Source: Levilactobacillus brevis ATCC 14869 = DSM 20054 (GTDB taxonomy: Bacteria; Bacillota; Bacilli; Lactobacillales; Lactobacillaceae). From it: a stretch of DNA of 64,000 nt. Position numbers and translations under genes: made by a program. The notes under the pieces were generated by a model. That model was not told the DNA's origin and ran no database searches. It saw only the letters and a list, made by a program, of their open reading frames with translations. Shown piece by piece: positions 1 through 64,000 of the stretch; within the stretch, counting starts at the first letter, position 1, and the number at the start of each line of letters is the position of its first letter. Location: positions 366,239 to 430,238 of the forward strand of contig NZ_AZCP01000003.1 in assembly GCF_001433855.1 (NCBI RefSeq), in the 5' to 3' direction.

Positions 1-77
1 CAAAAAAATTTATGCGCGACAAGCTTACTGCGCGTAAGGCTAGAATAATTTAAACTTTTGGGGCTTAAATAATTTCC

Positions 78-108
78 TTGACCTGGAGTTGACTCCAGCT
101 TGTATGCT
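78..108 (+). promoter_or_regulatory. MerR-type promoter with overlapping operator
   Basis: The -35 TTGACC (78-83) and -10 TATGCT (103-108) are separated by 19 bp, the over-long spacer typical of MerR-activated promoters. The spacer carries a dyad, CTGGAGT (83-89) and ACTCCAG (92-98). The MerR-family gene at 683 is the second gene of the downstream unit, so it very probably controls this promoter. The regulator-site link is inference. Confidence 0.85.
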
Positions 109-140
109 ACGAATATCAAATCTCAAGGAGGTTTTCATAT

Positions 141-647
141 ATGAAAACAATCAATTGGCCGTCAATGTTTTTACCGGGTACCACAGATAACTTTGTCTCT
201 AACGAAAAAATTGTAACGGGGGTTACCGTTGAACAACTGTGGGAAAAGCTGGTCGATAGTAGTCAGTGGGAAAACTATTATGATAATGCCGATCATATTG
301 AGTTGCTAGATCACGCGGGGAGCCGATTGGCTTTTGGTGATCGATTTAACTTTCATACGTTCGGATTCCCTATCAATGCTCAGGTAATGGAGTTGGTTGC
401 ACCGACTGATGGGGTAGCCCGCATTTCATGGCACGGCTGGCAAAAAGACGCGGCCGATGCAAACAATGACTTAGATGTGTACCATGCTTTTCTAATCGAG
501 GCGTTGGCGGGTAAGCGTGTGCGGGTGCTGACGCAAGAGTCCCAGATTGGTCAACCAGCGGCAGATATGGCTAAGCAGACACCTAATCCTATGCTTAATG
601 GTCATCAAGATTGGTTAGATGGGCTAGTACGTGCGGCGACTCGCTAA
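141..647 (+). CDS. SRPBCC (START-like) family protein
   Basis: A 168-aa soluble protein with the look of the SRPBCC ligand-binding fold (polyketide cyclase/AHSA1-like). The N-terminal part has the VTVEQLWEKLVDSSQWENYY helix pattern, then a middle block with FGDRFNFHTFGFP and a C-terminal helix. These proteins bind small hydrophobic ligands in a deep cavity; no catalytic residues can be assigned. The ATG at 141 follows an AAGGAGG at 124-130. It is the first gene after the MerR-type promoter and is followed 35 nt later by the merR gene, so it is probably the effector output of that regulator. The substrate is unknown. Confidence 0.75.
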   Translation: MKTINWPSMFLPGTTDNFVSNEKIVTGVTVEQLWEKLVDSSQWENYYDNADHIELLDHAGSRLAFGDRFNFHTFGFPINAQVMELVAPTDGVARISWHGWQKDAADANNDLDVYHAFLIEALAGKRVRVLTQESQIGQPAADMAKQTPNPMLNGHQDWLDGLVRAATR

Positions 648-682
648 TTCGTGATAAGCTAGTCGGCAAGGAGGGATGCACG

Positions 683-1177
683 ATGAGTTATACCATTGGT
701 GAGGTCGCTAAACAGCTTGGCCTTAGTGTTGATACGATTCGTTACTATGACAAAGCCGGGTTAATGCCGTTTGTCAAACGAGATTCAGCGGGCCGACGGC
801 AATTCACGGCTAACGACTTGCATCTGATGGAAATGGTCATGTGTCTGAAGAATGCTGGTGTTCCGGTAGCGGAGATTGCAACCTTTGTAGACTTACGAGC
901 GCAAGGTGATGCGAGTCTTGCAACGCGGTATCACTTACTGGAAGAGCATGAGCAAAATCTCAAGACAAAAATTGCGGATTTGCAGGACACGTTGGCTTAT
1001 CTACAATTTAAAAAATGGTATTACAAAACGGCGGTTGCTGCAGGGACTGAGACCATTCACTATGAAGCAGGAACCAATGAGGTCCATCCCCATATCTTGG
1101 ACGAGTATTTAAAAGTATTGGCGCAACAGCACGACACCGCAACGATTGAACGCTTGATTCATCAACGGCGACAGTGA
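683..1177 (+). CDS. MerR family transcriptional regulator
   Basis: A 164-aa regulator. The N-terminal winged helix begins MSYTIGEVAKQLGLSVDTIR, with YYDKAGLMPF and RRQFTANDL typical of the family. A dimerisation coiled coil covers roughly residues 80-120 (LLEEHEQNLKTKIADLQDTL). No conserved cysteine cluster for metal sensing is visible, so it resembles the aldehyde or organic-ligand AdhR/NmlR-like group more than metal sensors. The ATG at 683 is preferred over upstream in-frame starts because AAGGAGGG (668-675) lies just before it. It is probably co-transcribed with the SRPBCC gene from the 19-bp-spacer promoter and thus autoregulated (inference). A 33-bp tandem duplication spans its stop codon. 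Confidence 0.9.
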   Translation: MSYTIGEVAKQLGLSVDTIRYYDKAGLMPFVKRDSAGRRQFTANDLHLMEMVMCLKNAGVPVAEIATFVDLRAQGDASLATRYHLLEEHEQNLKTKIADLQDTLAYLQFKKWYYKTAVAAGTETIHYEAGTNEVHPHILDEYLKVLAQQHDTATIERLIHQRRQ

Positions 1178-1216
1178 GTTGACCGCTTGATTCATCAACG
1201 GCGACAGTGAGTTGAC
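1151..1216 (+). repeat. 33-bp perfect tandem duplication over the merR stop codon
   Basis: Two identical adjacent 33-bp units (1151-1183 and 1184-1216) begin CGCTTGATTCATC and end GAGTTGAC. The unit contains the last merR codons and the TGA stop. Being a multiple of three, the second copy lies in frame but beyond the stop, so the protein is unchanged. Confidence 0.95.
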
Positions 1217-1228
1217 CGTTAGATTAGC

Positions 1229-1263
1229 CCAACCCGCATGGTCATGTGTGGGTTGGTTTTTTT
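1229..1263 (+). terminator. Rho-independent terminator after merR
   Basis: CCAACCC (1230-1236) can pair with GGGTTGG (about 1249-1255) across an imperfect inner stem, followed by a run of seven T. Confidence 0.85.
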
Positions 1264-1491
1264 GCCTGGTTGGTGTTGTGATTTGGTCCTTACAGCCCGC
1301 TCTGTAATCTCAGTGTGTTCTATGTTCTCTACCAAGCAATTAAGTTGTGGTTGGCGTTTAGAAAATTTATTTGGAGAGTAATTAAGCGGCTAACAATTCA
1401 TACGGGTATGTGTAGATCCATGAGGCGTTATACAAAGAGACCTGTCCGCCAACACGTCTATGCCGCAAGATGATGGGGCTGGCAGGCCTTC

Positions 1492-1520
1492 TTGACACGT
1501 TCTAGTGGCCCACGTATAAT
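1492..1520 (+). promoter_or_regulatory. Sigma-A promoter of the XRE regulator gene
   Basis: A consensus promoter: TTGACA (1492-1497), 17-bp spacer, TATAAT (1515-1520), 35 bp ahead of AAGGAGGG at 1555-1562. I saw nothing else in 1264-1490. Confidence 0.9.
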
Positions 1521-1567
1521 GCAACAGTCAAATTTATTTAAGCGACTAACGACTAAGGAGGGATACT

Positions 1568-2092
1568 ATTACAGAACTTTGTACACAGTTAAAAGGAGCT
1601 AGGATTAATCAGGGGTTGTCACAAAATGAGGTTGCGACTATTCTACACGTGACGCGACAGTCAATTTCAAAATGGGAAAATGGACGGGGATATCCGGATT
1701 TAGATAATTTGGTTCGACTGAGTGATATTTATCAGTTGTCAATTGACGAGCTCATCCGTGAGAATTCCGAGTTGGCATCTAAAATTCATGCTAATAATGC
1801 AGAAATTAAAGAGAAACAGGTTCAATTAAAAAAGGTCAACACAGAGATTCATCAAAATACCGATGAAGGTCTGATATTGACCTTGTTAGTATTAGCGTCA
1901 GCTTTAATTCCACCGATTGGTATGGTGCTGCCACTGTATGCGATTTGGCGAAATACCAAATATAATAGTCTTCATAAAACGATTATTGTCATATCGATTG
2001 TGGTTATGATTGTTAGCTTAATGGGTACATATGTGATTATTGATGATAATTGGATTACACCATCTAAGACGGTGGTTTATCAGGTTAAGTGA
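1568..2092 (+). CDS. XRE-family regulator with C-terminal membrane segments (ATT start?)
   Basis: A Cro/CI-type HTH (about residues 5-60; HVTRQSISKWENGRGYPDLD is diagnostic) is followed by a charged helix and two hydrophobic segments (LTLLVLASALIPPIG and IIVISIVVMIVSL), so it is a membrane-tethered regulator. The only conventional start, TTG at 1616, would remove helix 1. Reading back in the same frame gives ITELCTQLKGARINQG, with AAGGAGGG (1555-1562) placed 5 nt before an ATT at 1568. I therefore annotate the ATT as a rare start, giving 174 aa. The alternative is a mutated ATG, or translation from TTG giving a crippled HTH. A consensus promoter lies upstream, so the gene is likely transcribed. 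Confidence 0.75.
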   Translation: MTELCTQLKGARINQGLSQNEVATILHVTRQSISKWENGRGYPDLDNLVRLSDIYQLSIDELIRENSELASKIHANNAEIKEKQVQLKKVNTEIHQNTDEGLILTLLVLASALIPPIGMVLPLYAIWRNTKYNSLHKTIIVISIVVMIVSLMGTYVIIDDNWITPSKTVVYQVK

Positions 2093-2413
2093 ACGTAACG
2101 TATAACTTACCCTTTTGCATATGAGCAGATAAAGCTGCTTGATACTTAACGGCACCAATTGAACGCGTCAGATGTAGCGTCACTTTACTGGCGGAATCTT
2201 TGACCATGTATTTCTTAGTGATCGCACCAAGACGGGTACTGACCTTGATGTTTGAAACATTTTTAATTTTATTACCTGAGGTAACGATGGTATAACTGGC
2301 GGACCAAGATAACGCCGAGCTATGAGCCACATGTAAAGTTGCGGCGTCAGCCTTTACTGATCACCGCATAGAATGATGAAGCAAGTGAATACGATAGTTA
2401 TAAGTTTACGCAT
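2085..2413 (-). pseudogene. Frameshifted small secreted protein
   Basis: On the minus strand an ATG at 2413 with an AGGAGG begins MRKLITIVFTCFIILCG, a typical signal peptide, but this frame stops after 19 codons. The continuation SVKADAATLHVAHSSALSW, with an A-D-A cleavage site, lies in another frame and stays open to 2085. A single indel between about 2348 and 2375 therefore splits what looks like one secreted protein of about 107 aa. The mature part is Ser/Thr/Lys-rich and predicted beta-rich, like other small lactobacillar exported proteins of unknown function. Its 3' end overlaps the end of the XRE gene by 8 bp. Sequencing error is an alternative explanation. Confidence 0.65.
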
Positions 2414-2450
2414 AGATTTAACCTCCTGATTTGAGGTTAAATCTATGCGT
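2408..2450 (-). repeat. 18-bp perfect hairpin over the start codon of the minus-strand gene
   Basis: ACGCATAGATTTAACCTC (2408-2425) is the exact reverse complement of 2433-2450, with a 7-nt loop (2426-2432). In the minus-strand mRNA one arm contains most of the Shine-Dalgarno and the whole start codon of the gene at 2413. Confidence 0.95.
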
Positions 2451-2785
2451 TGAAGTACATAAGGAACGCCCCGTTTACAAGAGGGAACGATTGGATTACG
2501 TTGGAAAAGTAAGGATTAACTAGACCCAAAGTTGATATCTGAGGCCTCATACTTTGGATTTAGATGAATCCGGCTTACCTAACTTAAAAACATTCTCTAC
2601 TTGTTAAAAATAGGTGGAGGGATAATAAAGATGTGTTGCAAAGTTATCTATAGTGAGGAAACTAAGTCGTTACACCTCTATATGTAAACATCCCGCTTCT
2701 CTTAAAAAGACAAACTTCTTGGTATATTTATTTCTGCTGACGTCGGCACAAAGAAATAGTAATAAATAATTGAGGAGTTGTTCTT

Positions 2786-3445
2786 ATCAAATTTTCAAAA
2801 AAACTTTTAGACTTAGCTTTAGGCTTAGCTGCCATGGTTTCAGTGAATATTCTCTACACAAATGTTGCTAATGCTTCAGATGCAACTGGTAATTCGGATG
2901 CAGCAATGATAACGATTTCTGACTCAAATGATATTTATAAACAATTTGAGAAGGAAGCAAAATCATTGTACAATCAAGCGTTATTGCCTCAGGATCTACA
3001 GGAACAAATGCAAGCCCTTATTAAAAAGTACGATGGTGCTGAAGTTTCATATAATATTAACGAAAATGACAGTCCTAACGTTAATAATCGCGCTGGGATC
3101 ATGCGATCAATTACAAAGCCAGCCTCGGTACAAGAAAAATTTGTTGACGGCGGAGTTAATGATTATGCGAAATCTAAGTTGGCGCTTGGTAAGTTATGAA
3201 CCTATTATGGTACATGTGAGAACTTAATTCTTGCAGGTGGGACTATTGCAGGTGCATTTGCCGGGCCAATAGGGGCAGCTGCGGGAGCATTTGGCGGAAA
3301 AATCTTAGGAAAACGTTGTTCCCAAGCACAAAGTGACGTAAAAAAGATGATTAATAAAAAGCGATCAAAAGGAGGATGTCGTATGACGCTGACTGACGAA
3401 TTTCCAATTGGATCCGTTAACTCAAAAAAACAAGTTAGTATCTAA
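2786..3445 (+). pseudogene. Secreted, Gly/Ala-rich bacteriocin-like protein, interrupted by TGA
   Basis: The frame starts with signal-peptide codons (KFSKKLLDLALGLAA ... NVANA) after GAGGAG (2772-2777), but the codon in start position is ATC (2786); the first ATG (2834) falls inside the signal peptide. It runs to a TGA at 3197-3199, then stays open in the same frame to TAA at 3443-3445. The downstream part reads TYYGTCENLILAGGTIAG, a G-x-x-x-G/Ala-rich helix, then GKRCSQAQSD, ending KSKGG-type basic and cysteine-containing residues. A TGG-to-TGA change would explain the break. Small glycine-zipper exported proteins next to small membrane proteins recall unmodified bacteriocins, but I cannot name a family. 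Without the break the product would be about 219 aa. Confidence 0.55.
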
Positions 3446-3477
3446 TTCAGGTGGGATACTTTAATGAGGAGGATATT

Positions 3478-3654
3478 ATGATTTTACTCATAACGATCGG
3501 ATTTATTTACCTAGTTACGGTTATCTCAATCCTTTTTTATAAACATCTTCATAAAGATTTTGAAATGTCTAATTATCAGAAGGCTATTTTAACCGTTTTA
3601 ACTATTTTATTTCTTGTAGTGATTTATTCTGCCATAATGGCAACTGTAAATTGA
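3478..3654 (+). CDS. Small two-helix membrane protein
   Basis: A 58-aa protein with two hydrophobic segments (ILLITIGFIYLVTVISILF and AILTVLTILFLVVIYSAIM) around a short charged loop KHLHKDFEMSNYQ. The ATG at 3478 follows a strong GAGGAGG; an upstream in-frame GTG has no such site. It lies 32 nt after the interrupted bacteriocin-like gene, the position and size expected of an immunity protein. That role is inference from context only. Confidence 0.7.
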   Translation: MILLITIGFIYLVTVISILFYKHLHKDFEMSNYQKAILTVLTILFLVVIYSAIMATVN

Positions 3655-3731
3655 ATATCAAAATATGTATAGGGATGGCGAATAAGTTCACCTAATATTA
3701 GTAGATTACAAGCTCATAGTGGTAAAGAAAC

Positions 3732-3943
3732 TATGAAATTGCTTGGCACGGTGCTGCAAAGAAAGGGAACATGGACGTTTATATTAGTTCCGGTATGTTG
3801 AACATGGCAAAAAACAAGGATTTAACGTATTAGCATAAATCTGCCTACTACCATTGGCGCCATTGGTGTTGCACTAGGGATTTGCTAAGGGGCACGTATT
3901 CCACTTCAAAGGTGGTAAGCATAAATCATGGTCATATCAATAA
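3732..3943 (+). pseudogene. Fragments of a second bacteriocin-like gene
   Basis: Three frames carry pieces of one plausible protein: YEIAWHGAAKKGNMDVYISS (from 3732), SINLPTTIGAIGVALGI (around 3830-3885), and HFKGGKHKSWSYQ ending at TAA 3941-3943. At least two frameshifts and an internal stop separate them, and no start codon with a ribosome site is present. The Gly/Ala-rich middle and basic aromatic end suit a small pore-forming peptide, but the assembly is my reconstruction. The tail overlaps the start of the next membrane protein gene. Confidence 0.4.
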
Positions 3944-4299
3944 AGAGAATACTTTTAGTGTTGTTTAGCATTTTGGTTGGCGTGTTTGCGGCAATAAACT
4001 TTAAGTATGCTTTGGAAATGAGAATTATTTTGGCTGTCGCGTTTTCAATTGTAAATATTTTTTCGTCTTTGTATACGTTGTCGCATTGGAGAGAGTTACG
4101 TGAGGATCGTTATAGTCAATCGCAATACTTTTTAATGTTCATAGTAATGGAGGCTGCTTTGTGGGTATTTACGGCACTAGTTCCTAGTGGCCTGACCGGT
4201 ATCGCTTCGTGGCTTTGGCTAGCAGCCATTAATCTCTGTTTTTTCGGTATTTTGGTGATCATTGCAATTTTCTATGAGAGACTTTGGAGAAAACGTTAG
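3928..4299 (+). CDS. Small integral membrane protein (four helices)
   Basis: A 123-aa hydrophobic protein with four likely transmembrane helices (RILLVLFSILVGVFA, IILAVAFSIVNIFSSLYTL, FLMFIVMEAALWVFTAL and WLAAINLCFFGILVIIAIF) and a basic C-terminus RLWRKR. The ATG at 3928 has only a weak AAGGTGG upstream. It sits directly after degraded bacteriocin-like sequence and before two more small membrane proteins. I recognise no family; a bacteriocin-immunity-type role is possible by context. Confidence 0.65.
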   Translation: MVISIKRILLVLFSILVGVFAAINFKYALEMRIILAVAFSIVNIFSSLYTLSHWRELREDRYSQSQYFLMFIVMEAALWVFTALVPSGLTGIASWLWLAAINLCFFGILVIIAIFYERLWRKR

Positions 4300-4314
4300 A
4301 TAAAATTAACTGAG

Positions 4315-4348
4315 GTCATCACCGTGGGTTGCGATGACGGCCCCTTTT
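4315..4348 (+). terminator. Possible weak terminator
   Basis: GTCATC (4315-4320) pairs with GATGAC (4333-4338), followed by a GC stretch and only four T. Weak evidence. Confidence 0.35.
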
Positions 4349-4421
4349 GGTGGGAGTTAGCCGGTTTCAGCAAACACTGTAACGGTAGTGAGTTGATGAA
4401 ATGGAGGTAAATGGTAGTAAC

Positions 4422-4628
4422 ATGAAGATTAGGTTACGTAACTATCTTATATGCTATGTGACAATCGGGATCATGGCATATATTTTACCTGTGTTGTGGT
4501 CAACGGTTTTCAGTTTTAATTGGTCGAGTTTAAAGCGCATGTTTATTGATTTGCTAGTTGCTATTGTTGTTATTGAAGTTTTTGAGTATATTCAACGAAG
4601 AGAAAGTAGCTTCTGTAATAAGGCTTAG
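4422..4628 (+). CDS. Small membrane protein
   Basis: A 68-aa protein with two hydrophobic segments (YLICYVTIGIMAYILPVLW and MFIDLLVAIVVIEVFEYI) and a charged tail QRRESSFCNK. The start is uncertain. ATG 4422 lies 14 nt after TGGAGG (4402-4407); ATG 4401 would add seven residues but overlaps that ribosome site. It belongs to the run of small membrane proteins at 3.5-5 kb. The pattern of a short two-helix protein resembles DUF3021-like or bacteriocin-immunity proteins, not firmly enough to name. Confidence 0.6.
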   Translation: MKIRLRNYLICYVTIGIMAYILPVLWSTVFSFNWSSLKRMFIDLLVAIVVIEVFEYIQRRESSFCNKA

Positions 4629-4662
4629 CATTAATCTGAGTCATTAAAGGGGAATAGTCTAA

Positions 4663-4965
4663 ATGAAAACTAACTCACGTTGGACGGAAGCTCTAGCTAA
4701 TCAGTACAGTGCTTCTACGCTAAAAAAAATTCCGTATGTGATGATAATTGTTTTATTAATATGCATCGCTTTGATGTTAGCGGGCCGTGCTTCTTGGGGA
4801 TTCAGCCTGTTAACATTAGACTTTTTCATGCTGACAGACTATCTAACGGTTAAATTGGCGCAAAAGAATATCAATGTTATCTTCAGTATGTTATTGGGAA
4901 CGCTAATTTCTGTCATAGTCACTGGGATAGTTATATTAGGTTTGGGTTTGTTGTTTAAATGGTGA
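4663..4965 (+). CDS. Small membrane protein
   Basis: A 100-aa protein. A polar N-terminus (MKTNSRWTEALANQYSAS) precedes three or four hydrophobic helices, including YVMIIVLLICIALMLAG and LISVIVTGIVILGLGLLF. AAAGGGG lies 8-14 nt before the ATG. It is the last intact gene of the accessory patch and has 34 nt separating it from its neighbour, so the two may be co-transcribed. No family recognised. Confidence 0.65.
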   Translation: MKTNSRWTEALANQYSASTLKKIPYVMIIVLLICIALMLAGRASWGFSLLTLDFFMLTDYLTVKLAQKNINVIFSMLLGTLISVIVTGIVILGLGLLFKW

Positions 4966-5080
4966 TTGCAGGACAAAACACATTCTTAATCTAATCATCA
5001 GGCCATATAAAATATCTGCTGATAGGCGCTCCGTCTATTCGTTAAGTCTTAAGCTACAGGTGTATCACTGATACAGCAGG

Positions 5081-5492
5081 TTATTTGGGATGATGGCTCA
5101 TCCAGAGCCTGATTCTTAGTAAGCGGTTAAGCTTGAACCAGCATTCGATAGCGGGTATAATGAGACTACAAAAAAGTGACGACTGATTCGGACAGTCGCC
5201 ACAAGTTCGCAAGTCTAGTGCGGTATTATGGGGAGCTACTTCTTTCTTAGAAGTGGCTTTTTTGATTATCCTATAGGCTCTAGCCAAATTGACTATCGCT
5301 AAGGATAACACGTAGGCCGCCATTGCGAACCCCACGCCCCTAATGCCTTTCTCACTAATAGAGTCATGTTCAATCGCCCCCTAGTCTAGAATGTGGGAGG
5401 ACGTAACCGACTACCTTGCTGACCCAATCGCCGGGTAGCTAATCCCGGTCACTGGCGGTGTACTTAATATAGCCGACAGCGCCCTTGATGTC
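5081..5492 (-). pseudogene. Decayed minus-strand membrane-protein gene
   Basis: Minus-strand frames carry DIKGAVGYIKYTASDRD, a stop, then GDWVSKVVGYVLPHSRLG, a frameshift, then AIEHDSISEKGIRGVG followed by a hydrophobic helix AAYVLSLAIVNLARAYRII and a basic stretch KKATSKKE. Together these look like one protein broken by a nonsense codon and a frameshift, but I cannot identify it. No start with a ribosome site is visible. The rest of 4966-5532 shows nothing else. Confidence 0.35.
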
Positions 5493-5532
5493 GATATATA
5501 TTGAGCTAACTAGTTGGCTATTAGTGCAATTA

Positions 5533-5585
5533 AAATAAGACCAGTCTTCTCAGAAATCTACTTTCCGAAAAGACCGGTCTTATTT
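5533..5585. terminator. Bidirectional terminator
   Basis: A 16-bp stem (5533-5548 with 5570-5585, one mismatch) has A-runs on one side and T-runs on the other. It serves the minus-strand gene ending at 5594. Confidence 0.85.
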
Positions 5586-5593
5586 GAGAGTAA

Positions 5594-6034
5594 TTACTTT
5601 TCTTTTGGCTGAGACCAGTAATGTGCCCGGGTTAACAGGTCACGCGAACGATCGTCGGCGGGGACGAAGCCACGGTTGAATAGGTGCTTGAAGTACATCA
5701 TGTTATAGATAGAACCCCAGAGAACACGAAGTAGAAAGCTTAATGCTGACGTATACTGGACTAATTGTGCTTCACCACTAACACTCATCAATAGAAGCAT
5801 CTGGACTCCGAGTTCAACACCCATCATACATAGGAAGTTATACCAATCAGCCCGGAAAATACTAGGGAAGGCATCAAATAAAAATGACGTCCACGAAAAC
5901 CCAACCTTAGCGATCCGCATGTTTCCCGTCTCAGGATTCACGACGGTCGCGTAGTTCGGTGGCAACGGAAATCCTTGTGGACCGTCGCCGTTATTATTCT
6001 GATCGTCATTGAAGCCCTTGAAAGGATCTTGCAT
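5594..6034 (-). CDS. DUF2628-like small membrane protein
   Basis: A 146-aa protein. An Asn/Gly/Pro-rich N-terminus precedes KVGFSWTSFLFDAFPSIFRAD, a block typical of DUF2628/HrgC-like membrane proteins, then two hydrophobic helices and a C-terminal YFKHLFNRGFVPAD. The start is uncertain. ATG 6034 is chosen; a GTG at 6091 would add 19 residues and sit 24 nt after rlmD, but no ribosome site is visible for it. It is probably co-transcribed with rlmD. Function unknown. Confidence 0.65.
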   Translation of the reverse strand: MQDPFKGFNDDQNNNGDGPQGFPLPPNYATVVNPETGNMRIAKVGFSWTSFLFDAFPSIFRADWYNFLCMMGVELGVQMLLLMSVSGEAQLVQYTSALSFLLRVLWGSIYNMMYFKHLFNRGFVPADDRSRDLLTRAHYWSQPKEK

Positions 6035-6115
6035 GTCATTTGCCAACTTTCTTAAAATTCGGTCATTAATCGTTAAATAAAAGTCTAACACGAAACAGCG
6101 TGTCTGCCTATTAAT

Positions 6116-7579
6116 CTATTGGCGCCGCGTTAATTTAACGACTGCTTCACAGCGGGCAGTTTGGGGCATCATGTCAACGGACTGGATATACTCAACCCGA
6201 TAGTCAGCCGTCAGGTCAACCAGATCTTTAGCCAGCGTCGATGGGTTGCAGGAAACGTAGACCAGCTTACTTGGCCGAATGGCAAGAATGGTTTCAATTA
6301 ACGTAGCATCTAAGCCGGTACGCGGTGGATCAACCACGATGGCGTCGGGACGGAAGCCCGCCATGACCCATTTAGGCAATAGATCTTCAGCTGTGCCAAC
6401 TTCATAGTGCGCATTGGTAATCCCATTAGCCGCGGCGTTAGCGTTCGCATCATCGACGGCTTCGGGAATAATTTCCATTCCGCGAACCTCGGCAGCGACA
6501 TCGGCTAATGACAGCCCGATCGTGCCGATACCGGCGTAGGCATCAACGACCGTTTGCCCGGGTTGTAAGTCGAGGGCTTTCTTGGCCTCATCATAGAGGA
6601 CTTCCGTTTGTGCCGGATTGAGTTGTAGAAAGGCTCGCGCTGACAGTTTGAAGGTCAAGTCGCCCAGCTTTTCCGTAATTGCCTCGGCACCAGCCAAGTG
6701 GCGAGTATCATCGCCCCATACCAATGAGGTTTCACCGGGGTTGATGTTTTGCATCACTGAGGTTACTTGGGGCAGCTCATTAGCAATGCGCTCCAGCAAT
6801 TCGCGTTTATGCGGGAGCTTAGGCGAGTTGGTGATGAAGACCAATTGCACGTCGTCAGTGTGTGCCGCGGCCCGCACGACCAAAGTTTTGACAATCCCTG
6901 ATTTTTGTTCTTCATCGTAGATCGGCATATCAAGGTCTTGCAGCATAGCGACCACAGCTCGCATGACGGTCATGGTGACGGGCATTTGGACGGAGCAGGT
7001 TGGTAGGTCGATTAAATCATGACTTCGTTCAGCGTATAAGCCGGCTTCGACTTGACCCTCGGCGTTACGTCGAACTTGGAATTGGGCTTTGTTGCGGTAG
7101 CCATAAGGGTCTTTCATTCCCAAGGTTGGCCGCAAGTCATAACTGTGAAAGCCCTCGGGTTGGTAACGTTCCAGGGCCTGAGCGACCACGTCTCGTTTAA
7201 AGGCCAGCTGGGCTGGGTAATCCAAATGTTCCAGTTCAAAACCGCCGACTTGATCGGCATAACTGTCGCGGGGTTCCACTCGGTGGGGGCTGGTTTTACG
7301 GATTCGGTGAACTTTAGCCCGCAAATAACGGGTAGCCACACTGGTCACCTCGACCACGGCTTCTTCGTTGGTTAAAGCACCGGGAACAAAAACGGCCATC
7401 CGTTTGTAGTACCCGATCCCTTCACCGTTAATGCCCATGCGCTTGATGGTTAGCGGGAAGCGTTGACCAACCTCGACTTGCACCCGTTCCGTTTGCCGGG
7501 CACGTCGTTGGTCTTGATGGGGCCGTTGATTGCGGTCACGATGGTAACCGCGATGGTTCTTAGATTCATAATTTGCCAT
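6116..7579 (-). CDS. rlmD: 23S rRNA (uracil-5-)-methyltransferase, RlmD/RlmCD family
   Basis: A 487-aa SAM-dependent enzyme that methylates a uridine of 23S rRNA at C5. A basic N-terminal tail precedes a TRAM domain (about residues 32-92, MGINGEGIGYYKRMAVFVPG). The SAM-binding motif VVDAYAGIGTIGLSLA, VVDPPRTGLD and the catalytic-cysteine motif YVSCNPSTLAKDL are all present. The four iron-sulfur cysteines of proteobacterial RumA are absent, as usual in Firmicutes. ATG 7579 is chosen over 7603 because AGGAG sits just upstream of it. Divergent from fetA, with a minus-strand TATAAT at 7664-7669. Confidence 0.93.
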   Translation of the reverse strand: MANYESKNHRGYHRDRNQRPHQDQRRARQTERVQVEVGQRFPLTIKRMGINGEGIGYYKRMAVFVPGALTNEEAVVEVTSVATRYLRAKVHRIRKTSPHRVEPRDSYADQVGGFELEHLDYPAQLAFKRDVVAQALERYQPEGFHSYDLRPTLGMKDPYGYRNKAQFQVRRNAEGQVEAGLYAERSHDLIDLPTCSVQMPVTMTVMRAVVAMLQDLDMPIYDEEQKSGIVKTLVVRAAAHTDDVQLVFITNSPKLPHKRELLERIANELPQVTSVMQNINPGETSLVWGDDTRHLAGAEAITEKLGDLTFKLSARAFLQLNPAQTEVLYDEAKKALDLQPGQTVVDAYAGIGTIGLSLADVAAEVRGMEIIPEAVDDANANAAANGITNAHYEVGTAEDLLPKWVMAGFRPDAIVVDPPRTGLDATLIETILAIRPSKLVYVSCNPSTLAKDLVDLTADYRVEYIQSVDMMPQTARCEAVVKLTRRQ

Positions 7580-7792
7580 ATTTTCTCCTAAACTTGATGA
7601 CATCTCTTAGACAAGACTGTTGTGTCCGCTGACTAACGCCATGAGGGACACAATACCGTCGCCTATTATACCAAACTTTACTGGTATTCGGGAGTTCGGC
7701 AATTTTTGGTATTTTAGAAGTCGCTTCCATAGGCAAAAACTGGCGAGTTCGGTACAATTAAAGGGATCGTTTAATTTAAGGGAGGGGTCGTT

Positions 7793-8443
7793 GTGAGCTT
7801 GCTAGAGCTTCACCATGTTGGGTATCGCGTTGGAGATACCCCGATTTTGCAAGACGTAAACCTCAAGATTGATAAACAAGAATGGGTGACCATTGCCGGC
7901 CCATCAGGTAGTGGCAAGTCCACGCTGGTCCGGATTATCGCATCGTTACTAAGTAAGACCAGCGGTGAGCTACAGTTTGCGGGACAGTCGATTGAAAGTT
8001 ATGATCCCATCGCCTATCGACGGCGGGTCTCGTATGCTTTTCAGCAGCCCACACTATTTGGCGAAACGGTGGCCGATAACCTGGCCTTTCCGTATCAGAT
8101 TCGCCAAGAACCGTTTGACCAACAACGGGCGATTACCGCGCTGGAATATGTGGGATTGGGTGAGGCCGATCTAACGAAACACGTGACCGACTTATCTGGT
8201 GGACAGCGCCAACGAGTGGCTTTATTACGAAATGTGATGATTTATCCCGAAGTACTTATCTTAGATGAAGTTACGGCAGGGCTAGATGCCGAAAATAAAA
8301 CGTTTGTGTGGAATATGATTCAGCATTTTAACCAAGATGACCACTTAACGATTATTGCTATCACCCACGACCAAAGCGAAATTGAATCGGCTAAACGCTT
8401 AGTGACGATTGAGAATGGTCAGATTGTCGGAGGTGTCCAATGA
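7793..8443 (+). CDS. fetA: Iron export ABC transporter, ATP-binding subunit
   Basis: A 216-aa ABC ATPase with Walker A GPSGSGKST (about residues 36-44), signature LSGGQRQRV, Walker B VLILDEVTAGLD and switch THDQ. Small size and fusion-free partnership with an UPF0014 permease identify the FetAB (YbbL/YbbM) iron-export system, which in E. coli raises peroxide resistance. GTG start at 7793 follows GGGAGGGG. It overlaps the permease start by 4 bp (ATGA), so the two are translationally coupled. The metal substrate is inferred from the family. Confidence 0.88.
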   Translation: MSLLELHHVGYRVGDTPILQDVNLKIDKQEWVTIAGPSGSGKSTLVRIIASLLSKTSGELQFAGQSIESYDPIAYRRRVSYAFQQPTLFGETVADNLAFPYQIRQEPFDQQRAITALEYVGLGEADLTKHVTDLSGGQRQRVALLRNVMIYPEVLILDEVTAGLDAENKTFVWNMIQHFNQDDHLTIIAITHDQSEIESAKRLVTIENGQIVGGVQ

Positions 8444-9198
8444 ACTTAGCAGTGAATAATCAATCTTTGTTGTTAGCACTCGGGTTAGTCGTAATTGCCT
8501 TAGCCATTGGTTGGAGGGAAAAGCTGGGCATTGATCGTGACATGATTATCGGGGTTGTCCGGGCCGTCATTCAACTCTTTGTGGTCGGCTATTTGCTGAA
8601 GTCGGTTTTTCGGGTTAATAATCTGTGGCTGACGCTCATTTTAATTTTAATTATTATTTTTAATGCCGGCTACAATGCCAAGCAACGTAGCAACGGGATT
8701 CCGCGAGCCTTGCCGATTTCAATTGCGGCTATTTTTCTGAGTACGGGCGTCACATTAGGCGTTCTTATGTTGGCGGGGGCCATTCGGTTCATTCCAGCGC
8801 AGATGATCCCCATCTCCGGGATGATTGCGTCGAACTCAATGGTGGCGATTGGCCTGTGCTATCGCAACTTGAACGCCCAATTCAAGCAAGAACGGCAAGC
8901 CGTTTTAGAGAAGTTGGCGTTGGGGGCAGACCTAAAGGACGCGTCACGAGATATTTTGCGTGACAGTATTAAAACGGGAATGCAACCCACAATTGATTCG
9001 GCCAAAACGGTGGGAATCGTTAGTCTACCGGGGATGATGTCGGGCCTGATTTTTGCCGGAGTTGACCCCGTTCGGGCGATTAAGTACCAGATTATGGTGA
9101 CCTTCATGTTGATGTCGGCCACCAGTATTGGCTCGGTGTTAGCGTGTTATTGGGCCTACAAAGGCTTCTACAATGAGCGCAAACAGTTGATTAATTAG
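8440..9198 (+). CDS. fetB: Iron export ABC transporter, permease subunit
   Basis: A 252-aa integral membrane protein of the UPF0014/FetB family with about seven hydrophobic segments. The segments around LLALGLVVIALAIGWREKLGIDRDMI, GMIASNSMVAIGLCYRNL and VSLPGMMSGLIFAGVDP are family hallmarks; the last is the probable coupling and transport region. It forms the membrane half of the exporter with FetA and is coupled to it by a 4-bp overlap. An SDR gene follows 24 nt later and may be read in the same transcript. Confidence 0.88.
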   Translation: MNLAVNNQSLLLALGLVVIALAIGWREKLGIDRDMIIGVVRAVIQLFVVGYLLKSVFRVNNLWLTLILILIIIFNAGYNAKQRSNGIPRALPISIAAIFLSTGVTLGVLMLAGAIRFIPAQMIPISGMIASNSMVAIGLCYRNLNAQFKQERQAVLEKLALGADLKDASRDILRDSIKTGMQPTIDSAKTVGIVSLPGMMSGLIFAGVDPVRAIKYQIMVTFMLMSATSIGSVLACYWAYKGFYNERKQLIN

Positions 9199-9222
9199 GA
9201 AAAATTCAGGAGGTAATGTGCT

Positions 9223-10059
9223 ATGACACAACGAAAAGTAGCGTTGGTAACCGGAGCTTCTTCCGGGATTGGGAATGCGATTGCTCGGAGCCTGCACCGC
9301 AATGGCGTGCAGGTATATGCCGGTGCGCGACGGGTGAGCCGGATGAATGACTTAGATGACCTCGGTATTACCACGTTGGCCTTGGACGTAACGGATCCGG
9401 CGAATGTCGAGCATGTTGTTGACCGGATTGTTGGCGAGACTGGTCGGGTGGATATTCTCGTCAATAATGCCGGATATGGTCTGATGGGTGCCCTGGAAGA
9501 TGTGCCAATGGATCAAGCGCAGGCCCAGTTTGACGTGAACCTATTTGGTGCGGCGCGGTTGATTCAATCGGTGCTCCCCGTGATGCGGCAACAACACAGC
9601 GGTCGGATCATTAACATTACCTCTGTGGACGGAAAGATCGCGCAGCCGCTAGCTAGCTGGTATGTTGCTTCCAAATTCGCGTTAGAAGGCCTATCCGATG
9701 CTTTGCGGTTAGAATTAGTCCCCTTAGGGATTGACACCGTCGTGATTGAACCGGGGGCGATTCAGTCAGAATGGGCTGACATTGCGGCTAACCATTTACG
9801 TGAAACGTCAGCGGTGGGGCCCTATAAACCAACAGCCGAACGGGCCGCTGCGATTTTACAAGCGGTCAAGCGCTTTTCTAGTAAACCACAGGTGATTGCG
9901 CGATTGGTCGATCGAGCGGCACTATCACGGCGGCCCAAGACTCGTTACCATGCGGGGGCTGGTAGTCAGGCAGTCATCGCCCGGCGCTTCCTATCCGATA
10001 AGACCATCGATCGGTTGTGGTGGCTAATCGGTGAAGCAACGCAACGAATTAAACGTTAA
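9223..10059 (+). CDS. Short-chain dehydrogenase/reductase
   Basis: A 278-aa classical SDR. The NAD(P) motif is VTGASSGIG (residues 9-17), NNAGYG follows, the catalytic serine is in INITSVDG and the catalytic pair in WYVASKFALEG (YxxxK). A classical SDR is about 250 residues; the C-terminal extension SRRPKTRYHAG resembles the YusZ/retinol-dehydrogenase-like group. Substrate unknown. CAGGAGG precedes the ATG. It may be an extra gene of the fetAB transcript. Confidence 0.88.
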   Translation: MTQRKVALVTGASSGIGNAIARSLHRNGVQVYAGARRVSRMNDLDDLGITTLALDVTDPANVEHVVDRIVGETGRVDILVNNAGYGLMGALEDVPMDQAQAQFDVNLFGAARLIQSVLPVMRQQHSGRIINITSVDGKIAQPLASWYVASKFALEGLSDALRLELVPLGIDTVVIEPGAIQSEWADIAANHLRETSAVGPYKPTAERAAAILQAVKRFSSKPQVIARLVDRAALSRRPKTRYHAGAGSQAVIARRFLSDKTIDRLWWLIGEATQRIKR

Positions 10060-10070
10060 GCTAAGTTTGA

Positions 10071-10098
10071 TTGCCGTTGCGGCAAAAACTGTTATACT
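10071..10098 (+). promoter_or_regulatory. Promoter of the thiamine operon
   Basis: TTGCCG (10071-10076), 16-bp spacer, TATACT (10093-10098), placed just before the TPP riboswitch. Confidence 0.75.
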
Positions 10099-10112
10099 AA
10101 AAATAACCAAAA

Positions 10113-10212
10113 CACTAGGGGTGTCCACAAATGGGCTGAGATATGGCAACGCCATGATCCCTTAGAACCTGTCAAGTTCAGACTTGCGGAGGGAACGTGT
10201 CGTGGCACCCAA
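10113..10212 (+). ncRNA. TPP riboswitch (THI element)
   Basis: Conserved THI-box segments are present in order: AGGGGTG, GGGCTGAGAT (10133-10142), GATCCCTTAGAACCTG (10156-10171), a GTCAAGTTC arm and GGAGGGAACGTG, closing with CACCC. A terminator follows at 10228-10268, so thiamine pyrophosphate binding should end transcription ahead of thiMDE. Confidence 0.96.
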
Positions 10213-10227
10213 ATGAATCATAGTCGG

Positions 10228-10268
10228 GCCACCGGTTTCTCTTTGTGAGTACACCGGTGGCTTTTTTT
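10228..10268 (+). terminator. Riboswitch-controlled terminator
   Basis: GCCACCGG (10228-10235) pairs with CCGGTGGC (10254-10261), followed by T7. Downstream, 10269-10440 contains a second inverted repeat (GGCCCC 10299-10304 with GGGGCC 10333-10338) without a T-run. Confidence 0.92.
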
Positions 10269-10440
10269 ATGGCCTAACGAATAAAGTCAAGTGGTGTTGG
10301 CCCCGTTAACTAGCGGGTCATTCAGCGGAACCGGGGCCGTCATAAATCACCTGACTGGCAGATTATCCGGCTCATTTTGCTGGTACAGTCCAAGTGTTTG
10401 GTGACGCAGATGCTCGCAAAGAAAAGGGGAGGACCTTACC

Positions 10441-11229
10441 ATGAAATTAGCTTTACTTGATGACCTACGGACCCAGAACCCAATTGTCTTTAACATCTCC
10501 AACTTTGTCACGGTGCAGGATGTGGCGAACGGCCTTAATGCGTTAGGGGCGTCGCCGATTATGTCCGAAGAACCAGCCGAAGCCGGTGAAATGGTGGGCT
10601 TGGCTGGTGGCGTGTGCTTGAACCTGGGAGCATTTACGCAAGCTCAGATTCAACAAATTCGGACGGTCGGTCAACAAGCTAACGCCCAGCATAAGCCGCT
10701 AGTGATCGATCCCGTTGCAGTTGGGGCCGTGCAGTATCGTAAGCAAGTGGCCACGGGGCTTTTGGCGGATTTCCATCCCGATGTCATCCGGGGAAACGCT
10801 GGGGAAATTGCGGCGCTAGCCGATATTTCATGGCAAGCTAAAGGGATCGATGCCGGGGAAGGTGCGGGAGATCTTGTGGCGATTGCCCAAGCCTGTGCCC
10901 AGAAGCTGGATTGCGTCGTGATTTTATCGGGGCCAACGGATATTATTACCGATGGCACGCGGGTGGTGAAGGTCCTGAATGGCACGCCATTGTTCCAAGT
11001 ACACGTGGGGTCTGGTGATATGCTGTCGAGCATTGTGGCGGCTTTCTGTGCCGTGACACCGGACACTTTTGAAGCGGCGCAAACGGCTTGCTTGGTCTTT
11101 GCGGCGATTGGTCAACGGGTCGTACAAACGGTGCCTGACGTTGGTGCGGGCAGCTTCACGGTGCATTTATTAGATGCTTTACAATCCACAACGGTGGCTC
11201 AAATTGAAGCCGTTGCGGCTTATGAATAA
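10441..11229 (+). CDS. thiM: Hydroxyethylthiazole kinase
   Basis: A 262-aa ribokinase-like enzyme that phosphorylates 4-methyl-5-(2-hydroxyethyl)thiazole during thiamine salvage. Family blocks seen: FNISNFVTVQDVANGLNALG, GASPIMSEEPAEAGEM, LVIDPVAVGA, VIRGNAGEI and VHVGSGDMLSS (phosphate-binding and catalytic region near the C-terminus). Length is normal. The ATG follows GGGAGGA. First gene of the TPP-riboswitch operon thiM-thiD-thiE; with no thiC or thiG in view, the operon salvages rather than makes the ring precursors. Confidence 0.95.
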   Translation: MKLALLDDLRTQNPIVFNISNFVTVQDVANGLNALGASPIMSEEPAEAGEMVGLAGGVCLNLGAFTQAQIQQIRTVGQQANAQHKPLVIDPVAVGAVQYRKQVATGLLADFHPDVIRGNAGEIAALADISWQAKGIDAGEGAGDLVAIAQACAQKLDCVVILSGPTDIITDGTRVVKVLNGTPLFQVHVGSGDMLSSIVAAFCAVTPDTFEAAQTACLVFAAIGQRVVQTVPDVGAGSFTVHLLDALQSTTVAQIEAVAAYE

Positions 11230-11252
11230 TCTCTTGGAAGGGAAGTAGCATT

Positions 11253-12068
11253 ATGGCAAATGAATTTCCACAAACGTTAACCATCGCCGGGACTGATAGT
11301 GGCGGTGGCGCCGGTATCATGGCGGATCTCAAAACCATGCAGGAGTGTCAAGTCTTCGGTGCGGCGGTCGTTGTCGCCGTAACTGCACAAAACACACTCG
11401 GGGTGCAGGACTTTATGGCCCTGCCACAAAAATTAATTGATGAACAATTTGCGTCGTTAGCGGCCGATTTAAAAATTCGAGCGTGCAAAACCGGGATGCT
11501 GGCTGATGCGGCACACGTTCATGGCGTCGTGAAAAACCTCAAGAAGTATGATTTTGGTTTATTGACGGTCGATCCCGTGATGATTGCTAAAGGTGGCGCG
11601 GCTCTGCTGGCTGATGACGCGGTGACGACCGTACGTGATGAACTGGTGCCATTGGCGGATGTGTTGACGCCCAATTTACCAGAAGCGGAACGACTGACGG
11701 GGCTAACAATTACCGATAATCGGGGGATGGAAGCAGCGGCCGTGGCCTTACAAGATCTCGGCGCTAAGAATGTTGTGATTAAGGGTGGTCATGAAGCAAC
11801 GCCCGATCAAGCGAGTGACTTTGTCTTACTGGCAGACGGCCGTTCATTTTGGTTATCGGCTACGCGGATGGATACCGTGCGCACACACGGGACAGGTGAT
11901 ACACTGTCATCTTGCATTACCGCAGCGCTGGCTAAGGGCGAAGACTTTGAAACGGCGATCCGCATGGCTAAAGACTTCGTGACCGCAGCGATTGCCAATC
12001 CAATTGCGGTGGGCAACGGTCACGGACCACTGAATCACTGGGCTTATAATCAAGGAGGCGCGGAATAA
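11253..12068 (+). CDS. thiD: Hydroxymethylpyrimidine/phosphomethylpyrimidine kinase
   Basis: A 271-aa ribokinase-fold enzyme making HMP-pyrophosphate in two phosphorylations. Diagnostic blocks: TIAGTDSGGGAGIMADLKTM, VDPVMIAKGGAALL, TPNLPEAERLTG, NVVIKGGHE and the anion hole THGTGDTLSSCI. The normal Cys/Ser substrate-binding block begins ADLKTMQ. It lies 23 nt after thiM and its TAA overlaps the ATG of thiE by one base. Confidence 0.95.
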   Translation: MANEFPQTLTIAGTDSGGGAGIMADLKTMQECQVFGAAVVVAVTAQNTLGVQDFMALPQKLIDEQFASLAADLKIRACKTGMLADAAHVHGVVKNLKKYDFGLLTVDPVMIAKGGAALLADDAVTTVRDELVPLADVLTPNLPEAERLTGLTITDNRGMEAAAVALQDLGAKNVVIKGGHEATPDQASDFVLLADGRSFWLSATRMDTVRTHGTGDTLSSCITAALAKGEDFETAIRMAKDFVTAAIANPIAVGNGHGPLNHWAYNQGGAE

Positions 12069-12721
12069 TGTCAGTAACGTTTGAACCAGGTCTGTTACGG
12101 GCCTACTTTGTAGCGGGGAGTCAAGATGTTCCGGGGCAGGATTTGCGAGATGTCCTAGCGAAAATGTTGGCAGCTGGAATTACTGCCTTTCAATTCCGGG
12201 ATAAGGCGACGAGTACCTTGACGCCGGAACAACGCTTAGCTTTGGGCCGGGATTTACGGGCACAGTGTCGTGCGGCCAACGTGCCCTTTATCGTAGATGA
12301 TGACGTTGACCTCGCTTTAGCACTTGATGCCGATGGGATTCACGTCGGGCAAAGCGACCAACGGATTCAGCAGGTCATTCAGGCGGTTGCTGGCCGCAAT
12401 ATTTTCGTTGGGCTGTCGTGTTCGACGATGGCTGAAGTTACTGCGGCTAATGCGATTGCTGGCATTGACTACCTTGGTAGCGGCCCGATTTTTCCAACCA
12501 CCTCTAAAGCTGATGCCGATCCAGTGGTGGGGACTGCCGGCCTGCAAAAGTTGGTGGCCCAGTCCCGGGTCCCCGTAGTCGCCATCGGCGGGGTTACGGT
12601 CGATTCTTTACCGGCCATTGCGGAAACGGGTGCCGCCGGTGTGGCCGTGATTACCTTACTGACGCACAGTCACAATGTTGGTGCTGATACGGCGGCGATG
12701 CGTCAAGCCTTCAGTAAATAA
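12068..12721 (+). CDS. thiE: Thiamine-phosphate synthase
   Basis: A 217-aa TIM-barrel enzyme that couples HMP-pyrophosphate to thiazole phosphate. Blocks visible: FQFRDKATS (pyrophosphate-binding start), FIVDDDVDLALALDADGIHVGQSDQ, VGLSCSTMAE, DYLGSGPIFPTTSKADAD and VVAIGGV. Length is typical. It completes the salvage operon, translationally coupled to thiD through TAATG. Confidence 0.95.
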   Translation: MSVTFEPGLLRAYFVAGSQDVPGQDLRDVLAKMLAAGITAFQFRDKATSTLTPEQRLALGRDLRAQCRAANVPFIVDDDVDLALALDADGIHVGQSDQRIQQVIQAVAGRNIFVGLSCSTMAEVTAANAIAGIDYLGSGPIFPTTSKADADPVVGTAGLQKLVAQSRVPVVAIGGVTVDSLPAIAETGAAGVAVITLLTHSHNVGADTAAMRQAFSK

Positions 12722-12738
12722 TTTAATCGCTAAAGTGA

Positions 12739-12767
12739 TTGTCGGCCGACCTTAAAAGGGGTATGCT
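12739..12767 (+). promoter_or_regulatory. Promoter of the MacB-like exporter gene
   Basis: TTGTCG (12739-12744), 17-bp spacer, TATGCT (12762-12767), then GGGGAGGA before the ATG at 12798. Confidence 0.65.
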
Positions 12768-12797
12768 TCGAGTATATCCGCAAAGGGGAGGAAGCCA

Positions 12798-14723
12798 ATG
12801 AGCTTTTTGGAGTTAAAGGACATTCATAAGTCCTATTATATGAATAAAGTCGCGTTCCCAGTTTTAAAGGGGATTGATTTACAGTTTGAACGCGGCGAGT
12901 TTGTGTCGATTTTAGGTGAGTCTGGTGGGGGGAAGACCACCCTGATGAATATCATCGGGGGGTTAGATGCCCAGTATGAGGGGGACGTCTTACTCAATGG
13001 GCGTTCCGTTCGGGACATCTCGGCTAAGCAGTTAGACGCTTATCGGCGACAAACGATTGGCTTTGTTTTTCAAAATTTCAATTTGATTAGTCACTTGAGT
13101 ATTTTGGATAACGTGTTGGTATCTTTACAGATGACGGGCCTCAGTCGCAAGGAACAGCGTGAACGCGCGGTGCAATTGCTGGACCGGGTGGGGTTAAAGG
13201 AACATATCCACAAGCACCCCAATCAGTTGTCCGGTGGGCAAAAGCAGCGGGTGGCGATCGCTAGAGCCTTAGCCTCAGACCCAGATATCATCATTGCTGA
13301 TGAACCAACGGGGGCTTTGGATTCCCAAAACACGCAAGAAATTTTGACCTTGATGGATCAGATTGCGGCGGATGGCAAGTTAGTCATCTGTGTGACCCAC
13401 TCCCAAGAAGTGGCGGATCACGGTACTCGGATCGTTCACATGGCCGATGGGGTGATTGACCATGATACGCGGTTAAAGGACCCGTTCCCGGTGAAAGAGC
13501 ACGCGGCGTTACCAGCCAAGCACCTGAGCTTTACGGCGATGGTTAAGATGGCGTTGAAGCATATGCGCTATAATTTAAAACGAAATTTGTTAATTATCTT
13601 TGGCGCCTCGATTGGGATTTTTAGTGTTATTTTGATGTTGGGCTTAGGTCGTGGGGTCAAAGGCTATATGAACCACGAAATCTATTCGCAAATTAAACCC
13701 ACGGCGGTTCAAGTCGCCCAGAATACGGATAGTCAGGACCCCAAGAAGCTCGCGGTGACGCAGAGTGATCTCGGTCGCCTGCAGAAGCTGAGTCACGTCA
13801 AAAAAGTTCAGCTCGGCTACTATGGTAGTAATGTGCAAGTGCAACGGGGCAACGCTAGTGCGACGGCTCAGGTGATGCAGACCACGACCGACCAGATGCT
13901 GGCTAAGAGCATCAAAAAAGGGCAACAACCAGCGACTGGCGAAGTCGTTTTAGGGAAAGACTTTGCGCAGAAATTCAACAAAAAACACCCGTACCGATTA
14001 ATCGGCAAGTTAGTAAAGATTTCGATTACGGGGATGAACAAGCAGCATTTACCCGTTGTGATGACTAAATCACTAAAGGTGAGTGGGGTTTCTGATGGTA
14101 GCGCCGGACAGGTGCAAACCAATTTGACCACGGTTCGGCAATTGTATGCGGCTAAGAAGTTAACCTTCCATGCCAACTTTGCGACAGTGGTTATTGATAA
14201 CCTCCAGAATGTGACGAGTGTTCAGGACAAAATCAAGACACTCAAAGCAAGCAACGGTAAGAAGCAGTATCAATTGACCGGAGCGGGCGCGTTGGTTTCA
14301 ACGTTGAACACCTATATCCAGCTAGCCTTTTACGTGTTGGCGGCGATTGCCGGCATTTCACTGCTGGTTTCCGCGATTATGATTATTGTCGTGTTATACA
14401 TCAGTGTTTCAGAGCGGACCAAAGAAATTGGGATTCTCCGAGCATTGGGGGTTCGCCGGAAAGACATTCGTCGATTATTCTTGTCGGAAGCCTTTTTCTT
14501 GGGCTTATTCTCCAGTGTGCTAGCCCTGATCTTCACGGAACTGGTCGCATATTTCGCCAATAACGTGGCGACGAAGTACATCGGCTACAGCATCATTGAG
14601 ATCACCAGTAATTATATGATCTTCGGGATTGTTGTGGCGATTATCATCAGTTTATTAGCTGCTTTAGCTCCGGCTGGGCAAGCTTCTAAACTTGATCCAA
14701 TTGAATCATTGGCCTACGAATAA
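12798..14723 (+). CDS. MacB-like ABC transporter, ATPase fused to FtsX-type permease
   Basis: A 641-aa fusion. The N-terminal ATPase (1-230) has GESGGGKTT, the LolD/MacB-type LSGGQKQRVAIARAL signature and IIADEPTGALDS. The permease half has one helix at about 262-285, a large extracytoplasmic domain, and three C-terminal helices (TYIQLAFYVLAAIAGISLLV, AFFLGLFSSVLALIFTELVA and YMIFGIVVAIIISLLAALAP). The cytoplasmic loop SERTKEIGILRALGVRRKDI is the FtsX/MacB coupling motif. Such fused mechanotransmission ABC proteins export peptides or resist antimicrobial peptides. Substrate unknown. Monocistronic between its own promoter and terminator. Confidence 0.9.
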   Translation: MSFLELKDIHKSYYMNKVAFPVLKGIDLQFERGEFVSILGESGGGKTTLMNIIGGLDAQYEGDVLLNGRSVRDISAKQLDAYRRQTIGFVFQNFNLISHLSILDNVLVSLQMTGLSRKEQRERAVQLLDRVGLKEHIHKHPNQLSGGQKQRVAIARALASDPDIIIADEPTGALDSQNTQEILTLMDQIAADGKLVICVTHSQEVADHGTRIVHMADGVIDHDTRLKDPFPVKEHAALPAKHLSFTAMVKMALKHMRYNLKRNLLIIFGASIGIFSVILMLGLGRGVKGYMNHEIYSQIKPTAVQVAQNTDSQDPKKLAVTQSDLGRLQKLSHVKKVQLGYYGSNVQVQRGNASATAQVMQTTTDQMLAKSIKKGQQPATGEVVLGKDFAQKFNKKHPYRLIGKLVKISITGMNKQHLPVVMTKSLKVSGVSDGSAGQVQTNLTTVRQLYAAKKLTFHANFATVVIDNLQNVTSVQDKIKTLKASNGKKQYQLTGAGALVSTLNTYIQLAFYVLAAIAGISLLVSAIMIIVVLYISVSERTKEIGILRALGVRRKDIRRLFLSEAFFLGLFSSVLALIFTELVAYFANNVATKYIGYSIIEITSNYMIFGIVVAIIISLLAALAPAGQASKLDPIESLAYE

Positions 14724-14731
14724 ACAGAAAG

Positions 14732-14774
14732 GAGGCGTCATTCCGAGCTATGTGCGGGATGACGCCTCTTTTAT
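14732..14774 (+). terminator. Terminator after the MacB-like gene
   Basis: A 13-bp stem, GAGGCGTCATTCC (14732-14744) with GGGATGACGCCTC (14756-14768), followed by TTTTATTT. Confidence 0.93.
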
Positions 14775-14869
14775 TTGAAATAATCATGAGCTATGAACTA
14801 TTTATCACTGGCAATAAACTACTTGTAACAAATAGGCATACGTGTAACGTGATTTCGAGTAATAGAAAA

Positions 14870-14917
14870 CAGGACCCACGGCCGTGTTTAAGTGCGGCAC
14901 ATCTGGGTCCTGCTTTT
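14870..14917 (+). terminator. Second strong hairpin with T-run
   Basis: CAGGACCCA (14870-14878) pairs with TGGGTCCTG (14904-14912); GCCG and CGGC form an inner stem; CTTTT follows. No gene lies between this and the preceding terminator. The stretch 14918-15147 shows nothing further. Confidence 0.7.
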
Positions 14918-15147
14918 AAGTTGAGGAAGTTAGTTGACTAGGGCTAACTTCACAAGTTCATTCTAACATGTTCGCGGAATAAAAGCTATTACAAAAAAGT
15001 AACGATTGAAGCAAATTTGACCAGTGGTTAACACGGCGGCTAATAGTTTAACCAATAAGCTGATTCTTCCTAAAAACATTTAGCCGATATAACTGCTAAT
15101 AGTTGGATCGGGCGCTATTTAAATATCAAGTATTAGCTGATGAACAC

Positions 15148-15176
15148 TTGCAAAAACGAACTTATGTTCGTATAAT
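15148..15176 (+). promoter_or_regulatory. SOS promoter with LexA box
   Basis: TTGCAA (15148-15153), 17-bp spacer, TATAAT (15171-15176). The spacer contains CGAACTTATGTTCG (15157-15170), a perfect match to the Gram-positive LexA consensus CGAAC-N4-GTTCG, abutting the -10. LexA binding here would block RNA polymerase until DNA damage. Confidence 0.95.
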
Positions 15177-15206
15177 AAGTGCAACCACTAAAAAGGGGGT
15201 TACGCC

Positions 15207-16505
15207 ATGGATTATTCGCAGGAGCCGCACGGTTTATTTTTTATGATCGATAATAAATCTTTCTATGCCAGCGTTGAGAGTGTGGAACGCGGGTTAAATC
15301 CGTTGGAGTCCGTCATCGTCGTCATGTCCGAGGCCGACAACACCGGTAGTGGTCTGGTGCTGGCCGCCTCGCCAATGGCGAAGAAGTTATTTGGGATTAG
15401 CAACGTTTCGCGCCAGTATGAAGTGCCACGAGACCCCCGTATTTTAGTTGTACCACCGCGAATGAATTTGTACATTCGTAAGAATCTGCTGATTAATCGT
15501 ATTTTCAGAGATTACGTTGCTGATGCTGACCTATTTCCCTATTCCATCGATGAATCAATCCTCGATATGACCAAATCGTGGCGCTTGTTTGGGGAAACAC
15601 CGGAGGCCGTGGCCCGCCAGATTCAGGTACGAATTCGCCACGAATTGGGGTTATACACCACGGTGGGGATCGGAGAAAATCCGACGCAGGCCAAGTTAGC
15701 CTTGGACCTACAAGCCAAGCACGACCACGAGCTGATTGGTCGGTTAACCTATGCTGATTTTCCCGAACACATTTGGCCGATAACGGACCTGACCAAGGTG
15801 TGGAGCATTGGTCACCGCACGGCCGCCCATCTTAATCGACTGGGCATTCACAGCATGGGAGATCTGGCGCACGTTAACCCCTATGCATTGCAACAGGAGA
15901 TGGGGGTTATTGGTGGGCAACTCTTCGCCTTGGCCTGGGGCATTGACCGCAGTCAGTTAACGCAGATCCGCCCAGCAAAAGAAAAGAGCTGGAGTAACTC
16001 GCAGGTTCTACCACGAGACTACCATCAACAGCGTGCTATTGAATTGGTCCTACGTGAAATTGCCCAACAGGTGATTGCTCGGATGCGGCATCACCATCAG
16101 CAGACCGCCTGTGTCAGTCTGTCCGTGGGTTTTGCTTGGGATGGCAAAGCCGATGACGGGCGCAGTGGTCTGCACCATACGCGCCGGATTGAGCCGACCG
16201 ATAACGCCCAAACCATTATCCGGGAATTGGTGACGTTATTTCGTGAGCATTGGTCGGGCCAAGCCGTCCGCAATCTGGCCGTGGGGCTATCACGTTTGAG
16301 TGCCAGTGGTCACGTTCAATTGGACTTATTTCAAAATCCGCAGCGCCAGCTTAAAGATGATCGGTTCGACCGCCTCATTGATGACTTACGTGATCGATTT
16401 GGCAAGACGGCCGTCATTCCGGCTAGTAGCTTGCTACCGGGTGGCACGATGTTGAGTCGCGCCGCACTGGTAGGCGGGCATAATGGGGGGAATAGCTATG
16501 ATTGA
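15207..16505 (+). CDS. Y-family translesion DNA polymerase (UvrX/UmuC-like)
   Basis: A 432-aa Y-family polymerase. The palm has FFMIDNKSFYASVES (first metal aspartate and steric-gate region) and YSIDESILDM (SIDE catalytic motif); the little finger follows and ends with QLDLF (a beta-clamp binding motif, about residue 372). It belongs to the UmuC/UvrX branch of Firmicute polymerases rather than to DinB/PolIV. ATG 15207 follows AAAGGGGG. It heads an SOS operon: the next gene overlaps it by 8 bp, and a YolD-like gene follows. Confidence 0.92.
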   Translation: MDYSQEPHGLFFMIDNKSFYASVESVERGLNPLESVIVVMSEADNTGSGLVLAASPMAKKLFGISNVSRQYEVPRDPRILVVPPRMNLYIRKNLLINRIFRDYVADADLFPYSIDESILDMTKSWRLFGETPEAVARQIQVRIRHELGLYTTVGIGENPTQAKLALDLQAKHDHELIGRLTYADFPEHIWPITDLTKVWSIGHRTAAHLNRLGIHSMGDLAHVNPYALQQEMGVIGGQLFALAWGIDRSQLTQIRPAKEKSWSNSQVLPRDYHQQRAIELVLREIAQQVIARMRHHHQQTACVSLSVGFAWDGKADDGRSGLHHTRRIEPTDNAQTIIRELVTLFREHWSGQAVRNLAVGLSRLSASGHVQLDLFQNPQRQLKDDRFDRLIDDLRDRFGKTAVIPASSLLPGGTMLSRAALVGGHNGGNSYD

Positions 16506-16806
16506 TGAACAGGCCGAAACCAAGCTTATCTTGACCCGACTGGCGCCCTTATTTACGGCTCAGTGGCATTGCCAGTATCGGATTGACGTCGTTAACAATC
16601 CCTATGGCGCGGCGATTAATTTCTTCTTGGACATTCGCCGAACACATCATCGGGAGCGTTCAATCCCGCTCCACACTGTAGCCACGCAAGACTTAGAGGT
16701 ATTAGAGCGTGTTGTGTGGGGCATTCGACAAGAAACGGCGCTGACCTTAAATTTTGTGAATTTTGGTCACGTCCGGTGGCCGATCAGTCAACGCTGGATT
16801 CGCTAA
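16498..16806 (+). CDS. Hypothetical protein of the SOS polymerase operon
   Basis: A 102-aa soluble protein with a Tyr/Arg/His-rich middle (WHCQYRIDVVNNPYGAAINFF). ATG 16498 follows GGGGGG and overlaps the polymerase stop by 8 bp, showing translational coupling. I recognise no domain; the position between a translesion polymerase and a YolD-like protein suggests a polymerase accessory factor. Confidence 0.75.
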   Translation: MIDEQAETKLILTRLAPLFTAQWHCQYRIDVVNNPYGAAINFFLDIRRTHHRERSIPLHTVATQDLEVLERVVWGIRQETALTLNFVNFGHVRWPISQRWIR

Positions 16807-16819
16807 GGATGTGGATGGT

Positions 16820-17203
16820 ATGTTAAAAAAGGAACCGGATGACCGGCTGGCGACGCAATTCTTTCAACGGGATTATCAAGATCGGGGAATGTTGAAGTGG
16901 GGCGGGTTTTACTTATCGGATCACACGAGTGCGTTGCGTAAAATGCACGCTGCTGAACAGCAAGAAGCGCCGCAACCTCGTCAGTCTGTGGCGGTAATTA
17001 GTGAACGGCTGGCGTTGGCCTGGCGGACACATCACCACGTGCACTTTCAACTCAACGTGGTGGATGCTAACCAAGCGGTCACCGTGCTTGACGGGGTCGT
17101 GGCCGGGGTGGCGGATGACCAGATTATGGTGCAGTTGCCCGCGGGTAACTATCGCCAACTAGCCTTGACGGCAATTCGTTGTGTCACTGTGGCGGCTCAG
17201 TAA
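16820..17203 (+). CDS. YolD-like family protein
   Basis: A 127-aa protein. The N-terminal block DRGMLKWGGFYLSDHTSAL is the YolD hallmark, followed by a beta-rich C-terminal half like a small barrel. YolD proteins are regularly encoded beside UvrX/UmuC-type polymerases and are thought to act as UmuD-like partners. ATG 16820 is preceded by AAGGATGTGG; a longer frame reaches further upstream but overlaps the previous gene. Third gene of the LexA-controlled operon. Confidence 0.85.
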   Translation: MLKKEPDDRLATQFFQRDYQDRGMLKWGGFYLSDHTSALRKMHAAEQQEAPQPRQSVAVISERLALAWRTHHHVHFQLNVVDANQAVTVLDGVVAGVADDQIMVQLPAGNYRQLALTAIRCVTVAAQ

Positions 17204-17209
17204 ACACAA

Positions 17210-17249
17210 ACGGCGTTCATCACACTGCAGTTGTGTCATGAACGCCGTC
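17210..17249 (+). repeat. Inverted repeat after the SOS operon
   Basis: ACGGCGTTCAT and ATGAACGCCGT form an 11-bp stem around a loop, without a T-run. A transcript end or protein site is possible. Confidence 0.7.
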
Positions 17250-17375
17250 ATCAGAGATTGAGTTATGGTTGTGACTCAGGCGGGATCAAGCCCGCCTCGG
17301 GGCCAGTATAACATGGTCACCGGCGTTTGTTTAGGCCGCCTGACCGGTTTTATTTTAAGGAATTAGCGCAATTAA

Positions 17376-17422
17376 AAAGGCGAACATCTCCGCTGGACCA
17401 CTCACCGGAGATGTTCGCCTTT
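17376..17422. terminator. Bidirectional terminator
   Basis: A perfect 17-bp stem (17376-17392 with 17406-17422) with flanking A and T tracts. It serves the SOS operon from one side and the minus-strand secreted protein from the other. Confidence 0.93.
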
Positions 17423-17430
17423 ATTATACG

Positions 17431-18537
17431 TTAGAAAGTGGCATGTGTCGTCTGCATTAACTCGGCCCCTTTGTTGACCAGAAGGTAGCCGGAACCGTTG
17501 CTCGTGAATTGTAAGCCTTCAAATTCACGATGGCCGTTCAGGTTCGTCCCTTCAACTTGGCTAGCTTTGAGCTTGCCCAGTTTGCTGACGGGAATGGAAG
17601 CAAGACTGCTATCGGAGACAAAGTAAAGTCGGTTCCGCTTGGCGTTGTATGCCATTGATTGCGGCTTGGTTCCCGGTGCGTACCGCAAGCCCTGCATGAT
17701 TAAATGAAAATGAACGGACTTGGTGCTGATGGTCCCTTGGTAAATCTTAACCGCGCCCTTAGGTGCCCAGCCACCGTTTGAGTAGGTGAAGAAGTAGGCT
17801 TTTCCGTGCTTATCAAAGGTCAGATTAGACCCCATCGGTACCGTATTTTTCAGGGTGAAATTGACCTTGGTGCTTGGTTTCAACGTCTTGGTTGATACCT
17901 GTTGCACGTTAGACTTCACGGCGCCTGGCTTACCGATGAACCACAATTGGCCATTCTTAGGATTGCGAGCGAGGGATTGACCGTGGCCGGTATTGAAGAG
18001 TGGGCCAACAGTCACATTCTTTAAGATGGCTTTGTCCGTTGCGGTTAACTTGCCAACGGAATGGTCGTAAGTTGCACGCCGTAGGGCATCCATATGCGTG
18101 CTGGTAATGCCAAAGTGACGCAGGGCCCCTAGATTGTAGCGAATAATACGGCCGGTTGTACTCTGACTGCTAGTCGTGATGAGTTCGTAGAGTGTGTTGC
18201 CGTTGGGGGTCAGCACTTCACTTTGGGGGTTGCCCCAGTCAGCTGACCGCTGATAAGTTACGGGTAAGAAGACGTTGGACTTAAAAGTAACGGCCTTGCC
18301 CTTAGTGCTACTGATTTGGGTTGGACTGGTCTGGAAAATATTGGTGTAGCTTTGTTGAAAGGCGTAGCGCTTAACGAATAAGTTCTGGTTCTTCACGGTT
18401 TTATACTTTTTGACGTTGTAGGTCGCTAAGGCGTTACCGTGTTGAGTGGTGGTCTTGGCGTGGGCACTTAAAGCCGAGCCCCCCACTAATAAAGCAGCGA
18501 TTGTCGCTGCGAGTAACCAATGTCGTGTTTGGATCAT
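17431..18537 (-). CDS. Secreted protein, predicted beta-propeller-like
   Basis: A 368-aa exported protein. The signal peptide ends around SALSAHA-KT (residue 27). The mature part is Thr/Ser/Lys-rich with repeated strands such as GNTLYELITTS, NGQLWFIGKPG, KHGKAYFFTYSNGG and RNRLYFVSDSSLASI. These repeats suggest a beta-propeller or similar repeat fold. No cell-wall anchor motif is present, so it is released or loosely bound. This type is common in lactobacilli and its function is unknown. Confidence 0.75.
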   Translation of the reverse strand: MIQTRHWLLAATIAALLVGGSALSAHAKTTTQHGNALATYNVKKYKTVKNQNLFVKRYAFQQSYTNIFQTSPTQISSTKGKAVTFKSNVFLPVTYQRSADWGNPQSEVLTPNGNTLYELITTSSQSTTGRIIRYNLGALRHFGITSTHMDALRRATYDHSVGKLTATDKAILKNVTVGPLFNTGHGQSLARNPKNGQLWFIGKPGAVKSNVQQVSTKTLKPSTKVNFTLKNTVPMGSNLTFDKHGKAYFFTYSNGGWAPKGAVKIYQGTISTKSVHFHLIMQGLRYAPGTKPQSMAYNAKRNRLYFVSDSSLASIPVSKLGKLKASQVEGTNLNGHREFEGLQFTSNGSGYLLVNKGAELMQTTHATF

Positions 18538-18722
18538 GTGTGTTCTCCTCCAGTAAGTAAACTGTCATAACATATCTATTTATAGCACAAATCACTTAAT
18601 ATGTAATCGAAAACATCAAAAAAATAAACAGTTTAAGCGTAAAATACCGCACATTTTGGATAATTTAGCATCTATGGTAATTGGGGGACCGGGCGCCGTA
18701 GCGGGGTATTTTGGGGGTAATC

Positions 18723-18797
18723 TACCGGAAAAAAGCCATAAAAAACCGCCCGTTTACCGAAAAAAACCGCATTAGGCGCACGGGCAACCTTCCGGTA
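18723..18797 (+). promoter_or_regulatory. Nested-stem leader upstream of the ComX-like sigma gene
   Basis: Two nested pairs: TACCGG (18723-18728) with CCGGTA (18792-18797), and GCCCGT (18748-18753) with ACGGGC (18780-18785). A-rich strings lie in the loops, and a related TTACCG-A7 string is repeated. No T-run follows. Possible structured 5' leader or double operator. The rest of 18538-18852 is AT-rich without a gene. Confidence 0.5.
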
Positions 18798-18852
18798 AAG
18801 TGGGGATTGTTCCATGGCCATGGATCATCACGCAACGAAAGGATGAGCCATA

Positions 18853-19407
18853 TTGGAGACGACTCAGGCAGCCGCCTACCGCTTTTTGTATCAAGGAGAC
18901 CACGAAACAATTCTATATGCGGCGTTAAAACGCCTGCATATTGGCCGTAATCATGCGGATTATGAGGATTATTTACAGGAGGCCCGCCTCCTGTTCCCAG
19001 AGATCTATGCCGCTTTCCCCGAGGACCCGGAAGCCAAGCCGCACCACTTTTTGGCCTACGCCCAGCAGAAACTCTATTGGGCCTTACTGGACCGCTTGCG
19101 TCGTGAATTACGCCTGCAAGACCGTCAAGCTGTGGGCGATCAGGGGGAATTGCTAACGACCGTGGCCAGTGACGAGGATATTTTAGAGGCTATCGGTCAA
19201 GCCGATTTTCGGGAATATCTGTTAAAAGTCATTGGGGGTGCGGGTAGCACGGGAGAATGGCGTTATCTGGTTGGCACCATGATTGACCAATTATCCCCCG
19301 ATGAGATTGCCGAACGCCACGCGGTGAACCGAGCCACGGTCTTTCGCTGGCGCCGTTCGGTAGTGCGACGACTGGTACAGGCTTTGACGCCACCAGATAA
19401 ATTTTAA
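18853..19407 (+). CDS. Sigma-70 family factor, ComX/SigH-like
   Basis: A 184-aa protein shaped like the small alternative sigma factors of lactobacilli and streptococci (ComX/SigH). A region-2-like part includes DYEDYLQEARLLFPEIYAAF and ends near residue 95. A region-4 HTH covers residues 150-178 (LSPDEIAERHAVNRATVFRW). The start is TTG 18853 with AAAGGA upstream; no ATG lies in frame. It is followed by DUF1659 and DUF2922 genes, a conserved neighbourhood in lactobacilli. In L. sakei the homologue switches on late competence genes; the same role here is inference. Confidence 0.8.
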   Translation: METTQAAAYRFLYQGDHETILYAALKRLHIGRNHADYEDYLQEARLLFPEIYAAFPEDPEAKPHHFLAYAQQKLYWALLDRLRRELRLQDRQAVGDQGELLTTVASDEDILEAIGQADFREYLLKVIGGAGSTGEWRYLVGTMIDQLSPDEIAERHAVNRATVFRWRRSVVRRLVQALTPPDKF

Positions 19408-19447
19408 AAATATTGGCAAATCGTGCGACTTTTTCCGGCGGAATTTC

Positions 19448-19489
19448 GTTAGTAAGAGTGTAAGGGTTGGCCAATCACTTACTACTAAC
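19448..19489 (+). repeat. Inverted repeat upstream of DUF1659 gene
   Basis: GTTAGTA (19448-19454) pairs with TACTAAC (19483-19489), and GTAAG (19460-19464) with CTTAC (19478-19482), around a TTGGCCAA core. It lies in the 104-nt gap between the sigma factor and DUF1659 genes: an operator or attenuator candidate. Confidence 0.7.
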
Positions 19490-19511
19490 GACCCACGAGA
19501 GGAGTTTCACC

Positions 19512-19706
19512 ATGCAAACCAACTGGCAGAAGACCACCATCACATTTATCCTCGGCACCGACGACCAGCCGGCCAAAATCACGTTACAACACGCGATTGC
19601 GACACCGGATGCAAAGCAAGTCAAGGCCTTCGGCGGGTATCTGGCGGGGCTGACGGGGTTACCATTCCGCACCGCGCTGGTCGCTACCCAAAATGCTGTT
19701 GCCTAA
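19512..19706 (+). CDS. DUF1659 domain protein
   Basis: A 64-aa soluble protein of the DUF1659 family; KQVKAFGGYLAGLTG is the characteristic helix. AGGAG lies 8 nt before ATG 19512. These tiny proteins are nearly always encoded next to DUF2922 genes, often beside a sigma factor as here. Function unknown. Confidence 0.85.
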   Translation: MQTNWQKTTITFILGTDDQPAKITLQHAIATPDAKQVKAFGGYLAGLTGLPFRTALVATQNAVA

Positions 19707-19726
19707 TTCAGAAAGGATGGGATTGA

Positions 19727-19963
19727 ATGAAGACACTGGAATTAAGCTTTAAAGGCTCCGATATGCGGGTTAAACATTTACGGTTGAAGTACGTGAACAC
19801 GGAACTTACGGCAGATGATGTGACGGCAGTGATGAACCAGATGGCTAAAGCCAAGTTGTTCGTAAAGGATGGGGTTAATTTGTACGCCGATCCACTACGG
19901 GCTGATATGGTTGAGACCACGAAGACGACCTTGATGGCCGTTGACACCGCACCAACCGCTTAA
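19727..19963 (+). CDS. DUF2922 domain protein
   Basis: A 78-aa soluble protein of the DUF2922 family, with KTLELSFKGSD at the N-terminus and VNTELTADDVTAVMNQM then LFVKDGVNLYA. It is 20 nt after DUF1659, with AGAAAGGATG as ribosome site, so the two form an operon. Function unknown; the pairing suggests the two small proteins act together. Confidence 0.87.
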   Translation: MKTLELSFKGSDMRVKHLRLKYVNTELTADDVTAVMNQMAKAKLFVKDGVNLYADPLRADMVETTKTTLMAVDTAPTA

Positions 19964-20029
19964 CCGTTTGGGACTTAACGCAACGAGTAAAGAACGGCTA
20001 AGCAGCATCAAGTAACGCGTAACTGATAA

Positions 20030-20075
20030 AAAAATCGATACTGGCAGCGGATTAAAGCTGCGAGTACCGATTTTT
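20030..20075. terminator. Bidirectional terminator
   Basis: AAAAATCGATACT (20030-20042) with AGTACCGATTTTT (20063-20075) and an inner GCAGC/GCTGC stem, shared by the converging DUF2922 and LysR genes. Confidence 0.88.
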
Positions 20076-20083
20076 GGGTGGCA

Positions 20084-20992
20084 TTAGTTAATGTGGGGAT
20101 GTTCTAGGACTTTATCCGGATAAGTTGTGGTCACGTAGTCCGTAATCGCCGCAATCATCTTGGCAGTTGAGGGCGCTTTGGCCTGTTCGGAGTTCACGAC
20201 AAGGCAGATGGTGCGGTAGAAGCGTGTGTCAAATGGATAGACGTTCACGTTCCCCGACAGACGTTCTAGTGCCAGCTCTGGGAGAATGCCCATGCCCATG
20301 CCGGCCTCGACCATGGCTAAGATGGATTGGTCGTCAATCGAGAAGCGTAACGCGTTGGGCCGAATCTGGTAATGGTCGAGAGCTGCCTTCGTGTCCTTAT
20401 CGTAGTCGCCGCGTTGCAGAATAAAATTCTGGTCGACCAGATCGGCGGCCGTGACCGTCGTGCGGTTGGCTGGGATAAAGTCGCGGGGCGTGATGCAGTA
20501 GATTTCATCCTTAACCAGCGGCAACACGGTTAGCTTTTCAGCCACGGGGAGGGCGGAGAGTCCGAGGTCCAGGCGTCCGGTCTTAACGGCAGCGGCAATG
20601 TCGCTGAACCCGGCTTGAACCAAGTTGATATCAATTTGTGGGTAAGTTTGTTTGAACTGCTGAATGATGGGTGGGAGCCAAGTGATGCAGACGGAAGAAA
20701 AGGCGCCCAACCGTACGGAACCGGCATTCAACCCGTTGATATTGGCAGCAGCCTGTTGGAGCCGATCTTCGGCGTTAATTACGCCCTGAATCAAGGGGAG
20801 AATACTTTGACCGTCGGGGGTTAGCTCAACGCCGGTTCGGTTACGAATAAAGAGGGGAAATCCCAGCTCCTTTTCTAACTGATTGACGGAATGGCTAATG
20901 GCTGACGGGGTGACATTAAGTGTCTGCGCCGCCCGATAGAAGGTTTGTTCTTGAACGATGGCCTGAAAGACGCGGTAGGCAAAAGGTAACAT
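20084..20992 (-). CDS. LysR family transcriptional regulator
   Basis: A 302-aa LTTR. The N-terminal winged HTH has FYRAAQTLNVTPSAISHSVNQLEKELGFPLF; the effector domain spans about residues 90-295 (GSVRLGAFSSVCITWLPPII onward), closest in pattern to CynR/CysB-like members. It is transcribed away from an aminotransferase gene, and a GATTC-N9-GAATC dyad lies just upstream of its start, so it probably controls that gene and itself. Ligand unknown. Confidence 0.92.
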   Translation of the reverse strand: MLPFAYRVFQAIVQEQTFYRAAQTLNVTPSAISHSVNQLEKELGFPLFIRNRTGVELTPDGQSILPLIQGVINAEDRLQQAAANINGLNAGSVRLGAFSSVCITWLPPIIQQFKQTYPQIDINLVQAGFSDIAAAVKTGRLDLGLSALPVAEKLTVLPLVKDEIYCITPRDFIPANRTTVTAADLVDQNFILQRGDYDKDTKAALDHYQIRPNALRFSIDDQSILAMVEAGMGMGILPELALERLSGNVNVYPFDTRFYRTICLVVNSEQAKAPSTAKMIAAITDYVTTTYPDKVLEHPHIN

Positions 20993-21019
20993 GAGTGGGC
21001 ACCTCCGAAAGATGAATGA

Positions 21020-21038
21020 GATTCAACTTGATGGAATC
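21020..21038. promoter_or_regulatory. Candidate LysR operator
   Basis: GATTC (21020-21024) and GAATC (21034-21038) form a dyad with LTTR-like spacing, 28 bp upstream of the lysR start. Confidence 0.5.
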
Positions 21039-21110
21039 TGATTGAATAGAAATAAGTGCTCTTAGTTTAGCATAAATTTGGCGCAACAGCCGAAAAGAAT
21101 TGGCGTTTAG

Positions 21111-21139
21111 TTGGGTTAGGGTGCTGAATCAGTTATGCT
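21111..21139 (+). promoter_or_regulatory. Promoter of the aminotransferase gene
   Basis: TTGGGT (21111-21116), 17-bp spacer, TATGCT (21134-21139). Confidence 0.65.
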
Positions 21140-21217
21140 ATAACCGAAAAAAACCAGTGACGGTGGTCGCTGGGGCGTTAACTGGGGATGGAATGGGACA
21201 ATGAAAGGTGTGATCAC

Positions 21218-22435
21218 ATGACGATTCGATTAGCGAAACGGGTGAATTTGGCGGTACCGTCAGCGATGAGTGGCTTGTATCCGGCTAACCTGAGCGCAGA
21301 TGCCGTCTCATTTGCAGCCGGACAACCTAACGAACGGTATTTTCCAACGGTGGCTATGAAACGGGCAATTGATCAGGCGCTGAATCAGGGCGGACAGCAT
21401 CTCTTCCAGTACCATGATGTTCTAGGCAATCCGGAACTTCGAGCACAATTGGCGGCGCGGATTGCCCGCACCGGTGGGGTATCAGCCACGCAGGATAATG
21501 TCGTCTTGACGGTTGGTGGTCAACAGGGATTAGAAGTCATCGCTAAGACGGTCTTGAACCCCGGCGATGATGTTATCGTGGAAGGACCCTGCTACTTCGG
21601 CGCGCTGGGCGCATTTGACCTGTGCGAACCCACTTACCATACGGTACCATTGCAGGCGGATGGCGTGGATCTCGAACAGTTAGAGGCCACGCTCAAGCAA
21701 TATCCGGAAACGAAGCTGTTATACACGGTGCCAGACTACCAGAATCCGACTGGGGTGACGATGAGTGTGGCTAAGCGGCAACGCTTAGTGGCGTTAGCCA
21801 ATCAATATGATTTCGTAATTCTGGAAGATTCGCCGTACCGGGATCTGGGCTATACGGGGACGCCACTGCCGACAATCAAGCACTTTGATACTCAGGGGCG
21901 GGTCGTTTTTCTCTCCAGCTTTTCGAAAATGTTGGTGCCCGGCCTTCGCGTGGGCTGGTTAGTGGCAGATGGTGATCTGTTGGCGGGAATTCAGAAGATG
22001 TTATTGGCTAGTAATCTGGGCGCGGCAAGTGTCGTCCAGGAAGCCTTAGCTAATTATATGAAGGAAAATGATTTAGATGCGCACATGGTGGAGCTGAAAA
22101 ACCACTATCATGAGCAGCATGATGCCATGATGGCAGCGATTCAGAAGTATGTACCGGATGTTGTGACCGTGACGCACCCGACCGGTGGCTTCTATTATTG
22201 GGTGACGTTACCGCAGGGTGTCGATACGACTGCGGTTTTAGCTAATATTGCGGCACCACAAGCCCACGTGACGTATATTCCCTCGGCCAACTTCTATCCG
22301 CAACACGATGTGCATAATGGCTTGCGCCTGAGTTATAGTGGCGTGACCCCGGCACAGATTGATGCGGGGATGCGCCGACTGGGACAGGTGCTAGAGACGG
22401 CGATTAAACGGGCCCAGCCAGTACCAGAAGCATAA
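21218..22435 (+). CDS. PLP-dependent aminotransferase, class I/II
   Basis: A 405-aa fold-type I enzyme. Blocks seen: SFAAGQPNERYFP near the N-terminus, TVGGQQGLEVIAKTVLNPGD, YTVPDYQNPTG, ILEDSPYRDLGY and the PLP-lysine motif SSFSKMLVPGLRVGW. The pattern is that of the 2-aminoadipate/LysN and MocR-type aminotransferase group without the HTH domain. ATG 21218 is preferred over 21188 because AAAGGTGTG lies just ahead. It is divergent from the LysR gene that probably regulates it. Amino-acid substrate unknown. Confidence 0.9.
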   Translation: MTIRLAKRVNLAVPSAMSGLYPANLSADAVSFAAGQPNERYFPTVAMKRAIDQALNQGGQHLFQYHDVLGNPELRAQLAARIARTGGVSATQDNVVLTVGGQQGLEVIAKTVLNPGDDVIVEGPCYFGALGAFDLCEPTYHTVPLQADGVDLEQLEATLKQYPETKLLYTVPDYQNPTGVTMSVAKRQRLVALANQYDFVILEDSPYRDLGYTGTPLPTIKHFDTQGRVVFLSSFSKMLVPGLRVGWLVADGDLLAGIQKMLLASNLGAASVVQEALANYMKENDLDAHMVELKNHYHEQHDAMMAAIQKYVPDVVTVTHPTGGFYYWVTLPQGVDTTAVLANIAAPQAHVTYIPSANFYPQHDVHNGLRLSYSGVTPAQIDAGMRRLGQVLETAIKRAQPVPEA

Positions 22436-22460
22436 TATAGAAGAAAAGGGCAAACAAAAA

Positions 22461-22490
22461 GGCCGGCGAGAACATTTCGCCGGCCTTTAC
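22461..22490. terminator. Bidirectional terminator
   Basis: AAGGCCGGCGA (22461-22471) pairs with TCGCCGGCCTT (22479-22489), with A and T tracts outside. It can end the aminotransferase transcript and the minus-strand small gene at 22501. Confidence 0.92.
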
Positions 22491-22500
22491 CTTAAAGAAG

Positions 22501-22560
22501 TTAATCGTTTCCGTTCTCCGCGGAAGCGATCACTTTAAGGTAACTATTTCCAGTTGCCAA
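22501..22560 (-). CDS. Candidate 19-aa microprotein
   Basis: On the minus strand, AAAGGGGGTGA (differing from the ideal AAAGGAGGTGA at one base) lies 7 nt before a TTG that opens a 19-codon frame, MATGNSYLKVIASAENGND. A promoter precedes it (TTGCAT, 17 bp, CATACT) and a strong terminator follows 12 nt after the stop. The frame is closed upstream by TGA, so TTG is the only start. A complete expression cassette around so short a frame is unlikely by chance; no family is recognised. Confidence 0.55.
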   Translation of the reverse strand: MATGNSYLKVIASAENGND

Positions 22561-22591
22561 AAAGCATCACCCCCTTTCATTTGATGCCTGT

Positions 22592-22620
22592 AGTATGGAC
22601 CCATCGGAAGATAAATGCAA
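22592..22620 (-). promoter_or_regulatory. Promoter of the candidate microprotein
   Basis: Minus strand: -35 TTGCAT (22615-22620), 17-bp spacer, -10 CATACT (22592-22597). The remaining 22621-22880 shows nothing. Confidence 0.55.
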
Positions 22621-22881
22621 GTAAACTTACTTACCTTAACATCGCTTTAAATTTGATCGTCAATAATGGTTGCCAACGTTGAGGAATAAGCGATTACAAA
22701 GGCTTTAAGCAGGTTAGCGGCGTTTTAGTTATGTAACAATAACATTACAGGACACCCATAATTGTTTCAATCCAACGACAATCAAAGCGTAATCCTTGTA
22801 TCTCCTTAAGGAAATCGCTATACTTATCTTCGTAGTTAGGGGATAGCTGATCGGGTCCGCTGATGTTATCGAATAAATTTC

Positions 22882-22910
22882 TTAACAAAAGCGCTAACTT
22901 CGGTTATACT
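22882..22910 (+). promoter_or_regulatory. Promoter of the first S-layer gene
   Basis: TTAACA (22882-22887), 17-bp spacer, TATACT (22905-22910), with GGAGGA before the ATG at 22959. Confidence 0.75.
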
Positions 22911-22958
22911 ATTCTTGCTTGATAAATTACATATTTTATGTTTGGAGGAAGAAAGATT

Positions 22959-24410
22959 ATGCAATCAAGTTTAAAGAAATCTCTTTACTTGGGCTTAGCT
23001 GCTTTAAGCTTTGCCTCAGTTGCTGCAGTTTCAACGACTGCTTCAGCTAAATCTGCTGCTAAGGTTACATCTGACAAGGTGTTAACCACTGACGCTACTA
23101 AGCGTAACGTTAATTTGACTGGTACTAACGCTATTTACTCAAAGCCAGGTACTGTTAAGGGTGCTAAGGTAGTTGCTACCACGACTACTGCTAAGAACCT
23201 TAACAAGTCAACGACTTCACGTGAAAACTTCCGTGCTTACCGTGTTGCTAAGACCAACCGTGGTTCTATCTACTACAAGGTTGTTTCTTACAACAAGGCA
23301 TACCGTGGATGGGTTTACGGTGGTAAGAGTGATACTGCCTTTGCTGGTGGTTTAACTTCTTACGACACTTTCAAGGAAGGCACTTTGACTGCTGACCAAA
23401 AGAGTGGTAACTACAAGTTAGCTAACCCTGGTAAGACTGAAGCCGGCTTGACTTACAAGCAACCAGCTTGGACTCAATACAAGATTGGTAAGACGATTGC
23501 TGACACCACTGCTTACAAGGACGCTACGTTCTCTGTAGACAAGGTTGGTACTCGGACTCGTGAAGGTGACACTTGGGTACACGTCGTTAACCAAAACACC
23601 GCTGACACTAAGGCTGATGGTTGGATTCTTTTGAGCAACTTAACTCAAACGAATGCTTTCAACGAAGCTAGCCAAGTTAAGGTTAATATCAACAATTTGA
23701 AGGGTGAAACTTTGAAGTCCTTCAACTATAATGTTGGTACGACTGCTACTAACACGAACGCTGCTGACAACACTGTTTATGACTCAACTGCTACTCCAAC
23801 TAAGTTTGCTGATGGCTTTGCAGCTACTGTTAAGAATGCTTTAGCTGGTACTGGTTACACGGTTGATGGGACTAATGCATTAAACCGCGTTGCTAACTTG
23901 AAGTCTGGTTCTACTTTGACTATTTATGCAACGGAAGGTACTCAAAAGCCATCTACGGTTAGTGTATTTGCTCAATATCCAGATACGCCATCTATTAACC
24001 AAGTAAAAGTAGCCACTGCTGATCAAACTAAAGACGGTGTTGCTGATGCAGCTACTGCTCAAAACTTGATTAACCAACCAGCTGCTACTACGCTCTTCAC
24101 TGGTGTTGAAGGTAAGTCCTTCACTGCTACTGAAGCTCTTGCTTACTTGAATGGTAATGCTTCTATGAAGAAGTTAACTTCTCCTTCATGGACTGAAACC
24201 TCTGGTAGCACTTCTGTTACGTATCAATGGGTATTGACACCTAGTCAAGCCTTTGCTGGCCAATATGGTTCACCATTCTCTGCTATCTACACTGCAAAGA
24301 AGACGGTTGTTCCTGCAACGGGTAGCAATGACAACAATACCGATAACCCAATCGCTAATGGTGTTGTAAGTTCTACTCCTACTGCAAATCCAACTGATAC
24401 AACTAAGTAA
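22959..24410 (+). CDS. S-layer protein, L. brevis SlpA type
   Basis: A 483-aa exported surface protein. The signal peptide is MQSSLKKSLYLGLAALSFAS ... TASA-KS (cut after residue 30), nearly the same as in brevis SlpA. The mature N-terminal half has the family strings [35 protein letters not shown] and YRGWVYGGKSDTAFAGG, which in this family hold the cell-wall-binding region. The Thr/Asn-rich C-terminal half forms the lattice. Strongly biased codons (GCT, ACT, AAC, GGT) indicate high expression. The length is slightly above the usual 435-465. A second paralogue follows in tandem with its own promoter. Confidence 0.95.
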   Translation: MQSSLKKSLYLGLAALSFASVAAVSTTASAKSAAKVTSDKVLTTDATKRNVNLTGTNAIYSKPGTVKGAKVVATTTTAKNLNKSTTSRENFRAYRVAKTNRGSIYYKVVSYNKAYRGWVYGGKSDTAFAGGLTSYDTFKEGTLTADQKSGNYKLANPGKTEAGLTYKQPAWTQYKIGKTIADTTAYKDATFSVDKVGTRTREGDTWVHVVNQNTADTKADGWILLSNLTQTNAFNEASQVKVNINNLKGETLKSFNYNVGTTATNTNAADNTVYDSTATPTKFADGFAATVKNALAGTGYTVDGTNALNRVANLKSGSTLTIYATEGTQKPSTVSVFAQYPDTPSINQVKVATADQTKDGVADAATAQNLINQPAATTLFTGVEGKSFTATEALAYLNGNASMKKLTSPSWTETSGSTSVTYQWVLTPSQAFAGQYGSPFSAIYTAKKTVVPATGSNDNNTDNPIANGVVSSTPTANPTDTTK

Positions 24411-24454
24411 TCATTTATTACTTTAAATGATGGTTAATTTGTAGTTTTAAATTG

Positions 24455-24497
24455 AATCGATCTACATTAGTCTTCGGATTATGTAGATCGATTTTTT
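24455..24497 (+). terminator. Terminator after the first S-layer gene
   Basis: A perfect 13-bp stem (24455-24467 with 24481-24493) and six T. 24498-24697 is AT-rich; a -10 TATACT sits at 24698-24703 for the next gene. Confidence 0.92.
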
Positions 24498-24754
24498 ATA
24501 TATTATTACCAATAAGCCTTTATACTCGGAGATATTAATGATTTGATATAAATAATAAGATTTGGTCGATAATTAGTTATTTCGGTCTAAATTTAGAACT
24601 AAGTTTTAATCGGCATCTCTAAATGGATAATCATTTCATACAATTTTGACTTTATCCAATAATGTAAAATATCTCGATTTTTCGCTTAATTTGCTGGTAT
24701 ACTAATAGGAGTTACTAAATCGTGACTAATTCTGTTTCATCGGAGGAGACACAC

Positions 24755-26140
24755 ATGCAAAAGAGTTTAAAAAATTCACTGTATCTTGGCTTAGCCGTTT
24801 TGAGCTTAGGTACGGTTACGGTTGTTAGCACGACCGCTAATGCCGCTTCTAAGACGAAGGTGACATCTGATGTTACTTTAAAGACGGCCGCTGAAAGTCG
24901 GAACGTTGAAGCAACTGGTACGAATGCTTTATACAGCAAGCCAGGGACTGTTAAGGGTGCCAAGCTGGTCGCTTCTAAGACCACGATGAAGAAGATGGCG
25001 AACTCCAAGAAGTCTGCCGACTACTTCCGTGCTTACCGGGTTGCTAAGACGACTCGTGGAACTGTTTACTACAAGATGGTTTCAATGGACGGCAAGTACC
25101 GTGGCTATGTTTATGGTGGCCGGAGTGTAAAGGCTTTTGCTGGTGGCATTAAGAAGGCAGCAACGACTAAGTCCGCTACTATGCCAAGTAATACAACGAT
25201 GTACTTCAAGACGCCAGGCAAGAGCAATGTATCTTGGACGGCGCCTAACAACACGCAATACAAGGCTTCTAAGGTTGTTAAGGATACGACAACGTATGCT
25301 AATGATGCTTTAGTGGTTACGGATGCTGCACGGAAGACGCGTGAAGGCTCATTGTATTACTACGTTACGGATGCTGCTCATCCCGAAGTTAATGGCTGGG
25401 TTTACGCTAAAGGTCTGACGACCACTAAGCCAACAACGGATAACTTTAATGATAAGACAGATGTTAAGGTTAACTTGAAGAATGCTGATGGTGTGGTTAT
25501 TAAGACAGCAATCTTATCTAAATTAGATGCTAATGGCGGTACGACTTCAACGGTAACAGGTACAGCTGTTGGCGATTCGGCAAAGAAGCAAGCAAATGAT
25601 GCTTGGGGTAAGACGGTTCTAACTGGTACTGGATATAAGTATGCTAGTGCCGATTCTAGCAATGTATCTGCTTTAACAAATGCCAAAACGGGTGATACGA
25701 TTACATTGATCGTTACTAAGAATGAAGTGGTTGATACGCCAATTACTTTCTATGCAACGACAAATAGTGCAGATTTATCACAAAAGGCAACAGTGCTATC
25801 TGTGTATAAAAACGAGACAAATACACCGGCTTCTAAGGATACGGTTGTATTCCCAACAGTTAGTGCTACATTCGATGGTACCAAGGATGCTAGCTTTACT
25901 GCTGGTGATCTGGTAGCTTACTTGACGACTTCGAAGCTAAACGTATTGTACACACCTACCTATACTAAGACCACTGGTAGTTCAGACAAGTACTACACGG
26001 AATACACGTTAGTTAGTGCCTTACCAGGTACTTATGGCACAACTACTAAGGCTTTCTATGTAGCTAGTGAAAAGACTGGTAACTCACCAATGAGTGCGCC
26101 TGTAGTTTCAGGTACGACTGGCTACCACACGAACAACTAG
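24755..26140 (+). CDS. S-layer protein paralogue, L. brevis type
   Basis: A 461-aa exported protein paralogous to the preceding one. The signal peptide ends TTANA-AS. The N-terminal binding region has [37 protein letters not shown] and [37 protein letters not shown] matches the brevis SlpA middle. The C-terminal part diverges from the first gene. CGGAGGAG precedes ATG 24755. Codon bias is weaker than in the first gene, suggesting it is expressed less or under other conditions (inference). It has its own -10 and terminator. Confidence 0.95.
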
Positions 26141-26186
26141 TAAGTTTAAATTTAGTAGCGATTGATTCCTTGATCGGTAAGATAAA

Positions 26187-26220
26187 GAAACCCCGTTCAC
26201 ATTGTGGATGGGGTTCTTTT
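26187..26220 (+). terminator. Terminator after the second S-layer gene
   Basis: AACCCC (26189-26194) pairs with GGGGTT (26210-26215), followed by CTTTT. Confidence 0.75.
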
Positions 26221-26357
26221 GTGCACTTGGGCAAGGAAACAAAGAAAAATTACTGGGATTTACATAATTCAGAATACAATTAACGCCTTGAATAAAATTG
26301 AATGCGTGGTACTCTCAAATGTGGACCTACTAATTAAGTCAAAATGGCAGAATAATA

Positions 26358-26864
26358 ATGTGGCATAAATTTATTAAGGCAACGTTGTGTTTGGTGGGAA
26401 TGGTGACCATTGGATCAATAACGCCAACGGCTCAAGCTAGTAAAGTGGTGACTTCAATGCCAACTGTGCTCCGGGGAACCTGGCATTTTAATATGGATAA
26501 TGAAAATAAAAATACATATTCGTTTAATAAGCACAGTGTCAAAGAAGTTACTAAAAATGGTGGATATACAGACACAACTAAATCTAAACTGGTTAAAAAG
26601 CTTGGGAATAATGAAATGAAGGATATAGTTGTTGAAAAGCAACATAATGGCTGGTACGGTATGATGTGGAGTGGGACTGATGGTATCTTAGTAATTAAAC
26701 CCGGAAACTATAAGCTACATGGAAAGAAGTATCATGTTCTTTACATGCGAGATTTGGGTTGGGGCGGCCGAATGGATAAGAAAATAACGACTTACGTAGC
26801 ATTTACACATAACTTTTCTGGAGTTCACACAAAGTCCGTTTCGACTAAGGGAATGTTGAAGTAA
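26358..26864 (+). CDS. Small secreted protein
   Basis: A 168-aa protein with signal peptide MWHKFIKATLCLVGMVTIGS ... AQA-SK (cut near residue 28). The mature part is Lys/Tyr/Trp-rich with beta-strand patterns (LRGTWHFNMDNENK, NGWYGMMWSGTDGILVIKPG), resembling lipocalin-like small exported proteins of lactobacilli. The ribosome site is weak. No anchor motif. Function unknown; the neighbourhood is all cell-surface genes. Confidence 0.65.
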   Translation: MWHKFIKATLCLVGMVTIGSITPTAQASKVVTSMPTVLRGTWHFNMDNENKNTYSFNKHSVKEVTKNGGYTDTTKSKLVKKLGNNEMKDIVVEKQHNGWYGMMWSGTDGILVIKPGNYKLHGKKYHVLYMRDLGWGGRMDKKITTYVAFTHNFSGVHTKSVSTKGMLK

Positions 26865-26904
26865 ATTTCCTTAAATAGCGGTGAAGATTGCTGCGGTACT
26901 TTAA

Positions 26905-26940
26905 AAACACCATGACGCTAGGTTAGTCAGGGTGTTTTTT
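26905..26940 (+). terminator. Terminator
   Basis: AAACACC (26905-26911) pairs with GGTGTTT (26931-26937), with an inner TGAC/GTCA, then a T-run. Confidence 0.85.
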
Positions 26941-27089
26941 GAGTATGATAGTGAGAAAAGTGTCTGGGATAAAGTCGGTTTTTATTGTATAATCTTTAAT
27001 TAGGAGTAAACATTGGTATATTTGTTAAATATAATTTATATTATAAAGGTTTCTTATGGGGTAATTGATGCATAATCGGAAAGGAAAAG

Positions 27090-28934
27090 ATGATGGAATA
27101 TAAGCAGAGGGGTATCTGGAAGATTAGATGTGTATGTGTGCTAATTGGGGGGCTGGTAATGCTACTTCTTTTCCCGATGACGGTAGGAGCTGATTCAACA
27201 CATACGAAAATACCAACAAATACCACACTAACTGACCAAGAATTCGAACGGCAAATTACAGCCGATGTTGACCCCGACCGTCCGATTAGGGAAGTACTTC
27301 CCGATCCAGTAATAGCAAGTCATTTTGTTGATAGTTATAATTACTACGTTTATTCACCCGCGGGTCAGGGGGTTACGCTGGATTCTAATTATCAAGCGGC
27401 AATGGCGCGGGCGGGCGATGCTTTGCTATATATGAATATTCCAGAGAAAGTCCATGATTGGACAGGAGTCAAGCTAATAGCCAGGGATGTTGCCATTATC
27501 TCGAATCAGGGTGATGGATTTGATAGGAAGGCCCTGATTTATTATCAACAGTTCGAAACGGGGAGTTCAATTAACTTTTCTAACTGCGGAATTACCCAAT
27601 CGACGTTTGAAGGATTTCTCGATTATATGCGTGAACACCACATAACCCGTATTCAGGGAAACTTTGAATATAACCATATTTCTGATTTTTCGCGGTTATC
27701 AAATATTGTTGTGAATGATAATAACTACCCAGAAGGATATGGTTTTTATGGCTTCTTTGGTGCTGGTCAAACGAACGGTCATATAACCTATGAAGGACCC
27801 GGGGCACCAATTAAAGTAGTGGGCAATACGGCAACGGTCGCCGTTGATGACTTCCAACAGATGATGACGCTGGGGTCGCCAACCAGTACGATTCCAGTTG
27901 ATTGGCAAGATAGCGATAATCCGGTAAATCACACCTATTGGGCAATGGACAGTGACCTTGCGCGGCAGATGTATGATCCGATTAGTTATGGTACAGCGCT
28001 GAAGAAAGAGGAGCTGAACCATACGTTTCCCGAAGAGTCGCCAGATTTGAGTGAGGCGGCGTCTATGAGTAGCTGGCACCAAAGTGATTTTGACCGCTTT
28101 GCGCGTAATTATATGGCCTATGCCGGACGTTATTTAGTGACCAATACGGGTTGGCGTAAAGTGAATGTGCCGCCATCAGTTGCTTCCAGCAAGATGTACT
28201 TACGCTCATTGGCCGACCGTTTTCACTTTAAGCTACCGGATATGGTTAAGAATTACCCTGATAGACTTACGCTGACCAATATTGGTAGTGACCAGCAATC
28301 AATTACGATTAAAGGTGATTATCGGAACGGGGGATCGATCGTGACGGCCTTTAATACGGCGGTTGACGTGCCACTGGTTCATGAGAGCCGCCCCGCGGTC
28401 TCATCGACAGAGACCTCCCGGCCAGTAACACCTTCGAAGCCAGATAACGTGACCAAGCCGAGTTATGTGGTGAAAAAAGGGCAGGCGGTATCCGGAATAC
28501 AGAAACTCGGTTTGTATCGTCAGGCAACCTTTACGGCGAAGAATCGGCGGGTGTTTTATCCTCGGCAGTTACGTGAAAAACGCCCCCAATTTGTCGTGAC
28601 GGGGTATGCCACATCTAGGGGCGGACGGCCGCGATATCGGGTCCGCGATGTGAATCATCATAGTCGAACGGCTGGCCTGACTGGCTACATCACAACCCAG
28701 CCACAGTACGTGACGAATACGTACTACAAGCAAAATCCGCGGCGAATTCGGGTTATTAATGCCCAAGGGGTTAACGCCTACCGCCGGGTTAAGTTAACTG
28801 GCAAGATGCGGCACTATAAGCGAGGAATGGTTTTGAAAGTGAAGCGACTGGAATCGTATCACCTGACGACTCGCCTTGTGTTGACGAATGGGCAGTATGT
28901 GACGGCGAATAAGACGTTGGTGATGAAGCGGTGA
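27090..28934 (+). CDS. Secreted surface protein with C-terminal DUF5776 module
   Basis: A 614-aa exported protein. The signal peptide has a long hydrophobic core (VCVLIGGLVMLLLFPMTVGA). Residues 40-430 carry a beta-rich ectodomain without a motif I recognise. A Pro/Ser/Thr linker (about 430-460) leads to a DUF5776 module (about 465-614) with QKLGLYRQATFTAKNRRVFY, QFVVTGYATSRGG, YVTNTYYKQNPRRIRVINAQ and a basic tail. DUF5776 is a lactobacillar C-terminal module thought to bind the cell wall; another copy ends the protein at 61441. The ectodomain's target is unknown. Confidence 0.8.
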   Translation: MMEYKQRGIWKIRCVCVLIGGLVMLLLFPMTVGADSTHTKIPTNTTLTDQEFERQITADVDPDRPIREVLPDPVIASHFVDSYNYYVYSPAGQGVTLDSNYQAAMARAGDALLYMNIPEKVHDWTGVKLIARDVAIISNQGDGFDRKALIYYQQFETGSSINFSNCGITQSTFEGFLDYMREHHITRIQGNFEYNHISDFSRLSNIVVNDNNYPEGYGFYGFFGAGQTNGHITYEGPGAPIKVVGNTATVAVDDFQQMMTLGSPTSTIPVDWQDSDNPVNHTYWAMDSDLARQMYDPISYGTALKKEELNHTFPEESPDLSEAASMSSWHQSDFDRFARNYMAYAGRYLVTNTGWRKVNVPPSVASSKMYLRSLADRFHFKLPDMVKNYPDRLTLTNIGSDQQSITIKGDYRNGGSIVTAFNTAVDVPLVHESRPAVSSTETSRPVTPSKPDNVTKPSYVVKKGQAVSGIQKLGLYRQATFTAKNRRVFYPRQLREKRPQFVVTGYATSRGGRPRYRVRDVNHHSRTAGLTGYITTQPQYVTNTYYKQNPRRIRVINAQGVNAYRRVKLTGKMRHYKRGMVLKVKRLESYHLTTRLVLTNGQYVTANKTLVMKR

Positions 28935-29094
28935 TAGGAGTTAAAAAAATATTGGTGGATCTCGGGATTTTTTTAAGTGAACAGCATATGAATGTCGTTA
29001 ACTGGAAAAGCTTTATTTTTCGTATTTAATTGAAATTTAAAATCAGAGTAAACAAAGGGAACTCTATTTGAAAGTTAACAAAGTTTCGTATAAG

Positions 29095-29120
29095 TATTCG
29101 TCAATGGCCACTGACGAATA
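29095..29120. repeat. Perfect 9-bp inverted repeat upstream of the ParB-like gene
   Basis: TATTCGTCA (29095-29103) and TGACGAATA (29112-29120) are separated by 8 bp and lie 12 bp upstream of the -35. Operator candidate; no T-run follows. Confidence 0.75.
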
Positions 29121-29132
29121 GTCATAATTATT

Positions 29133-29161
29133 TTACATAAGGACAATATTTCTTATATAAT
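29133..29161 (+). promoter_or_regulatory. Promoter of the ParB-like/methylase pair
   Basis: TTACAT (29133-29138), 17-bp spacer, TATAAT (29156-29161); a second overlapping TATAAT lies at 29161-29166. Confidence 0.75.
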
Positions 29162-29198
29162 ATAATAAATATGGACAATAATAGAAAGGAAATATGTG

Positions 29199-31031
29199 AT
29201 GGATACTTTCAATATTGAATCTATTGACTTAAAACGACTAAAACTTGATAAACAGAATCCTAGGTTCTCTGCGTATAATTTTAAAAATGAGACTGAAATT
29301 ATCAATTATCTATTCAGATATGAAAAGTTATCATCGTTGATTGATGAGATGTTAGATAAAGGCTTTTTAGAATTGGGCGAAAGAATTATTGTACTACAAG
29401 ATAAGTCCGGATATACTGTTTTAGAAGGAAACCGCCGTGTTGCGGCTTTGAAGGCAATTACTTCAACTAATAAGAATTTAACTCAAGGGCAACGAAAACG
29501 TATTGGAAAGAGTTCTTTGGCGTTGACAACACCATTGATAATTAAATGCGATGTTGTGAGCAACAGAGAAAACGCGAATAATAAGATTGCTTCTAAGCAT
29601 ATTTCTGGGATAGAAAAGTGGTCTCCTTCTAGTAAGATGGCCTTCTATAATAATACGTTTAATAATCTAATTGGAAATGGGCGTAGAAAATTATCTTCAG
29701 AGGAAGCAATAGAAGAAATTAAACAAACTACGCCGGAATCGGCTACTAAAATCAGAAATACTATCGCGGAGTTTAAATTTTTAGAGTCTGTATATGACGA
29801 AACAAAAAGAAAATATCCAGATCTGGCAGCTATGCCTGAACTGAGCACTGAAGTTATTAGTGGACGCGTCTTGTCATATTTAAAAAAAGATTTGAGCTTG
29901 GTAAGAGATGAGTACCTTCGCATGAATGTACCAGATAAACTTTGGACTACGTATCAGGAAATCTTACTCATTATTGGCGAATTTTCTTGGTGCATTAAGG
30001 ATGATAAGGGAACTTCAGTAATAGATACACGTGTTGTTGGTACCAGAAGCAAATGGAATGAGTTTTTATCAACGAATATAGCGCTCCCATTGAGAAATAA
30101 AATAAGTGAGTTTCAAAAACCAAGAGAACTAGATGAAGATAGCGATAGGGATGATCTACAAGAAAAGGATACCGAAACATCTGCGAACGATAGTGGCACA
30201 AGTGAAGAGGAGAGAACTGATAAAAGTAAAGATGATAAATCTAGCAATCATCAGGACAAAAATTCAGATCAAGATATAAAGGATTATAAACTTATTATTC
30301 CTCAAGATATCGTTAAGCTTAGTAAAAAACAATTGCCATTTGATTTAGTGTTAGACAAGGATATTCAGCTTTTCGATGCGGAAAGTAATATTATATCTTC
30401 GAGTAGTTCCGAGTATGATAAGATTAAAGTTAAGTCGTTTAATCCAAGAGCACCAATTTTATTTTCTGAGCATAAGGTATTACCCCAAAGCAGTGAAGGG
30501 ACATTTCAAGTTGTTGCTCAATATAATAATTGGGAAGGAAATTTTTTTGTTGAGATAAAAGATAATAAGAAGAGCAAGGTTGAAACTTCGGATATTATTT
30601 ATGATGATGACTGGTTCCTAAACAAGAATCTTCTTTTGGGCGAATCTGCTAACTTTGAAAAATTGAGACTTATCTTGAACAGTATTGACGTCAGAAAAGA
30701 TGTAAGTAATGAAGAAAATTTGCTTATATGTTCGGCCCTTTGCCGACCATTACTTGAGGTTACGGTCAGAAGTACTCTAAGTAAAATTGGTAGGAAGTCA
30801 AGTGGAGATACCCTCATAGCGAGAATATCGACGTTGAAAAACGAATTATGTGAAAGAAGATTACTTACGCGAGAAGAATCAAAAAATATTAGCAAAATTG
30901 ATGATGATTTGAATGCATTGAATGGTTTTCTTCATAGTGGTGATGGTAGGATAACAACACATAGCTTAATTGGCATATACTCTAAGTATAAGCTTTTCTT
31001 AGAGAAGTCATTTGACCTCCTGTTAGAATAA
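29199..31031 (+). CDS. ParB/Srx-fold protein with C-terminal HEPN-like helical domain
   Basis: A 610-aa protein. The N-terminus (1-100) has a ParB/sulfiredoxin-type fold: KLDKQNPRFSAYN, then the ParB-box equivalent VLEGNRRVAALKAI (about 74-87), where GNRR replaces the GERR of partition ParB. A helical middle follows, then a very acidic Asp/Ser/Glu/Lys linker (about 310-365), a beta-rich region, and a helical C-terminus (about 500-610) with LNALNGFLHSGDG recalling HEPN/DUF4145 domains. ATG 29199 follows AAAGGAAA; GTG 29196 adds one residue. It is AT-rich compared with its neighbours and is followed 26 nt later by a DNA methylase. It is not a plasmid partition gene: no ParA accompanies it. Confidence 0.75.
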   Translation: MDTFNIESIDLKRLKLDKQNPRFSAYNFKNETEIINYLFRYEKLSSLIDEMLDKGFLELGERIIVLQDKSGYTVLEGNRRVAALKAITSTNKNLTQGQRKRIGKSSLALTTPLIIKCDVVSNRENANNKIASKHISGIEKWSPSSKMAFYNNTFNNLIGNGRRKLSSEEAIEEIKQTTPESATKIRNTIAEFKFLESVYDETKRKYPDLAAMPELSTEVISGRVLSYLKKDLSLVRDEYLRMNVPDKLWTTYQEILLIIGEFSWCIKDDKGTSVIDTRVVGTRSKWNEFLSTNIALPLRNKISEFQKPRELDEDSDRDDLQEKDTETSANDSGTSEEERTDKSKDDKSSNHQDKNSDQDIKDYKLIIPQDIVKLSKKQLPFDLVLDKDIQLFDAESNIISSSSSEYDKIKVKSFNPRAPILFSEHKVLPQSSEGTFQVVAQYNNWEGNFFVEIKDNKKSKVETSDIIYDDDWFLNKNLLLGESANFEKLRLILNSIDVRKDVSNEENLLICSALCRPLLEVTVRSTLSKIGRKSSGDTLIARISTLKNELCERRLLTREESKNISKIDDDLNALNGFLHSGDGRITTHSLIGIYSKYKLFLEKSFDLLLE

Positions 31032-31057
31032 AGAAAAGTAGTTATGGAGAAGAATCT

Positions 31058-31909
31058 ATGGAACATAATTTAAGTCCATTAAGGTATCCGGGTGGAAAAA
31101 ATAACCTATATCCTTATGTTAAACATTTAGTAGAGATAAATAATATATCAACATACGTAGAACCGTATGCAGGCGGAGCTGCCATTCCGTTGAAACTTCT
31201 AGTGAATAATGATGTTGATCGTATTATTATTAATGATATTGACAGTGGAATATTTAATTTTTGGAATGCTGCATTTAATAATACGGCAGAGCTTATAGAT
31301 TTGATTGAACGAGTTCCAGTTAACATTAATGAATGGTATAGGCAACGCGAGATTTATCGCAAGGCAAGTAGTAGTCCACTTGAAAAAGGATTTGCCGCTT
31401 TTTTTCTGAATAGAACTAATAGATCAGGAATTATAACTGGGGGACCCATAGGTGGATTTGAACAAAAATCTAAGTATTTGATTGATTGTCGATTTAATAA
31501 GCATTCCTTGATGAAGAAAATAGATCGAATAAGCAAATTTTCATCGAGGGTGACAATTCATAACTTAGATGCTATAGATCTGATAAAAAAATCAATTTCA
31601 CAAACAAAAAATTCCTTGACCTTTTTTGATCCTCCATATTTTAACAAAGGTTATAAGCTCTATCGAAATTTTTATACACCTGTAGATCATAATCTACTGT
31701 CACAGTCTATTATTGAGAAGATGGAAGATAAGAAGTGGATATTGACTTATGATGTTGACCCTTACATTTTAAACTTATATCGAGAATTTGAGCACTTTCA
31801 ATACGGATTGAATTATACAGCTGGAAAGCACAAACAGGCGAATGAATATTTATTTTTGTCACATGCTCTGTCCTCTTCATCTGTTGAGAGTTTTTTAAAA
31901 GTTGAATAG
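31058..31909 (+). CDS. D12 class N6-adenine DNA methyltransferase (Dam-like)
   Basis: A 283-aa enzyme that methylates adenine N6 in DNA. The SAM-binding motif LRYPGGK is at residues 8-14, VEPYAGGAAIPLKLL follows, FFLNRTNRSGII is the D12 central block and FFDPPYFNKGY holds the catalytic DPPY (about 190-193). Length is normal. No restriction endonuclease is adjacent; the partner is the ParB-like fusion upstream in the same AT-rich operon. The target sequence cannot be predicted (D12 enzymes include GATC and other specificities). Confidence 0.92.
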   Translation: MEHNLSPLRYPGGKNNLYPYVKHLVEINNISTYVEPYAGGAAIPLKLLVNNDVDRIIINDIDSGIFNFWNAAFNNTAELIDLIERVPVNINEWYRQREIYRKASSSPLEKGFAAFFLNRTNRSGIITGGPIGGFEQKSKYLIDCRFNKHSLMKKIDRISKFSSRVTIHNLDAIDLIKKSISQTKNSLTFFDPPYFNKGYKLYRNFYTPVDHNLLSQSIIEKMEDKKWILTYDVDPYILNLYREFEHFQYGLNYTAGKHKQANEYLFLSHALSSSSVESFLKVE

Positions 31910-32217
31910 TTGTTATGTTGGGGATGGAAAGCTTGGCAATTTGGGAGAGAAGCTCAGGTACTTCTTCAAGGATAATAACGTATTCGATCGTGTGGTTAAT
32001 TGTCAGAAAAACGGTCTTATCTGATATATTCTAAAGTATGATCTGACGATCGTAATGGATGTAAATAACATGGGATTTAATAGTTGATCGGAAAATAATG
32101 CTATAAATTTACATTTGTAGCAGACTACTTTGGAGTTGATACAATTAACTTTTGGGAGTTATTAAGCAGGGAGCATTTTAAGGCCCAATGAAATAATAAA
32201 TTCAGGTTACTATTCCT

Positions 32218-32271
32218 TTACCTTATCTTGTTGAGAATCCAATGGTGTATCAAATGGGATTCGTAAGGTAA
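32218..32271 (+). ncRNA. Long hairpin in a 432-nt gene-free gap of the defence island
   Basis: TTACCTTA (32218-32225) pairs with TAAGGTAA (32264-32271) and GAATCC (32235-32240) with GGATTC (32257-32262), forming a two-part stem 70 nt before the AAA ATPase gene. The remainder of 31910-32217 carries no frame, no clear promoter and no reverse-transcriptase neighbour. Confidence 0.5.
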
Positions 32272-32341
32272 GAACTCAGCAATAAGCTGTTAGCAACTGG
32301 TAGAAATGACGTAAGACGAATAGTGAGTGAGGAGGAAGCCT

Positions 32342-33712
32342 ATGAGAATTCAGAATTTAGGGCCAATTTCAGATGCTACCATTAACTTGAATAAATTAAC
32401 TGTGTTTATTGGTAATAACGGTACCGGAAAAACTTTGGCAGCCTATAGTGTCTTTGCATTTCGCAACTGGTTGCGGACATTTAGTGCAGATGTGATTGCA
32501 ACGGCTGATTTTTCTGATTTGGTAACCAATGGTAAACTTACCCTACCGATTGCCGAGACAGCAACCAGTGTCGTAACCAATGTTATTGAATCATTTAATC
32601 GCCTGAATGAGTCTAGTAGCTACTTCAGCAACTTCTTTAGGGACGAAGCGGTATACGTACCTCATAAAACGCAAATTACAATTGATAAGGATGACTTTTC
32701 AAATGAACTATCAAGTAAGCTTAGTAAAATATTATTTAGCTATGCAGGTCGTGAATCCGACGATGCCACCGATCAGATAAAGCAGTACGCTATCACGGTG
32801 GAAAAAGATGCAACTCAGAAAAATATTGTTATCACGCGGACTGAACAGTTGAGTGAAAACCGTAAGTTAGAATTATCTGCAGAAGAAAATATTATAAAAA
32901 GGCTTAATCAAAGTATTACATGTTTCTTCGCAGATAACTTGGCAGAAAATATTTATCTGCCGGCTGAGAGAATCGGCATTAATGTCTTTAGGACCAGACT
33001 AAATAATCAAGTGGTGAATGAGAGCTTTTCTAATCCAGTTGAAGCACTAACTAGCAGGCCAGCGATGAATGAGCGTTACCCATATCCAATTGAAGATTAC
33101 ATTAAATTTTTGAATAATTCCTTAACGTCTTTGGACCGCAACTATGATCAACAAACGTCGGCCGATGAGCAGGAACTTCTCAGTAAGCTAATTCCGGGAC
33201 ATTTCTTCTACAGCGAGGACTTGAATCAGATTCGATATCGTCTACCGGAAGACACGACACAGGAAATTAGCTTCAACCTCGTCTCATCATCGTTGAAATC
33301 TTTACTGGGGATTGAAACCTTTGTGAAGCATCATGACACATTTAGCTGGTTGCTCATTGATGAGCCTGAGATGAATCTTCATCCCACACGGCAAACGATG
33401 ATGGCCGATTTACTCTACCAACTCACTAAGGGAAATACGCGCGTGGTCGTTTCCACCCACAGTGATTATTTTATTAAAGCGCTCATTAACGATATCTTGG
33501 CGTCTAAGGTCGCGGATAAAGAAAAGCACATCGGAACGACCGCTGATGTTTCGATTTATGAATTCACCAATAATAGTGTTCGGCGGCTGGAAGATTTAAC
33601 CGATGAGGCCGCATTTACCAACTTTGATGAAACGACTGACAAGATTAATACGCGTTATTATGATCTACTAGATCAATTGGACGAGGAAAATGCGGGGCCG
33701 ACCGATGAATGA
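32342..33712 (+). CDS. AAA (AAA15/OLD-type) ATPase, probable defence protein
   Basis: A 456-aa SMC/RecF-like ABC-ATPase of the AAA15 type. Walker A GNNGTGKT is at residues 24-31, Walker B LLIDEPEMNLHP near 336-347, and the switch motif VVSTHSDYF near 370. The insert between them is helical and lacks long coiled coils. No TOPRIM domain follows, unlike complete OLD nucleases. A strong GAGGAGGA precedes ATG 32342. The stop overlaps the next gene by 8 bp, so the two proteins act together. ATPase plus nuclease pairs of this layout (Septu, Gabija, PARIS, retron effectors) are anti-phage systems; this pair matches none that I know. Confidence 0.8.
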   Translation: MRIQNLGPISDATINLNKLTVFIGNNGTGKTLAAYSVFAFRNWLRTFSADVIATADFSDLVTNGKLTLPIAETATSVVTNVIESFNRLNESSSYFSNFFRDEAVYVPHKTQITIDKDDFSNELSSKLSKILFSYAGRESDDATDQIKQYAITVEKDATQKNIVITRTEQLSENRKLELSAEENIIKRLNQSITCFFADNLAENIYLPAERIGINVFRTRLNNQVVNESFSNPVEALTSRPAMNERYPYPIEDYIKFLNNSLTSLDRNYDQQTSADEQELLSKLIPGHFFYSEDLNQIRYRLPEDTTQEISFNLVSSSLKSLLGIETFVKHHDTFSWLLIDEPEMNLHPTRQTMMADLLYQLTKGNTRVVVSTHSDYFIKALINDILASKVADKEKHIGTTADVSIYEFTNNSVRRLEDLTDEAAFTNFDETTDKINTRYYDLLDQLDEENAGPTDE

Positions 33713-34292
33713 TCAGTATTATCAAGCATTTACACGAGCCATTGTGTCACAGCTGTTTGTCTCTGGTTCGCGGGCCCAACGGGTGATACAGGAAATTAAT
33801 GAAGAGAATTATCAATTTAAACTAGAATTTCGTGTGAAATCGGCACATGCAGTTGCCTTTCGGCTTGAAGATGTAAAGGCACAAGCGAAGTACCTAAATG
33901 GCGGGAAACGAGCTGCTGGTAAGGATAACGACTGTACTATTATCGATAATGGTATTTTCCAGATTGAGGTTAAAGAAACTAAACGAATGGGAAATACAAA
34001 GGCTTCTAAGCAACTTATCGGTGGCGAGCGATGGTTAAAGCATCTTCTGTATTTGGTAGCCAGTGAAGATGAGACTCTTAAAACACAGGACCCACAGCAG
34101 ATATACAACTTGATTATTCAGCGAGTGGGTCGTGGAACGCTGTCTCGGACACAGTCTCGGCAAGTTATTAGAGACGGTGATAATTACCGAATTCGAATTG
34201 GTAAAAATGAACGTCGAATTGACCTTACCCGTGTGAAGAACGAGATTACTCAAGGAAGTTCCGTGGTGAATGATCGTCGTTTCTTTAGCTAG
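33705..34292 (+). CDS. PD-(D/E)XK nuclease-like partner of the AAA ATPase
   Basis: A 195-aa basic protein. GKDNDCTIIDNG followed by IFQIEVKETK gives D74/D76 ... E88-x-K90, the core signature of PD-(D/E)XK nucleases. An upstream helix (FTRAIVSQLFVSGSRAQ) could supply the first acidic or structural element. Its ATG overlaps the ATPase stop by 8 bp. I infer that the ATPase senses invasion and this protein cleaves DNA. No named family was recognised. A strong terminator follows. Confidence 0.6.
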   Translation: MNDQYYQAFTRAIVSQLFVSGSRAQRVIQEINEENYQFKLEFRVKSAHAVAFRLEDVKAQAKYLNGGKRAAGKDNDCTIIDNGIFQIEVKETKRMGNTKASKQLIGGERWLKHLLYLVASEDETLKTQDPQQIYNLIIQRVGRGTLSRTQSRQVIRDGDNYRIRIGKNERRIDLTRVKNEITQGSSVVNDRRFFS

Positions 34293-34433
34293 TATCGTTT
34301 TTTACTTGGGGAGCAACTGAACTAAGTGGTATAGAAAGGTGTACATGTACTTTTGTTCTGCCTTCGATAGCGGCTACTTTATCCCATGCTAAGCCGGTTG
34401 GCATAATTACGCTAACTAATAAGTGGATAAGCT

Positions 34434-34460
34434 AAAAAGCGCCCAATTTGGGCGCTTTTT
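34434..34460. terminator. Bidirectional terminator
   Basis: AAAAAGCGCCC (34434-34444) with GGGCGCTTTTT (34450-34460): shared by the nuclease gene and the converging regulator. Confidence 0.93.
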
Positions 34461-34468
34461 TATTTGCT

Positions 34469-35110
34469 CTAAGGCAATCGCAGTTCTGTAGGCAGCCCCT
34501 CAGGCGCAATGTCCAGATGCTGACAGATAGTTGTGAGAATATCCGTTGCGCGGGTTAAGGTGGTGAGATTTCTCAGGTGCAGGCGAAAGGCAATCTTCCG
34601 TTGCAGCCAGAACGGTACGGGAAGCTGACCGGCTTCCATTTGCCAGTAAGCCATCGGGGAAACATTCAACAGTGCACTGACTGCGGTGACTGACTGATCC
34701 TCAACCTGGGTGCGGACGCAGTGTAAGACGTCTGCATAGGTGTGCTTGGCTAACGGGTCGGAGTTCGTAATCAACGGTGTGACCTGGGTGCTGTCCGGCC
34801 AGGGCTGATCTGGCAAGTCGTTAGGTACCTCATACGTTCGATATTGCTGGATGGTCATATGCACAATTGCTTCGGGTAGGTCCGCAGCGGCGGACAACAT
34901 TAACAACTGATCGACGGTTAGTTTATAACAAGAACAAATTAAGGTCAGCGTATCACCGTCAGCTACGGTAATATGGTCAGCTTCGAGTTCTAAAAGGTAC
35001 CAAACTGGCACGTCAATGTCCTTTAAGACGGCTTCTGGCGTGGCATCGGCGGCCAAAATATGGCGCAAAGCTTTAAGGATGGTACCTAAACTGTGTGGGG
35101 GTGTCTGCAT
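34469..35110 (-). CDS. Protein with two XRE-like HTH segments
   Basis: A 213-aa protein. Residues 8-72 follow the Cro/CI pattern (ILKALRHILAADATPEAVLKDI ... VPVWYLLELEADHITVADGD). Residues 125-190 repeat it more loosely (SVTAVSALLNVSPMAYWQMEAGQLPVP). Two helix-turn-helix units in one chain are unusual for XRE regulators. TAGGAGG lies just before ATG 35110; the longer frame from 35128 overlaps that site. It is divergent from the ComK-like gene, with a TACGAAT inverted repeat between them, so it may control competence entry (inference). Confidence 0.6.
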   Translation of the reverse strand: MQTPPHSLGTILKALRHILAADATPEAVLKDIDVPVWYLLELEADHITVADGDTLTLICSCYKLTVDQLLMLSAAADLPEAIVHMTIQQYRTYEVPNDLPDQPWPDSTQVTPLITNSDPLAKHTYADVLHCVRTQVEDQSVTAVSALLNVSPMAYWQMEAGQLPVPFWLQRKIAFRLHLRNLTTLTRATDILTTICQHLDIAPEGLPTELRLP

Positions 35111-35180
35111 AAAAGGCCTCCTAGCCATTTTGGCCCATTATAGCAAGCGATTATGGGATAGACGTGAAAATATTATGAGA

Positions 35181-35224
35181 ATATACGAATTATAAATAAA
35201 TAAATAAAAAAATCATTCGTATAT
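35181..35224. promoter_or_regulatory. Palindromic site between divergent regulators
   Basis: ATATACGAAT (35181-35190) and ATTCGTATAT (35215-35224) are a perfect 10-bp inverted repeat around an A/T-only 24-bp spacer. Each arm contains TACGAAT, close to the TACGAATA -10 box used by ComX/SigX sigma factors in streptococci. Confidence 0.6.
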
Positions 35225-35394
35225 AAACCTGCAAATCATATTTGGTCAACATGATTTCATTGCGAATTTGTTGCGCAAATAAAGCGATCGGTGAATTAAT
35301 TAGGTGATACGTCCTTCTTGCTATAATTCGTGTTTTGTGAGAATCTATAGCCGAATCAAAGAGGGGAAGACGGTAACTGAATGAGGGTGAGGGG

Positions 35395-36189
35395 ATGTCA
35401 ACCGCATGTTTGAACGGATTAACGGCGACGTATCGTCAACAAGTAGTCGCAACGAATACCGTTGATTTCACCAAATTACAGCCACAAGATGTCGAACGGC
35501 TGGTGCCAACGAATCAACTAGACATTGATTGGTCGGCGGTCATTTTTATTAAGAATTGTCGACGACGTAAAGCTATTGCCGATACCGTAGTTTGGACGGA
35601 GCAAGGTGGTTTTTATCGAACGCGTCAGTCGCCCCGAGCACTAATCAATCAAGTAGTCGAGACGAGCCTCGTGCAGTGGCTAGACATGCGGGCCATGGTG
35701 GATTATCTAGAATTGAGCGGACCATTGCCCTACGTGATGGGGCGAATCATGTTAGTCTCTACGGAGCGACCGGCCGATGGCAATCAGACCAGTTGGGTTG
35801 GCTGTTGGAGTGTGAGCCACATGAATCCGACCACTCGCCAGCATCAAGTGAGTTTGCTGTTAACAAATGGAATGACGATGATTATTCGCGATACGGTATC
35901 GCGTTTGCGTAAGAAGATCGCCGAAGCACATCAGATTTTAGTATTTCAGCAGGCAAACCAAGCATACGCGACGCATCAGTACCAGCCCGTCTCGAACGTC
36001 TACCGGCCGTTTAATCAGGAGCCATTGGCCTTTCGGCATTATCGAGACTGGCGGTTGGTTAGCGGTGTTTTACGTAAGGCAGGCTATTCGCTACCGGATG
36101 AAGTCGTTAAACAACTGGTCACCGAAATTTATCGGGGAGATTGGCACCCACGACATTTAGATGACGAATGGGTGTCGTCACAGTATTGA
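35395..36189 (+). CDS. ComK-like competence regulator
   Basis: A 264-aa protein. The middle, RIMLVSTERPADGNQTSWVG, then SLLLTNGMTMIIRDTVSRLRK, follows the ComK order of IFLFPTLSSTRPxCxWIS and VTFSNGKTMELPIS; flanking regions are divergent. ComK of Bacillus (192 aa) is shorter. ATG 35395 follows GAGGGGA. If correct, it activates DNA-uptake genes by binding A/T boxes, and with the ComX-like sigma factor at 18853 it makes two competence regulators in one window. Assignment rests on my pattern comparison only. Confidence 0.55.
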   Translation: MSTACLNGLTATYRQQVVATNTVDFTKLQPQDVERLVPTNQLDIDWSAVIFIKNCRRRKAIADTVVWTEQGGFYRTRQSPRALINQVVETSLVQWLDMRAMVDYLELSGPLPYVMGRIMLVSTERPADGNQTSWVGCWSVSHMNPTTRQHQVSLLLTNGMTMIIRDTVSRLRKKIAEAHQILVFQQANQAYATHQYQPVSNVYRPFNQEPLAFRHYRDWRLVSGVLRKAGYSLPDEVVKQLVTEIYRGDWHPRHLDDEWVSSQY

Positions 36190-36416
36190 CGGGGGTTGGT
36201 AGCTATGGGAGAAGTCAAAAAATTAACAAAATAATATTAAATTCGCCCGATATATAATTTGTTTATAATATAGTCGTAAATATATGTTAGTATGAATATT
36301 GTAAGTGCGTTAGGGATTAACCTTTTCAACCCAGAACGAACTAATTCGCACGAGGACTATGTTAGACGCCTTGACGGAGCATAGGCCGTTGAGATGTCAC
36401 GAGGAGGAAGAGAATC

Positions 36417-36797
36417 ATGATGGAAGCGAAAAAATTAGCGGTGGACGTTGAACGGATTCACCAGCTGAATTCGCTCTTACGGCCCTTCATCAAACGGCCA
36501 AGTGTTGGCGATACCATTACGTTTGAACAGTACCGGATTTTACATGAACTGGTTGCTGAAAAGATTAGTACCAGTGAGTTATCCCGGCGGTTAAACGTAG
36601 GTCAATCCATGGTATCAATTCAAATCAGTCGGTTATTAAATGGTGGATTCATTAAGGATGAAACCTTGCCGACAGATCGGCGCTATCACGTCTTTCAGAT
36701 CACGACTCAGGGGCGACGGGTTGAAGAACACGTTAACGGTGCCCTAGAAGTTGAGTTACCGGAGTTAATGAAGCAGGTCAATACGATCTTGAAATAA
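36417..36797 (+). CDS. MarR family transcriptional regulator
   Basis: A 126-aa winged-helix protein. ITFEQYRILHELVAE leads into the recognition region STSELSRRLNVGQSMVSIQI, and the wing contains DRRYHVFQITTQGRR. Length is normal for MarR. GAGGAGG precedes ATG 36417. An AT-rich region of about 150 bp precedes it. It stands alone between unrelated genes, so its target cannot be guessed. Confidence 0.85.
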   Translation: MMEAKKLAVDVERIHQLNSLLRPFIKRPSVGDTITFEQYRILHELVAEKISTSELSRRLNVGQSMVSIQISRLLNGGFIKDETLPTDRRYHVFQITTQGRRVEEHVNGALEVELPELMKQVNTILK

Positions 36798-36837
36798 CGA
36801 AATAGCTGTGATGAACCGTTATTAGCGACAGACAAAG

Positions 36838-36876
36838 AGGACCCCCAAGAATTGGTTAAATTCTTGAGGGCCCTTT
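36838..36876. terminator. Terminator between MarR and DUF2187 genes
   Basis: CCCCCAAGAATT and AATTCTTGAGGG pair around GGTTA; GGCCC and five T follow. It serves the plus-strand MarR gene. Confidence 0.85.
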
Positions 36877-36901
36877 TTGAGATTAATAACAAGTTTTACG
36901 C

Positions 36902-37159
36902 TTATTCAGCGGCTTCTAATTCTTCTGCTGGTTCTTTGAGTGGATTACCCGCCTCGTCAACTAATTGCAGTTCACTCAAGCGAATAATAACCAGGTCGCC
37001 GAAAGAGTCAATCTTATCGGTTTCCTTCTTAGCGAGTTGGTTAGGTTCAACCTTAACCAAGGCCGCATGTTCGTAGATCTTAGTAATGGTTCCGTAAAAT
37101 GAGTCAGAGAAGAGTTCGGTCTTCTTACAAAAGACCCGATTATTTTCGTGTAATGCCAT
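36902..37159 (-). CDS. DUF2187 (KOW-like) protein
   Basis: An 85-aa protein of the DUF2187 type: SDSFYGTITKIYEHAALVKV, a small SH3/KOW-like beta barrel, then an acidic C-terminal tail. GGGGGA lies upstream of ATG 37159. DUF2187 proteins in Firmicutes are small and of unknown function, possibly RNA- or ribosome-associated. Confidence 0.75.
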   Translation of the reverse strand: MALHENNRVFCKKTELFSDSFYGTITKIYEHAALVKVEPNQLAKKETDKIDSFGDLVIIRLSELQLVDEAGNPLKEPAEELEAAE

Positions 37160-37291
37160 TGGCGATCGTCCCCCATAAAAGTAATTTATAACAGAGTAAA
37201 GGTCATGGGCCGAAATGTCAAGAAGTTTCCACTAAAAATATTGTATCTGTGTAAAAGATTGTGGGTCTGGTTTAATAAGTGAGTAAGTAAA

Positions 37292-37870
37292 CTAGTTGTG
37301 TCGCAGCTGATCAATCTTAGATTGCGTCGCAAAATTCTGTAATAATTCGTTTTGCTTGGTGACTTGAGTGGCAAATTCCGTAAGAAAATTAATGTCTAGA
37401 TCGCGCAGGGGACGCTGTTGCTGAGCAGCAATGAGGAGGTCGTCAATTTGTTGGTTCAAGGACTGACTAGTTTGTTGCAATACGGCAAAAGCGGGAATGG
37501 CAGTGATTCCGGTTGAGGTGAAGGTCGACGTAACAGTCGGGGCACCGGTTGTGGTGATCGGTGTCGTTGACACTGGCTGTATTTTTTCGGGTGTTGCCGT
37601 GCTGGCATCGAAGTAATAATAGACTTCGCGCGGTTTTAACGCAGCTTTCTTAATACGATGATCAATTGAAGGCGCGGCTGAGACGGCCCCCATGACGACG
37701 GTTGTGGCGAAGCCTAATTCACCTAACATCTGGCGTAACTTGACCGCCCGAATTCCGCGAATCCCTGGAAATTTTTCTGCCGAGACGGCCTCGGTTTCGT
37801 GTTCATCTTGTAGCCAAGTGATAATTTGCTGGCGAATCTTTGCCGCTTGACTGTTTTTAGTGTTTGCCAT
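37292..37870 (-). CDS. Hypothetical protein with winged-helix-like N-terminus
   Basis: A 192-aa soluble protein. The N-terminal 60 residues (IRQQIITWLQDEHETEAVSA, then AVKLRQMLGELGF) look like a small helical DNA-binding domain. A Thr/Pro-rich linker (about 95-125) leads to a helical C-terminus with Gln-rich heptads (QQTSQSLNQQIDDLLIAAQQ). ATG 37870 has GGAGGG 7 nt ahead; an upstream ATG lies too close to it. No family recognised. Confidence 0.65.
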   Translation of the reverse strand: MANTKNSQAAKIRQQIITWLQDEHETEAVSAEKFPGIRGIRAVKLRQMLGELGFATTVVMGAVSAAPSIDHRIKKAALKPREVYYYFDASTATPEKIQPVSTTPITTTGAPTVTSTFTSTGITAIPAFAVLQQTSQSLNQQIDDLLIAAQQQRPLRDLDINFLTEFATQVTKQNELLQNFATQSKIDQLRHN

Positions 37871-38017
37871 GTCCATGCCCTCCATACGCGTTTTAATGAT
37901 TAATTGAGTTGTTATTAATTATTGAAACATGTTTATTGTGGTAGTGACAAGGGCCAATGGAGAAAATAACAAATTTCTTAGGACTTTTACCCGCCACTAA
38001 TCTTTTCAAGATAAGTA

Positions 38018-38026
38018 TGGTACAAT
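38018..38026 (+). promoter_or_regulatory. Extended -10 promoter of the candidate small RNA
   Basis: TGGTACAAT (38018-38026) matches the TGn-TATAAT form; the -35 is poor. Confidence 0.55.
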
Positions 38027-38032
38027 CAGGGT

Positions 38033-38217
38033 ACATAGAGGAATAATTCTGGTGATACTGCCCATTACGGGTGGCCAGGCTAACATCACTGTGCGCATGA
38101 GGGTTAATCATTGGGGGTCTTCCCTGTGGTTGTCTTAGTCGCGGCGGAGTTTCGGACCCTTTGATTGAGCAAATGCCGATATCGAGGAAGAGGCGCGCTG
38201 GCGACTCTTCCTTTTTG
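38033..38217 (+). ncRNA. Candidate structured RNA of about 185 nt
   Basis: Bounded by an extended -10 promoter and a terminator hairpin (GGAAGAG 38186-38192 with CTCTTCC 38205-38211, then T5). Inside, GGTGAT (38051-38056) pairs with ATCACT (38085-38090), CTGCCC (38058-38063) with GGGTGG (38069-38074), AATCA (38106-38110) with TGATT (38162-38166), and GGGGGTC (38113-38119) with GACCCTT (38155-38161). The 5' AGAGGAA (38037-38043) could also pair with TTCCTTT (38208-38214). It holds no convincing frame. The size fits 6S RNA, but I cannot confirm that class. Confidence 0.5.
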
Positions 38218-38269
38218 TTTATCATCAGTGCGTCGGTGGCAGTTCTAATCAATATAGGAGTGAACAATT

Positions 38270-38536
38270 TTGCATATCTTTAGAGATGAAAACGGGATTC
38301 GGCTGGTCGTATCCCACCAGCTCGGACATTACGCCGTCCATTTCACGAACTACGCCCCAGAACAGGAATTCGTTAATTACGAATTAAAGCGAGACCGGCA
38401 CGGCCGTTATCATCTAAACATTGAAAAAACGAACCTGACAGAACTGGATCAACCAGTCTTTAAGCAGGAATTGGTTTTTGGTGACTTAGGTGACAGCTTA
38501 ACACCCATTGCCGGCGTAACCCTGATGCTGATCTAG
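38270..38536 (+). CDS. Small hypothetical protein
   Basis: An 88-aa protein beginning at TTG 38270, with AGGAGTG 7 nt upstream and no ATG alternative. It is beta-rich with His/Tyr-containing N-terminal strands (IRLVVSHQLGHYAVHFTNYA) and a hydrophobic C-terminus. No family recognised. It follows the candidate 185-nt RNA and ends at a terminator. Confidence 0.65.
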   Translation: MHIFRDENGIRLVVSHQLGHYAVHFTNYAPEQEFVNYELKRDRHGRYHLNIEKTNLTELDQPVFKQELVFGDLGDSLTPIAGVTLMLI

Positions 38537-38561
38537 TCCGGGAAATAGGTTGAAATTACGG

Positions 38562-38594
38562 GAGTCTGGGACAAAAGTCTCAGGCTCTTTTTGT
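38562..38594 (+). terminator. Terminator
   Basis: GAGTCTGGGAC (38562-38572) pairs with GTCTCAGGCTC (38577-38587), followed by T5. Confidence 0.85.
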
Positions 38595-38703
38595 GTTCCC
38601 AGATATCGGGTGCTGAAATGAGCGTCAAAAGTGGTTTAACTTGATAAATGTAATTATAGGAGTTACAGTATAGGTGTTCATTTAAAACGAAGAGGTGCTT
38701 GTG

Positions 38704-39345
38704 ATGACAAACGTTTTAGTATTAGGGGCTAACGGGAAGATTGCGAAGCTAGCTACGGTGCAACTATTAAATAATCCTGACAATCAACTTACCTTGTTCT
38801 TGCGTAAGGCGCAACGGCTGGCAGGGGCTGCCGGTCCCCGAGTGAAGGTCGTGGAAGGTGATGCTAGTCAAGTTGCTGATTTGACAGCGGCGATGGCTGA
38901 TATTGATGTTGTGTACGCAAACTTAGCTGGTCGGAACATTGAAGACGAGGCGCAAGCGGTGGTCACTGCCATGCAGGCTAGTCACGTACAACGCTTGATT
39001 TGGATCTCAACGCTGGGCATTTATGATGAAGTTCCGGGCAACTATGGCAAGTGGAATCACCAAATGCTAGATGGTGGCTACTTGGAAACCTATGCAGCAG
39101 CGGCGAAGGTAATCGAAGCCAGTGATTTAGCCTATACCATTATCCGGCCAGCATGGTTGACGAACCATGACGAGGTCAGCTACGAGACAACTCAAAAGGG
39201 AGAACCGTTCAAGGGAACGGAAGTCTCACGGAAGAGTATTGCGGCATTAGTGGCAAAGCTAGTCACTGATCCGGCTGAATCAGTACGTGCATCGCTAGGC
39301 GTTAATAAACCAAATACGGATGGTGACAAGCCAGCTTGGTACTAA
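38704..39345 (+). CDS. NAD(P)-binding atypical SDR (NmrA/YhfK-like)
   Basis: A 213-aa Rossmann protein. The nucleotide motif VLVLGANGKIAKLA is at the N-terminus; VVEGDASQVADL, RLIWISTLGIYDEV and TIIRPAWLTNHDEVSY follow the NmrA-like atypical-SDR order. The classical YxxxK pair is not conserved, so it may bind cofactor as a sensor or reduce an unknown substrate. AAGAGGTG precedes ATG 38704. Monocistronic. Confidence 0.85.
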   Translation: MTNVLVLGANGKIAKLATVQLLNNPDNQLTLFLRKAQRLAGAAGPRVKVVEGDASQVADLTAAMADIDVVYANLAGRNIEDEAQAVVTAMQASHVQRLIWISTLGIYDEVPGNYGKWNHQMLDGGYLETYAAAAKVIEASDLAYTIIRPAWLTNHDEVSYETTQKGEPFKGTEVSRKSIAALVAKLVTDPAESVRASLGVNKPNTDGDKPAWY

Positions 39346-39574
39346 ACGCCGAGTTGTCGGCATTCAGCCATAGTTTTTTAAATTAAGGGTTCAAAAAGAG
39401 TGCAATGTAAGAGATTTCGCGGTATAACTAACGTGTGTGTTGAGTAGACTCCACACGACCTGTGTTCAGGCTTTTATTACCTTTGGAATCAATTTACTGA
39501 GCTCATTCTGTGAAACTTTTCCTCCAAACAAGAACCATGGATTTGCCTGGAATTGATTCATATATCGTCAAATG

Positions 39575-39606
39575 CCGTCGACAGTTAGCCTGTCGGCGGT
39601 ATTTTT
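39575..39606 (+). terminator. Terminator-like hairpin
   Basis: CCGTCGACAG (39575-39584) pairs with CTGTCGGCGG (39590-39599), followed by T5. The stretch 39346-39574 before it shows nothing else. Confidence 0.75.
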
Positions 39607-39672
39607 ATGACCAATGATTTTATGACCAATGAAAACCGGTCAAATTTAGAACATAATTTGGTGTATTTTGGT

Positions 39673-39703
39673 TGCAAACGCTTACAGCCAGTGTTATTAT
39701 AAT
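39673..39703 (+). promoter_or_regulatory. cre-like site and promoter of the large RNA
   Basis: TGCAAACGCTTACA (39673-39686) fits the CcpA consensus TGNAANCGNNNNCA. A -10 TATAAT lies at 39698-39703; the best -35, TTGCAA (39672-39677), overlaps the cre site with a long spacer. CcpA control is inferred. Confidence 0.6.
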
Positions 39704-39709
39704 AGTGCG

Positions 39710-40286
39710 GAAAGGTCATAAAGGTTGTGACCGAGTTCCATGAGTTAGTATTAGATGTAAGTGTTTGTAACAACTGATTTCCGTTTTGCACGTAAGTCAG
39801 ATTTACCAGCAAGTTTAAGATTCTGAAAGACAGATAGATGACAACTCCGATAAACCTTCTAACGAGCTCTGGTAGTTCTAGGTAACAGAATCAGATTTTC
39901 AGTTTTACAATTGAATAGTGTTTGAAACATCATGCTTCTTGTAAGCAAGTGTTGATAGACTTGAAACAGTTCCAGGCAGTTAACTAGAGTTCGGATGTTG
40001 CGTCGGCAAGACCATATGAGGATTTCAAGAAGAATCGTTAAAATGTGGCCGGTTAGATGTAATGAGGGAATTAAGATTTACAAGTAACACGCTGAAAACG
40101 GCAGCCAGAAATTGTCAGTGAATGAATGTAGTGGTTGTGGCAGCTCAGCGAGAGAAATGTTCTAGTTATGAGGCGATTAAGAATTAGCAAGAAAACGAAA
40201 CGGGAATTTTGCACGACTCACAACCGCCTTTCCGCGAGTTAGCAGACTTCAAGTTATTCGCAACTCAACTTGAAGTCTGTTTTTAT
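39710..40286 (+). ncRNA. Large structured noncoding RNA, about 577 nt
   Basis: A frame-free transcript unit from TATAAT (39698-39703) to a strong terminator. Its ends pair: GCGGAAAGG (39707-39715) with CCTTTCCGC (40227-40235), then GGTTGTG (39723-39729) with CACAACC (40219-40225). Internal helices: CTGATTT (39774-39780) with AAGTCAG (39794-39800); GATTCTG (39819-39825) with CAGAATC (39886-39892); ATCATGCTT (39929-39937) with AAGCA (39943-39947) and TGAT (39953-39956); CTTGAAA (39960-39966) with TTTCAAG (40023-40029). The terminator pairs CAGACTTCAAGTT with AACTTGAAGTCTG (about 40243-40279), then T5. Size and end-pairing recall ornate large RNAs such as ROOL and GOLLD, but no prophage or tRNA is near. 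Class not established. Confidence 0.7.
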
Positions 40287-40553
40287 GTCGCGACTACTCT
40301 TGTTGTTCGGCATAACTCAGCTTTAGCTGTTTTAGTTGGTACATAATCGGTTGGGTGGTTTGTTAGAAACTTACCTAACTTAGTGGTCTTCTGCCACGTC
40401 GTTGTTCTTTGAAATTAGGATATTTGTCGAAAGTAAATCCTTTTAGCAAGAAAACAGAATGTTCAAAGATGTTCTGAATGGGCCGGCCCCTACAGGTGGT
40501 TCAGGGTGATAATGTTCGGAAATAGACTTTTTACGTTTCCCTTAAATCGACCA

Positions 40554-40582
40554 TTTACAGGGCGGCTGGGAAAAGGTATATT
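40554..40582 (+). promoter_or_regulatory. Promoter of the DeoB-like gene
   Basis: TTTACA (40554-40559), 17-bp spacer, TATATT (40577-40582). The stretch 40287-40553 shows nothing else. Confidence 0.7.
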
Positions 40583-40646
40583 ATTACTAGACCGAAAAAT
40601 ACTTGGGGGATTTTTACCTAAATGTTTATCGAAGGAGTGAGCAACG

Positions 40647-41471
40647 GTGGCATTTCATCGCATTTTCGTGGTTGATTTTGCGGGAGTCGGATTGGGCGAA
40701 GCGCCTGATGCGAACCGCTTTCAATCAGTTGGCGCCGATACACTGGGGCATGTGGCAGTTGGTTGGCCAGATAAACTAAATCTTCCAACATTACAGCAAC
40801 TTGGGCTTGGTAATATTCGGGTTGACCATCCTATTCCGGGGGTTGAGCCAATTGACCAGCCCAGTGGCTTCTATGGACGCTTGCACGTTCAAGCACAAGA
40901 CAACCGACGAGCTACTGGATTACGCGAGATGTGGGACTTTACCGGTGAGAACCGGACAGAGACCGTGTTTGCTAGCCTACCAGCGGCGGGGTATGCCGTG
41001 AGTTTAGCGGGACCATTCCTGAGTTATCTGCAAACGCAAAGCGCAGCTCAACGTTTCCAAGTTGGTAGTAATCAGGATGCTTTCCGGATTTTATATGATC
41101 GTTTGTATCAACCAGCGTCCGGCTTGGCTTATGTGGTGCTCCCAGACTTCCGCTTTGCGGGTGAGCAGCAAGATGTTCATGCATTTGCTGAGGCGTTGAC
41201 TAGTGCCGATCATTATCTGGCCCAGGTTCAACATGACTTGGGAGCCAACGATCTTTTGATCGTGACGGCCACACATGCTGATGATCCGACTGTTAGTGCA
41301 ACGCCAACACGCGAATATTTACCGTTATTAGCTTATTCGCCATCGCGGCCAGTTGGGCACGCCTTAGGCATTCGGCGGACATTAGCGGACGTTGGTGCGA
41401 CCGTCCTTGAGAACTTCGGTTTGGCAGGTCATGCTGCCGGACATAGCTTTTTAAATGAGATTACACAATAG
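40647..41471 (+). CDS. Short, divergent phosphopentomutase-like protein
   Basis: A 274-aa alkaline-phosphatase-superfamily protein. The start, FVVDFAGVGLGEAPDANRF, and GADTLGHVA match DeoB, which interconverts ribose 1- and 5-phosphate. DeoB is usually about 390 aa; here the cap domain is reduced. Key motifs are altered: the ADHG metal motif reads ATHADDPT, the DHSRE motif reads TPTREYLPLLAYS, and the KDTTTGHWE-like block is replaced by DNRRATGLREMW. It may be inactive, regulatory, or of changed specificity. It precedes a nucleoside transporter, so a link to nucleoside use is likely. GGAGTG precedes its GTG start. Confidence 0.75.
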   Translation: MAFHRIFVVDFAGVGLGEAPDANRFQSVGADTLGHVAVGWPDKLNLPTLQQLGLGNIRVDHPIPGVEPIDQPSGFYGRLHVQAQDNRRATGLREMWDFTGENRTETVFASLPAAGYAVSLAGPFLSYLQTQSAAQRFQVGSNQDAFRILYDRLYQPASGLAYVVLPDFRFAGEQQDVHAFAEALTSADHYLAQVQHDLGANDLLIVTATHADDPTVSATPTREYLPLLAYSPSRPVGHALGIRRTLADVGATVLENFGLAGHAAGHSFLNEITQ

Positions 41472-41704
41472 GAACTTGAACGAGCCTTGAAGGGAGGTGA
41501 GGGGGCATCAAGATTGAGATACTGGCTTGGGGTTGCAAAGGTCAGCGAGAGACAACGGATAGTTTCATCAGATATTATTTACCGTTTAAATTCACCATTT
41601 ACCGTTGGTTGTCGTTGAAATTCCAAACAAGTAGATCGATAATCGTTCGTTCGTAACAGAAGTTATGCGATACATAATTTCTGCAGCCACATCGTGTCAA
41701 CTTT

Positions 41705-41725
41705 TGTATGGCAAGTGGCCATACA
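41705..41725. promoter_or_regulatory. Inverted repeat upstream of nupC
   Basis: TGTATGGC (41705-41712) and GCCATACA (41718-41725), 5-bp spacer, 36 bp before the nupC ATG. Operator or hairpin candidate; the rest of 41472-41760 shows no gene. Confidence 0.6.
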
Positions 41726-41760
41726 TCAAAGAATAATATCGGAAAGAGGTATTTTGACCA

Positions 41761-43020
41761 ATGCTAGTCGCAGTCAATGTTTTAGGGGTAATTGTTTACC
41801 TCGCAATCGCTTTCTTATTCTCTAAGAATAAGAAGATGATCAACTGGAAATCAACTGGAATTGTCTTAGTTATTAACTTGATTTTGGCTTGGTTCTTTAC
41901 CAGCTTCTCCATTGGACAAGACATCGTTAAGGGTGCCGCTGATGGATTCAACTGGTTAGTCCAAGTGGCTTACCAAGGAATCGTGTTCGCCTTACCAAAC
42001 TGGGTAACCCCAGAATTTGGTGGGACGGCGAAGTCCATGAACTTTATTACAAGTTCTCTTCTTCCAATCCTGTTAGTTGTGCCAATGTTTGATATCCTGA
42101 CTTACATCGGGATCTTACCTTGGATCATCAAATGGGTTGGTCGTGGCCTTTCCTTCATTACCGGGCAACCTAAGTTTGAATCATTCTTCTCTGTTGAAAT
42201 GATGTTCTTAGGGAACACGGAAGCTTTGGCCGTTTCTCAATTACAATTGAAGAGCATGCGTAAGGAACGTAACTTAACGCTGGCTATGATGTCCATGTCA
42301 TGTATCACGGCTTCGATTTTAGGGGCTTATACGCAAATGGTTCCTGGTCAATTTGTTTTGACGGCCGTTCCAATTAACATCTTGAACGCCATTATCGTTA
42401 CCAACATGTTGAACCCAGTAGAAGTGACACCTGAAGAAGACACTATTGCTAAAATCGGTGGTTCTAGTACCGTTGCTGCTGAAGAAGGCGAAGTTGAAGA
42501 CGATGGTAAGAAAGAACCATTCTTCTCATTCTTGGGTGACTCCATCTTGGGTGCCGGCCGTTTGATCTTAATCATTGCTGCCAACGTTATCGCCTTCGTT
42601 GCTTTAGCTGCGTTGATCGATAAGATTTTGGCACTCTTCAACCCATGGTTATCTTTGGAACACATCTTAGGGATCATCATGTTCCCATTTGCTTGGTTAA
42701 TGGGTCTGAACGTCCACGACGCTTTCGGCTTTGCCCAATACATGGGGACTAAGTTAGTTACGAACGAATTCGTTGTTATGGGTAAGATTTCATCTACCAT
42801 TAACACCGGTGCTTTCTCTGCCCACTACCGGGCAATCTTGACGGTCTTCTTGACTTCATTCGCTAACTTCTCAACAACTGGGATGATTATCGGTTGTTTC
42901 AAGGGTATCGTCGATCGTGAAAACAACGAACTTATTTCTAAGAACGTTGGCTACATGCTCCTTTCCGGGATCCTGGTTTCCTTGCTATCAGCCGGAATCG
43001 TTGGCTTGTTTGTTTGGTAA
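41761..43020 (+). CDS. nupC: Concentrative nucleoside transporter, NupC family
   Basis: A 419-aa CNT-family permease driving proton- or sodium-coupled nucleoside uptake. Many helices; hallmark sequences are SLLPILLVVPMFDILTYIG, FFSVEMMFLGNTEALAVSQ and the gate region VMGKISSTINTGAFSAHYRA with SFANFSTTGMIIG. A charged loop (about 225-260) lies between helices. GAAAGAGG precedes ATG 41761. It is the first transporter of a nucleoside-salvage block with NCS2 permease and nucleoside hydrolase. Confidence 0.92.
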   Translation: MLVAVNVLGVIVYLAIAFLFSKNKKMINWKSTGIVLVINLILAWFFTSFSIGQDIVKGAADGFNWLVQVAYQGIVFALPNWVTPEFGGTAKSMNFITSSLLPILLVVPMFDILTYIGILPWIIKWVGRGLSFITGQPKFESFFSVEMMFLGNTEALAVSQLQLKSMRKERNLTLAMMSMSCITASILGAYTQMVPGQFVLTAVPINILNAIIVTNMLNPVEVTPEEDTIAKIGGSSTVAAEEGEVEDDGKKEPFFSFLGDSILGAGRLILIIAANVIAFVALAALIDKILALFNPWLSLEHILGIIMFPFAWLMGLNVHDAFGFAQYMGTKLVTNEFVVMGKISSTINTGAFSAHYRAILTVFLTSFANFSTTGMIIGCFKGIVDRENNELISKNVGYMLLSGILVSLLSAGIVGLFVW

Positions 43021-43052
43021 AAATAATCGCCTCATGTTAGCATGAGACTAAC

Positions 43053-43084
43053 GGTAGCCCAGGGGCGTTGTTCCTGGGCTATCC
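43053..43084 (+). terminator. Hairpin after nupC
   Basis: GTAGCCCAGG (43054-43063) pairs with CCTGGGCTAT (43073-43082), without a clear T-run; termination or mRNA-end protection is possible. Confidence 0.55.
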
Positions 43085-43143
43085 GTGTCACTAGGCATAG
43101 TTAATGTAAGCATCTGGCAAGTGATTGGTTGTATGCTAAACTA

Positions 43144-43290
43144 GTGAGAGACTGACGGGAAACCGGTCAGTCCGTACGGGTGCCGACCTTCCTGCGCGGA
43201 AGTGAAACCCAGCCGAACGGGTGAAAGCGTCCGGTTGCAAAGCCCGTGAAGTCTGTGTATCGATTGATGATACACCGAAAGATAGGGATT
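43144..43290 (+). promoter_or_regulatory. Structured 5' leader of the NCS2 permease gene (riboswitch candidate)
   Basis: The leader folds into a multi-branch shape. GACTGAC (43150-43156) pairs with GTCAGTC (43166-43172); ACGGG (43176-43180) with CCCGT (43243-43247) encloses CTTCC (43188-43192) with GGAAG (43198-43202) and a further CGG/CCG arm. AGACT (43149-43153) could alternatively pair with AGTCT (43250-43254). GTGTATC (43255-43261) pairs with GATACAC (43268-43274) near the ribosome site. The purine-riboswitch core strings are absent, and I could not match another class. GTGAAA occurs twice (about 43203 and 43221). Confidence 0.6.
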
Positions 43291-43293
43291 TTT

Positions 43294-44607
43294 ATGGATA
43301 AGCAACAATCGCAAGTGGACTTAGCCAATAAGTTGACGCTAAGAGAAGCTTTGCGGCATAAGGATGTCGTCCGCAACGAACTGATTGCTGGGGTAACTGG
43401 CTTCTTCGCCATCTCATACATCATTATTGTTAACCCGTTGATTCTGAAAGATGCGGGGATTCCAACTGATTTGAGTGTATTTGCGACCATCTTTTCTTCA
43501 GTGATTGGGTGTCTGATCATGGCTTTTTGGGCCAATGCACCGATCATTCTGACGCCAGGGATGGGGGTTAACGCCTTCTTTACCTACACCATTGTGGTGA
43601 ACATGGGACTCAGTTGGCAAGAAGCGTTGGGTATTGCAGCCGTGGCCAGTTTTGTCTATATGCTGATTGCCTTTACGAAGGTGTCGACAATTTTATCGGA
43701 GGCAATTCCAGAGTCGCTGAAGAGCGGAATTACCGCTGGAATTGGGTTGTTTTTGGTTGAGATCGGTCTCGAAAAGGCTGGCTTAATTGTGGCTGGCAAG
43801 TCGTCACTAATCGTCTTAGGCGATTTGACCAAACCCACTCCGTTGTTGGCCTTGTTTGGACTAGTGCTCAGCTTAATCTTGTACATTCGCAAGGTTAAAG
43901 GGAACTTCTTCATTGCCATTATTGCCACCAGTTTGTTGGCATTTTTCCTTGGCGTGAAGGATAGTGATACGCCGAGTGTCGACTTAGCGCGACTGGGACA
44001 GTATCACAAGATCGCTTTTCAAAACGATTTTTCCCATTTGCTGAGTACGCCATTTATTCTGGCAGCCTTCTCAATGACTATGATTTTGGTATTTGAGTCG
44101 ATGGGCCTTTTACAAGGCTTATTGCCGAACCAAAAGAAGTTTAAGAAGACTTTTGAGGGAAGTTCGGTGACGACCTTCCTATCCAGTTTCTTGGGGACTA
44201 GTCCAACGGTAGCAGCAGCCGAAAGTGCTTCTGGTATCGAAAGTGGTGGCCGCACGGGGATTATGGCACTAACCGCCGCCGTGTTGTTCGCCTTGTCGCT
44301 GATCTTTGTGCCCCTCTTGGCCTACGTGCCGTCTGCTGCCATTGCACCTGTGATTGTTATTACGGGGGCGTTAATGATGGCAGCCATCGGTAACATCAAG
44401 ATGGCCGATTTTTCCGAATGGTTTCCAGCCTTCTTGATTATTGTGCTGATTCCATTTACCAATAGTATTTCCACTGGGTTAGCCTTTGGTTTTGTGTGCT
44501 ACCCAATTATGAAACTCGCGTTAGGGAAGGGGAAAGACCTGACCTGGCCGGTTTACTTACTGGGCGTTTTGTTCCTATGCGACTTGGTCTTTAGTGCCAT
44601 GTTGTAG
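43294..44607 (+). CDS. NCS2 family purine permease (AzgA/PbuG-like)
   Basis: A 437-aa permease with about 12 helices, importing adenine, guanine or hypoxanthine. AzgA-type hallmarks: RNELIAGVTGFFAISYIIIV, TPGMGVNAFFTYTIV and the substrate-site region FLGTSPTVAAAESASGIESGG. A weak AGGG precedes ATG 43294; the upstream in-frame extension overlaps the leader structure and lacks a ribosome site. The structured leader suggests ligand-dependent control. It lies between nupC and a nucleoside hydrolase gene. Confidence 0.92.
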   Translation: MDKQQSQVDLANKLTLREALRHKDVVRNELIAGVTGFFAISYIIIVNPLILKDAGIPTDLSVFATIFSSVIGCLIMAFWANAPIILTPGMGVNAFFTYTIVVNMGLSWQEALGIAAVASFVYMLIAFTKVSTILSEAIPESLKSGITAGIGLFLVEIGLEKAGLIVAGKSSLIVLGDLTKPTPLLALFGLVLSLILYIRKVKGNFFIAIIATSLLAFFLGVKDSDTPSVDLARLGQYHKIAFQNDFSHLLSTPFILAAFSMTMILVFESMGLLQGLLPNQKKFKKTFEGSSVTTFLSSFLGTSPTVAAAESASGIESGGRTGIMALTAAVLFALSLIFVPLLAYVPSAAIAPVIVITGALMMAAIGNIKMADFSEWFPAFLIIVLIPFTNSISTGLAFGFVCYPIMKLALGKGKDLTWPVYLLGVLFLCDLVFSAML

Positions 44608-44683
44608 GCGGAACTTTTCGCTGGGTAAAAACGTAAGCGGTTTTACCGCACGTTAATTCAAAATTATTTGGGAGGAAATTACA

Positions 44684-45598
44684 ATGACAATTAAAATTAT
44701 TATGGATACTGATCCTGGGATTGATGACGCAGCTGCTTTGACGATGGCGATCAACGATCCTAAGTTAGACCTTAAGTTAATCACGACGGTGGCTGGAAAC
44801 GTGACGGTTGATAAGACGACCATCAATGCACAAAAGATCGTTCGGTTCTTCAATGCCGACATTCCCGTTGCAGCTGGTGCGGAACAACCCCTCTTCAAAG
44901 ACTTTGAAGATGCTGCTCGGATTCATGGCGCATCCGGAATGCCTGGCTATGAATTCCCAACGGACTTACCACGGCCTTTGAACAAGACGGCCGTTGAAGC
45001 CCTCCATGATGAAATCATGGCAAGCTCTGACCCAGTAACGTTGGTCCCAACGGGTTCATACACCAACATTGCCTTGCTCTTCTCAGAATATCCAGAAGTA
45101 AAGAGTCATATTGACCGGATTGTTGCCATGGGTGGTGCCTTGGGTAAAGGGAACATGACCAGTGCCGCTGAATTCAACGTCTTCACTGATCCAGATGCCG
45201 CTGCCATTGTGTACAAGTCTGGTGTGCCAATCGTGATGGTTGGTTTGGACATTACGATGAAGGCCCTTTTGACTCACGAAAGCATCGAAGAATTACCAAA
45301 GATTAGTGAAACTGGTAAGATGCTTCATGATATCATCGTCAATGATGGTGATAACAGTGATGCCGGTATTGCGATGCATGATGTGAACACGATCTTCTAC
45401 TTATTGCATCCAGAAGCAATTAAGACGGAAGATATGTGGATTGACGTTGTCACTGACGGCCCAGCAATTGGGGAAACGGTCGGTGATATCCGCGGTGCTT
45501 ACCACAATGGTAAGACCAACGCCAAGGTTTCCGTTGATATCGATGACGTGGCCTTCAACAAGTGGTTCCTTGAAGAAGTTCGCGCTATTAAGAACTAA
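44684..45598 (+). CDS. Nucleoside hydrolase (Rih type)
   Basis: A 304-aa inosine-uridine-preferring nucleoside hydrolase family enzyme that splits ribonucleosides to base and ribose. The calcium-binding motif DTDPGIDDAAAL is at residues 8-19; VTLVPTGSYTNIALLF, VAMGGALGKGN, EFNVFTDPDAAAIV and AMHDVNTIFYLLHPE complete the active site. The C-terminal Asp/His pair is present. GGGAGGA precedes the ATG. It supplies bases from nucleosides imported by NupC; substrate preference (RihA/B/C) is not decidable. Confidence 0.93.
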   Translation: MTIKIIMDTDPGIDDAAALTMAINDPKLDLKLITTVAGNVTVDKTTINAQKIVRFFNADIPVAAGAEQPLFKDFEDAARIHGASGMPGYEFPTDLPRPLNKTAVEALHDEIMASSDPVTLVPTGSYTNIALLFSEYPEVKSHIDRIVAMGGALGKGNMTSAAEFNVFTDPDAAAIVYKSGVPIVMVGLDITMKALLTHESIEELPKISETGKMLHDIIVNDGDNSDAGIAMHDVNTIFYLLHPEAIKTEDMWIDVVTDGPAIGETVGDIRGAYHNGKTNAKVSVDIDDVAFNKWFLEEVRAIKN

Positions 45599-45612
45599 GT
45601 AAATTGAATGGA

Positions 45613-45647
45613 AGGTCAGCAACGTTGATGTTGCTGGCCTTTTTTTG
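45613..45647 (+). terminator. Terminator after the nucleoside hydrolase gene
   Basis: AGGTCAGCAAC (45613-45623) pairs with GTTGCTGGCCT (45630-45640), followed by T7. Confidence 0.92.
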
Positions 45648-45715
45648 TATGAGTAAATCCGCGGAACTTTACACAAATAGACATGATTCCATACAAAAAC
45701 GATACATTTCCCTGC

Positions 45716-45721
45716 TATGAT
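45716..45721 (+). promoter_or_regulatory. Extended -10 of the 30-aa membrane microprotein gene
   Basis: TGC-TATGAT (45713-45721) is an extended -10; the -35 is poor. The candidate gene starts at 45751. Confidence 0.5.
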
Positions 45722-45750
45722 GAACGTAAATAAGGGAAGAAGATGATCAC

Positions 45751-45843
45751 ATGTCAGTAGCGGATTGGGAAACCTTAATTCTGTTAGTTGTGGTCTGGTT
45801 ACCAATGATTTGGGTAGGACGGCCACCTAAACAGCATGGGTAG
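45751..45843 (+). CDS. 30-aa single-pass membrane microprotein
   Basis: ATG 45751 after AAGGGAAGAAG opens a 30-codon frame: MSVADWETL, one transmembrane helix ILLVVVWLPMIW, then the basic tail VGRPPKQHG, stop TAG 45841. It has a promoter-like extended -10 upstream and a strong terminator 8 nt after the stop, so it looks like an independent unit. Proteins of this shape act as regulators of transporters or sensors, or as type I toxins. No family recognised. Confidence 0.65.
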   Translation: MSVADWETLILLVVVWLPMIWVGRPPKQHG

Positions 45844-45851
45844 TCATTAGT

Positions 45852-45876
45852 GGGGCGTCATACCGCCCCGTTTTTT
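45852..45876 (+). terminator. Terminator of the microprotein gene
   Basis: GGGGCG (45852-45857) pairs with CGCCCC (45864-45869), followed by T6. 45877-46030 holds no gene. Confidence 0.9.
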
Positions 45877-46030
45877 ATGCGAAAATTTGTAAAAAATTTA
45901 CAAGATGTTGACAGAGATAACATCAATAATTTACATGAATCCGCTATGCTAGAACCTAACTTAGTAATAGTCGAGAACTATTGCCGGGGGCGCTTCCGGT
46001 GAGGGGTCTCGAGTGATGGGGGCATGGGGG

Positions 46031-46882
46031 ATGAATCGATTTACAATTGTTCACATATCGGACATTGATTTGACGATGGATGATAATCAGCGATTGGCGA
46101 CACAGCCGTTACAGCGGGTTTTTGACGATCTTGAAGATCATCAAGTAGCGGCCGACTTAATCGTACTTAGTGGTGACTTACTGATTGATGGTGACCAGCA
46201 GGGGTATCGGCAATTACACCAGTATTTACAACAACAAGAACGTCGATTACAAGTAACCATTCAAGTACTACTAGGTGATCGTGATGATCGAGAAGCCTTT
46301 AATCGGGGATATTTAGCAGTCGCACATCAGTCGTATTATGCCGATAAACAAGTGCATCAGAACATGGATTTTTATTTCTTAGATTCTAAGTGGGAATTAA
46401 ATAAATCGGCTGGGTGGCTGGATCGACCACAGTTGGACTGGTTAAATAAGAATTTACATTTAGCCCCGCGGCGACGGGCCTTTATTTTCCTGCACCATCC
46501 ACTAGATGCGCCGGCTCTACGCGATATGCGTTACACCTTGTTGCAGAACAACCGGGAATTGTTGGCGATTCTACATGGACATAATATTGGAGGAATCTTT
46601 ACCGGGCACCTGCATTTTGATGCCAATTACGTAGTGGATAGCGTTGTTCCGGTTACCGTAACTGGATCGGCAGCAACCTATATCAATTGTCAAGATCCGT
46701 ACCAGCACGACGTGTATACAGGAACCACTTACAATGTGATTACTATTCAACGCGGGATTGCCAGTGTCATTACCCATCCGCTGGCCCTCGGGCAGACAGT
46801 CATTCAGACGATTCCCGTCAACCGCACTGGCTTTGTTAAACATCGCCCCCGCGCTATACCAGTTCGCCGACCACTGCCTTAG
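46031..46882 (+). CDS. Calcineurin-like metallophosphoesterase with altered metal motifs
   Basis: A 283-aa CpdA-like protein. Motif order is kept but residues differ: the D-x-H motif reads HISDIDL (His replaced by Asp13), motif II LSGDLLIDG is intact, and the GNHD/E motif reads GDRDD (both Asn and His lost). The C-terminal FLHHPL and TGHLHFD motifs are intact. Half the bimetal site is therefore changed, so activity may be lost or altered. ATG 46031 follows a run of G; ATG 46016 and GTG 46013 are in frame. Its substrate (CpdA: cAMP) is unknown. Confidence 0.78.
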   Translation: MNRFTIVHISDIDLTMDDNQRLATQPLQRVFDDLEDHQVAADLIVLSGDLLIDGDQQGYRQLHQYLQQQERRLQVTIQVLLGDRDDREAFNRGYLAVAHQSYYADKQVHQNMDFYFLDSKWELNKSAGWLDRPQLDWLNKNLHLAPRRRAFIFLHHPLDAPALRDMRYTLLQNNRELLAILHGHNIGGIFTGHLHFDANYVVDSVVPVTVTGSAATYINCQDPYQHDVYTGTTYNVITIQRGIASVITHPLALGQTVIQTIPVNRTGFVKHRPRAIPVRRPLP

Positions 46883-46923
46883 GTAACGGGATTGGCGACC
46901 AACCTAAAAAGAATTCAGTATAG

Positions 46924-46960
46924 GCGATGCCCCGTCAACCAACGGGTATCGCTATTTTTG
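46924..46960 (+). terminator. Terminator
   Basis: GCGAT (46924-46928) and CCCGT (46931-46935) pair with ACGGG (46942-46946) and ATCGC (46948-46952); T5 follows. Confidence 0.85.
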
Positions 46961-47076
46961 CGTAGTCGTTATTAGAATAGGCGTTTCATGTGGCCCTAAT
47001 TTTCGGTATAATAGGAAACGTTAGTGCGAGCGTTCAGTTGCGTTTCGCCGGTAAGTAAGGTAAAGTATACTCAAAC

Positions 47077-47096
47077 GTGAAACAATTGTGTTTCAC
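47077..47096. promoter_or_regulatory. Pair of ParB half-site-like octamers upstream of rsmG
   Basis: GTGAAACA (47077-47084) and TGTTTCAC (47089-47096), separated by ATTG. These are the two halves of the parS consensus TGTTTCACGTGAAACA, but in swapped order. The site lies 24 bp before the rsmG-noc-parA-parB cluster. Confidence 0.55.
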
Positions 47097-47119
47097 AGAA
47101 ACGAACTGGGAGATATTGC

Positions 47120-47848
47120 ATGAATCCAGAAGAATTTCGGGCCGCGCTCGCTGCGCAAGGCATCGATTTAACCGCAACACAGGAACAACAATTCGCGGAT
47201 TACTACCAATTTTTGGTGGCCACGAATGAGCACGTTAATTTAACCACGATCACTGCGGAGCCAGACGTCTATTTGAAACATTTTTACGACTCGTTGACCC
47301 CCGCTTTTTACGTCTCTGCATTACGAACAGAGCCTTTAAAGCTCTGCGACGTTGGTGCCGGTGCCGGCTTTCCGTCATTACCCTTGAAGATCGTCTTTCC
47401 CCAATTACAGGTAACCATTGTGGATTCCCTGAACAAGCGGATTACGTTCTTAAATGAACTGGCGGCAAAGCTTAACTTGACGGGAGTGGCATTTCATCAT
47501 GCGCGAGCTGAAGAATTTGGTGGCAAGCGCGCTGCTAACCGTGAAGGTTTTGACTTAGTGACGGCGCGGGCCGTGGCGCGGATGTCAGTGTTGAGTGAGC
47601 TGTGTCTTCCCCTAGTTAAGGTCGGGGGCCAATTTGTCGCTTTGAAGGCCGCGCAGACAGAAAATGAATTGGCGGTTAGCCAAAAGGCCATCACGACATT
47701 AGGTGGCAAGTTGCAAGCCGATGAGGCCTTTAACCTGCCTGTTTCAAATGATCCGCGGCATATCGTCGTGATTGATAAGGTTAAGACAACGCCAAAGCGG
47801 TATCCACGTAAGGCGGGTACACCAAATAAAGAACCATTAGAAGATTAA
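47120..47848 (+). CDS. rsmG: 16S rRNA (guanine-N7)-methyltransferase RsmG (GidB)
   Basis: A 242-aa enzyme that methylates G527 (E. coli numbering) of 16S rRNA. SAM-binding block [17 protein letters not shown], followed by [18 protein letters not shown] and [11 protein letters not shown], is diagnostic, as is the N-terminal [13 protein letters not shown]. Length is typical. GGGAG precedes ATG 47120; the first gene of the conserved rsmG-noc-parA-parB order found near the origin of replication in Firmicutes. Confidence 0.96.
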
Positions 47849-47867
47849 TGGGATGGGGGTAAGATAA

Positions 47868-48704
47868 TTGCCATTTTCATTATTTGGAAATAATCGGGAT
47901 AAGGCGGCACGACAACCGGCACATCCTGTGAAACAGACTGTGGTGATGATTCCAATCGCCCAGATCATTCCTAACCGATTCCAACCCCGGCAACGGTTTG
48001 ACGCAACGGCGATTACGGAGCTGGCCCAAACCATTCAGGAACACGGGTTGTTACAACCCATTGTGTTACGTGAGTATGAGCCGGAGCATTACGAAATCAT
48101 CGCTGGTGAACGTCGGTTTCGAGCAGTCTCTAGCCTGAAATGGGAAACCGTTCCGGCAATCGTTGAAAAAATGAACGATGACGAGACGGCTTCCATGGCC
48201 CTGATTGAAAACCTCCAACGCGAGGAACTTACGGCCATTGAAGAAGCGCACGCTTACCAACAATTGATGACGTTAAACCAGCTGACCCAAGCCCAACTGG
48301 CCCAGGGTATTGGCAAGAGCCAAGGCTTTGTGGCTAATAAGTTGCGGTTGTTGAAGCTAGCGGAACCAGTCCGAACGGCGATCTTGAACCGGGACATTTC
48401 AGAACGGCACGGTCGCGCCTTGCTGGCACTCTCGACAGACCAACAAGAGGCCATGTTGCAGACAATCGTAACGGATCACTTAACGGTTAAAGAAACCGAA
48501 GCGTTAATTGCCAAGGGCCAACAGCAACCGAAACGGCGGCGTAAAGTGACGAAGCACAGTGTGTCTGGCGATACGCGGGTGGCCGTCAATACGATTCGTC
48601 AGTCGGTGAAGATGGTGACGGACGCGGGCATGACGCTAACAACCAAAGAAGAAGAGACGGCGGACGGTTACCGCATTATCATTGACATTCCCAAAGAAAG
48701 TTAG
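47868..48704 (+). CDS. noc: Nucleoid occlusion protein (ParB family)
   Basis: A 278-aa ParB-like protein. N-terminal CTPase/ParB domain: RFQPRQRFD, ELAQTIQEHGLLQPIVLREY and the box IIAGERRFRAV. The central HTH is LTQAQLAQGIGKSQGFVANKLRLLKL. Position directly after rsmG and before parA-parB identifies Noc, which blocks division over the nucleoid. Start is TTG 47868, 8 nt after GGGGGT; no ATG is available. Its sites (NBS) differ from parS in Bacillus. Confidence 0.9.
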   Translation: MPFSLFGNNRDKAARQPAHPVKQTVVMIPIAQIIPNRFQPRQRFDATAITELAQTIQEHGLLQPIVLREYEPEHYEIIAGERRFRAVSSLKWETVPAIVEKMNDDETASMALIENLQREELTAIEEAHAYQQLMTLNQLTQAQLAQGIGKSQGFVANKLRLLKLAEPVRTAILNRDISERHGRALLALSTDQQEAMLQTIVTDHLTVKETEALIAKGQQQPKRRRKVTKHSVSGDTRVAVNTIRQSVKMVTDAGMTLTTKEEETADGYRIIIDIPKES

Positions 48705-48718
48705 AGGTGGAACGACAT

Positions 48719-49486
48719 ATGGGCTATATCATTGCATTGGCCAATCAAAAGGGCGGCGTGGGCAAAACCACGACCGGCGTAAATTTAGGGGCAGCTTTGG
48801 CCTCCGCGGGCAAGCGGGTCTTGCTAGTTGATACGGATGCGCAAGGAAACGCGACTAGCGGTGTGGGTATTCAAAAAGCAACGATCGAACGGGAAATCTA
48901 TGATGTTTTAGTCAACGAAACGCCGATTAAAGAGGCCATTTTGCAAACGGAACATCCTGATTTGGATATCGTGCCAGCCACTATCCAACTCTCCGGTGCG
49001 GAAATTGAATTGACGCCAATGATGGCACGGGAGACGCGCTTGAAAGCGGCTCTCGATGAGGTGCGGGATCAATACGATTACATATTAATCGATTGCCCAC
49101 CATCGTTGGGCCTGCTGACGATCAACGCGTTTACCGCAGCAGATTCCATTTTAATTCCAGTGCAAAGTGAGTACTACGCTTTGGAAGGATTGACCCAGTT
49201 ATTGAACACGGTCAAGTTGGTCCAAAAGCACTTCAATCGTAACCTGAAGATTGAAGGGGTCTTGCTAACGCTGTACGATGCCCGGACTAATTTGGGGAAG
49301 CAAGTCAACGAAGAGGTTAAGAAGTATTTCCAAAACAAGGTCTATGCGACGATCATTCCGCGTAACGTTCAGTTAGCGGAGGCGCCGAGTCATGGGATGC
49401 CGATCATTGACTATGCGCCAAAATCTAAAGGTGCTGAAGTTTACTCTGAACTCGCAAAGGAAGTGCTAGCTGCCCATGGCAAATAA
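48719..49486 (+). CDS. parA: Chromosome partitioning ATPase ParA (Soj)
   Basis: A 255-aa deviant Walker ATPase. NQKGGVGKTTTGVNLGAAL holds the signature lysines; VDTDAQGNATSG and LIDCPPSLGLLTINAF follow. It is a typical chromosomal Soj, driving ParB-parS complexes. GAGGTGG precedes ATG 48719; upstream in-frame codons overlap the noc stop. Its 3' end overlaps parB by 11 bp. Confidence 0.96.
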   Translation: MGYIIALANQKGGVGKTTTGVNLGAALASAGKRVLLVDTDAQGNATSGVGIQKATIEREIYDVLVNETPIKEAILQTEHPDLDIVPATIQLSGAEIELTPMMARETRLKAALDEVRDQYDYILIDCPPSLGLLTINAFTAADSILIPVQSEYYALEGLTQLLNTVKLVQKHFNRNLKIEGVLLTLYDARTNLGKQVNEEVKKYFQNKVYATIIPRNVQLAEAPSHGMPIIDYAPKSKGAEVYSELAKEVLAAHGK

Positions 49487-50360
49487 GAAAGAGAAAAGTT
49501 TAGGACGGGGGATTGACGCCCTGTTTGCTGAAAATGGGGTGGATACCGCCGAAGAAAATGTAGTGGATTTGACCTTGGCCGATATTCGGCCCAATCCATA
49601 CCAACCCCGGCAGAAGTTCGATCAAAAGGGGCTGAATGATTTGGCAGCTTCCATTGAAAAAACCGGTGTTTTCCAGCCAATCATCGTTCGGCAACCGGAT
49701 AAGACGCTAGAACGCTACGAAATTTTAGCTGGTGAACGGCGTTTCCGGGCATCTAAATTAGCTGGCAAGACCACGATTCCGGGCATTGTTCGTGACATTA
49801 CGGAAGAACAAATGATGGAAATCGCCGTCTTGGAAAACCTCCAACGGGAAGATTTGACCCCGTTGGAAGAGGCCGAGGCCTATGATACCTTAATGACCAA
49901 GCTGACGTTGACCCAAGCCCAAGTCTCTGAACGACTGGGTAAGAGTCGCCCCTACATCGCTAACTACTTACGGTTACTGGGGCTGCCTAAGGCGGTTAAG
50001 GATATGTTGCAGCACAACGAACTATCTATGGGACAAGCTCGGACGTTGCTATCCTTGAAAGATAAGACGAAGCTGGTGGCTTTGGCTAAACGTGCCGTTG
50101 AGCAAGGCATGACGGTGCGCGCTTTAGAAGCTGAGGTTAGCAAATTAAATGGTGCCGCGAAGAAATTGGCCAAGAAACCGGCGAAGAAAAAGTCGCCATT
50201 CTTGCGGTCAACGGAAAACCAATTGCAAGAACGCTTTGGCACGCAAGTCTCTATCAACGAGAGCCAAGGTAAAGACCAACAAGGTCGCATTGAGATTGAA
50301 TATTTATCCAACGATGATTTGAATCGGATTTTGGACCTATTGGATATCCACTTAGATTAA
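49476..50360 (+). CDS. parB: Chromosome partitioning protein ParB (Spo0J)
   Basis: A 294-aa CTP-dependent DNA clamp. N-terminal NPYQPRQKFDQKGLNDLAASI, the CTP/arginine box LAGERRFRASKLAG, and ENLQREDLTPLEEAEAY; HTH LTLTQAQVSERLGKSRPYIANYL; Lys-rich linker and C-terminal dimerisation domain (GRIEIEYLSNDDLNRILDLL). It binds parS and loads SMC. ATG 49476 overlaps parA by 11 bp. Confidence 0.96.
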   Translation: MANKKEKSLGRGIDALFAENGVDTAEENVVDLTLADIRPNPYQPRQKFDQKGLNDLAASIEKTGVFQPIIVRQPDKTLERYEILAGERRFRASKLAGKTTIPGIVRDITEEQMMEIAVLENLQREDLTPLEEAEAYDTLMTKLTLTQAQVSERLGKSRPYIANYLRLLGLPKAVKDMLQHNELSMGQARTLLSLKDKTKLVALAKRAVEQGMTVRALEAEVSKLNGAAKKLAKKPAKKKSPFLRSTENQLQERFGTQVSINESQGKDQQGRIEIEYLSNDDLNRILDLLDIHLD

Positions 50361-50380
50361 CGGACATTGGAGGAAAGCAT

Positions 50381-50584
50381 ATGTACGATTTAGGTGATTT
50401 GGTTGAAATGAAGAAGCCCCACCCATGTGGTACCAACCGCTGGGAGATTACCCGAATGGGCGCGGATATTAAGATTAAGTGTACCAACTGCGGCCATGTC
50501 GTTATGCTGTCACGCCGTGAATTTGAGAAAAAATTGAAAAAGGTGCTGGTTAAGGCCGACGCCAATAATGGAAAGAGTGAATAA
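50381..50584 (+). CDS. DUF951 protein
   Basis: A 67-aa protein with a zinc-ribbon-like pattern: PHPCGTNRWEI then KCTNCGHVVMLSR. This protein is regularly found between parB and ychF in Firmicutes. The three cysteines plus a histidine could bind zinc. GGAGGA precedes the ATG. Function unknown, possibly nucleic-acid binding. Confidence 0.93.
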   Translation: MYDLGDLVEMKKPHPCGTNRWEITRMGADIKIKCTNCGHVVMLSRREFEKKLKKVLVKADANNGKSE

Positions 50585-50589
50585 TTGTT

Positions 50590-51690
50590 ATGTCATTAAC
50601 TGCAGGAATCGTTGGGCTGCCTAACGTCGGTAAGTCCACGTTATTTAACGCCATCACGAAGGCCGGCGCCGAAATGGCCAACTACCCATTCGCAACGATC
50701 GATCCAAATGTGGGCATGGTCGAAGTGCCTGATAACCGGTTGGATCGGATTCAAGAACTGATCCCAGCGAAAAAAGTTGTGCCAACTACCTTTGAATTTA
50801 CGGATATTGCCGGGATCGTCAAGGGGGCCAGCAAGGGTGAAGGACTGGGTAACCAGTTCTTGGAAAACATTCGCCAAGTGGACGCCATCGTTCACGTTGT
50901 CCGGGCCTTTGATGACGACAACATTACCCACGTCTCTGGTAAAATTGATCCCATCGATGATATTGAAACCATTAATTTGGAACTTGGCTTGTCTGACTTA
51001 GAAGCCGTTAACAAACGGTTGGCTAAGGTTGAACGGGCTGCTAAGGGGAGCGACAAGGAAGCTAAGGCTGAATTGGCCGTTTTGCAAAAGATTAAGCCGG
51101 TTCTCGAAGCCGGCGGTGCCGTGCGGACAATTGACTTTGACGAAGAAGAAATGAAGATCGTCAAGGGCTTGTTCTTACTGACATCCAAGCCAGTCTTGTA
51201 CGTGGCTAACATTGCCGAAGACGACATGGCTGATCCCGAAGACTCTAAGTACTTTGGGTTAATCAAGGACTATGCGGCTAAGGAAGGCGCCGAGGCCATT
51301 GCCGTGGCCGCTGAAGCTGAAGAAGAAATTGCACAGTTAGATGATGACGAGAAGCAAGACTTCTTGGAAGCTGAAGGCGTCGAAGAACCTGGTTTGAACC
51401 GGCTAATTCGGGCGTCATATCATCTCTTAGGCTTACAAACGTTCTTCACGGCTGGTGGTAAGGAAACGCGGGCGTGGACGTTTAAAACGGGGACTAAGGC
51501 CCCTCAAGCGGCTGGTATTATTCACTCCGACTTCGAACGAGGCTTCATTCGTGCCGAAGTCATGGCCTTTGCGGATTTGGATCAATTTGAATCCGAAGCA
51601 GCGGTGAAGGAAGCCGGTAAACTCCGAGTTGAAGGGAAAGACTACGTGATGGAAGACGGCGATATCGTCGAATTCCGATTCAACGTTTAG
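50590..51690 (+). CDS. ychF: Redox-regulated ATPase/GTPase YchF (Obg-like)
   Basis: A 366-aa translation-linked P-loop protein. G1 is GLPNVGKSTLFNAITKAGA and NYPFATIDPNVG follows; DIAGIVKGASKGEGLGN (G3). YchF (OLA1) prefers ATP; the specificity position lies within the NIAEDD region in place of the usual NKxD. The C-terminal TGS domain (from about 280) ends VMEDGDIVEFRFNV. It sits 5 nt after DUF951. Confidence 0.95.
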   Translation: MSLTAGIVGLPNVGKSTLFNAITKAGAEMANYPFATIDPNVGMVEVPDNRLDRIQELIPAKKVVPTTFEFTDIAGIVKGASKGEGLGNQFLENIRQVDAIVHVVRAFDDDNITHVSGKIDPIDDIETINLELGLSDLEAVNKRLAKVERAAKGSDKEAKAELAVLQKIKPVLEAGGAVRTIDFDEEEMKIVKGLFLLTSKPVLYVANIAEDDMADPEDSKYFGLIKDYAAKEGAEAIAVAAEAEEEIAQLDDDEKQDFLEAEGVEEPGLNRLIRASYHLLGLQTFFTAGGKETRAWTFKTGTKAPQAAGIIHSDFERGFIRAEVMAFADLDQFESEAAVKEAGKLRVEGKDYVMEDGDIVEFRFNV

Positions 51691-51707
51691 AAGGGAATTC
51701 AAGAGTA

Positions 51708-52439
51708 ATGAGTGATAACAAGCAGACGCCACGGAATGCGGGCGTCCACCAAAGTCGCAATACAGTAGCGGTTAACGAGCGGGCAGCTTTCGATAATGTT
51801 GGACTGACCAAGCGGAACGCCGATTACATGTATCGCTTTAACAAGGCACTAGAGAAGACGAAGTTGACGCCAGAAAAGAAAGCCAAGGCCGTCCAAGAGA
51901 TGGTCGATGAATTGGTTGAAGGTCAAAAGAGCGGGAAGACCGCCAAGAACCTTTATGGGGATGTTGCGGATCGCGTTCAATTTGTCGTTGAAGGCCCGAA
52001 AGTTCAAGGAACCGGTGTGGTCTTTGGCGGCCCCAATTATTGGCCGAACATGATCTATAACGCCTTGACGTTCTTCATGATTTTCAACCTGATGTTTGGG
52101 TTAATGTATCTCTTCAGTCCGAAGCTGATGACGACTAGTCAACCAGTGGGGATTACCGCCATTACGGTGAGTGCTTTGGTAGCTGGATTTATCTTGCCAA
52201 TCATGCCACGGCTATTTGATCCTAAAGTTAAGCACAAATACAACGGTTGGATTCGCACCGTGTTCGTATTACTGGGCTTCGTGGTCTGGATGGCGCTGTT
52301 CTATCTAGCCCAGATGTTGCCAAACGTCATCAACCCAGTGCTGATGCCATGGCCAAGCATTATCTTGGGCGTGCTATCAATTGCCGCGATGATGTGGATT
52401 CGCCGGACCTACAAGATCCGGGGCGGCTTCTTTGGTTAA
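51708..52439 (+). CDS. DUF1129 membrane protein
   Basis: A 243-aa protein of the DUF1129 family. The soluble N-terminal third is Asn/Lys-rich (LTKRNADYMYRFNKALEKTK) with a DUF1129 block VDELVEGQKSGKTAKNLYG. Four transmembrane helices follow. AGGGAATTC precedes ATG 51708; 17 nt after ychF, it is probably co-transcribed. Function unknown. Confidence 0.88.
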   Translation: MSDNKQTPRNAGVHQSRNTVAVNERAAFDNVGLTKRNADYMYRFNKALEKTKLTPEKKAKAVQEMVDELVEGQKSGKTAKNLYGDVADRVQFVVEGPKVQGTGVVFGGPNYWPNMIYNALTFFMIFNLMFGLMYLFSPKLMTTSQPVGITAITVSALVAGFILPIMPRLFDPKVKHKYNGWIRTVFVLLGFVVWMALFYLAQMLPNVINPVLMPWPSIILGVLSIAAMMWIRRTYKIRGGFFG

Positions 52440-52468
52440 TTAAACAATACTGGTGGAATACCAGTGAG

Positions 52469-52504
52469 CGAGCGTGGTGCTTAGGGCGCCCGCTCGTTTT
52501 TCTT
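52469..52504 (+). terminator. Terminator after the DUF1129 gene
   Basis: CGAGCG (52469-52474) pairs with CGCTCG (52491-52496), with an inner GGCGCC; T5 follows. Confidence 0.85.
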
Positions 52505-52526
52505 TATTGAGAAAAGGGGTGTGTCG

Positions 52527-53114
52527 ATGACAGTCGTATTAGTGGTTGCCATTATGATTTACTTTATTCGAGACCAGTTTGAGTATAGTCCGGTTCATCG
52601 GTTGACGTTCTTATTGGTCCCCTTGTTTACGTGTTATATGTTTATGAAGGCCTTTGTGTGGACACCGTTAAATGGCGGCATATTGGTGTTACTGGTGCTC
52701 TTTGCTGCATGGGTGAGTCACTATCAGGCGAAAGCCACGCAGATTCGTGAGGAACATCGTCCCGTGTCTTATTTTCAAGATGCGACGGGACATGAGGTGC
52801 CCATCTATCGCAAACGCGTGACTAGCCAGGGCGGACACGGTTATTTACGGGGCTGGGTGCTCGTGATTATCGCACAAGTGATTATTGAGGCCACGTACCT
52901 CCATGAGACCATAACAACTCATAAGATTTGGGAAGTGGTCTGGGAAGAAGTGCTGGCTGACCTATTAACACCTTACCGATTTGTCACGTCTGGCGCCCAT
53001 ACCAGTTGGATTTTATGGGCATTGACTGGCTTCACGAGTTTGGGATATACGTTATGGTTATCTCACCAGTTTCCCAAGGTTCGTCAAGCGGTGTTTGGCG
53101 CTAAGGATGATTAA
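52527..53114 (+). CDS. Polytopic membrane protein
   Basis: A 195-aa protein with about five hydrophobic segments (VVLVVAIMIYFI, LTFLLVPLFTCYMFMKAFVW, ILVLLVLFAAWVS, GWVLVIIAQVIIEATYL and WILWALTGFTSLGYTLWL) and a cytoplasmic loop RKRVTSQGG. AAAAGGGG precedes ATG 52527; a GTG at 52521 overlaps the ribosome site. No family named. Function unknown. Confidence 0.75.
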   Translation: MTVVLVVAIMIYFIRDQFEYSPVHRLTFLLVPLFTCYMFMKAFVWTPLNGGILVLLVLFAAWVSHYQAKATQIREEHRPVSYFQDATGHEVPIYRKRVTSQGGHGYLRGWVLVIIAQVIIEATYLHETITTHKIWEVVWEEVLADLLTPYRFVTSGAHTSWILWALTGFTSLGYTLWLSHQFPKVRQAVFGAKDD

Positions 53115-53175
53115 AAATCCGCTTGACGATTTATAGGCCTAGGTAACTTAAACACTAATAGTTCGATGAGAAACC

Positions 53176-53204
53176 TTGACCATCGCAGTTTAGACTGGTA
53201 AATT
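53176..53204 (+). promoter_or_regulatory. Promoter of guaB
   Basis: TTGACC (53176-53181), 17-bp spacer, TAAATT (53199-53204), followed 64 nt later by the ATG. No purine-riboswitch core lies in the leader. Confidence 0.65.
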
Positions 53205-53248
53205 AAGAAACAATATCTCCCAGGATTCCTAACCGAGCCTGAGACTAA

Positions 53249-54409
<1,161 letters not shown>

Positions 54410-54460
54410 AGTTGTTGGAGCCGGTTTAGACTTGACCAAAAATTAGTATCCAACAGTTCT

Positions 54461-54500
54461 GCCGTCCCGTAACTCGCAAAGTTACAGTGGGCGGCTTTTT
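54461..54500 (+). terminator. Terminator after guaB
   Basis: GTAACT (54469-54474) pairs with AGTTAC (54480-54485), extended by GCCG and GGGCGGC segments; T5 follows. Confidence 0.88.
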
Positions 54501-54715
54501 ATTTGTGGGGGTCATGGCTCAACATGAACGATGAGATATGACTTGGCGTGTTCCCGTTAAATAGTGTAAAATTAAGGAATGGTAAAGTGGCTTACAGCCA
54601 CCTAAAGGTTCGGGTTTTCCGACCGCAGACCGGCGTTGATTTGTTAAACTAGACTTAAACCTACGGGGAAAGACCGCTAGTGAAGTTGCCTAGCTGGTAA
54701 AGGAGACTAGCACTT

Positions 54716-55405
54716 ATGAAAATTTTAGTTGTTGATGATGATAAAGAAATCGCCCAATTGTTGGAAATTTACATTAAAAACGAAGGGTACGAACCCATTA
54801 CGGCTTACAATGGGAAAGAAGCCCTAACCAAGTTACACACGACGCCCGATATTGCGCTGATGATTTTAGACATTATGATGCCTGAAATGAGTGGGATTGA
54901 AGTGGTGAAGGAAGTTCGCAAAGACTCACAGATTCCGATTTTGATTCTGTCGGCGAAGACCGGTGATATGGATAAGATTCAAGGGCTAATCACGGGGGCT
55001 GATGACTACGTAACCAAGCCATTTAATCCACTTGAAGTGATGGCGCGGGTTAAATCGTTGTTACGGCGAAGCCAAGATCAAGTAACGGATGATAGTCCAG
55101 ACATTTTGGATATTGGGACGCTCACAATTAACAAGGACTCGCATGAGGTTAAGACAATTGCGGGGCTGACGATTTCGCTGACGGCCTTAGAATTTGGTAT
55201 TTTGTACTTGTTGGCGAGTCACCCCAACCGGGTCTTCTCCGCGGATGAGATTTTCGAGCGGGTTTGGCGGCAAGAAAGTATTGTGTCGGCGAAGACTGTC
55301 ATGGTTCATGTGAGTCATTTACGGGATAAGATTGAAGAGGCCACGAACGGCGAAAAGGTTATTCAAACCGTTTGGGGCGTAGGGTACAAGATTGAATCGC
55401 ATTAA
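54716..55405 (+). CDS. OmpR-family response regulator (VanR-like)
   Basis: A 229-aa regulator. Receiver 1-120 with the acidic pair VVDDD, phospho-aspartate in LMILDIMMPE (about residue 54), and switch lysine in VTKPFNPLEVM. The C-terminal winged helix (about 135-228) has the recognition region SAKTVMVHVSHLRDKIEE. It pairs with the kinase 77 nt downstream and precedes dacA, so a cell-wall-stress role is likely. AGGAGA precedes ATG 54716. Confidence 0.9.
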   Translation: MKILVVDDDKEIAQLLEIYIKNEGYEPITAYNGKEALTKLHTTPDIALMILDIMMPEMSGIEVVKEVRKDSQIPILILSAKTGDMDKIQGLITGADDYVTKPFNPLEVMARVKSLLRRSQDQVTDDSPDILDIGTLTINKDSHEVKTIAGLTISLTALEFGILYLLASHPNRVFSADEIFERVWRQESIVSAKTVMVHVSHLRDKIEEATNGEKVIQTVWGVGYKIESH

Positions 55406-55481
55406 GCAACGAGGGGTAGATAGGAGTCAACATGGTCGAACGACAGCAAGTGCAGTTGAATAAATGGCAGGGGGCACACGT

Positions 55482-56648
55482 ATGAAGTTAACCACGCGCG
55501 AAAAGAGTGCCCTATTTATGGAAGGCGTCGTGACGGTGATTCTCTTGCTGATGATCAATTTGGCTTTGTTGGTAATGATCAGCCAAGCCATCGAGAGTAA
55601 TCCCGGTTTGCGGGACGGAATCTTTATTATCAAACGTTCAGTCGTGTTCGGTCCCAACCATTTTCAACTCTGGAGCTGGGAGAATGTTTTCATTAGCTTC
55701 TTAGGACTAGCTGACATCCTGGTCGTTTGGTGGCGGTTGATTCGGCGCTACCGGCAAATGCAATTACACCACATCATTGATGAATTGCATTATATTGCCA
55801 GTGGCCATTTTGACCACCGGGTGCCGTTTCGGGTGACTGGCGACGTGCAACGGGTAGTGGATTCGGTGAACGCACTGGTAGATTCAGTTATTCACTCGAT
55901 GGATGAAGAGCGGGCGATTGAGAAGTCGAAGGACGAATTAATCACGAACGTGAGTCATGATATCCGGACGCCGTTAACCTCAATTATTGGCTACTTAGGG
56001 CTGATTGAAGATAAGCAGTATCATTCACAAGAGGATCTCTTAAAATACACGCACACAGCCTTTTTAAAGTCTAAGCAAATGAAATCATTGGTGGAAGACC
56101 TCTTTGAATACACGAAGGTGCGGCAGACTGATACGCCGTTGAGTCTAACCAATATTGATCTGGCAGCGATGCTGGAACAGCTAGCAGCTAGTTTTGAACT
56201 AGAGGCTCAAAAGAAGGGGATGACGATTGGGTCTAGCAGTACGCCCAGTGTGTTGATGATGGAAGCTGACCCTGAAAAGTTAGTCCGGATTTTCAATAAT
56301 CTAGTGGCTAATGCCTTGAAGTACGGTGATGGGGGCAAGCAAATTAACCTGATTGCCAAACAAGTTAATGACAATGAACTGGAAGTCCGTGTCACGAACG
56401 ATGGGCCTAAAATTCCTAAAGAATCTTTATCGATGATTTTCGAACGATTCTATCGAGTTGAAGAATCTCGTTCTAAGGAAACCGGTGGAACTGGGCTGGG
56501 GTTGGCGATTGCGCAGAGTATCGTTGCACTCCATGGTGGCTATATTTATGTGGAATCGGATGATGACTTAACGAGTTTTGTGATTCATTTACCGGTTAAG
56601 CATGACCAACCACTGGCCATCCCACAACGCTTAAAAACAACCAATTAA
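55482..56648 (+). CDS. Sensor histidine kinase (VanS-like)
   Basis: A 388-aa kinase with two transmembrane helices (VVTVILLLMINLALLVMIS and VFISFLGLADILVVWW) and a short extracytoplasmic loop of about 50 residues. A HAMP-like linker leads to the H-box NVSHDIRTPLTSIIGYL, an N-box NNLVANALKYG, and the G-box GTGLGLAIA. AGGGGG precedes ATG 55482; an earlier in-frame ATG lacks it. The short sensor loop suggests membrane-level or intramembrane sensing. Its operon partner lies directly upstream. Confidence 0.9.
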   Translation: MKLTTREKSALFMEGVVTVILLLMINLALLVMISQAIESNPGLRDGIFIIKRSVVFGPNHFQLWSWENVFISFLGLADILVVWWRLIRRYRQMQLHHIIDELHYIASGHFDHRVPFRVTGDVQRVVDSVNALVDSVIHSMDEERAIEKSKDELITNVSHDIRTPLTSIIGYLGLIEDKQYHSQEDLLKYTHTAFLKSKQMKSLVEDLFEYTKVRQTDTPLSLTNIDLAAMLEQLAASFELEAQKKGMTIGSSSTPSVLMMEADPEKLVRIFNNLVANALKYGDGGKQINLIAKQVNDNELEVRVTNDGPKIPKESLSMIFERFYRVEESRSKETGGTGLGLAIAQSIVALHGGYIYVESDDDLTSFVIHLPVKHDQPLAIPQRLKTTN

Positions 56649-56693
56649 ATCCAGCGGGGAACCGCTGATTACATAAGACAGAGGAGTTTTAAC

Positions 56694-58013
56694 ATGAAAC
56701 GTTTGAAACAACTAATGGTGGGCTTGGTCACAGCGATGACGTTGGTTACCGGGGGCTTCAGTACGTTAGGGACGACGGTAACGGCCCACGCGGCTAGCAG
56801 CAACAGTACAACGGTGAACTTGCAGGCGAAAGCCGGAATTGCCGTTGATGCTAAGACGGGGCAGATCCTGTACGATAAAAATAGTGATCAGTCACTACCA
56901 GTGGCATCGATGACGAAGCTGTTATCGATTTACCTGGTTTTGGATGCGATTCATGATGGTAAATTAAAATGGGATCAAAAGATTACGGTCAATAAGGCGA
57001 TGGCCAAAGTGGCCCAAAATACGAACCTGTCCAATGTTCCTTTGCGTGCCGGTCACAGTTATACCGTTAAGTCGTTGTATCAGGCGTCATTGATTTATTC
57101 AGCTAACGGCGCGATTGAGGCGTTAGGGACAGCCGTTGCGGGATCGCCACACGCGTTTGTGACGAAGATGAGAGCAGAAGCTAAGACGTTAGGCATGACG
57201 AATGCCAAGATTTATAACGCTTGTGGGCTGACTAATAAGCAAGTGGGTAAATTGGGTTACAGTAACGTTAAAGGCTCAACTGAAAACGAATGGTCAGCAG
57301 CCGATCAAGCTAAGTTGGCGGTGGCTTTGGTGAACAAGTACCCCGAAGTTCTAAAGACAACCAGCATCAAAAAGATGTGGTTTGAAAAGGGGACGTCAGA
57401 TGCGACTAAGATGGAAAACTGGAACTGGATGTTAAAGGGGCTATCAGCTTCTTACAGCAAGTTACATGTTGACGGGCTAAAGACCGGGACGTCAGACGCC
57501 GCCGGTGCCAACTTCACGGGGACGGCTAACAATAATGGCAACCGGATTATCACGGTCGTGTTGCATGCCGCTCACAAGTCGGATACTGACCCAGCTCGTT
57601 TCAAGCAAACGCAAAAGATGATGTCTTACGTTTACAATAATTTTAAGACGGTGACTTATAAGGCTGGGAGCCAAATTACTGGTAGTAAGACGGTGAAGAC
57701 CCATGATGCCAAGCAGTTAACCGCTAAGACGGCTTTGGCCAGTGGGATCAAGCTGTGGATTCGTGATGACCAAGTGGCCAGCAACGTTCACGCGACGACC
57801 CAATTAAAGTCGAAGTTGACCACTAAACAGGCGTTGGAAGCACCCGTTGCGAAGAACACCCAAATCGGAACGGCAAATATTTCTTTGAAGGGTGATCAAC
57901 TAGGGTTCTTAGGCAATACGAAGACGACGAAGGTACCACTGAAGGTTACCCAGTCTGTTGAAAAAGCGAACATCTTTGTGCGTGCTTGGCGCGCAATCGT
58001 GGCGTTATTCTAA
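56694..58013 (+). CDS. dacA: D-alanyl-D-alanine carboxypeptidase (PBP5-like, DacA)
   Basis: A 439-aa secreted class C PBP. The signal peptide ends TAHA-AS (about residue 35). SxxK is PVASMTKLLS, SxN is LIYSANGAIEA, and KTG is VDGLKTGTSDAAG. A beta-rich C-terminal domain follows (about 300-420), ending with the amphipathic anchor KANIFVRAWRAIVALF. It trims pentapeptides in peptidoglycan. GAGGAG precedes ATG 56694; 45 nt after the VanS-like gene, it may be part of the same transcript or regulated by it. Confidence 0.94.
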   Translation: MKRLKQLMVGLVTAMTLVTGGFSTLGTTVTAHAASSNSTTVNLQAKAGIAVDAKTGQILYDKNSDQSLPVASMTKLLSIYLVLDAIHDGKLKWDQKITVNKAMAKVAQNTNLSNVPLRAGHSYTVKSLYQASLIYSANGAIEALGTAVAGSPHAFVTKMRAEAKTLGMTNAKIYNACGLTNKQVGKLGYSNVKGSTENEWSAADQAKLAVALVNKYPEVLKTTSIKKMWFEKGTSDATKMENWNWMLKGLSASYSKLHVDGLKTGTSDAAGANFTGTANNNGNRIITVVLHAAHKSDTDPARFKQTQKMMSYVYNNFKTVTYKAGSQITGSKTVKTHDAKQLTAKTALASGIKLWIRDDQVASNVHATTQLKSKLTTKQALEAPVAKNTQIGTANISLKGDQLGFLGNTKTTKVPLKVTQSVEKANIFVRAWRAIVALF

Positions 58014-58031
58014 TTTGAAAAGCGTTAACTG

Positions 58032-58061
58032 GTCATCAGCCCTTGAGGTTGGTGGCTTTTT
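58032..58061 (+). terminator. Terminator after dacA
   Basis: GTCATCA (58032-58038) pairs with TGGTGGC (58050-58056) including G-U pairs; T5 follows. 58062-58278 holds a TTGACA at about 58182 but no convincing -10. Confidence 0.7.
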
Positions 58062-58278
58062 AATTGTCCAGCGAAAATTAAGCACTGACTATAAAAATAA
58101 TTTCAAGGATTGTGAACAGCTTAAACGTTGCTACTAGGCGAGTTAGCAGCGTATTGAACATGGTTGAGGGCCTGTTGTTTTTTTGACAAGTCAAGCATTA
58201 ATGTGCGAAGATACTTTTATTATTAGCCAGAACACGCAATTTTTAAGATTATTTTGAGGATAAAGGGAGTTGGCATTT

Positions 58279-61200
58279 GTGAATATGATTAAAGGCGAAT
58301 GGAATTACATTCGGCATAATCGGTTGATCTTAATCTCCGTATTAGCCATTATGTTTATTCCGTTCCTCTATTGTATCTTCTTTCTGAAATCGGTGTGGGA
58401 CCCGTACGGAGAGACTGGTAAGTTGCCGGTCGCGGTGGTTAACCAAGATCAGGCCGTGACGTATCAGGGGCAAAAACTAAACGTTGGGGATCAAACGGTC
58501 ACCAATTTAAAGAAAAATCATCAGTTGGGCTGGCGCTTTGTTTCTGCTAAAACGGCGGCTGATGGTTTGAAGCACCATAAGTACTATACGGTGATTACAA
58601 TCCCGAAGAACTTCTCCGCCAATGCGGCCACAGCGCTGGACACGCATCCGAAGAAGATGACATTTTCCTACAAAACCAATGGTTCAGCTAACTACATCGC
58701 CCAAGTAATGAGTGAAGTGGGTTCAGACAAGCTGAACAGTGAAATCCGCGCCAAGGTGACGAAAGCCTATGCGCAAGCTACGTTTAAGCAGATTTATGCG
58801 GTTGGTAAAGGAATGAACAAGGCTGCTAAGGGGTCTGCCCAGTTGAAAGACGGGACAGTCACTTTGACTGATGGCTTGAACACCTATACGACTGGGGTTC
58901 ATAAACTGAATAATGGATTGCAGCAGATGAAGACGCAAGTACAGCCACTGGCTACTGGTATTCAGAAGCTAGCAACGGGCTCAGCTTCGCTTCAGAGTGG
59001 TTTAGTGAAATACACCGCAGGGGTTGACCAATATGCTACTGGGGTGGATGCCTATACGAGTGGTGTCAGTCAACTAAGCGCTGGTATGCCGCAATTGACA
59101 GCGGGAACCTCGCAGTTGGCAAGTGGGGCTAAGACATTGAACTCTGGTGTATATACGTATGTTAACGGTGTCTACACATTGAATTCTGGTATTCAAAAAT
59201 TGAGTAACAATGTTGGCCCATTAGCTAGTGGTGTGACTAAGTTGTCAACTGGAAGTAAGCGGCTGACTTCAGGACTGAATGAATTGAATAATAATTCTAG
59301 TGCACTGAAGTCGGGAGCAACGCAGTTGGCTGGTGGATTGAGCCAAATGCAAACATTGTTGAACGGGCTAGCGCCAGGATTGGAAACACTACAAAGCATT
59401 ACGGGCAACTCTGCTAAGTTGGCTAATGCTAAAAGTATGCTGGATACTATGGTTAACAGTGGTGCTTTAAATAGTGAGAATATTTCACAGATTAAAAGTG
59501 ACATTGAAAGTATTCAAACAGGCCAAGCCGCATTAACCAGTGGTCAAACTGCCTTAAATGGCTTAGCAGGCAAGGTTCAGACGGACTTAGAAAACATTTC
59601 AGCACAGAAAGGGACACAGTCAAGTACGACAACAAACACAACCAGTACTTCTGGCGCTGATGCGACCCAAGAAGCAGCTGCCCAAGCAAGTAAAGACGCT
59701 GCTGCATTAAGCTCAGCCGTTGCAGCAGGAAACAGTGAGACAGCAAGTAAATTAGCTGGAACAGTTGCTCAAGAAACACAAACGACTGTCAGCAAGGCTA
59801 ATGCTATCAAAGAAAGTAGTACAACGAAAAGTACAACGGCAAATGGTTCTGATCCAACGGCTTCGTTAGTTACTGATGTTACAGCCTTATTGAAGGGACT
59901 ACAGAGCCTCCAATCTGGTTTAGGTGACTTGAACTCAGTTGCTAATGATTTGAATACTCGGACCACCGCACTTCAAGGCTTAGCAGCATCCTTACCAACT
60001 TCTGCTAGCACAGACCTGTTGCAATTATCGACAGCTATCTCACAACTACAAAATAGTAGTGCGGCCATTGCCAAGTTAGGTAGTTCTTCAAGTGATGTTG
60101 CTAAATTAGTAAGTGGTGCTAGTCAATTAAGTACAGGACTAGATACCTATACTGCTGGTGTTTCTAGTGCATTGGGCGGTTCCAAAGAACTAACAACAGG
60201 CCTAGCAACATTGAATCAAAGTGTACCAACACTAACGGCTGGTGTTATGCAGTTGGCTAATGGTTCTGAAAAGCTGGCTAATAAGGGTGCTATTTTAAAG
60301 AGTGGTTCTAGTCAAGTAGCTTCAGGCGCATCAACCTTAAATTCGGGGATTCAACAGGCTGCGGCCGGTGTTGCCAAGCTAAATGCCAAGACGCCAGAGT
60401 TAACCGCTGGTGGTAACAAGCTGATGGGCTCCTCCAATAAGTTGAACCAAGGTGCTGGAAAACTCAACGCCGGAATTATTACCTTGAGTGATAAAGTACC
60501 ATCGTTGATTGCTGGTGTGAATAAGGCAGCTAATGGGTCTCAAAAGCTGGATAATGGTAGTGCCAAACTCATGGCTGGCGCCAACAAACTCCAAAAGGGT
60601 AACGGCACTCTTGCTAAGTCCTTGAAGAGCGGGGCGGATGAGATTAATGCACAACCATTGACCAGCAAGACTGCTGATATGTTTGCTGCGCCAACTAATT
60701 TGAAGCATGAAAGCTATAGTTATGTACCAAATTACGGTCATGCCTTAGCACCATACGTGCTGTCTGTGGCTCTTTACGTGGGGGCATTGGTCTTCAACTT
60801 TGCTTTCCCAATTCGAAAAGTCTCCATGGCTGGCGGCTCTGCTACCGGTTGGTATTTGAGTAAAGTTTCCATTGGTGCGGCGGAAGCCTTAGCCATGGGG
60901 CTGATCGAACCTGCCTTAATGATGTTGGGTGGCTTGAGCGTGGATCATCCAGGGTCCATGTTCCTGGTATCGGTCATGTTTGCCGAAGCGTCGATGTTCA
61001 TTGTCATGTTCCTGTCGATGCTACTGGACAATCCTGGTCGATTCATCGCCATGGTTCTCTTGATGCTACAACTCGGTGGTTCCGGTGGGACCTTCCCAAT
61101 GGAAGTTACCAACCACTTCTACAATGTGGTTCATCCATTCCTGCCAATGACTTACTCAATCCTCGGATTTCGGCAAGCCATTACTTCTGGAATGAGTGGT

Positions 61201-61371
61201 ATGGTCGGACAGGCTTTCTGGATGTTATTGCTCTTCATGGTCATTGGTTTAGCCTTACTTTGGCCAACCATGATTTGGCTGCAGAAGAAACATTTGATGG
61301 GCTTATCACAACTTGATGATAACCAAGAACTGCAAGCCGTAGAGGACCCAGAGTCTAATTCCCATTCATAA
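58279..61371 (+). CDS. YhgE/Pip family membrane protein
   Basis: A 1030-aa protein of the YhgE/Pip class. One N-terminal helix (LISVLAIMFIPFLYCIFFL) is followed by an extracellular region of about 780 residues made of repeats with the form A-x-G-x-x-x-L-x-x-G. Examples are KLNNGLQQMKTQ, QLASGAKTLNSG and KLANKGAILKSG; a Ser/Thr/Ala-rich part lies near 460-520. Five or six C-terminal helices follow (APYVLSVALYVGALVFNFAF onward). Some relatives act as phage receptors (Lactococcus Pip) or belong to ESX-like loci. GTG 58279 is chosen from AAAGGGAG spacing; TTG 58270 lies too close. Confidence 0.85.
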   Translation: MNMIKGEWNYIRHNRLILISVLAIMFIPFLYCIFFLKSVWDPYGETGKLPVAVVNQDQAVTYQGQKLNVGDQTVTNLKKNHQLGWRFVSAKTAADGLKHHKYYTVITIPKNFSANAATALDTHPKKMTFSYKTNGSANYIAQVMSEVGSDKLNSEIRAKVTKAYAQATFKQIYAVGKGMNKAAKGSAQLKDGTVTLTDGLNTYTTGVHKLNNGLQQMKTQVQPLATGIQKLATGSASLQSGLVKYTAGVDQYATGVDAYTSGVSQLSAGMPQLTAGTSQLASGAKTLNSGVYTYVNGVYTLNSGIQKLSNNVGPLASGVTKLSTGSKRLTSGLNELNNNSSALKSGATQLAGGLSQMQTLLNGLAPGLETLQSITGNSAKLANAKSMLDTMVNSGALNSENISQIKSDIESIQTGQAALTSGQTALNGLAGKVQTDLENISAQKGTQSSTTTNTTSTSGADATQEAAAQASKDAAALSSAVAAGNSETASKLAGTVAQETQTTVSKANAIKESSTTKSTTANGSDPTASLVTDVTALLKGLQSLQSGLGDLNSVANDLNTRTTALQGLAASLPTSASTDLLQLSTAISQLQNSSAAIAKLGSSSSDVAKLVSGASQLSTGLDTYTAGVSSALGGSKELTTGLATLNQSVPTLTAGVMQLANGSEKLANKGAILKSGSSQVASGASTLNSGIQQAAAGVAKLNAKTPELTAGGNKLMGSSNKLNQGAGKLNAGIITLSDKVPSLIAGVNKAANGSQKLDNGSAKLMAGANKLQKGNGTLAKSLKSGADEINAQPLTSKTADMFAAPTNLKHESYSYVPNYGHALAPYVLSVALYVGALVFNFAFPIRKVSMAGGSATGWYLSKVSIGAAEALAMGLIEPALMMLGGLSVDHPGSMFLVSVMFAEASMFIVMFLSMLLDNPGRFIAMVLLMLQLGGSGGTFPMEVTNHFYNVVHPFLPMTYSILGFRQAITSGMSGMVGQAFWMLLLFMVIGLALLWPTMIWLQKKHLMGLSQLDDNQELQAVEDPESNSHS

Positions 61372-61382
61372 ACAGGTAAAAT

Positions 61383-61424
61383 AAATCCCGTCTCATCACA
61401 TAGCATTGTGATGAGGCGGGATTT
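61383..61424. terminator. Bidirectional terminator
   Basis: An 18-bp stem (61383-61400 with 61407-61424, one G-U pair) with flanking A and T tracts, between the Pip gene and the converging surface-protein gene. Confidence 0.93.
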
Positions 61425-61440
61425 TTACTTGTATAGGTGA

Positions 61441-62691
61441 CTATTTTTTCAAAACCATTGTTTTATTGGCAGTAATGTAGGTTCCATTAGTTAAAATCAG
61501 GCGAGTAGTGATGCCGTGCTGCTTAACAGCCTTGACTTTAAGAACGGTTCCTTTGCGATAGTGACGCACCTTACTGGTGAGGTTAACTTTGCGATAAGCG
61601 TTGATGCCCTTGGCATTAATAACCGTAATCTTTTTAGGATTCGTTTGATAATACGTATTGCCAACATAGTTGGTATTGGCCGTGATGTAGCCCGTCTGTC
61701 CGGAAGTGGTTTTTACTTTGTACCGAAGGGTTCCCGCTTTTGTTCGCGCGTATCCGATGACAGTGAATGTAGGCCGTTTTGTACGCGGTTGCTTTTGGTA
61801 CCAACGGATACGATTATTTTTAGTGAAGTTAACGGTCTTGTACAAACCAATCTTACGAGTAGCGTAGACTAAGATTTTACTTACAGATACCTTAGTGGCT
61901 GTCGAAGTTGTCGAATCGCTGGTGCTGTCTGCAGAACTGGAATCTGATAGGTTATCACTATCAGTAGAACTAGTAGCAGAACTGCTAGATTCAGAGCCAC
62001 TTGACTCGTTACCACTTCCAGAATCGCTTGTATTTTTGGTAAATGTATAGGTGACAGCCGGGTTATCATCGGAGCCAGTTGTCACGGCAGCACTGCTGAA
62101 CGTATATCCGTCAACAGTTGGTGTGGCATCAAGTAGGGCATTTTCCAGCTTGTCACTATTATCGGGAAAATCAAATGTCATGCTGTGGTCAATCGATTGA
62201 CCATCAGTATCGACAAAATTTATGGTGAGAGGTTTAATCGTATAGACAGAGCTGAAGGGCGTAAAGCTTGAGACGCTGGTGATTTTACGGTATTTTCTGT
62301 CGCTAGTATTGCTAGTAGCATCCAACATGGAGTCCCATATATAGGCCGTACGTTGATTCAGATTGATTCTGACTTCACCGAGAGCCCCACTGGTTCCTGA
62401 GACCGTTTTGTTGGTGTCACTACCGTCGGCATTGTAACAGATACCAGTTCCTGTGTAGGTTGTTAGGACATGCGTGCTGGGATAGGTAATCCAAACGATA
62501 TTGTCATCATCAACACCATAAGCGTTGCCGTTTGAAGTGGTGGTAGAACTGGCGGATGCTGTAGTAGTGGCAACGGCGTTACTCGTTTGGGTGCTGGCAT
62601 CTGCGTGGCCAATTAGGGGGTGGCTTAATGCTAAACCAGTCAGCAAGGTCGTACTAAGCAGTAAGACTGTATTGAAATATTTTCTACTCAT
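61441..62691 (-). CDS. Surface protein with MucBP-like and DUF5776 domains
   Basis: A 416-aa exported protein. Signal peptide MSRKYFNTVLLLSTTLLTGL ... GHADA-ST. A beta-rich N-terminal region (30-155) leads to a MucBP-like module (about 155-215, YTIKPLTINFVDTDGQSIDH), a Ser-rich linker (SGSESSSSATSSTDSDN), and a DUF5776 module (about 270-416) much like that of the protein at 27090. No LPxTG is present, so DUF5776 is likely the wall anchor. ATG 62691 is chosen; ATG 62703 abuts the ribosome site AAAGGA. Three TAATGCAC octamers lie upstream. Confidence 0.82.
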   Translation of the reverse strand: MSRKYFNTVLLLSTTLLTGLALSHPLIGHADASTQTSNAVATTTASASSTTTSNGNAYGVDDDNIVWITYPSTHVLTTYTGTGICYNADGSDTNKTVSGTSGALGEVRINLNQRTAYIWDSMLDATSNTSDRKYRKITSVSSFTPFSSVYTIKPLTINFVDTDGQSIDHSMTFDFPDNSDKLENALLDATPTVDGYTFSSAAVTTGSDDNPAVTYTFTKNTSDSGSGNESSGSESSSSATSSTDSDNLSDSSSADSTSDSTTSTATKVSVSKILVYATRKIGLYKTVNFTKNNRIRWYQKQPRTKRPTFTVIGYARTKAGTLRYKVKTTSGQTGYITANTNYVGNTYYQTNPKKITVINAKGINAYRKVNLTSKVRHYRKGTVLKVKAVKQHGITTRLILTNGTYITANKTMVLKK

Positions 62692-62768
62692 GTGGACATC
62701 CATTCCTTTGAAATTTGACTTAGCTCTAGCATAAAGCACGAAACTTATACTAACTTTATACATTAACT

Positions 62769-62811
62769 AATGCACTCTTTAGCACGTGCATTAATACATG
62801 CTGTAATGCAC
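62769..62811. promoter_or_regulatory. Three octamer half-sites (operator candidate)
   Basis: TAATGCAC (62769-62776), its inverse GTGCATTA (62786-62793), and TAATGCAC (62804-62811) are spaced 17-18 bp apart. A minus-strand TATAAT overlaps at 62814-62819, so the sites fall just downstream of the likely transcription start of the minus-strand surface gene. Confidence 0.6.
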
Positions 62812-62995
62812 TCATTATAGGACAACATTGTTCCAAAAAGAAGACTTAGATTAATCACTTATTGGCTGCGTGCGGAAGCTTATCTGACAAATTGGTGGAC
62901 CAAAGGGATATTGATTGCATTTTGGCGGCAAATTTACTAGACTAAAAACAGTTGTACGCAACCTTTTTTGTGGATTAAGTCAAGGAGGAATCTGA

Positions 62996-64000
62996 ATGTC
63001 AGTGGAAAATTATGATTACGATGTGCTGTATCTCGGAAGTGGTCACGGAACGTTTGACGGTGCGATTCCCTTAGCAGCCAAAGGGGTTAAAGTGGCAGTG
63101 GTTGAAGGTGGCCTCATTGGCGGAACCTGCCCAAATCGGGGATGTAACGCTAAGATCACCTTAGATGCGCCCGTTGCCTTACAACGGCAATTGGCGGCGT
63201 TGAATCCAGTTATTACTGGAGACACGACGATCAATTGGTCAGCTAATATGGCGCACAAACACGAGGTCATTGATGGCTTGCCAGATTTTATTGGTGGCCT
63301 TCTAAAGGACAATGGTGTTGAGGTGATCACGGGTTATGGTAAGTTAACCGCGGCTCACAGCGTTCAAGTGGGAGATCAGACCTATACGGCTGACAAAATT
63401 GTCATCGCAACCGGCTTACATTCTCACCGGTTGGCCATTCCGGGTAGTGAATTAGCCCACGATAGTGAAGATTTCTTGAATTTGACCAGCCTACCAGCCC
63501 GGATGACAGTGATTGGCGGCGGGTACATCGCCTTAGAACTAGCCACCATCGCCAATGCGGCTGGTAGTGACGTGACCATCTTATTGCGGGGGCAACAAGC
63601 CTTACGTCAATTCCATCAGCCATTCGTTGAAACGGTACTCAGCGATCTAACTGACCGGGGTGTCCAGATTTTGCGAGACACGCAGGTTACAGCGTTAAAG
63701 CAGGCTGATGATGCGTTACAGGTCGTCACGGACACGCAAGGGACCCTGGAGACAGATTGGGTTTTGGATGCCACTGGACGGGATCCAAATACCCAGAACC
63801 TCGGTCTGGAAGATGTGGGGGTCGCCTACACCGATCATGGGATTACCGTAAATGACCATCTACAAACCAGCGTCCCTAATATTTATGCTTCCGGAGACGT
63901 GATTGACAAGGAACAACCAAAATTAACACCGACTGCCATTTTTGAATCGATGTATCTCAGTCAGACTTTCGCTGGCGAGACGACCGAGCCCATCGACTAT
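62996..64000 (+). CDS. Glutathione-reductase-like flavoprotein (partial, runs off the window)
   Basis: At least 335 aa of a class I pyridine nucleotide-disulfide oxidoreductase. The FAD motif is YLGSGHGTFDGAIPLAAKG; the redox disulfide is GGTCPNRGCNAK (CxxxxC); the NAD(P) motif is VIGGGYIALELATI; the second FAD contact is NIYASGDVID. GHG in place of GGG in the first dinucleotide motif is unusual. The C-terminal dimer domain with its His-Glu pair is beyond the window. It probably reduces a disulfide or acts as a NAD(P)H oxidoreductase. AGGAGGA precedes ATG 62996. Confidence 0.9.
   Translation, partial: MSVENYDYDVLYLGSGHGTFDGAIPLAAKGVKVAVVEGGLIGGTCPNRGCNAKITLDAPVALQRQLAALNPVITGDTTINWSANMAHKHEVIDGLPDFIGGLLKDNGVEVITGYGKLTAAHSVQVGDQTYTADKIVIATGLHSHRLAIPGSELAHDSEDFLNLTSLPARMTVIGGGYIALELATIANAAGSDVTILLRGQQALRQFHQPFVETVLSDLTDRGVQILRDTQVTALKQADDALQVVTDTQGTLETDWVLDATGRDPNTQNLGLEDVGVAYTDHGITVNDHLQTSVPNIYASGDVIDKEQPKLTPTAIFESMYLSQTFAGETTEPIDY

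Follow-up and report, generated by a model that had tools for sequence, protein, structure and literature searches.

Probable gene for a conserved large structured noncoding RNA outside the known families, under predicted catabolite control, in Levilactobacillus and two related genera

To our knowledge, few classes of bacterial RNA combine a length above 500 nt with a complex, conserved fold, and RNAs of such size and ornateness are rare. OLE RNA is encoded on the chromosome of Gram-positive hosts and is accompanied by a gene for an OLE-associated protein, and RNAIII-type molecules provide the model for large regulators that act through loop pairing. A length of about 610 nt is given for OLE RNA in one report (PMC5643018), which also describes the L. 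plantarum supermotifs (LPSM), large structured intergenic RNAs of 800-1000 nt that occur in many copies and have been reported only in L. plantarum. The ROOL RNAs are large and ornate and are encoded in phages or prophages, often near tRNA islands; no function is described for either ROOL or GOLLD in the corresponding study (PMC12286853), where a long abundant RNA of an L. salivarius megaplasmid (PMC5643018) is cited for the ROOL class. Finally, a further study describes the 6S RNA of L. lactis as negatively controlled by CcpA and proposes the same for many lactic acid bacteria (PMC8414754).

The DNA analyzed here is a 64-kb stretch of L. brevis, referred to as the window, and all positions follow its numbering. 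On its + strand, positions 39707-40286 appear to encode a free-standing, structured noncoding RNA of some 580 nt, the transcript being put at some 577-580 nt from the alignment of homologues and the proposed helices. The locus is situated between the gene for an NAD(P)H-binding protein, which ends at 39345, and a gene starting at 40647. This 1.3-kb gap is free of genes, as the first-pass annotation had stated; the longest listed frame comprises 75 codons on the minus strand (39585-39812), and none of the others exceeds 57. The earlier reading of the region as a large structured noncoding RNA was borne out as an observation and is supported in its core interpretation, the gap additionally harboring another conserved RNA-like unit of smaller size (about 39395-39607) which had been missed. 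Sequence comparison supports a promoter-like site, a cre-type box on the -35 element, a terminator, paired ends, compensated helices, a near-invariant core and conservation in three genera, and a search of the organism's own genome returned one match at E ≤ 10. It thus appears likely that the locus is a chromosomal, single-copy gene for a large stand-alone structured RNA equipped with promoter-like site, cre, terminator and paired ends, which would be silenced by CcpA and act in trans. The literature searched, which lay largely outside the subscription journals, contained no account of this RNA.

A search of the whole window with Rfam 15 gave no hit at gathering score to ROOL, GOLLD, OLE or any other family of large RNAs, the only match at that level being a TPP riboswitch (10107-10212). 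Between 39000 and 40900, six matches were obtained with E values up to 10; each scored far below the respective gathering threshold, and none was to a large bacterial RNA. The first-pass annotation had suggested either a chromosomal member of these classes or a new class; of these, the new class fits better. Similar size and closed ends, a resemblance and nothing further, could be taken to indicate a diverged ROOL, GOLLD, OLE or other described large RNA. Such an origin is, however, highly improbable in view of the Rfam result and of the genomic setting: the window contains no tRNA, as had been remarked earlier, and no match was obtained among 50,697 phage and 72,556 plasmid records, so that the location typical of ROOL and GOLLD was not encountered. 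Likewise, 22 viral contigs holding the core pattern gave no match up to E = 1 to R2, a covariance model described below. With ROOL, the RNA shares its large size and ornateness, but it is chromosomal, present in 35 of 35 Levilactobacillus genomes, preceded by a cre-type box and without a match to the ROOL model. The longest-reaching homologue matches lie mostly in the 3' half, here as in GOLLD, whereas the GOLLD model gives no match, a tRNA is missing and the length is about 580 nt instead of the often more than 800 nt of that class. OLE RNA is of similar length (about 610 versus 580 nt) and is likewise chromosomal, yet the OLE model does not match; a Pfam scan of nine window proteins returned none named OLE-associated, three of them having no family. 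LPSM, like the RNA described here, are large structured intergenic RNAs of a Lactobacillus; they differ in that the present RNA is single-copy and occurs in three other genera. A noncoding RNA under CcpA control would be reminiscent of 6S RNA, the control being predicted here from the cre-type box, but 6S RNA is only about 200 nt long and gave no match in the Rfam search. RNase P RNA was also considered and dismissed, as the genome possesses a separate RNase P RNA elsewhere.

A 651-base stretch covering the RNA is matched in 35 of 35 Levilactobacillus genomes, the own genome included. Twenty-seven of these matches are near full length; the other eight were extended and then aligned. Mean pairwise identity among the 35 sequences is 71%. 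In a flank conservation profile based on 15 of the 35 loci, identity between the window and the 14 relatives climbs at the cre box from 0.45 to 0.75 and declines to 0.44 past the terminator, as expected for a discrete gene, despite other conserved blocks up- and downstream. A model of the 3' part of the RNA (R1; 183 positions), from which L034 (identical to L033 in this part) and L035 were left out, found two more genera, Secundilactobacillus and Lentilactobacillus, in which promoter-like site, ends and terminator are alike on inspection. Further R1 matches in genera g37 (four genomes) and g29 (one genome) were attributed to chance, as no cre-type box lies upstream and R2 reports neither genus; among them, L096, L098 and L102 overlie protein genes as judged by eye. 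R2, a covariance model of the 3' part with 119 positions, was built from 49 sequences of the three genera after four repeats of identical stretches had been left out. It matches 57 of 397 Lactobacillaceae genomes in three of 40 genera (25 Levilactobacillus, 13 Secundilactobacillus and 19 Lentilactobacillus) and, at the level of the order, five of 295 genomes, all belonging to the same family. A scan of named genomes for the core pattern yielded 82 stretches, two of which (L232 and L233) were outside the R2 search. Sixty of the 80 listed stretches match R2 at E ≤ 0.01 and come from Levilactobacillus, Secundilactobacillus and Lentilactobacillus, two being named only Lactobacillus; the other 20, from other bacteria or an archaeon, have no R2 match at this threshold and were discarded.

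Even the weakest R2 matches, L150 and L151 (E about 0.002), still exhibit box, core, paired ends and terminator. As a control, 20 regions upstream of NupC homologues, including a second NupC locus of a Levilactobacillus (L276), were searched with R2 and filters off. A further Lentilactobacillus sequence, L258 (E = 0.031, below the cut-off of the family search), was judged real by eye and left out of all counts; the next-best regions, L272 and L274, did not look real, and none of the control regions other than L258 combines cre box and core. The Secundilactobacillus genome G053 gave no R2 match, neither genome-wide nor upstream of NupC, and the short NupC upstream region of G089 gave none. A family search by DNA comparison alone was insensitive, with three marginal matches outside Levilactobacillus. 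L138, whose contig begins inside the RNA, was omitted from the promoter, end-pairing and arm-swap counts. In six sequences from Secundilactobacillus and Lentilactobacillus (L084, L088, L090, L091, L092 and L100), the variable middle of the RNA is enlarged by degenerate repeats in which words resembling GTTTCA and ACCA abound.

The ends of the presumed transcript are complementary. Positions 39707-39715 (GCGGAAAGG) pair perfectly with 40227-40235 (CCTTTCCGC), and 39723-39729 (GGTTGTG) with 40219-40225 (CACAACC), both as previously pointed out; we refer to the outer helix as P1a and to the inner one, which was scored one base inwards (39724-39730/40218-40224), as P1b. The earlier claim that this two-part stem closes nearly the whole RNA agrees with the minimum-energy fold of 39705-40286, which shuts both ends with the predicted stem. 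At -155.4 kcal/mol, this fold is more stable than any of 100 shuffled sequences (mean -139.0, sd 6.0; z = -2.74, 0/100 as low). The reported terminator is likewise present, a 13-bp stem (40243-40255/40267-40279) followed by TTTTT, so that the element as a whole spans 40243-40284; it is missing from the automatic scan, presumably due to its 11-nt loop, as the scan takes loops of 3-8 nt. Compensatory changes, which had been named as a check, were found for P1a, where 19 cells are changed on both sides, while 200 tree-based simulations averaged 1.7 and never reached this number. P1b, with four such cells versus 1.1 and 20 of 200 simulations as high, gave a signal that is weak when taken alone within the genus. 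In each of the three genera the 5' bases of the transcript pair with bases before the terminator, the letters differing between genera. In a between-genus arm-swap test, which is independent of the alignment, the own 3' arm of the terminal stem paired better than 90% or more of the foreign arms in 67 of the 68 sequences.

The structural model as a whole comprises 92 proposed pairs in 14 helices and was tested on 35 sequences. Compared to slid 3' partners, 92.5% of cells are paired versus 35-44%, and 22 pairs are double-changed versus 4-10. When the 3' letters were shuffled 500 times, paired cells, double-changed cells and covariation score were above all shuffles; the number of double-changed pairs (22 versus 19.2; 24/500 as high) and of further pair types (66 versus 69.4; 482/500 as high) was not exceptional in that comparison. 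A null that preserves relatedness was obtained by simulating columns along the tree with the same number of changes in 200 runs. Here, the observed 92.5% paired cells, 22 double-changed pairs, 139 double-changed cells and 66 extra pair types each exceeded 200 of 200 simulations (means 86.6%, 12.1, 36.1 and 52.8, respectively). Most helices were named after viewing the alignment, which tilts the helix test in their favor; P1a and P1b had been named beforehand from a single sequence and are the fair ones in this respect. An unguided screen of all pairs within Levilactobacillus, using the tree-based null, returned no pair at E ≤ 0.5, the best standard pair being 40001-40059 at E = 4.4. The support consequently rests on the named helices, most of which were chosen after alignment.

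Among the individual helices, double-changed cells exceeded 200 of 200 simulations in P1a, P5a, both parts of P6 and the terminator. The P5 domain (39997-40063) consists of P5a (39997-40001/40059-40063), which is 100% paired with 23 double-changed cells, of P5c (40013-40017/40043-40047) with ten such cells, above 196 of 200 simulations, and of the hairpin P5d (40021-40036). The hairpin P6 (40091-40149) has an outer (40091-40095/40145-40149) and an inner part (40101-40106/40133-40138) with 35 and 16 double-changed cells, respectively, and is re-paired in Secundilactobacillus and Lentilactobacillus as well, as judged by eye; the terminator stem displays 19. Within Levilactobacillus no double changes occur in P3, P4, P5d, P8 and P9, and the signal is weak in P1b, P2 and P5b. 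The hairpin P2 (39771-39804) holds in its loop the 5' strand of P3 (TTTCCGTTTT, 39778-39787), whose proposed partner is GAAACGGGAA at 40197-40206, so that both helices would form a pseudoknot. In P3, CCGTTT/AAACGG is found in most Levilactobacillus, whereas most Secundilactobacillus have CCCGTTTTG/CGAA(A or G)CGGG and many Lentilactobacillus carry CCTACTT/AAGTGGG or CCTGCTT/AAGCGGG. Mean energies range from -11.0 to -13.5 kcal/mol for own arms versus -6.1 to -11.7 for swapped arms; 43 of 68 sequences reach the 90% mark of the arm-swap test with their own arm, and the other 25 miss it. For P4, proposed between 39864-39872 and 39984-39992, covariation support was not obtained, and one of its nine pairs is unpaired in 34 of 35 sequences.

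The RNA contains a near-invariant core, the motif TGAGGCGATTAAGAATTA (40169-40186), within which TGAGGCGAT does not vary among the 49 sequences aligned from the three genera; the further relative L258 carries AGAGGCGAT at the core position. Conserved short stretches outside the proposed helices, namely TGAGGCGAT and a motif resembling AATTGAATA, together with a promoter-like site and a terminator that mark a free-standing unit, would also suit a regulatory RNA whose exposed loops base-pair with distant mRNAs, as large RNAIII-type regulators do. We regard this as unlikely, since paired ends and hairpins are kept in three genera and a simple pairing RNA would need neither, and the target search, conducted for exact complements of the core in 23S rRNA, gave none; the 16S model had no match in this assembly, so that this search covers 23S rRNA. 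No protein partner or target was found. The 3' strand of P1 reads CCTCCTTTCC in many Levilactobacillus, which we take to resemble the 3' end of 16S rRNA; a relation was rejected, as the likeness is not kept in the other genera.

A conserved protein across the region, which would have argued against a noncoding RNA, was not found: the longest frames comprise 24-67 codons and are overall not above those of shuffled sequences (mean longest 58). A messenger or dual-function RNA could be read from a frame of 22-24 codons starting from ATGAGGCGATTAAG, which is open in 35 of 35 Levilactobacillus sequences and varies in length by whole codons. However, differences between pairs among the 23 distinct sequences of equal length are distributed evenly over the codon positions (446/440/443), 321 of 434 codons with a single change are non-synonymous, the frame is closed by a stop after three codons in all 33 sequences from Secundilactobacillus and Lentilactobacillus, and by eye no Shine-Dalgarno stretch is apparent ahead of it. 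Based on the codon positions and the comparison between genera, the idea of a small protein was rejected and is scarcely tenable.

Upstream of the RNA, the box TTGCAAACGCTTACA (39672-39686, + strand) fits the cre consensus WTGNAANCGNWNNCW and overlaps the -35 hexamer TTGCAA (39672-39677). The pattern occurs three times in the 64-kb window versus 1.4 expected by chance; hence, position and conservation carry the weight. The strict pattern lies over the -35 element in 67 of 68 homologues, the exception (L145) being off at one base, although 33 of the 68 rows, those of Secundilactobacillus and Lentilactobacillus, were excised by means of such a box and this portion of the count is not blind. As the -10 element, the first-pass annotation had named TATAAT (39698-39703). 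This hexamer overlaps TATTAT (39695-39700), which is kept in the relatives, is separated from TTGCAA by 17 nt and is part of an extended -10 (39692-39700) with TG at 39692-39693. The extended -10 pattern was identified in 65 of 68 homologues, with a spacer of 17 nt in Levilactobacillus and Secundilactobacillus and 16 nt in Lentilactobacillus. A cre box in the promoter, as seen in these 67 of 68 homologues, is the mark of a CcpA regulon member, and cre sites that overlap promoters are repressing in B. subtilis according to PMC8414754. Together with the precedent of 6S RNA in L. lactis, we infer from the motif, as a predicted CcpA site, that the RNA may be repressed by glucose.

At almost every locus that is informative, the RNA precedes a nucleoside-uptake operon. 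Downstream and on the same strand are the genes for a metalloenzyme-superfamily protein (40647-41471), presumably phosphopentomutase-like, and for a NupC-type nucleoside transporter (41761-43020); the operon further holds a xanthine/uracil permease-family protein and a nucleoside hydrolase. Of the 35 Levilactobacillus loci, 31 have a 40647-like and/or NupC-like gene following on the same strand, and four are too short to show it; the linkage recurs in all 13 Secundilactobacillus loci and in 17 of the 21 from Lentilactobacillus, the remaining four being two contig ends and two second copies; the upstream frames in these two genera are unlike those of the window. This arrangement raises the question of whether the RNA is a giant cis-acting leader or attenuator of the operon, the terminator being switched by refolding of the RNA, perhaps with a nucleoside bound, and GATTTCAAG at 40021-40029 indeed resembles the terminator arm GACTTCAAG. 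In Secundilactobacillus, however, a different hairpin takes the place of the terminator look-alike, as judged by eye. A candidate attenuator composed of the GATTTCAAG mimic and AGATTCAAG in several Secundilactobacillus was dropped, as L080, L082 and the Lentilactobacillus rows break the mimic pattern on visual inspection. In addition, the operon has its own promoter-like site (TTTACA-17-TATATT, 40554-40582, + strand), separate from that of the RNA, and conserved upstream elements. L. hilgardii and L. farraginis each possess two copies of the RNA, and the second copies (L145 and L142, respectively) are located away from the operon genes and retain promoter, paired ends and core, so that fusion to a regulated gene was not found at each locus. 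L145 is 94.8% identical to L144 of the same genome. In L147 and L149 other frames intervene, and the 40647-like gene is about 1.5 kb off. Based on the off-operon second copies, the separate promoter-like site and the intervening frames, a free RNA is favored over a leader, which we consider quite improbable, and an additional effect in cis may exist. The cores of the second copies lie at 1767-1892 (L142, reversed locus) and 2501-2623 (L145); downstream of both, at a distance of about 2 kb, follows a similar frame, MMT[RK]RNKIL..., which suggests a shared second locus.

Taken as a free RNA, the most likely scenario, as far as can be read from the sequences, is that CcpA silences the gene on a preferred sugar and that a stable structural RNA is formed afterwards. 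In the presence of glucose or another preferred sugar, CcpA with HPr-Ser-P would, from established knowledge of CcpA, bind to the -35 region and block transcription, and exhaustion of the sugar would allow the RNA to be transcribed. With its ends buried in the terminal stem and the terminator hairpin behind, the transcript may be long-lived, and it could act in trans around the conserved 3' core, either as a scaffold for proteins or as an RNA-only assembly. Its position beside the nucleoside-uptake operon would then reflect a shared use in carbon starvation rather than leader control of the operon. The locus is thus probably a conserved large structured noncoding RNA gene without known family and under catabolite control. 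More tentatively, it might be speculated that it represents a new class of large ornate RNA which belongs to the core genome and the carbon-starvation program, not to phages, and forms an RNA-only or RNA-protein assembly made once the preferred sugar is gone. We know of no precedent in lactic acid bacteria for a starvation-linked ornate RNA of the core genome, and none appeared in the literature searched. As the RNA is chromosomal, single-copy, present in 35 of 35 Levilactobacillus genomes searched and hosted by a cultivable food bacterium, with the cre-type box as a likely regulatory handle, the role of such RNAs becomes directly testable.

Further conserved elements are located close to the RNA. 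Directly upstream, the unit at 39395-39607 (+ strand) comprises a TATAAC -10-like site, a 5' hairpin, a helix formed by GAATCAATT and AATTGATTC, the mostly unpaired TTTTCCTCCAAACAAGAACC with CCTCC resembling an anti-Shine-Dalgarno sequence, and a strong terminator. At E ≤ 0.001, the unit has a match in 30 of the 35 genomes of Levilactobacillus, in three by a short weak piece only, whereas Rfam gave none; the fold of 39430-39607 has a z of -3.6, with one of 200 shuffles as stable. Since a distance of 0.8-2.5 kb separates the unit from the large RNA in six or more genomes, it probably represents a small RNA in its own right. In the space between large RNA and operon, GTAAATCCTTTTA (40433-40445) is conserved in all but one of the 17 Levilactobacillus loci, out of 35, that make up the downstream alignment. 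Its reverse complement TAAAAGGATTTAC is found at the same place in Secundilactobacillus (L081, L087) within a unit of about 110 nt that extends from a promoter-like to a terminator-like element (CCTTGGCAGGGGC...); Rfam gave no match on the loci searched around either sequence. Finally, a conserved block at 40510-40590, ahead of the gene at 40647, has the appearance of an operator region: it contains GTTCGGAAAT, the promoter-like TTTACA-17-TATATT and, in several relatives, an inverted repeat resembling CGATTTTCTTAAATCG.
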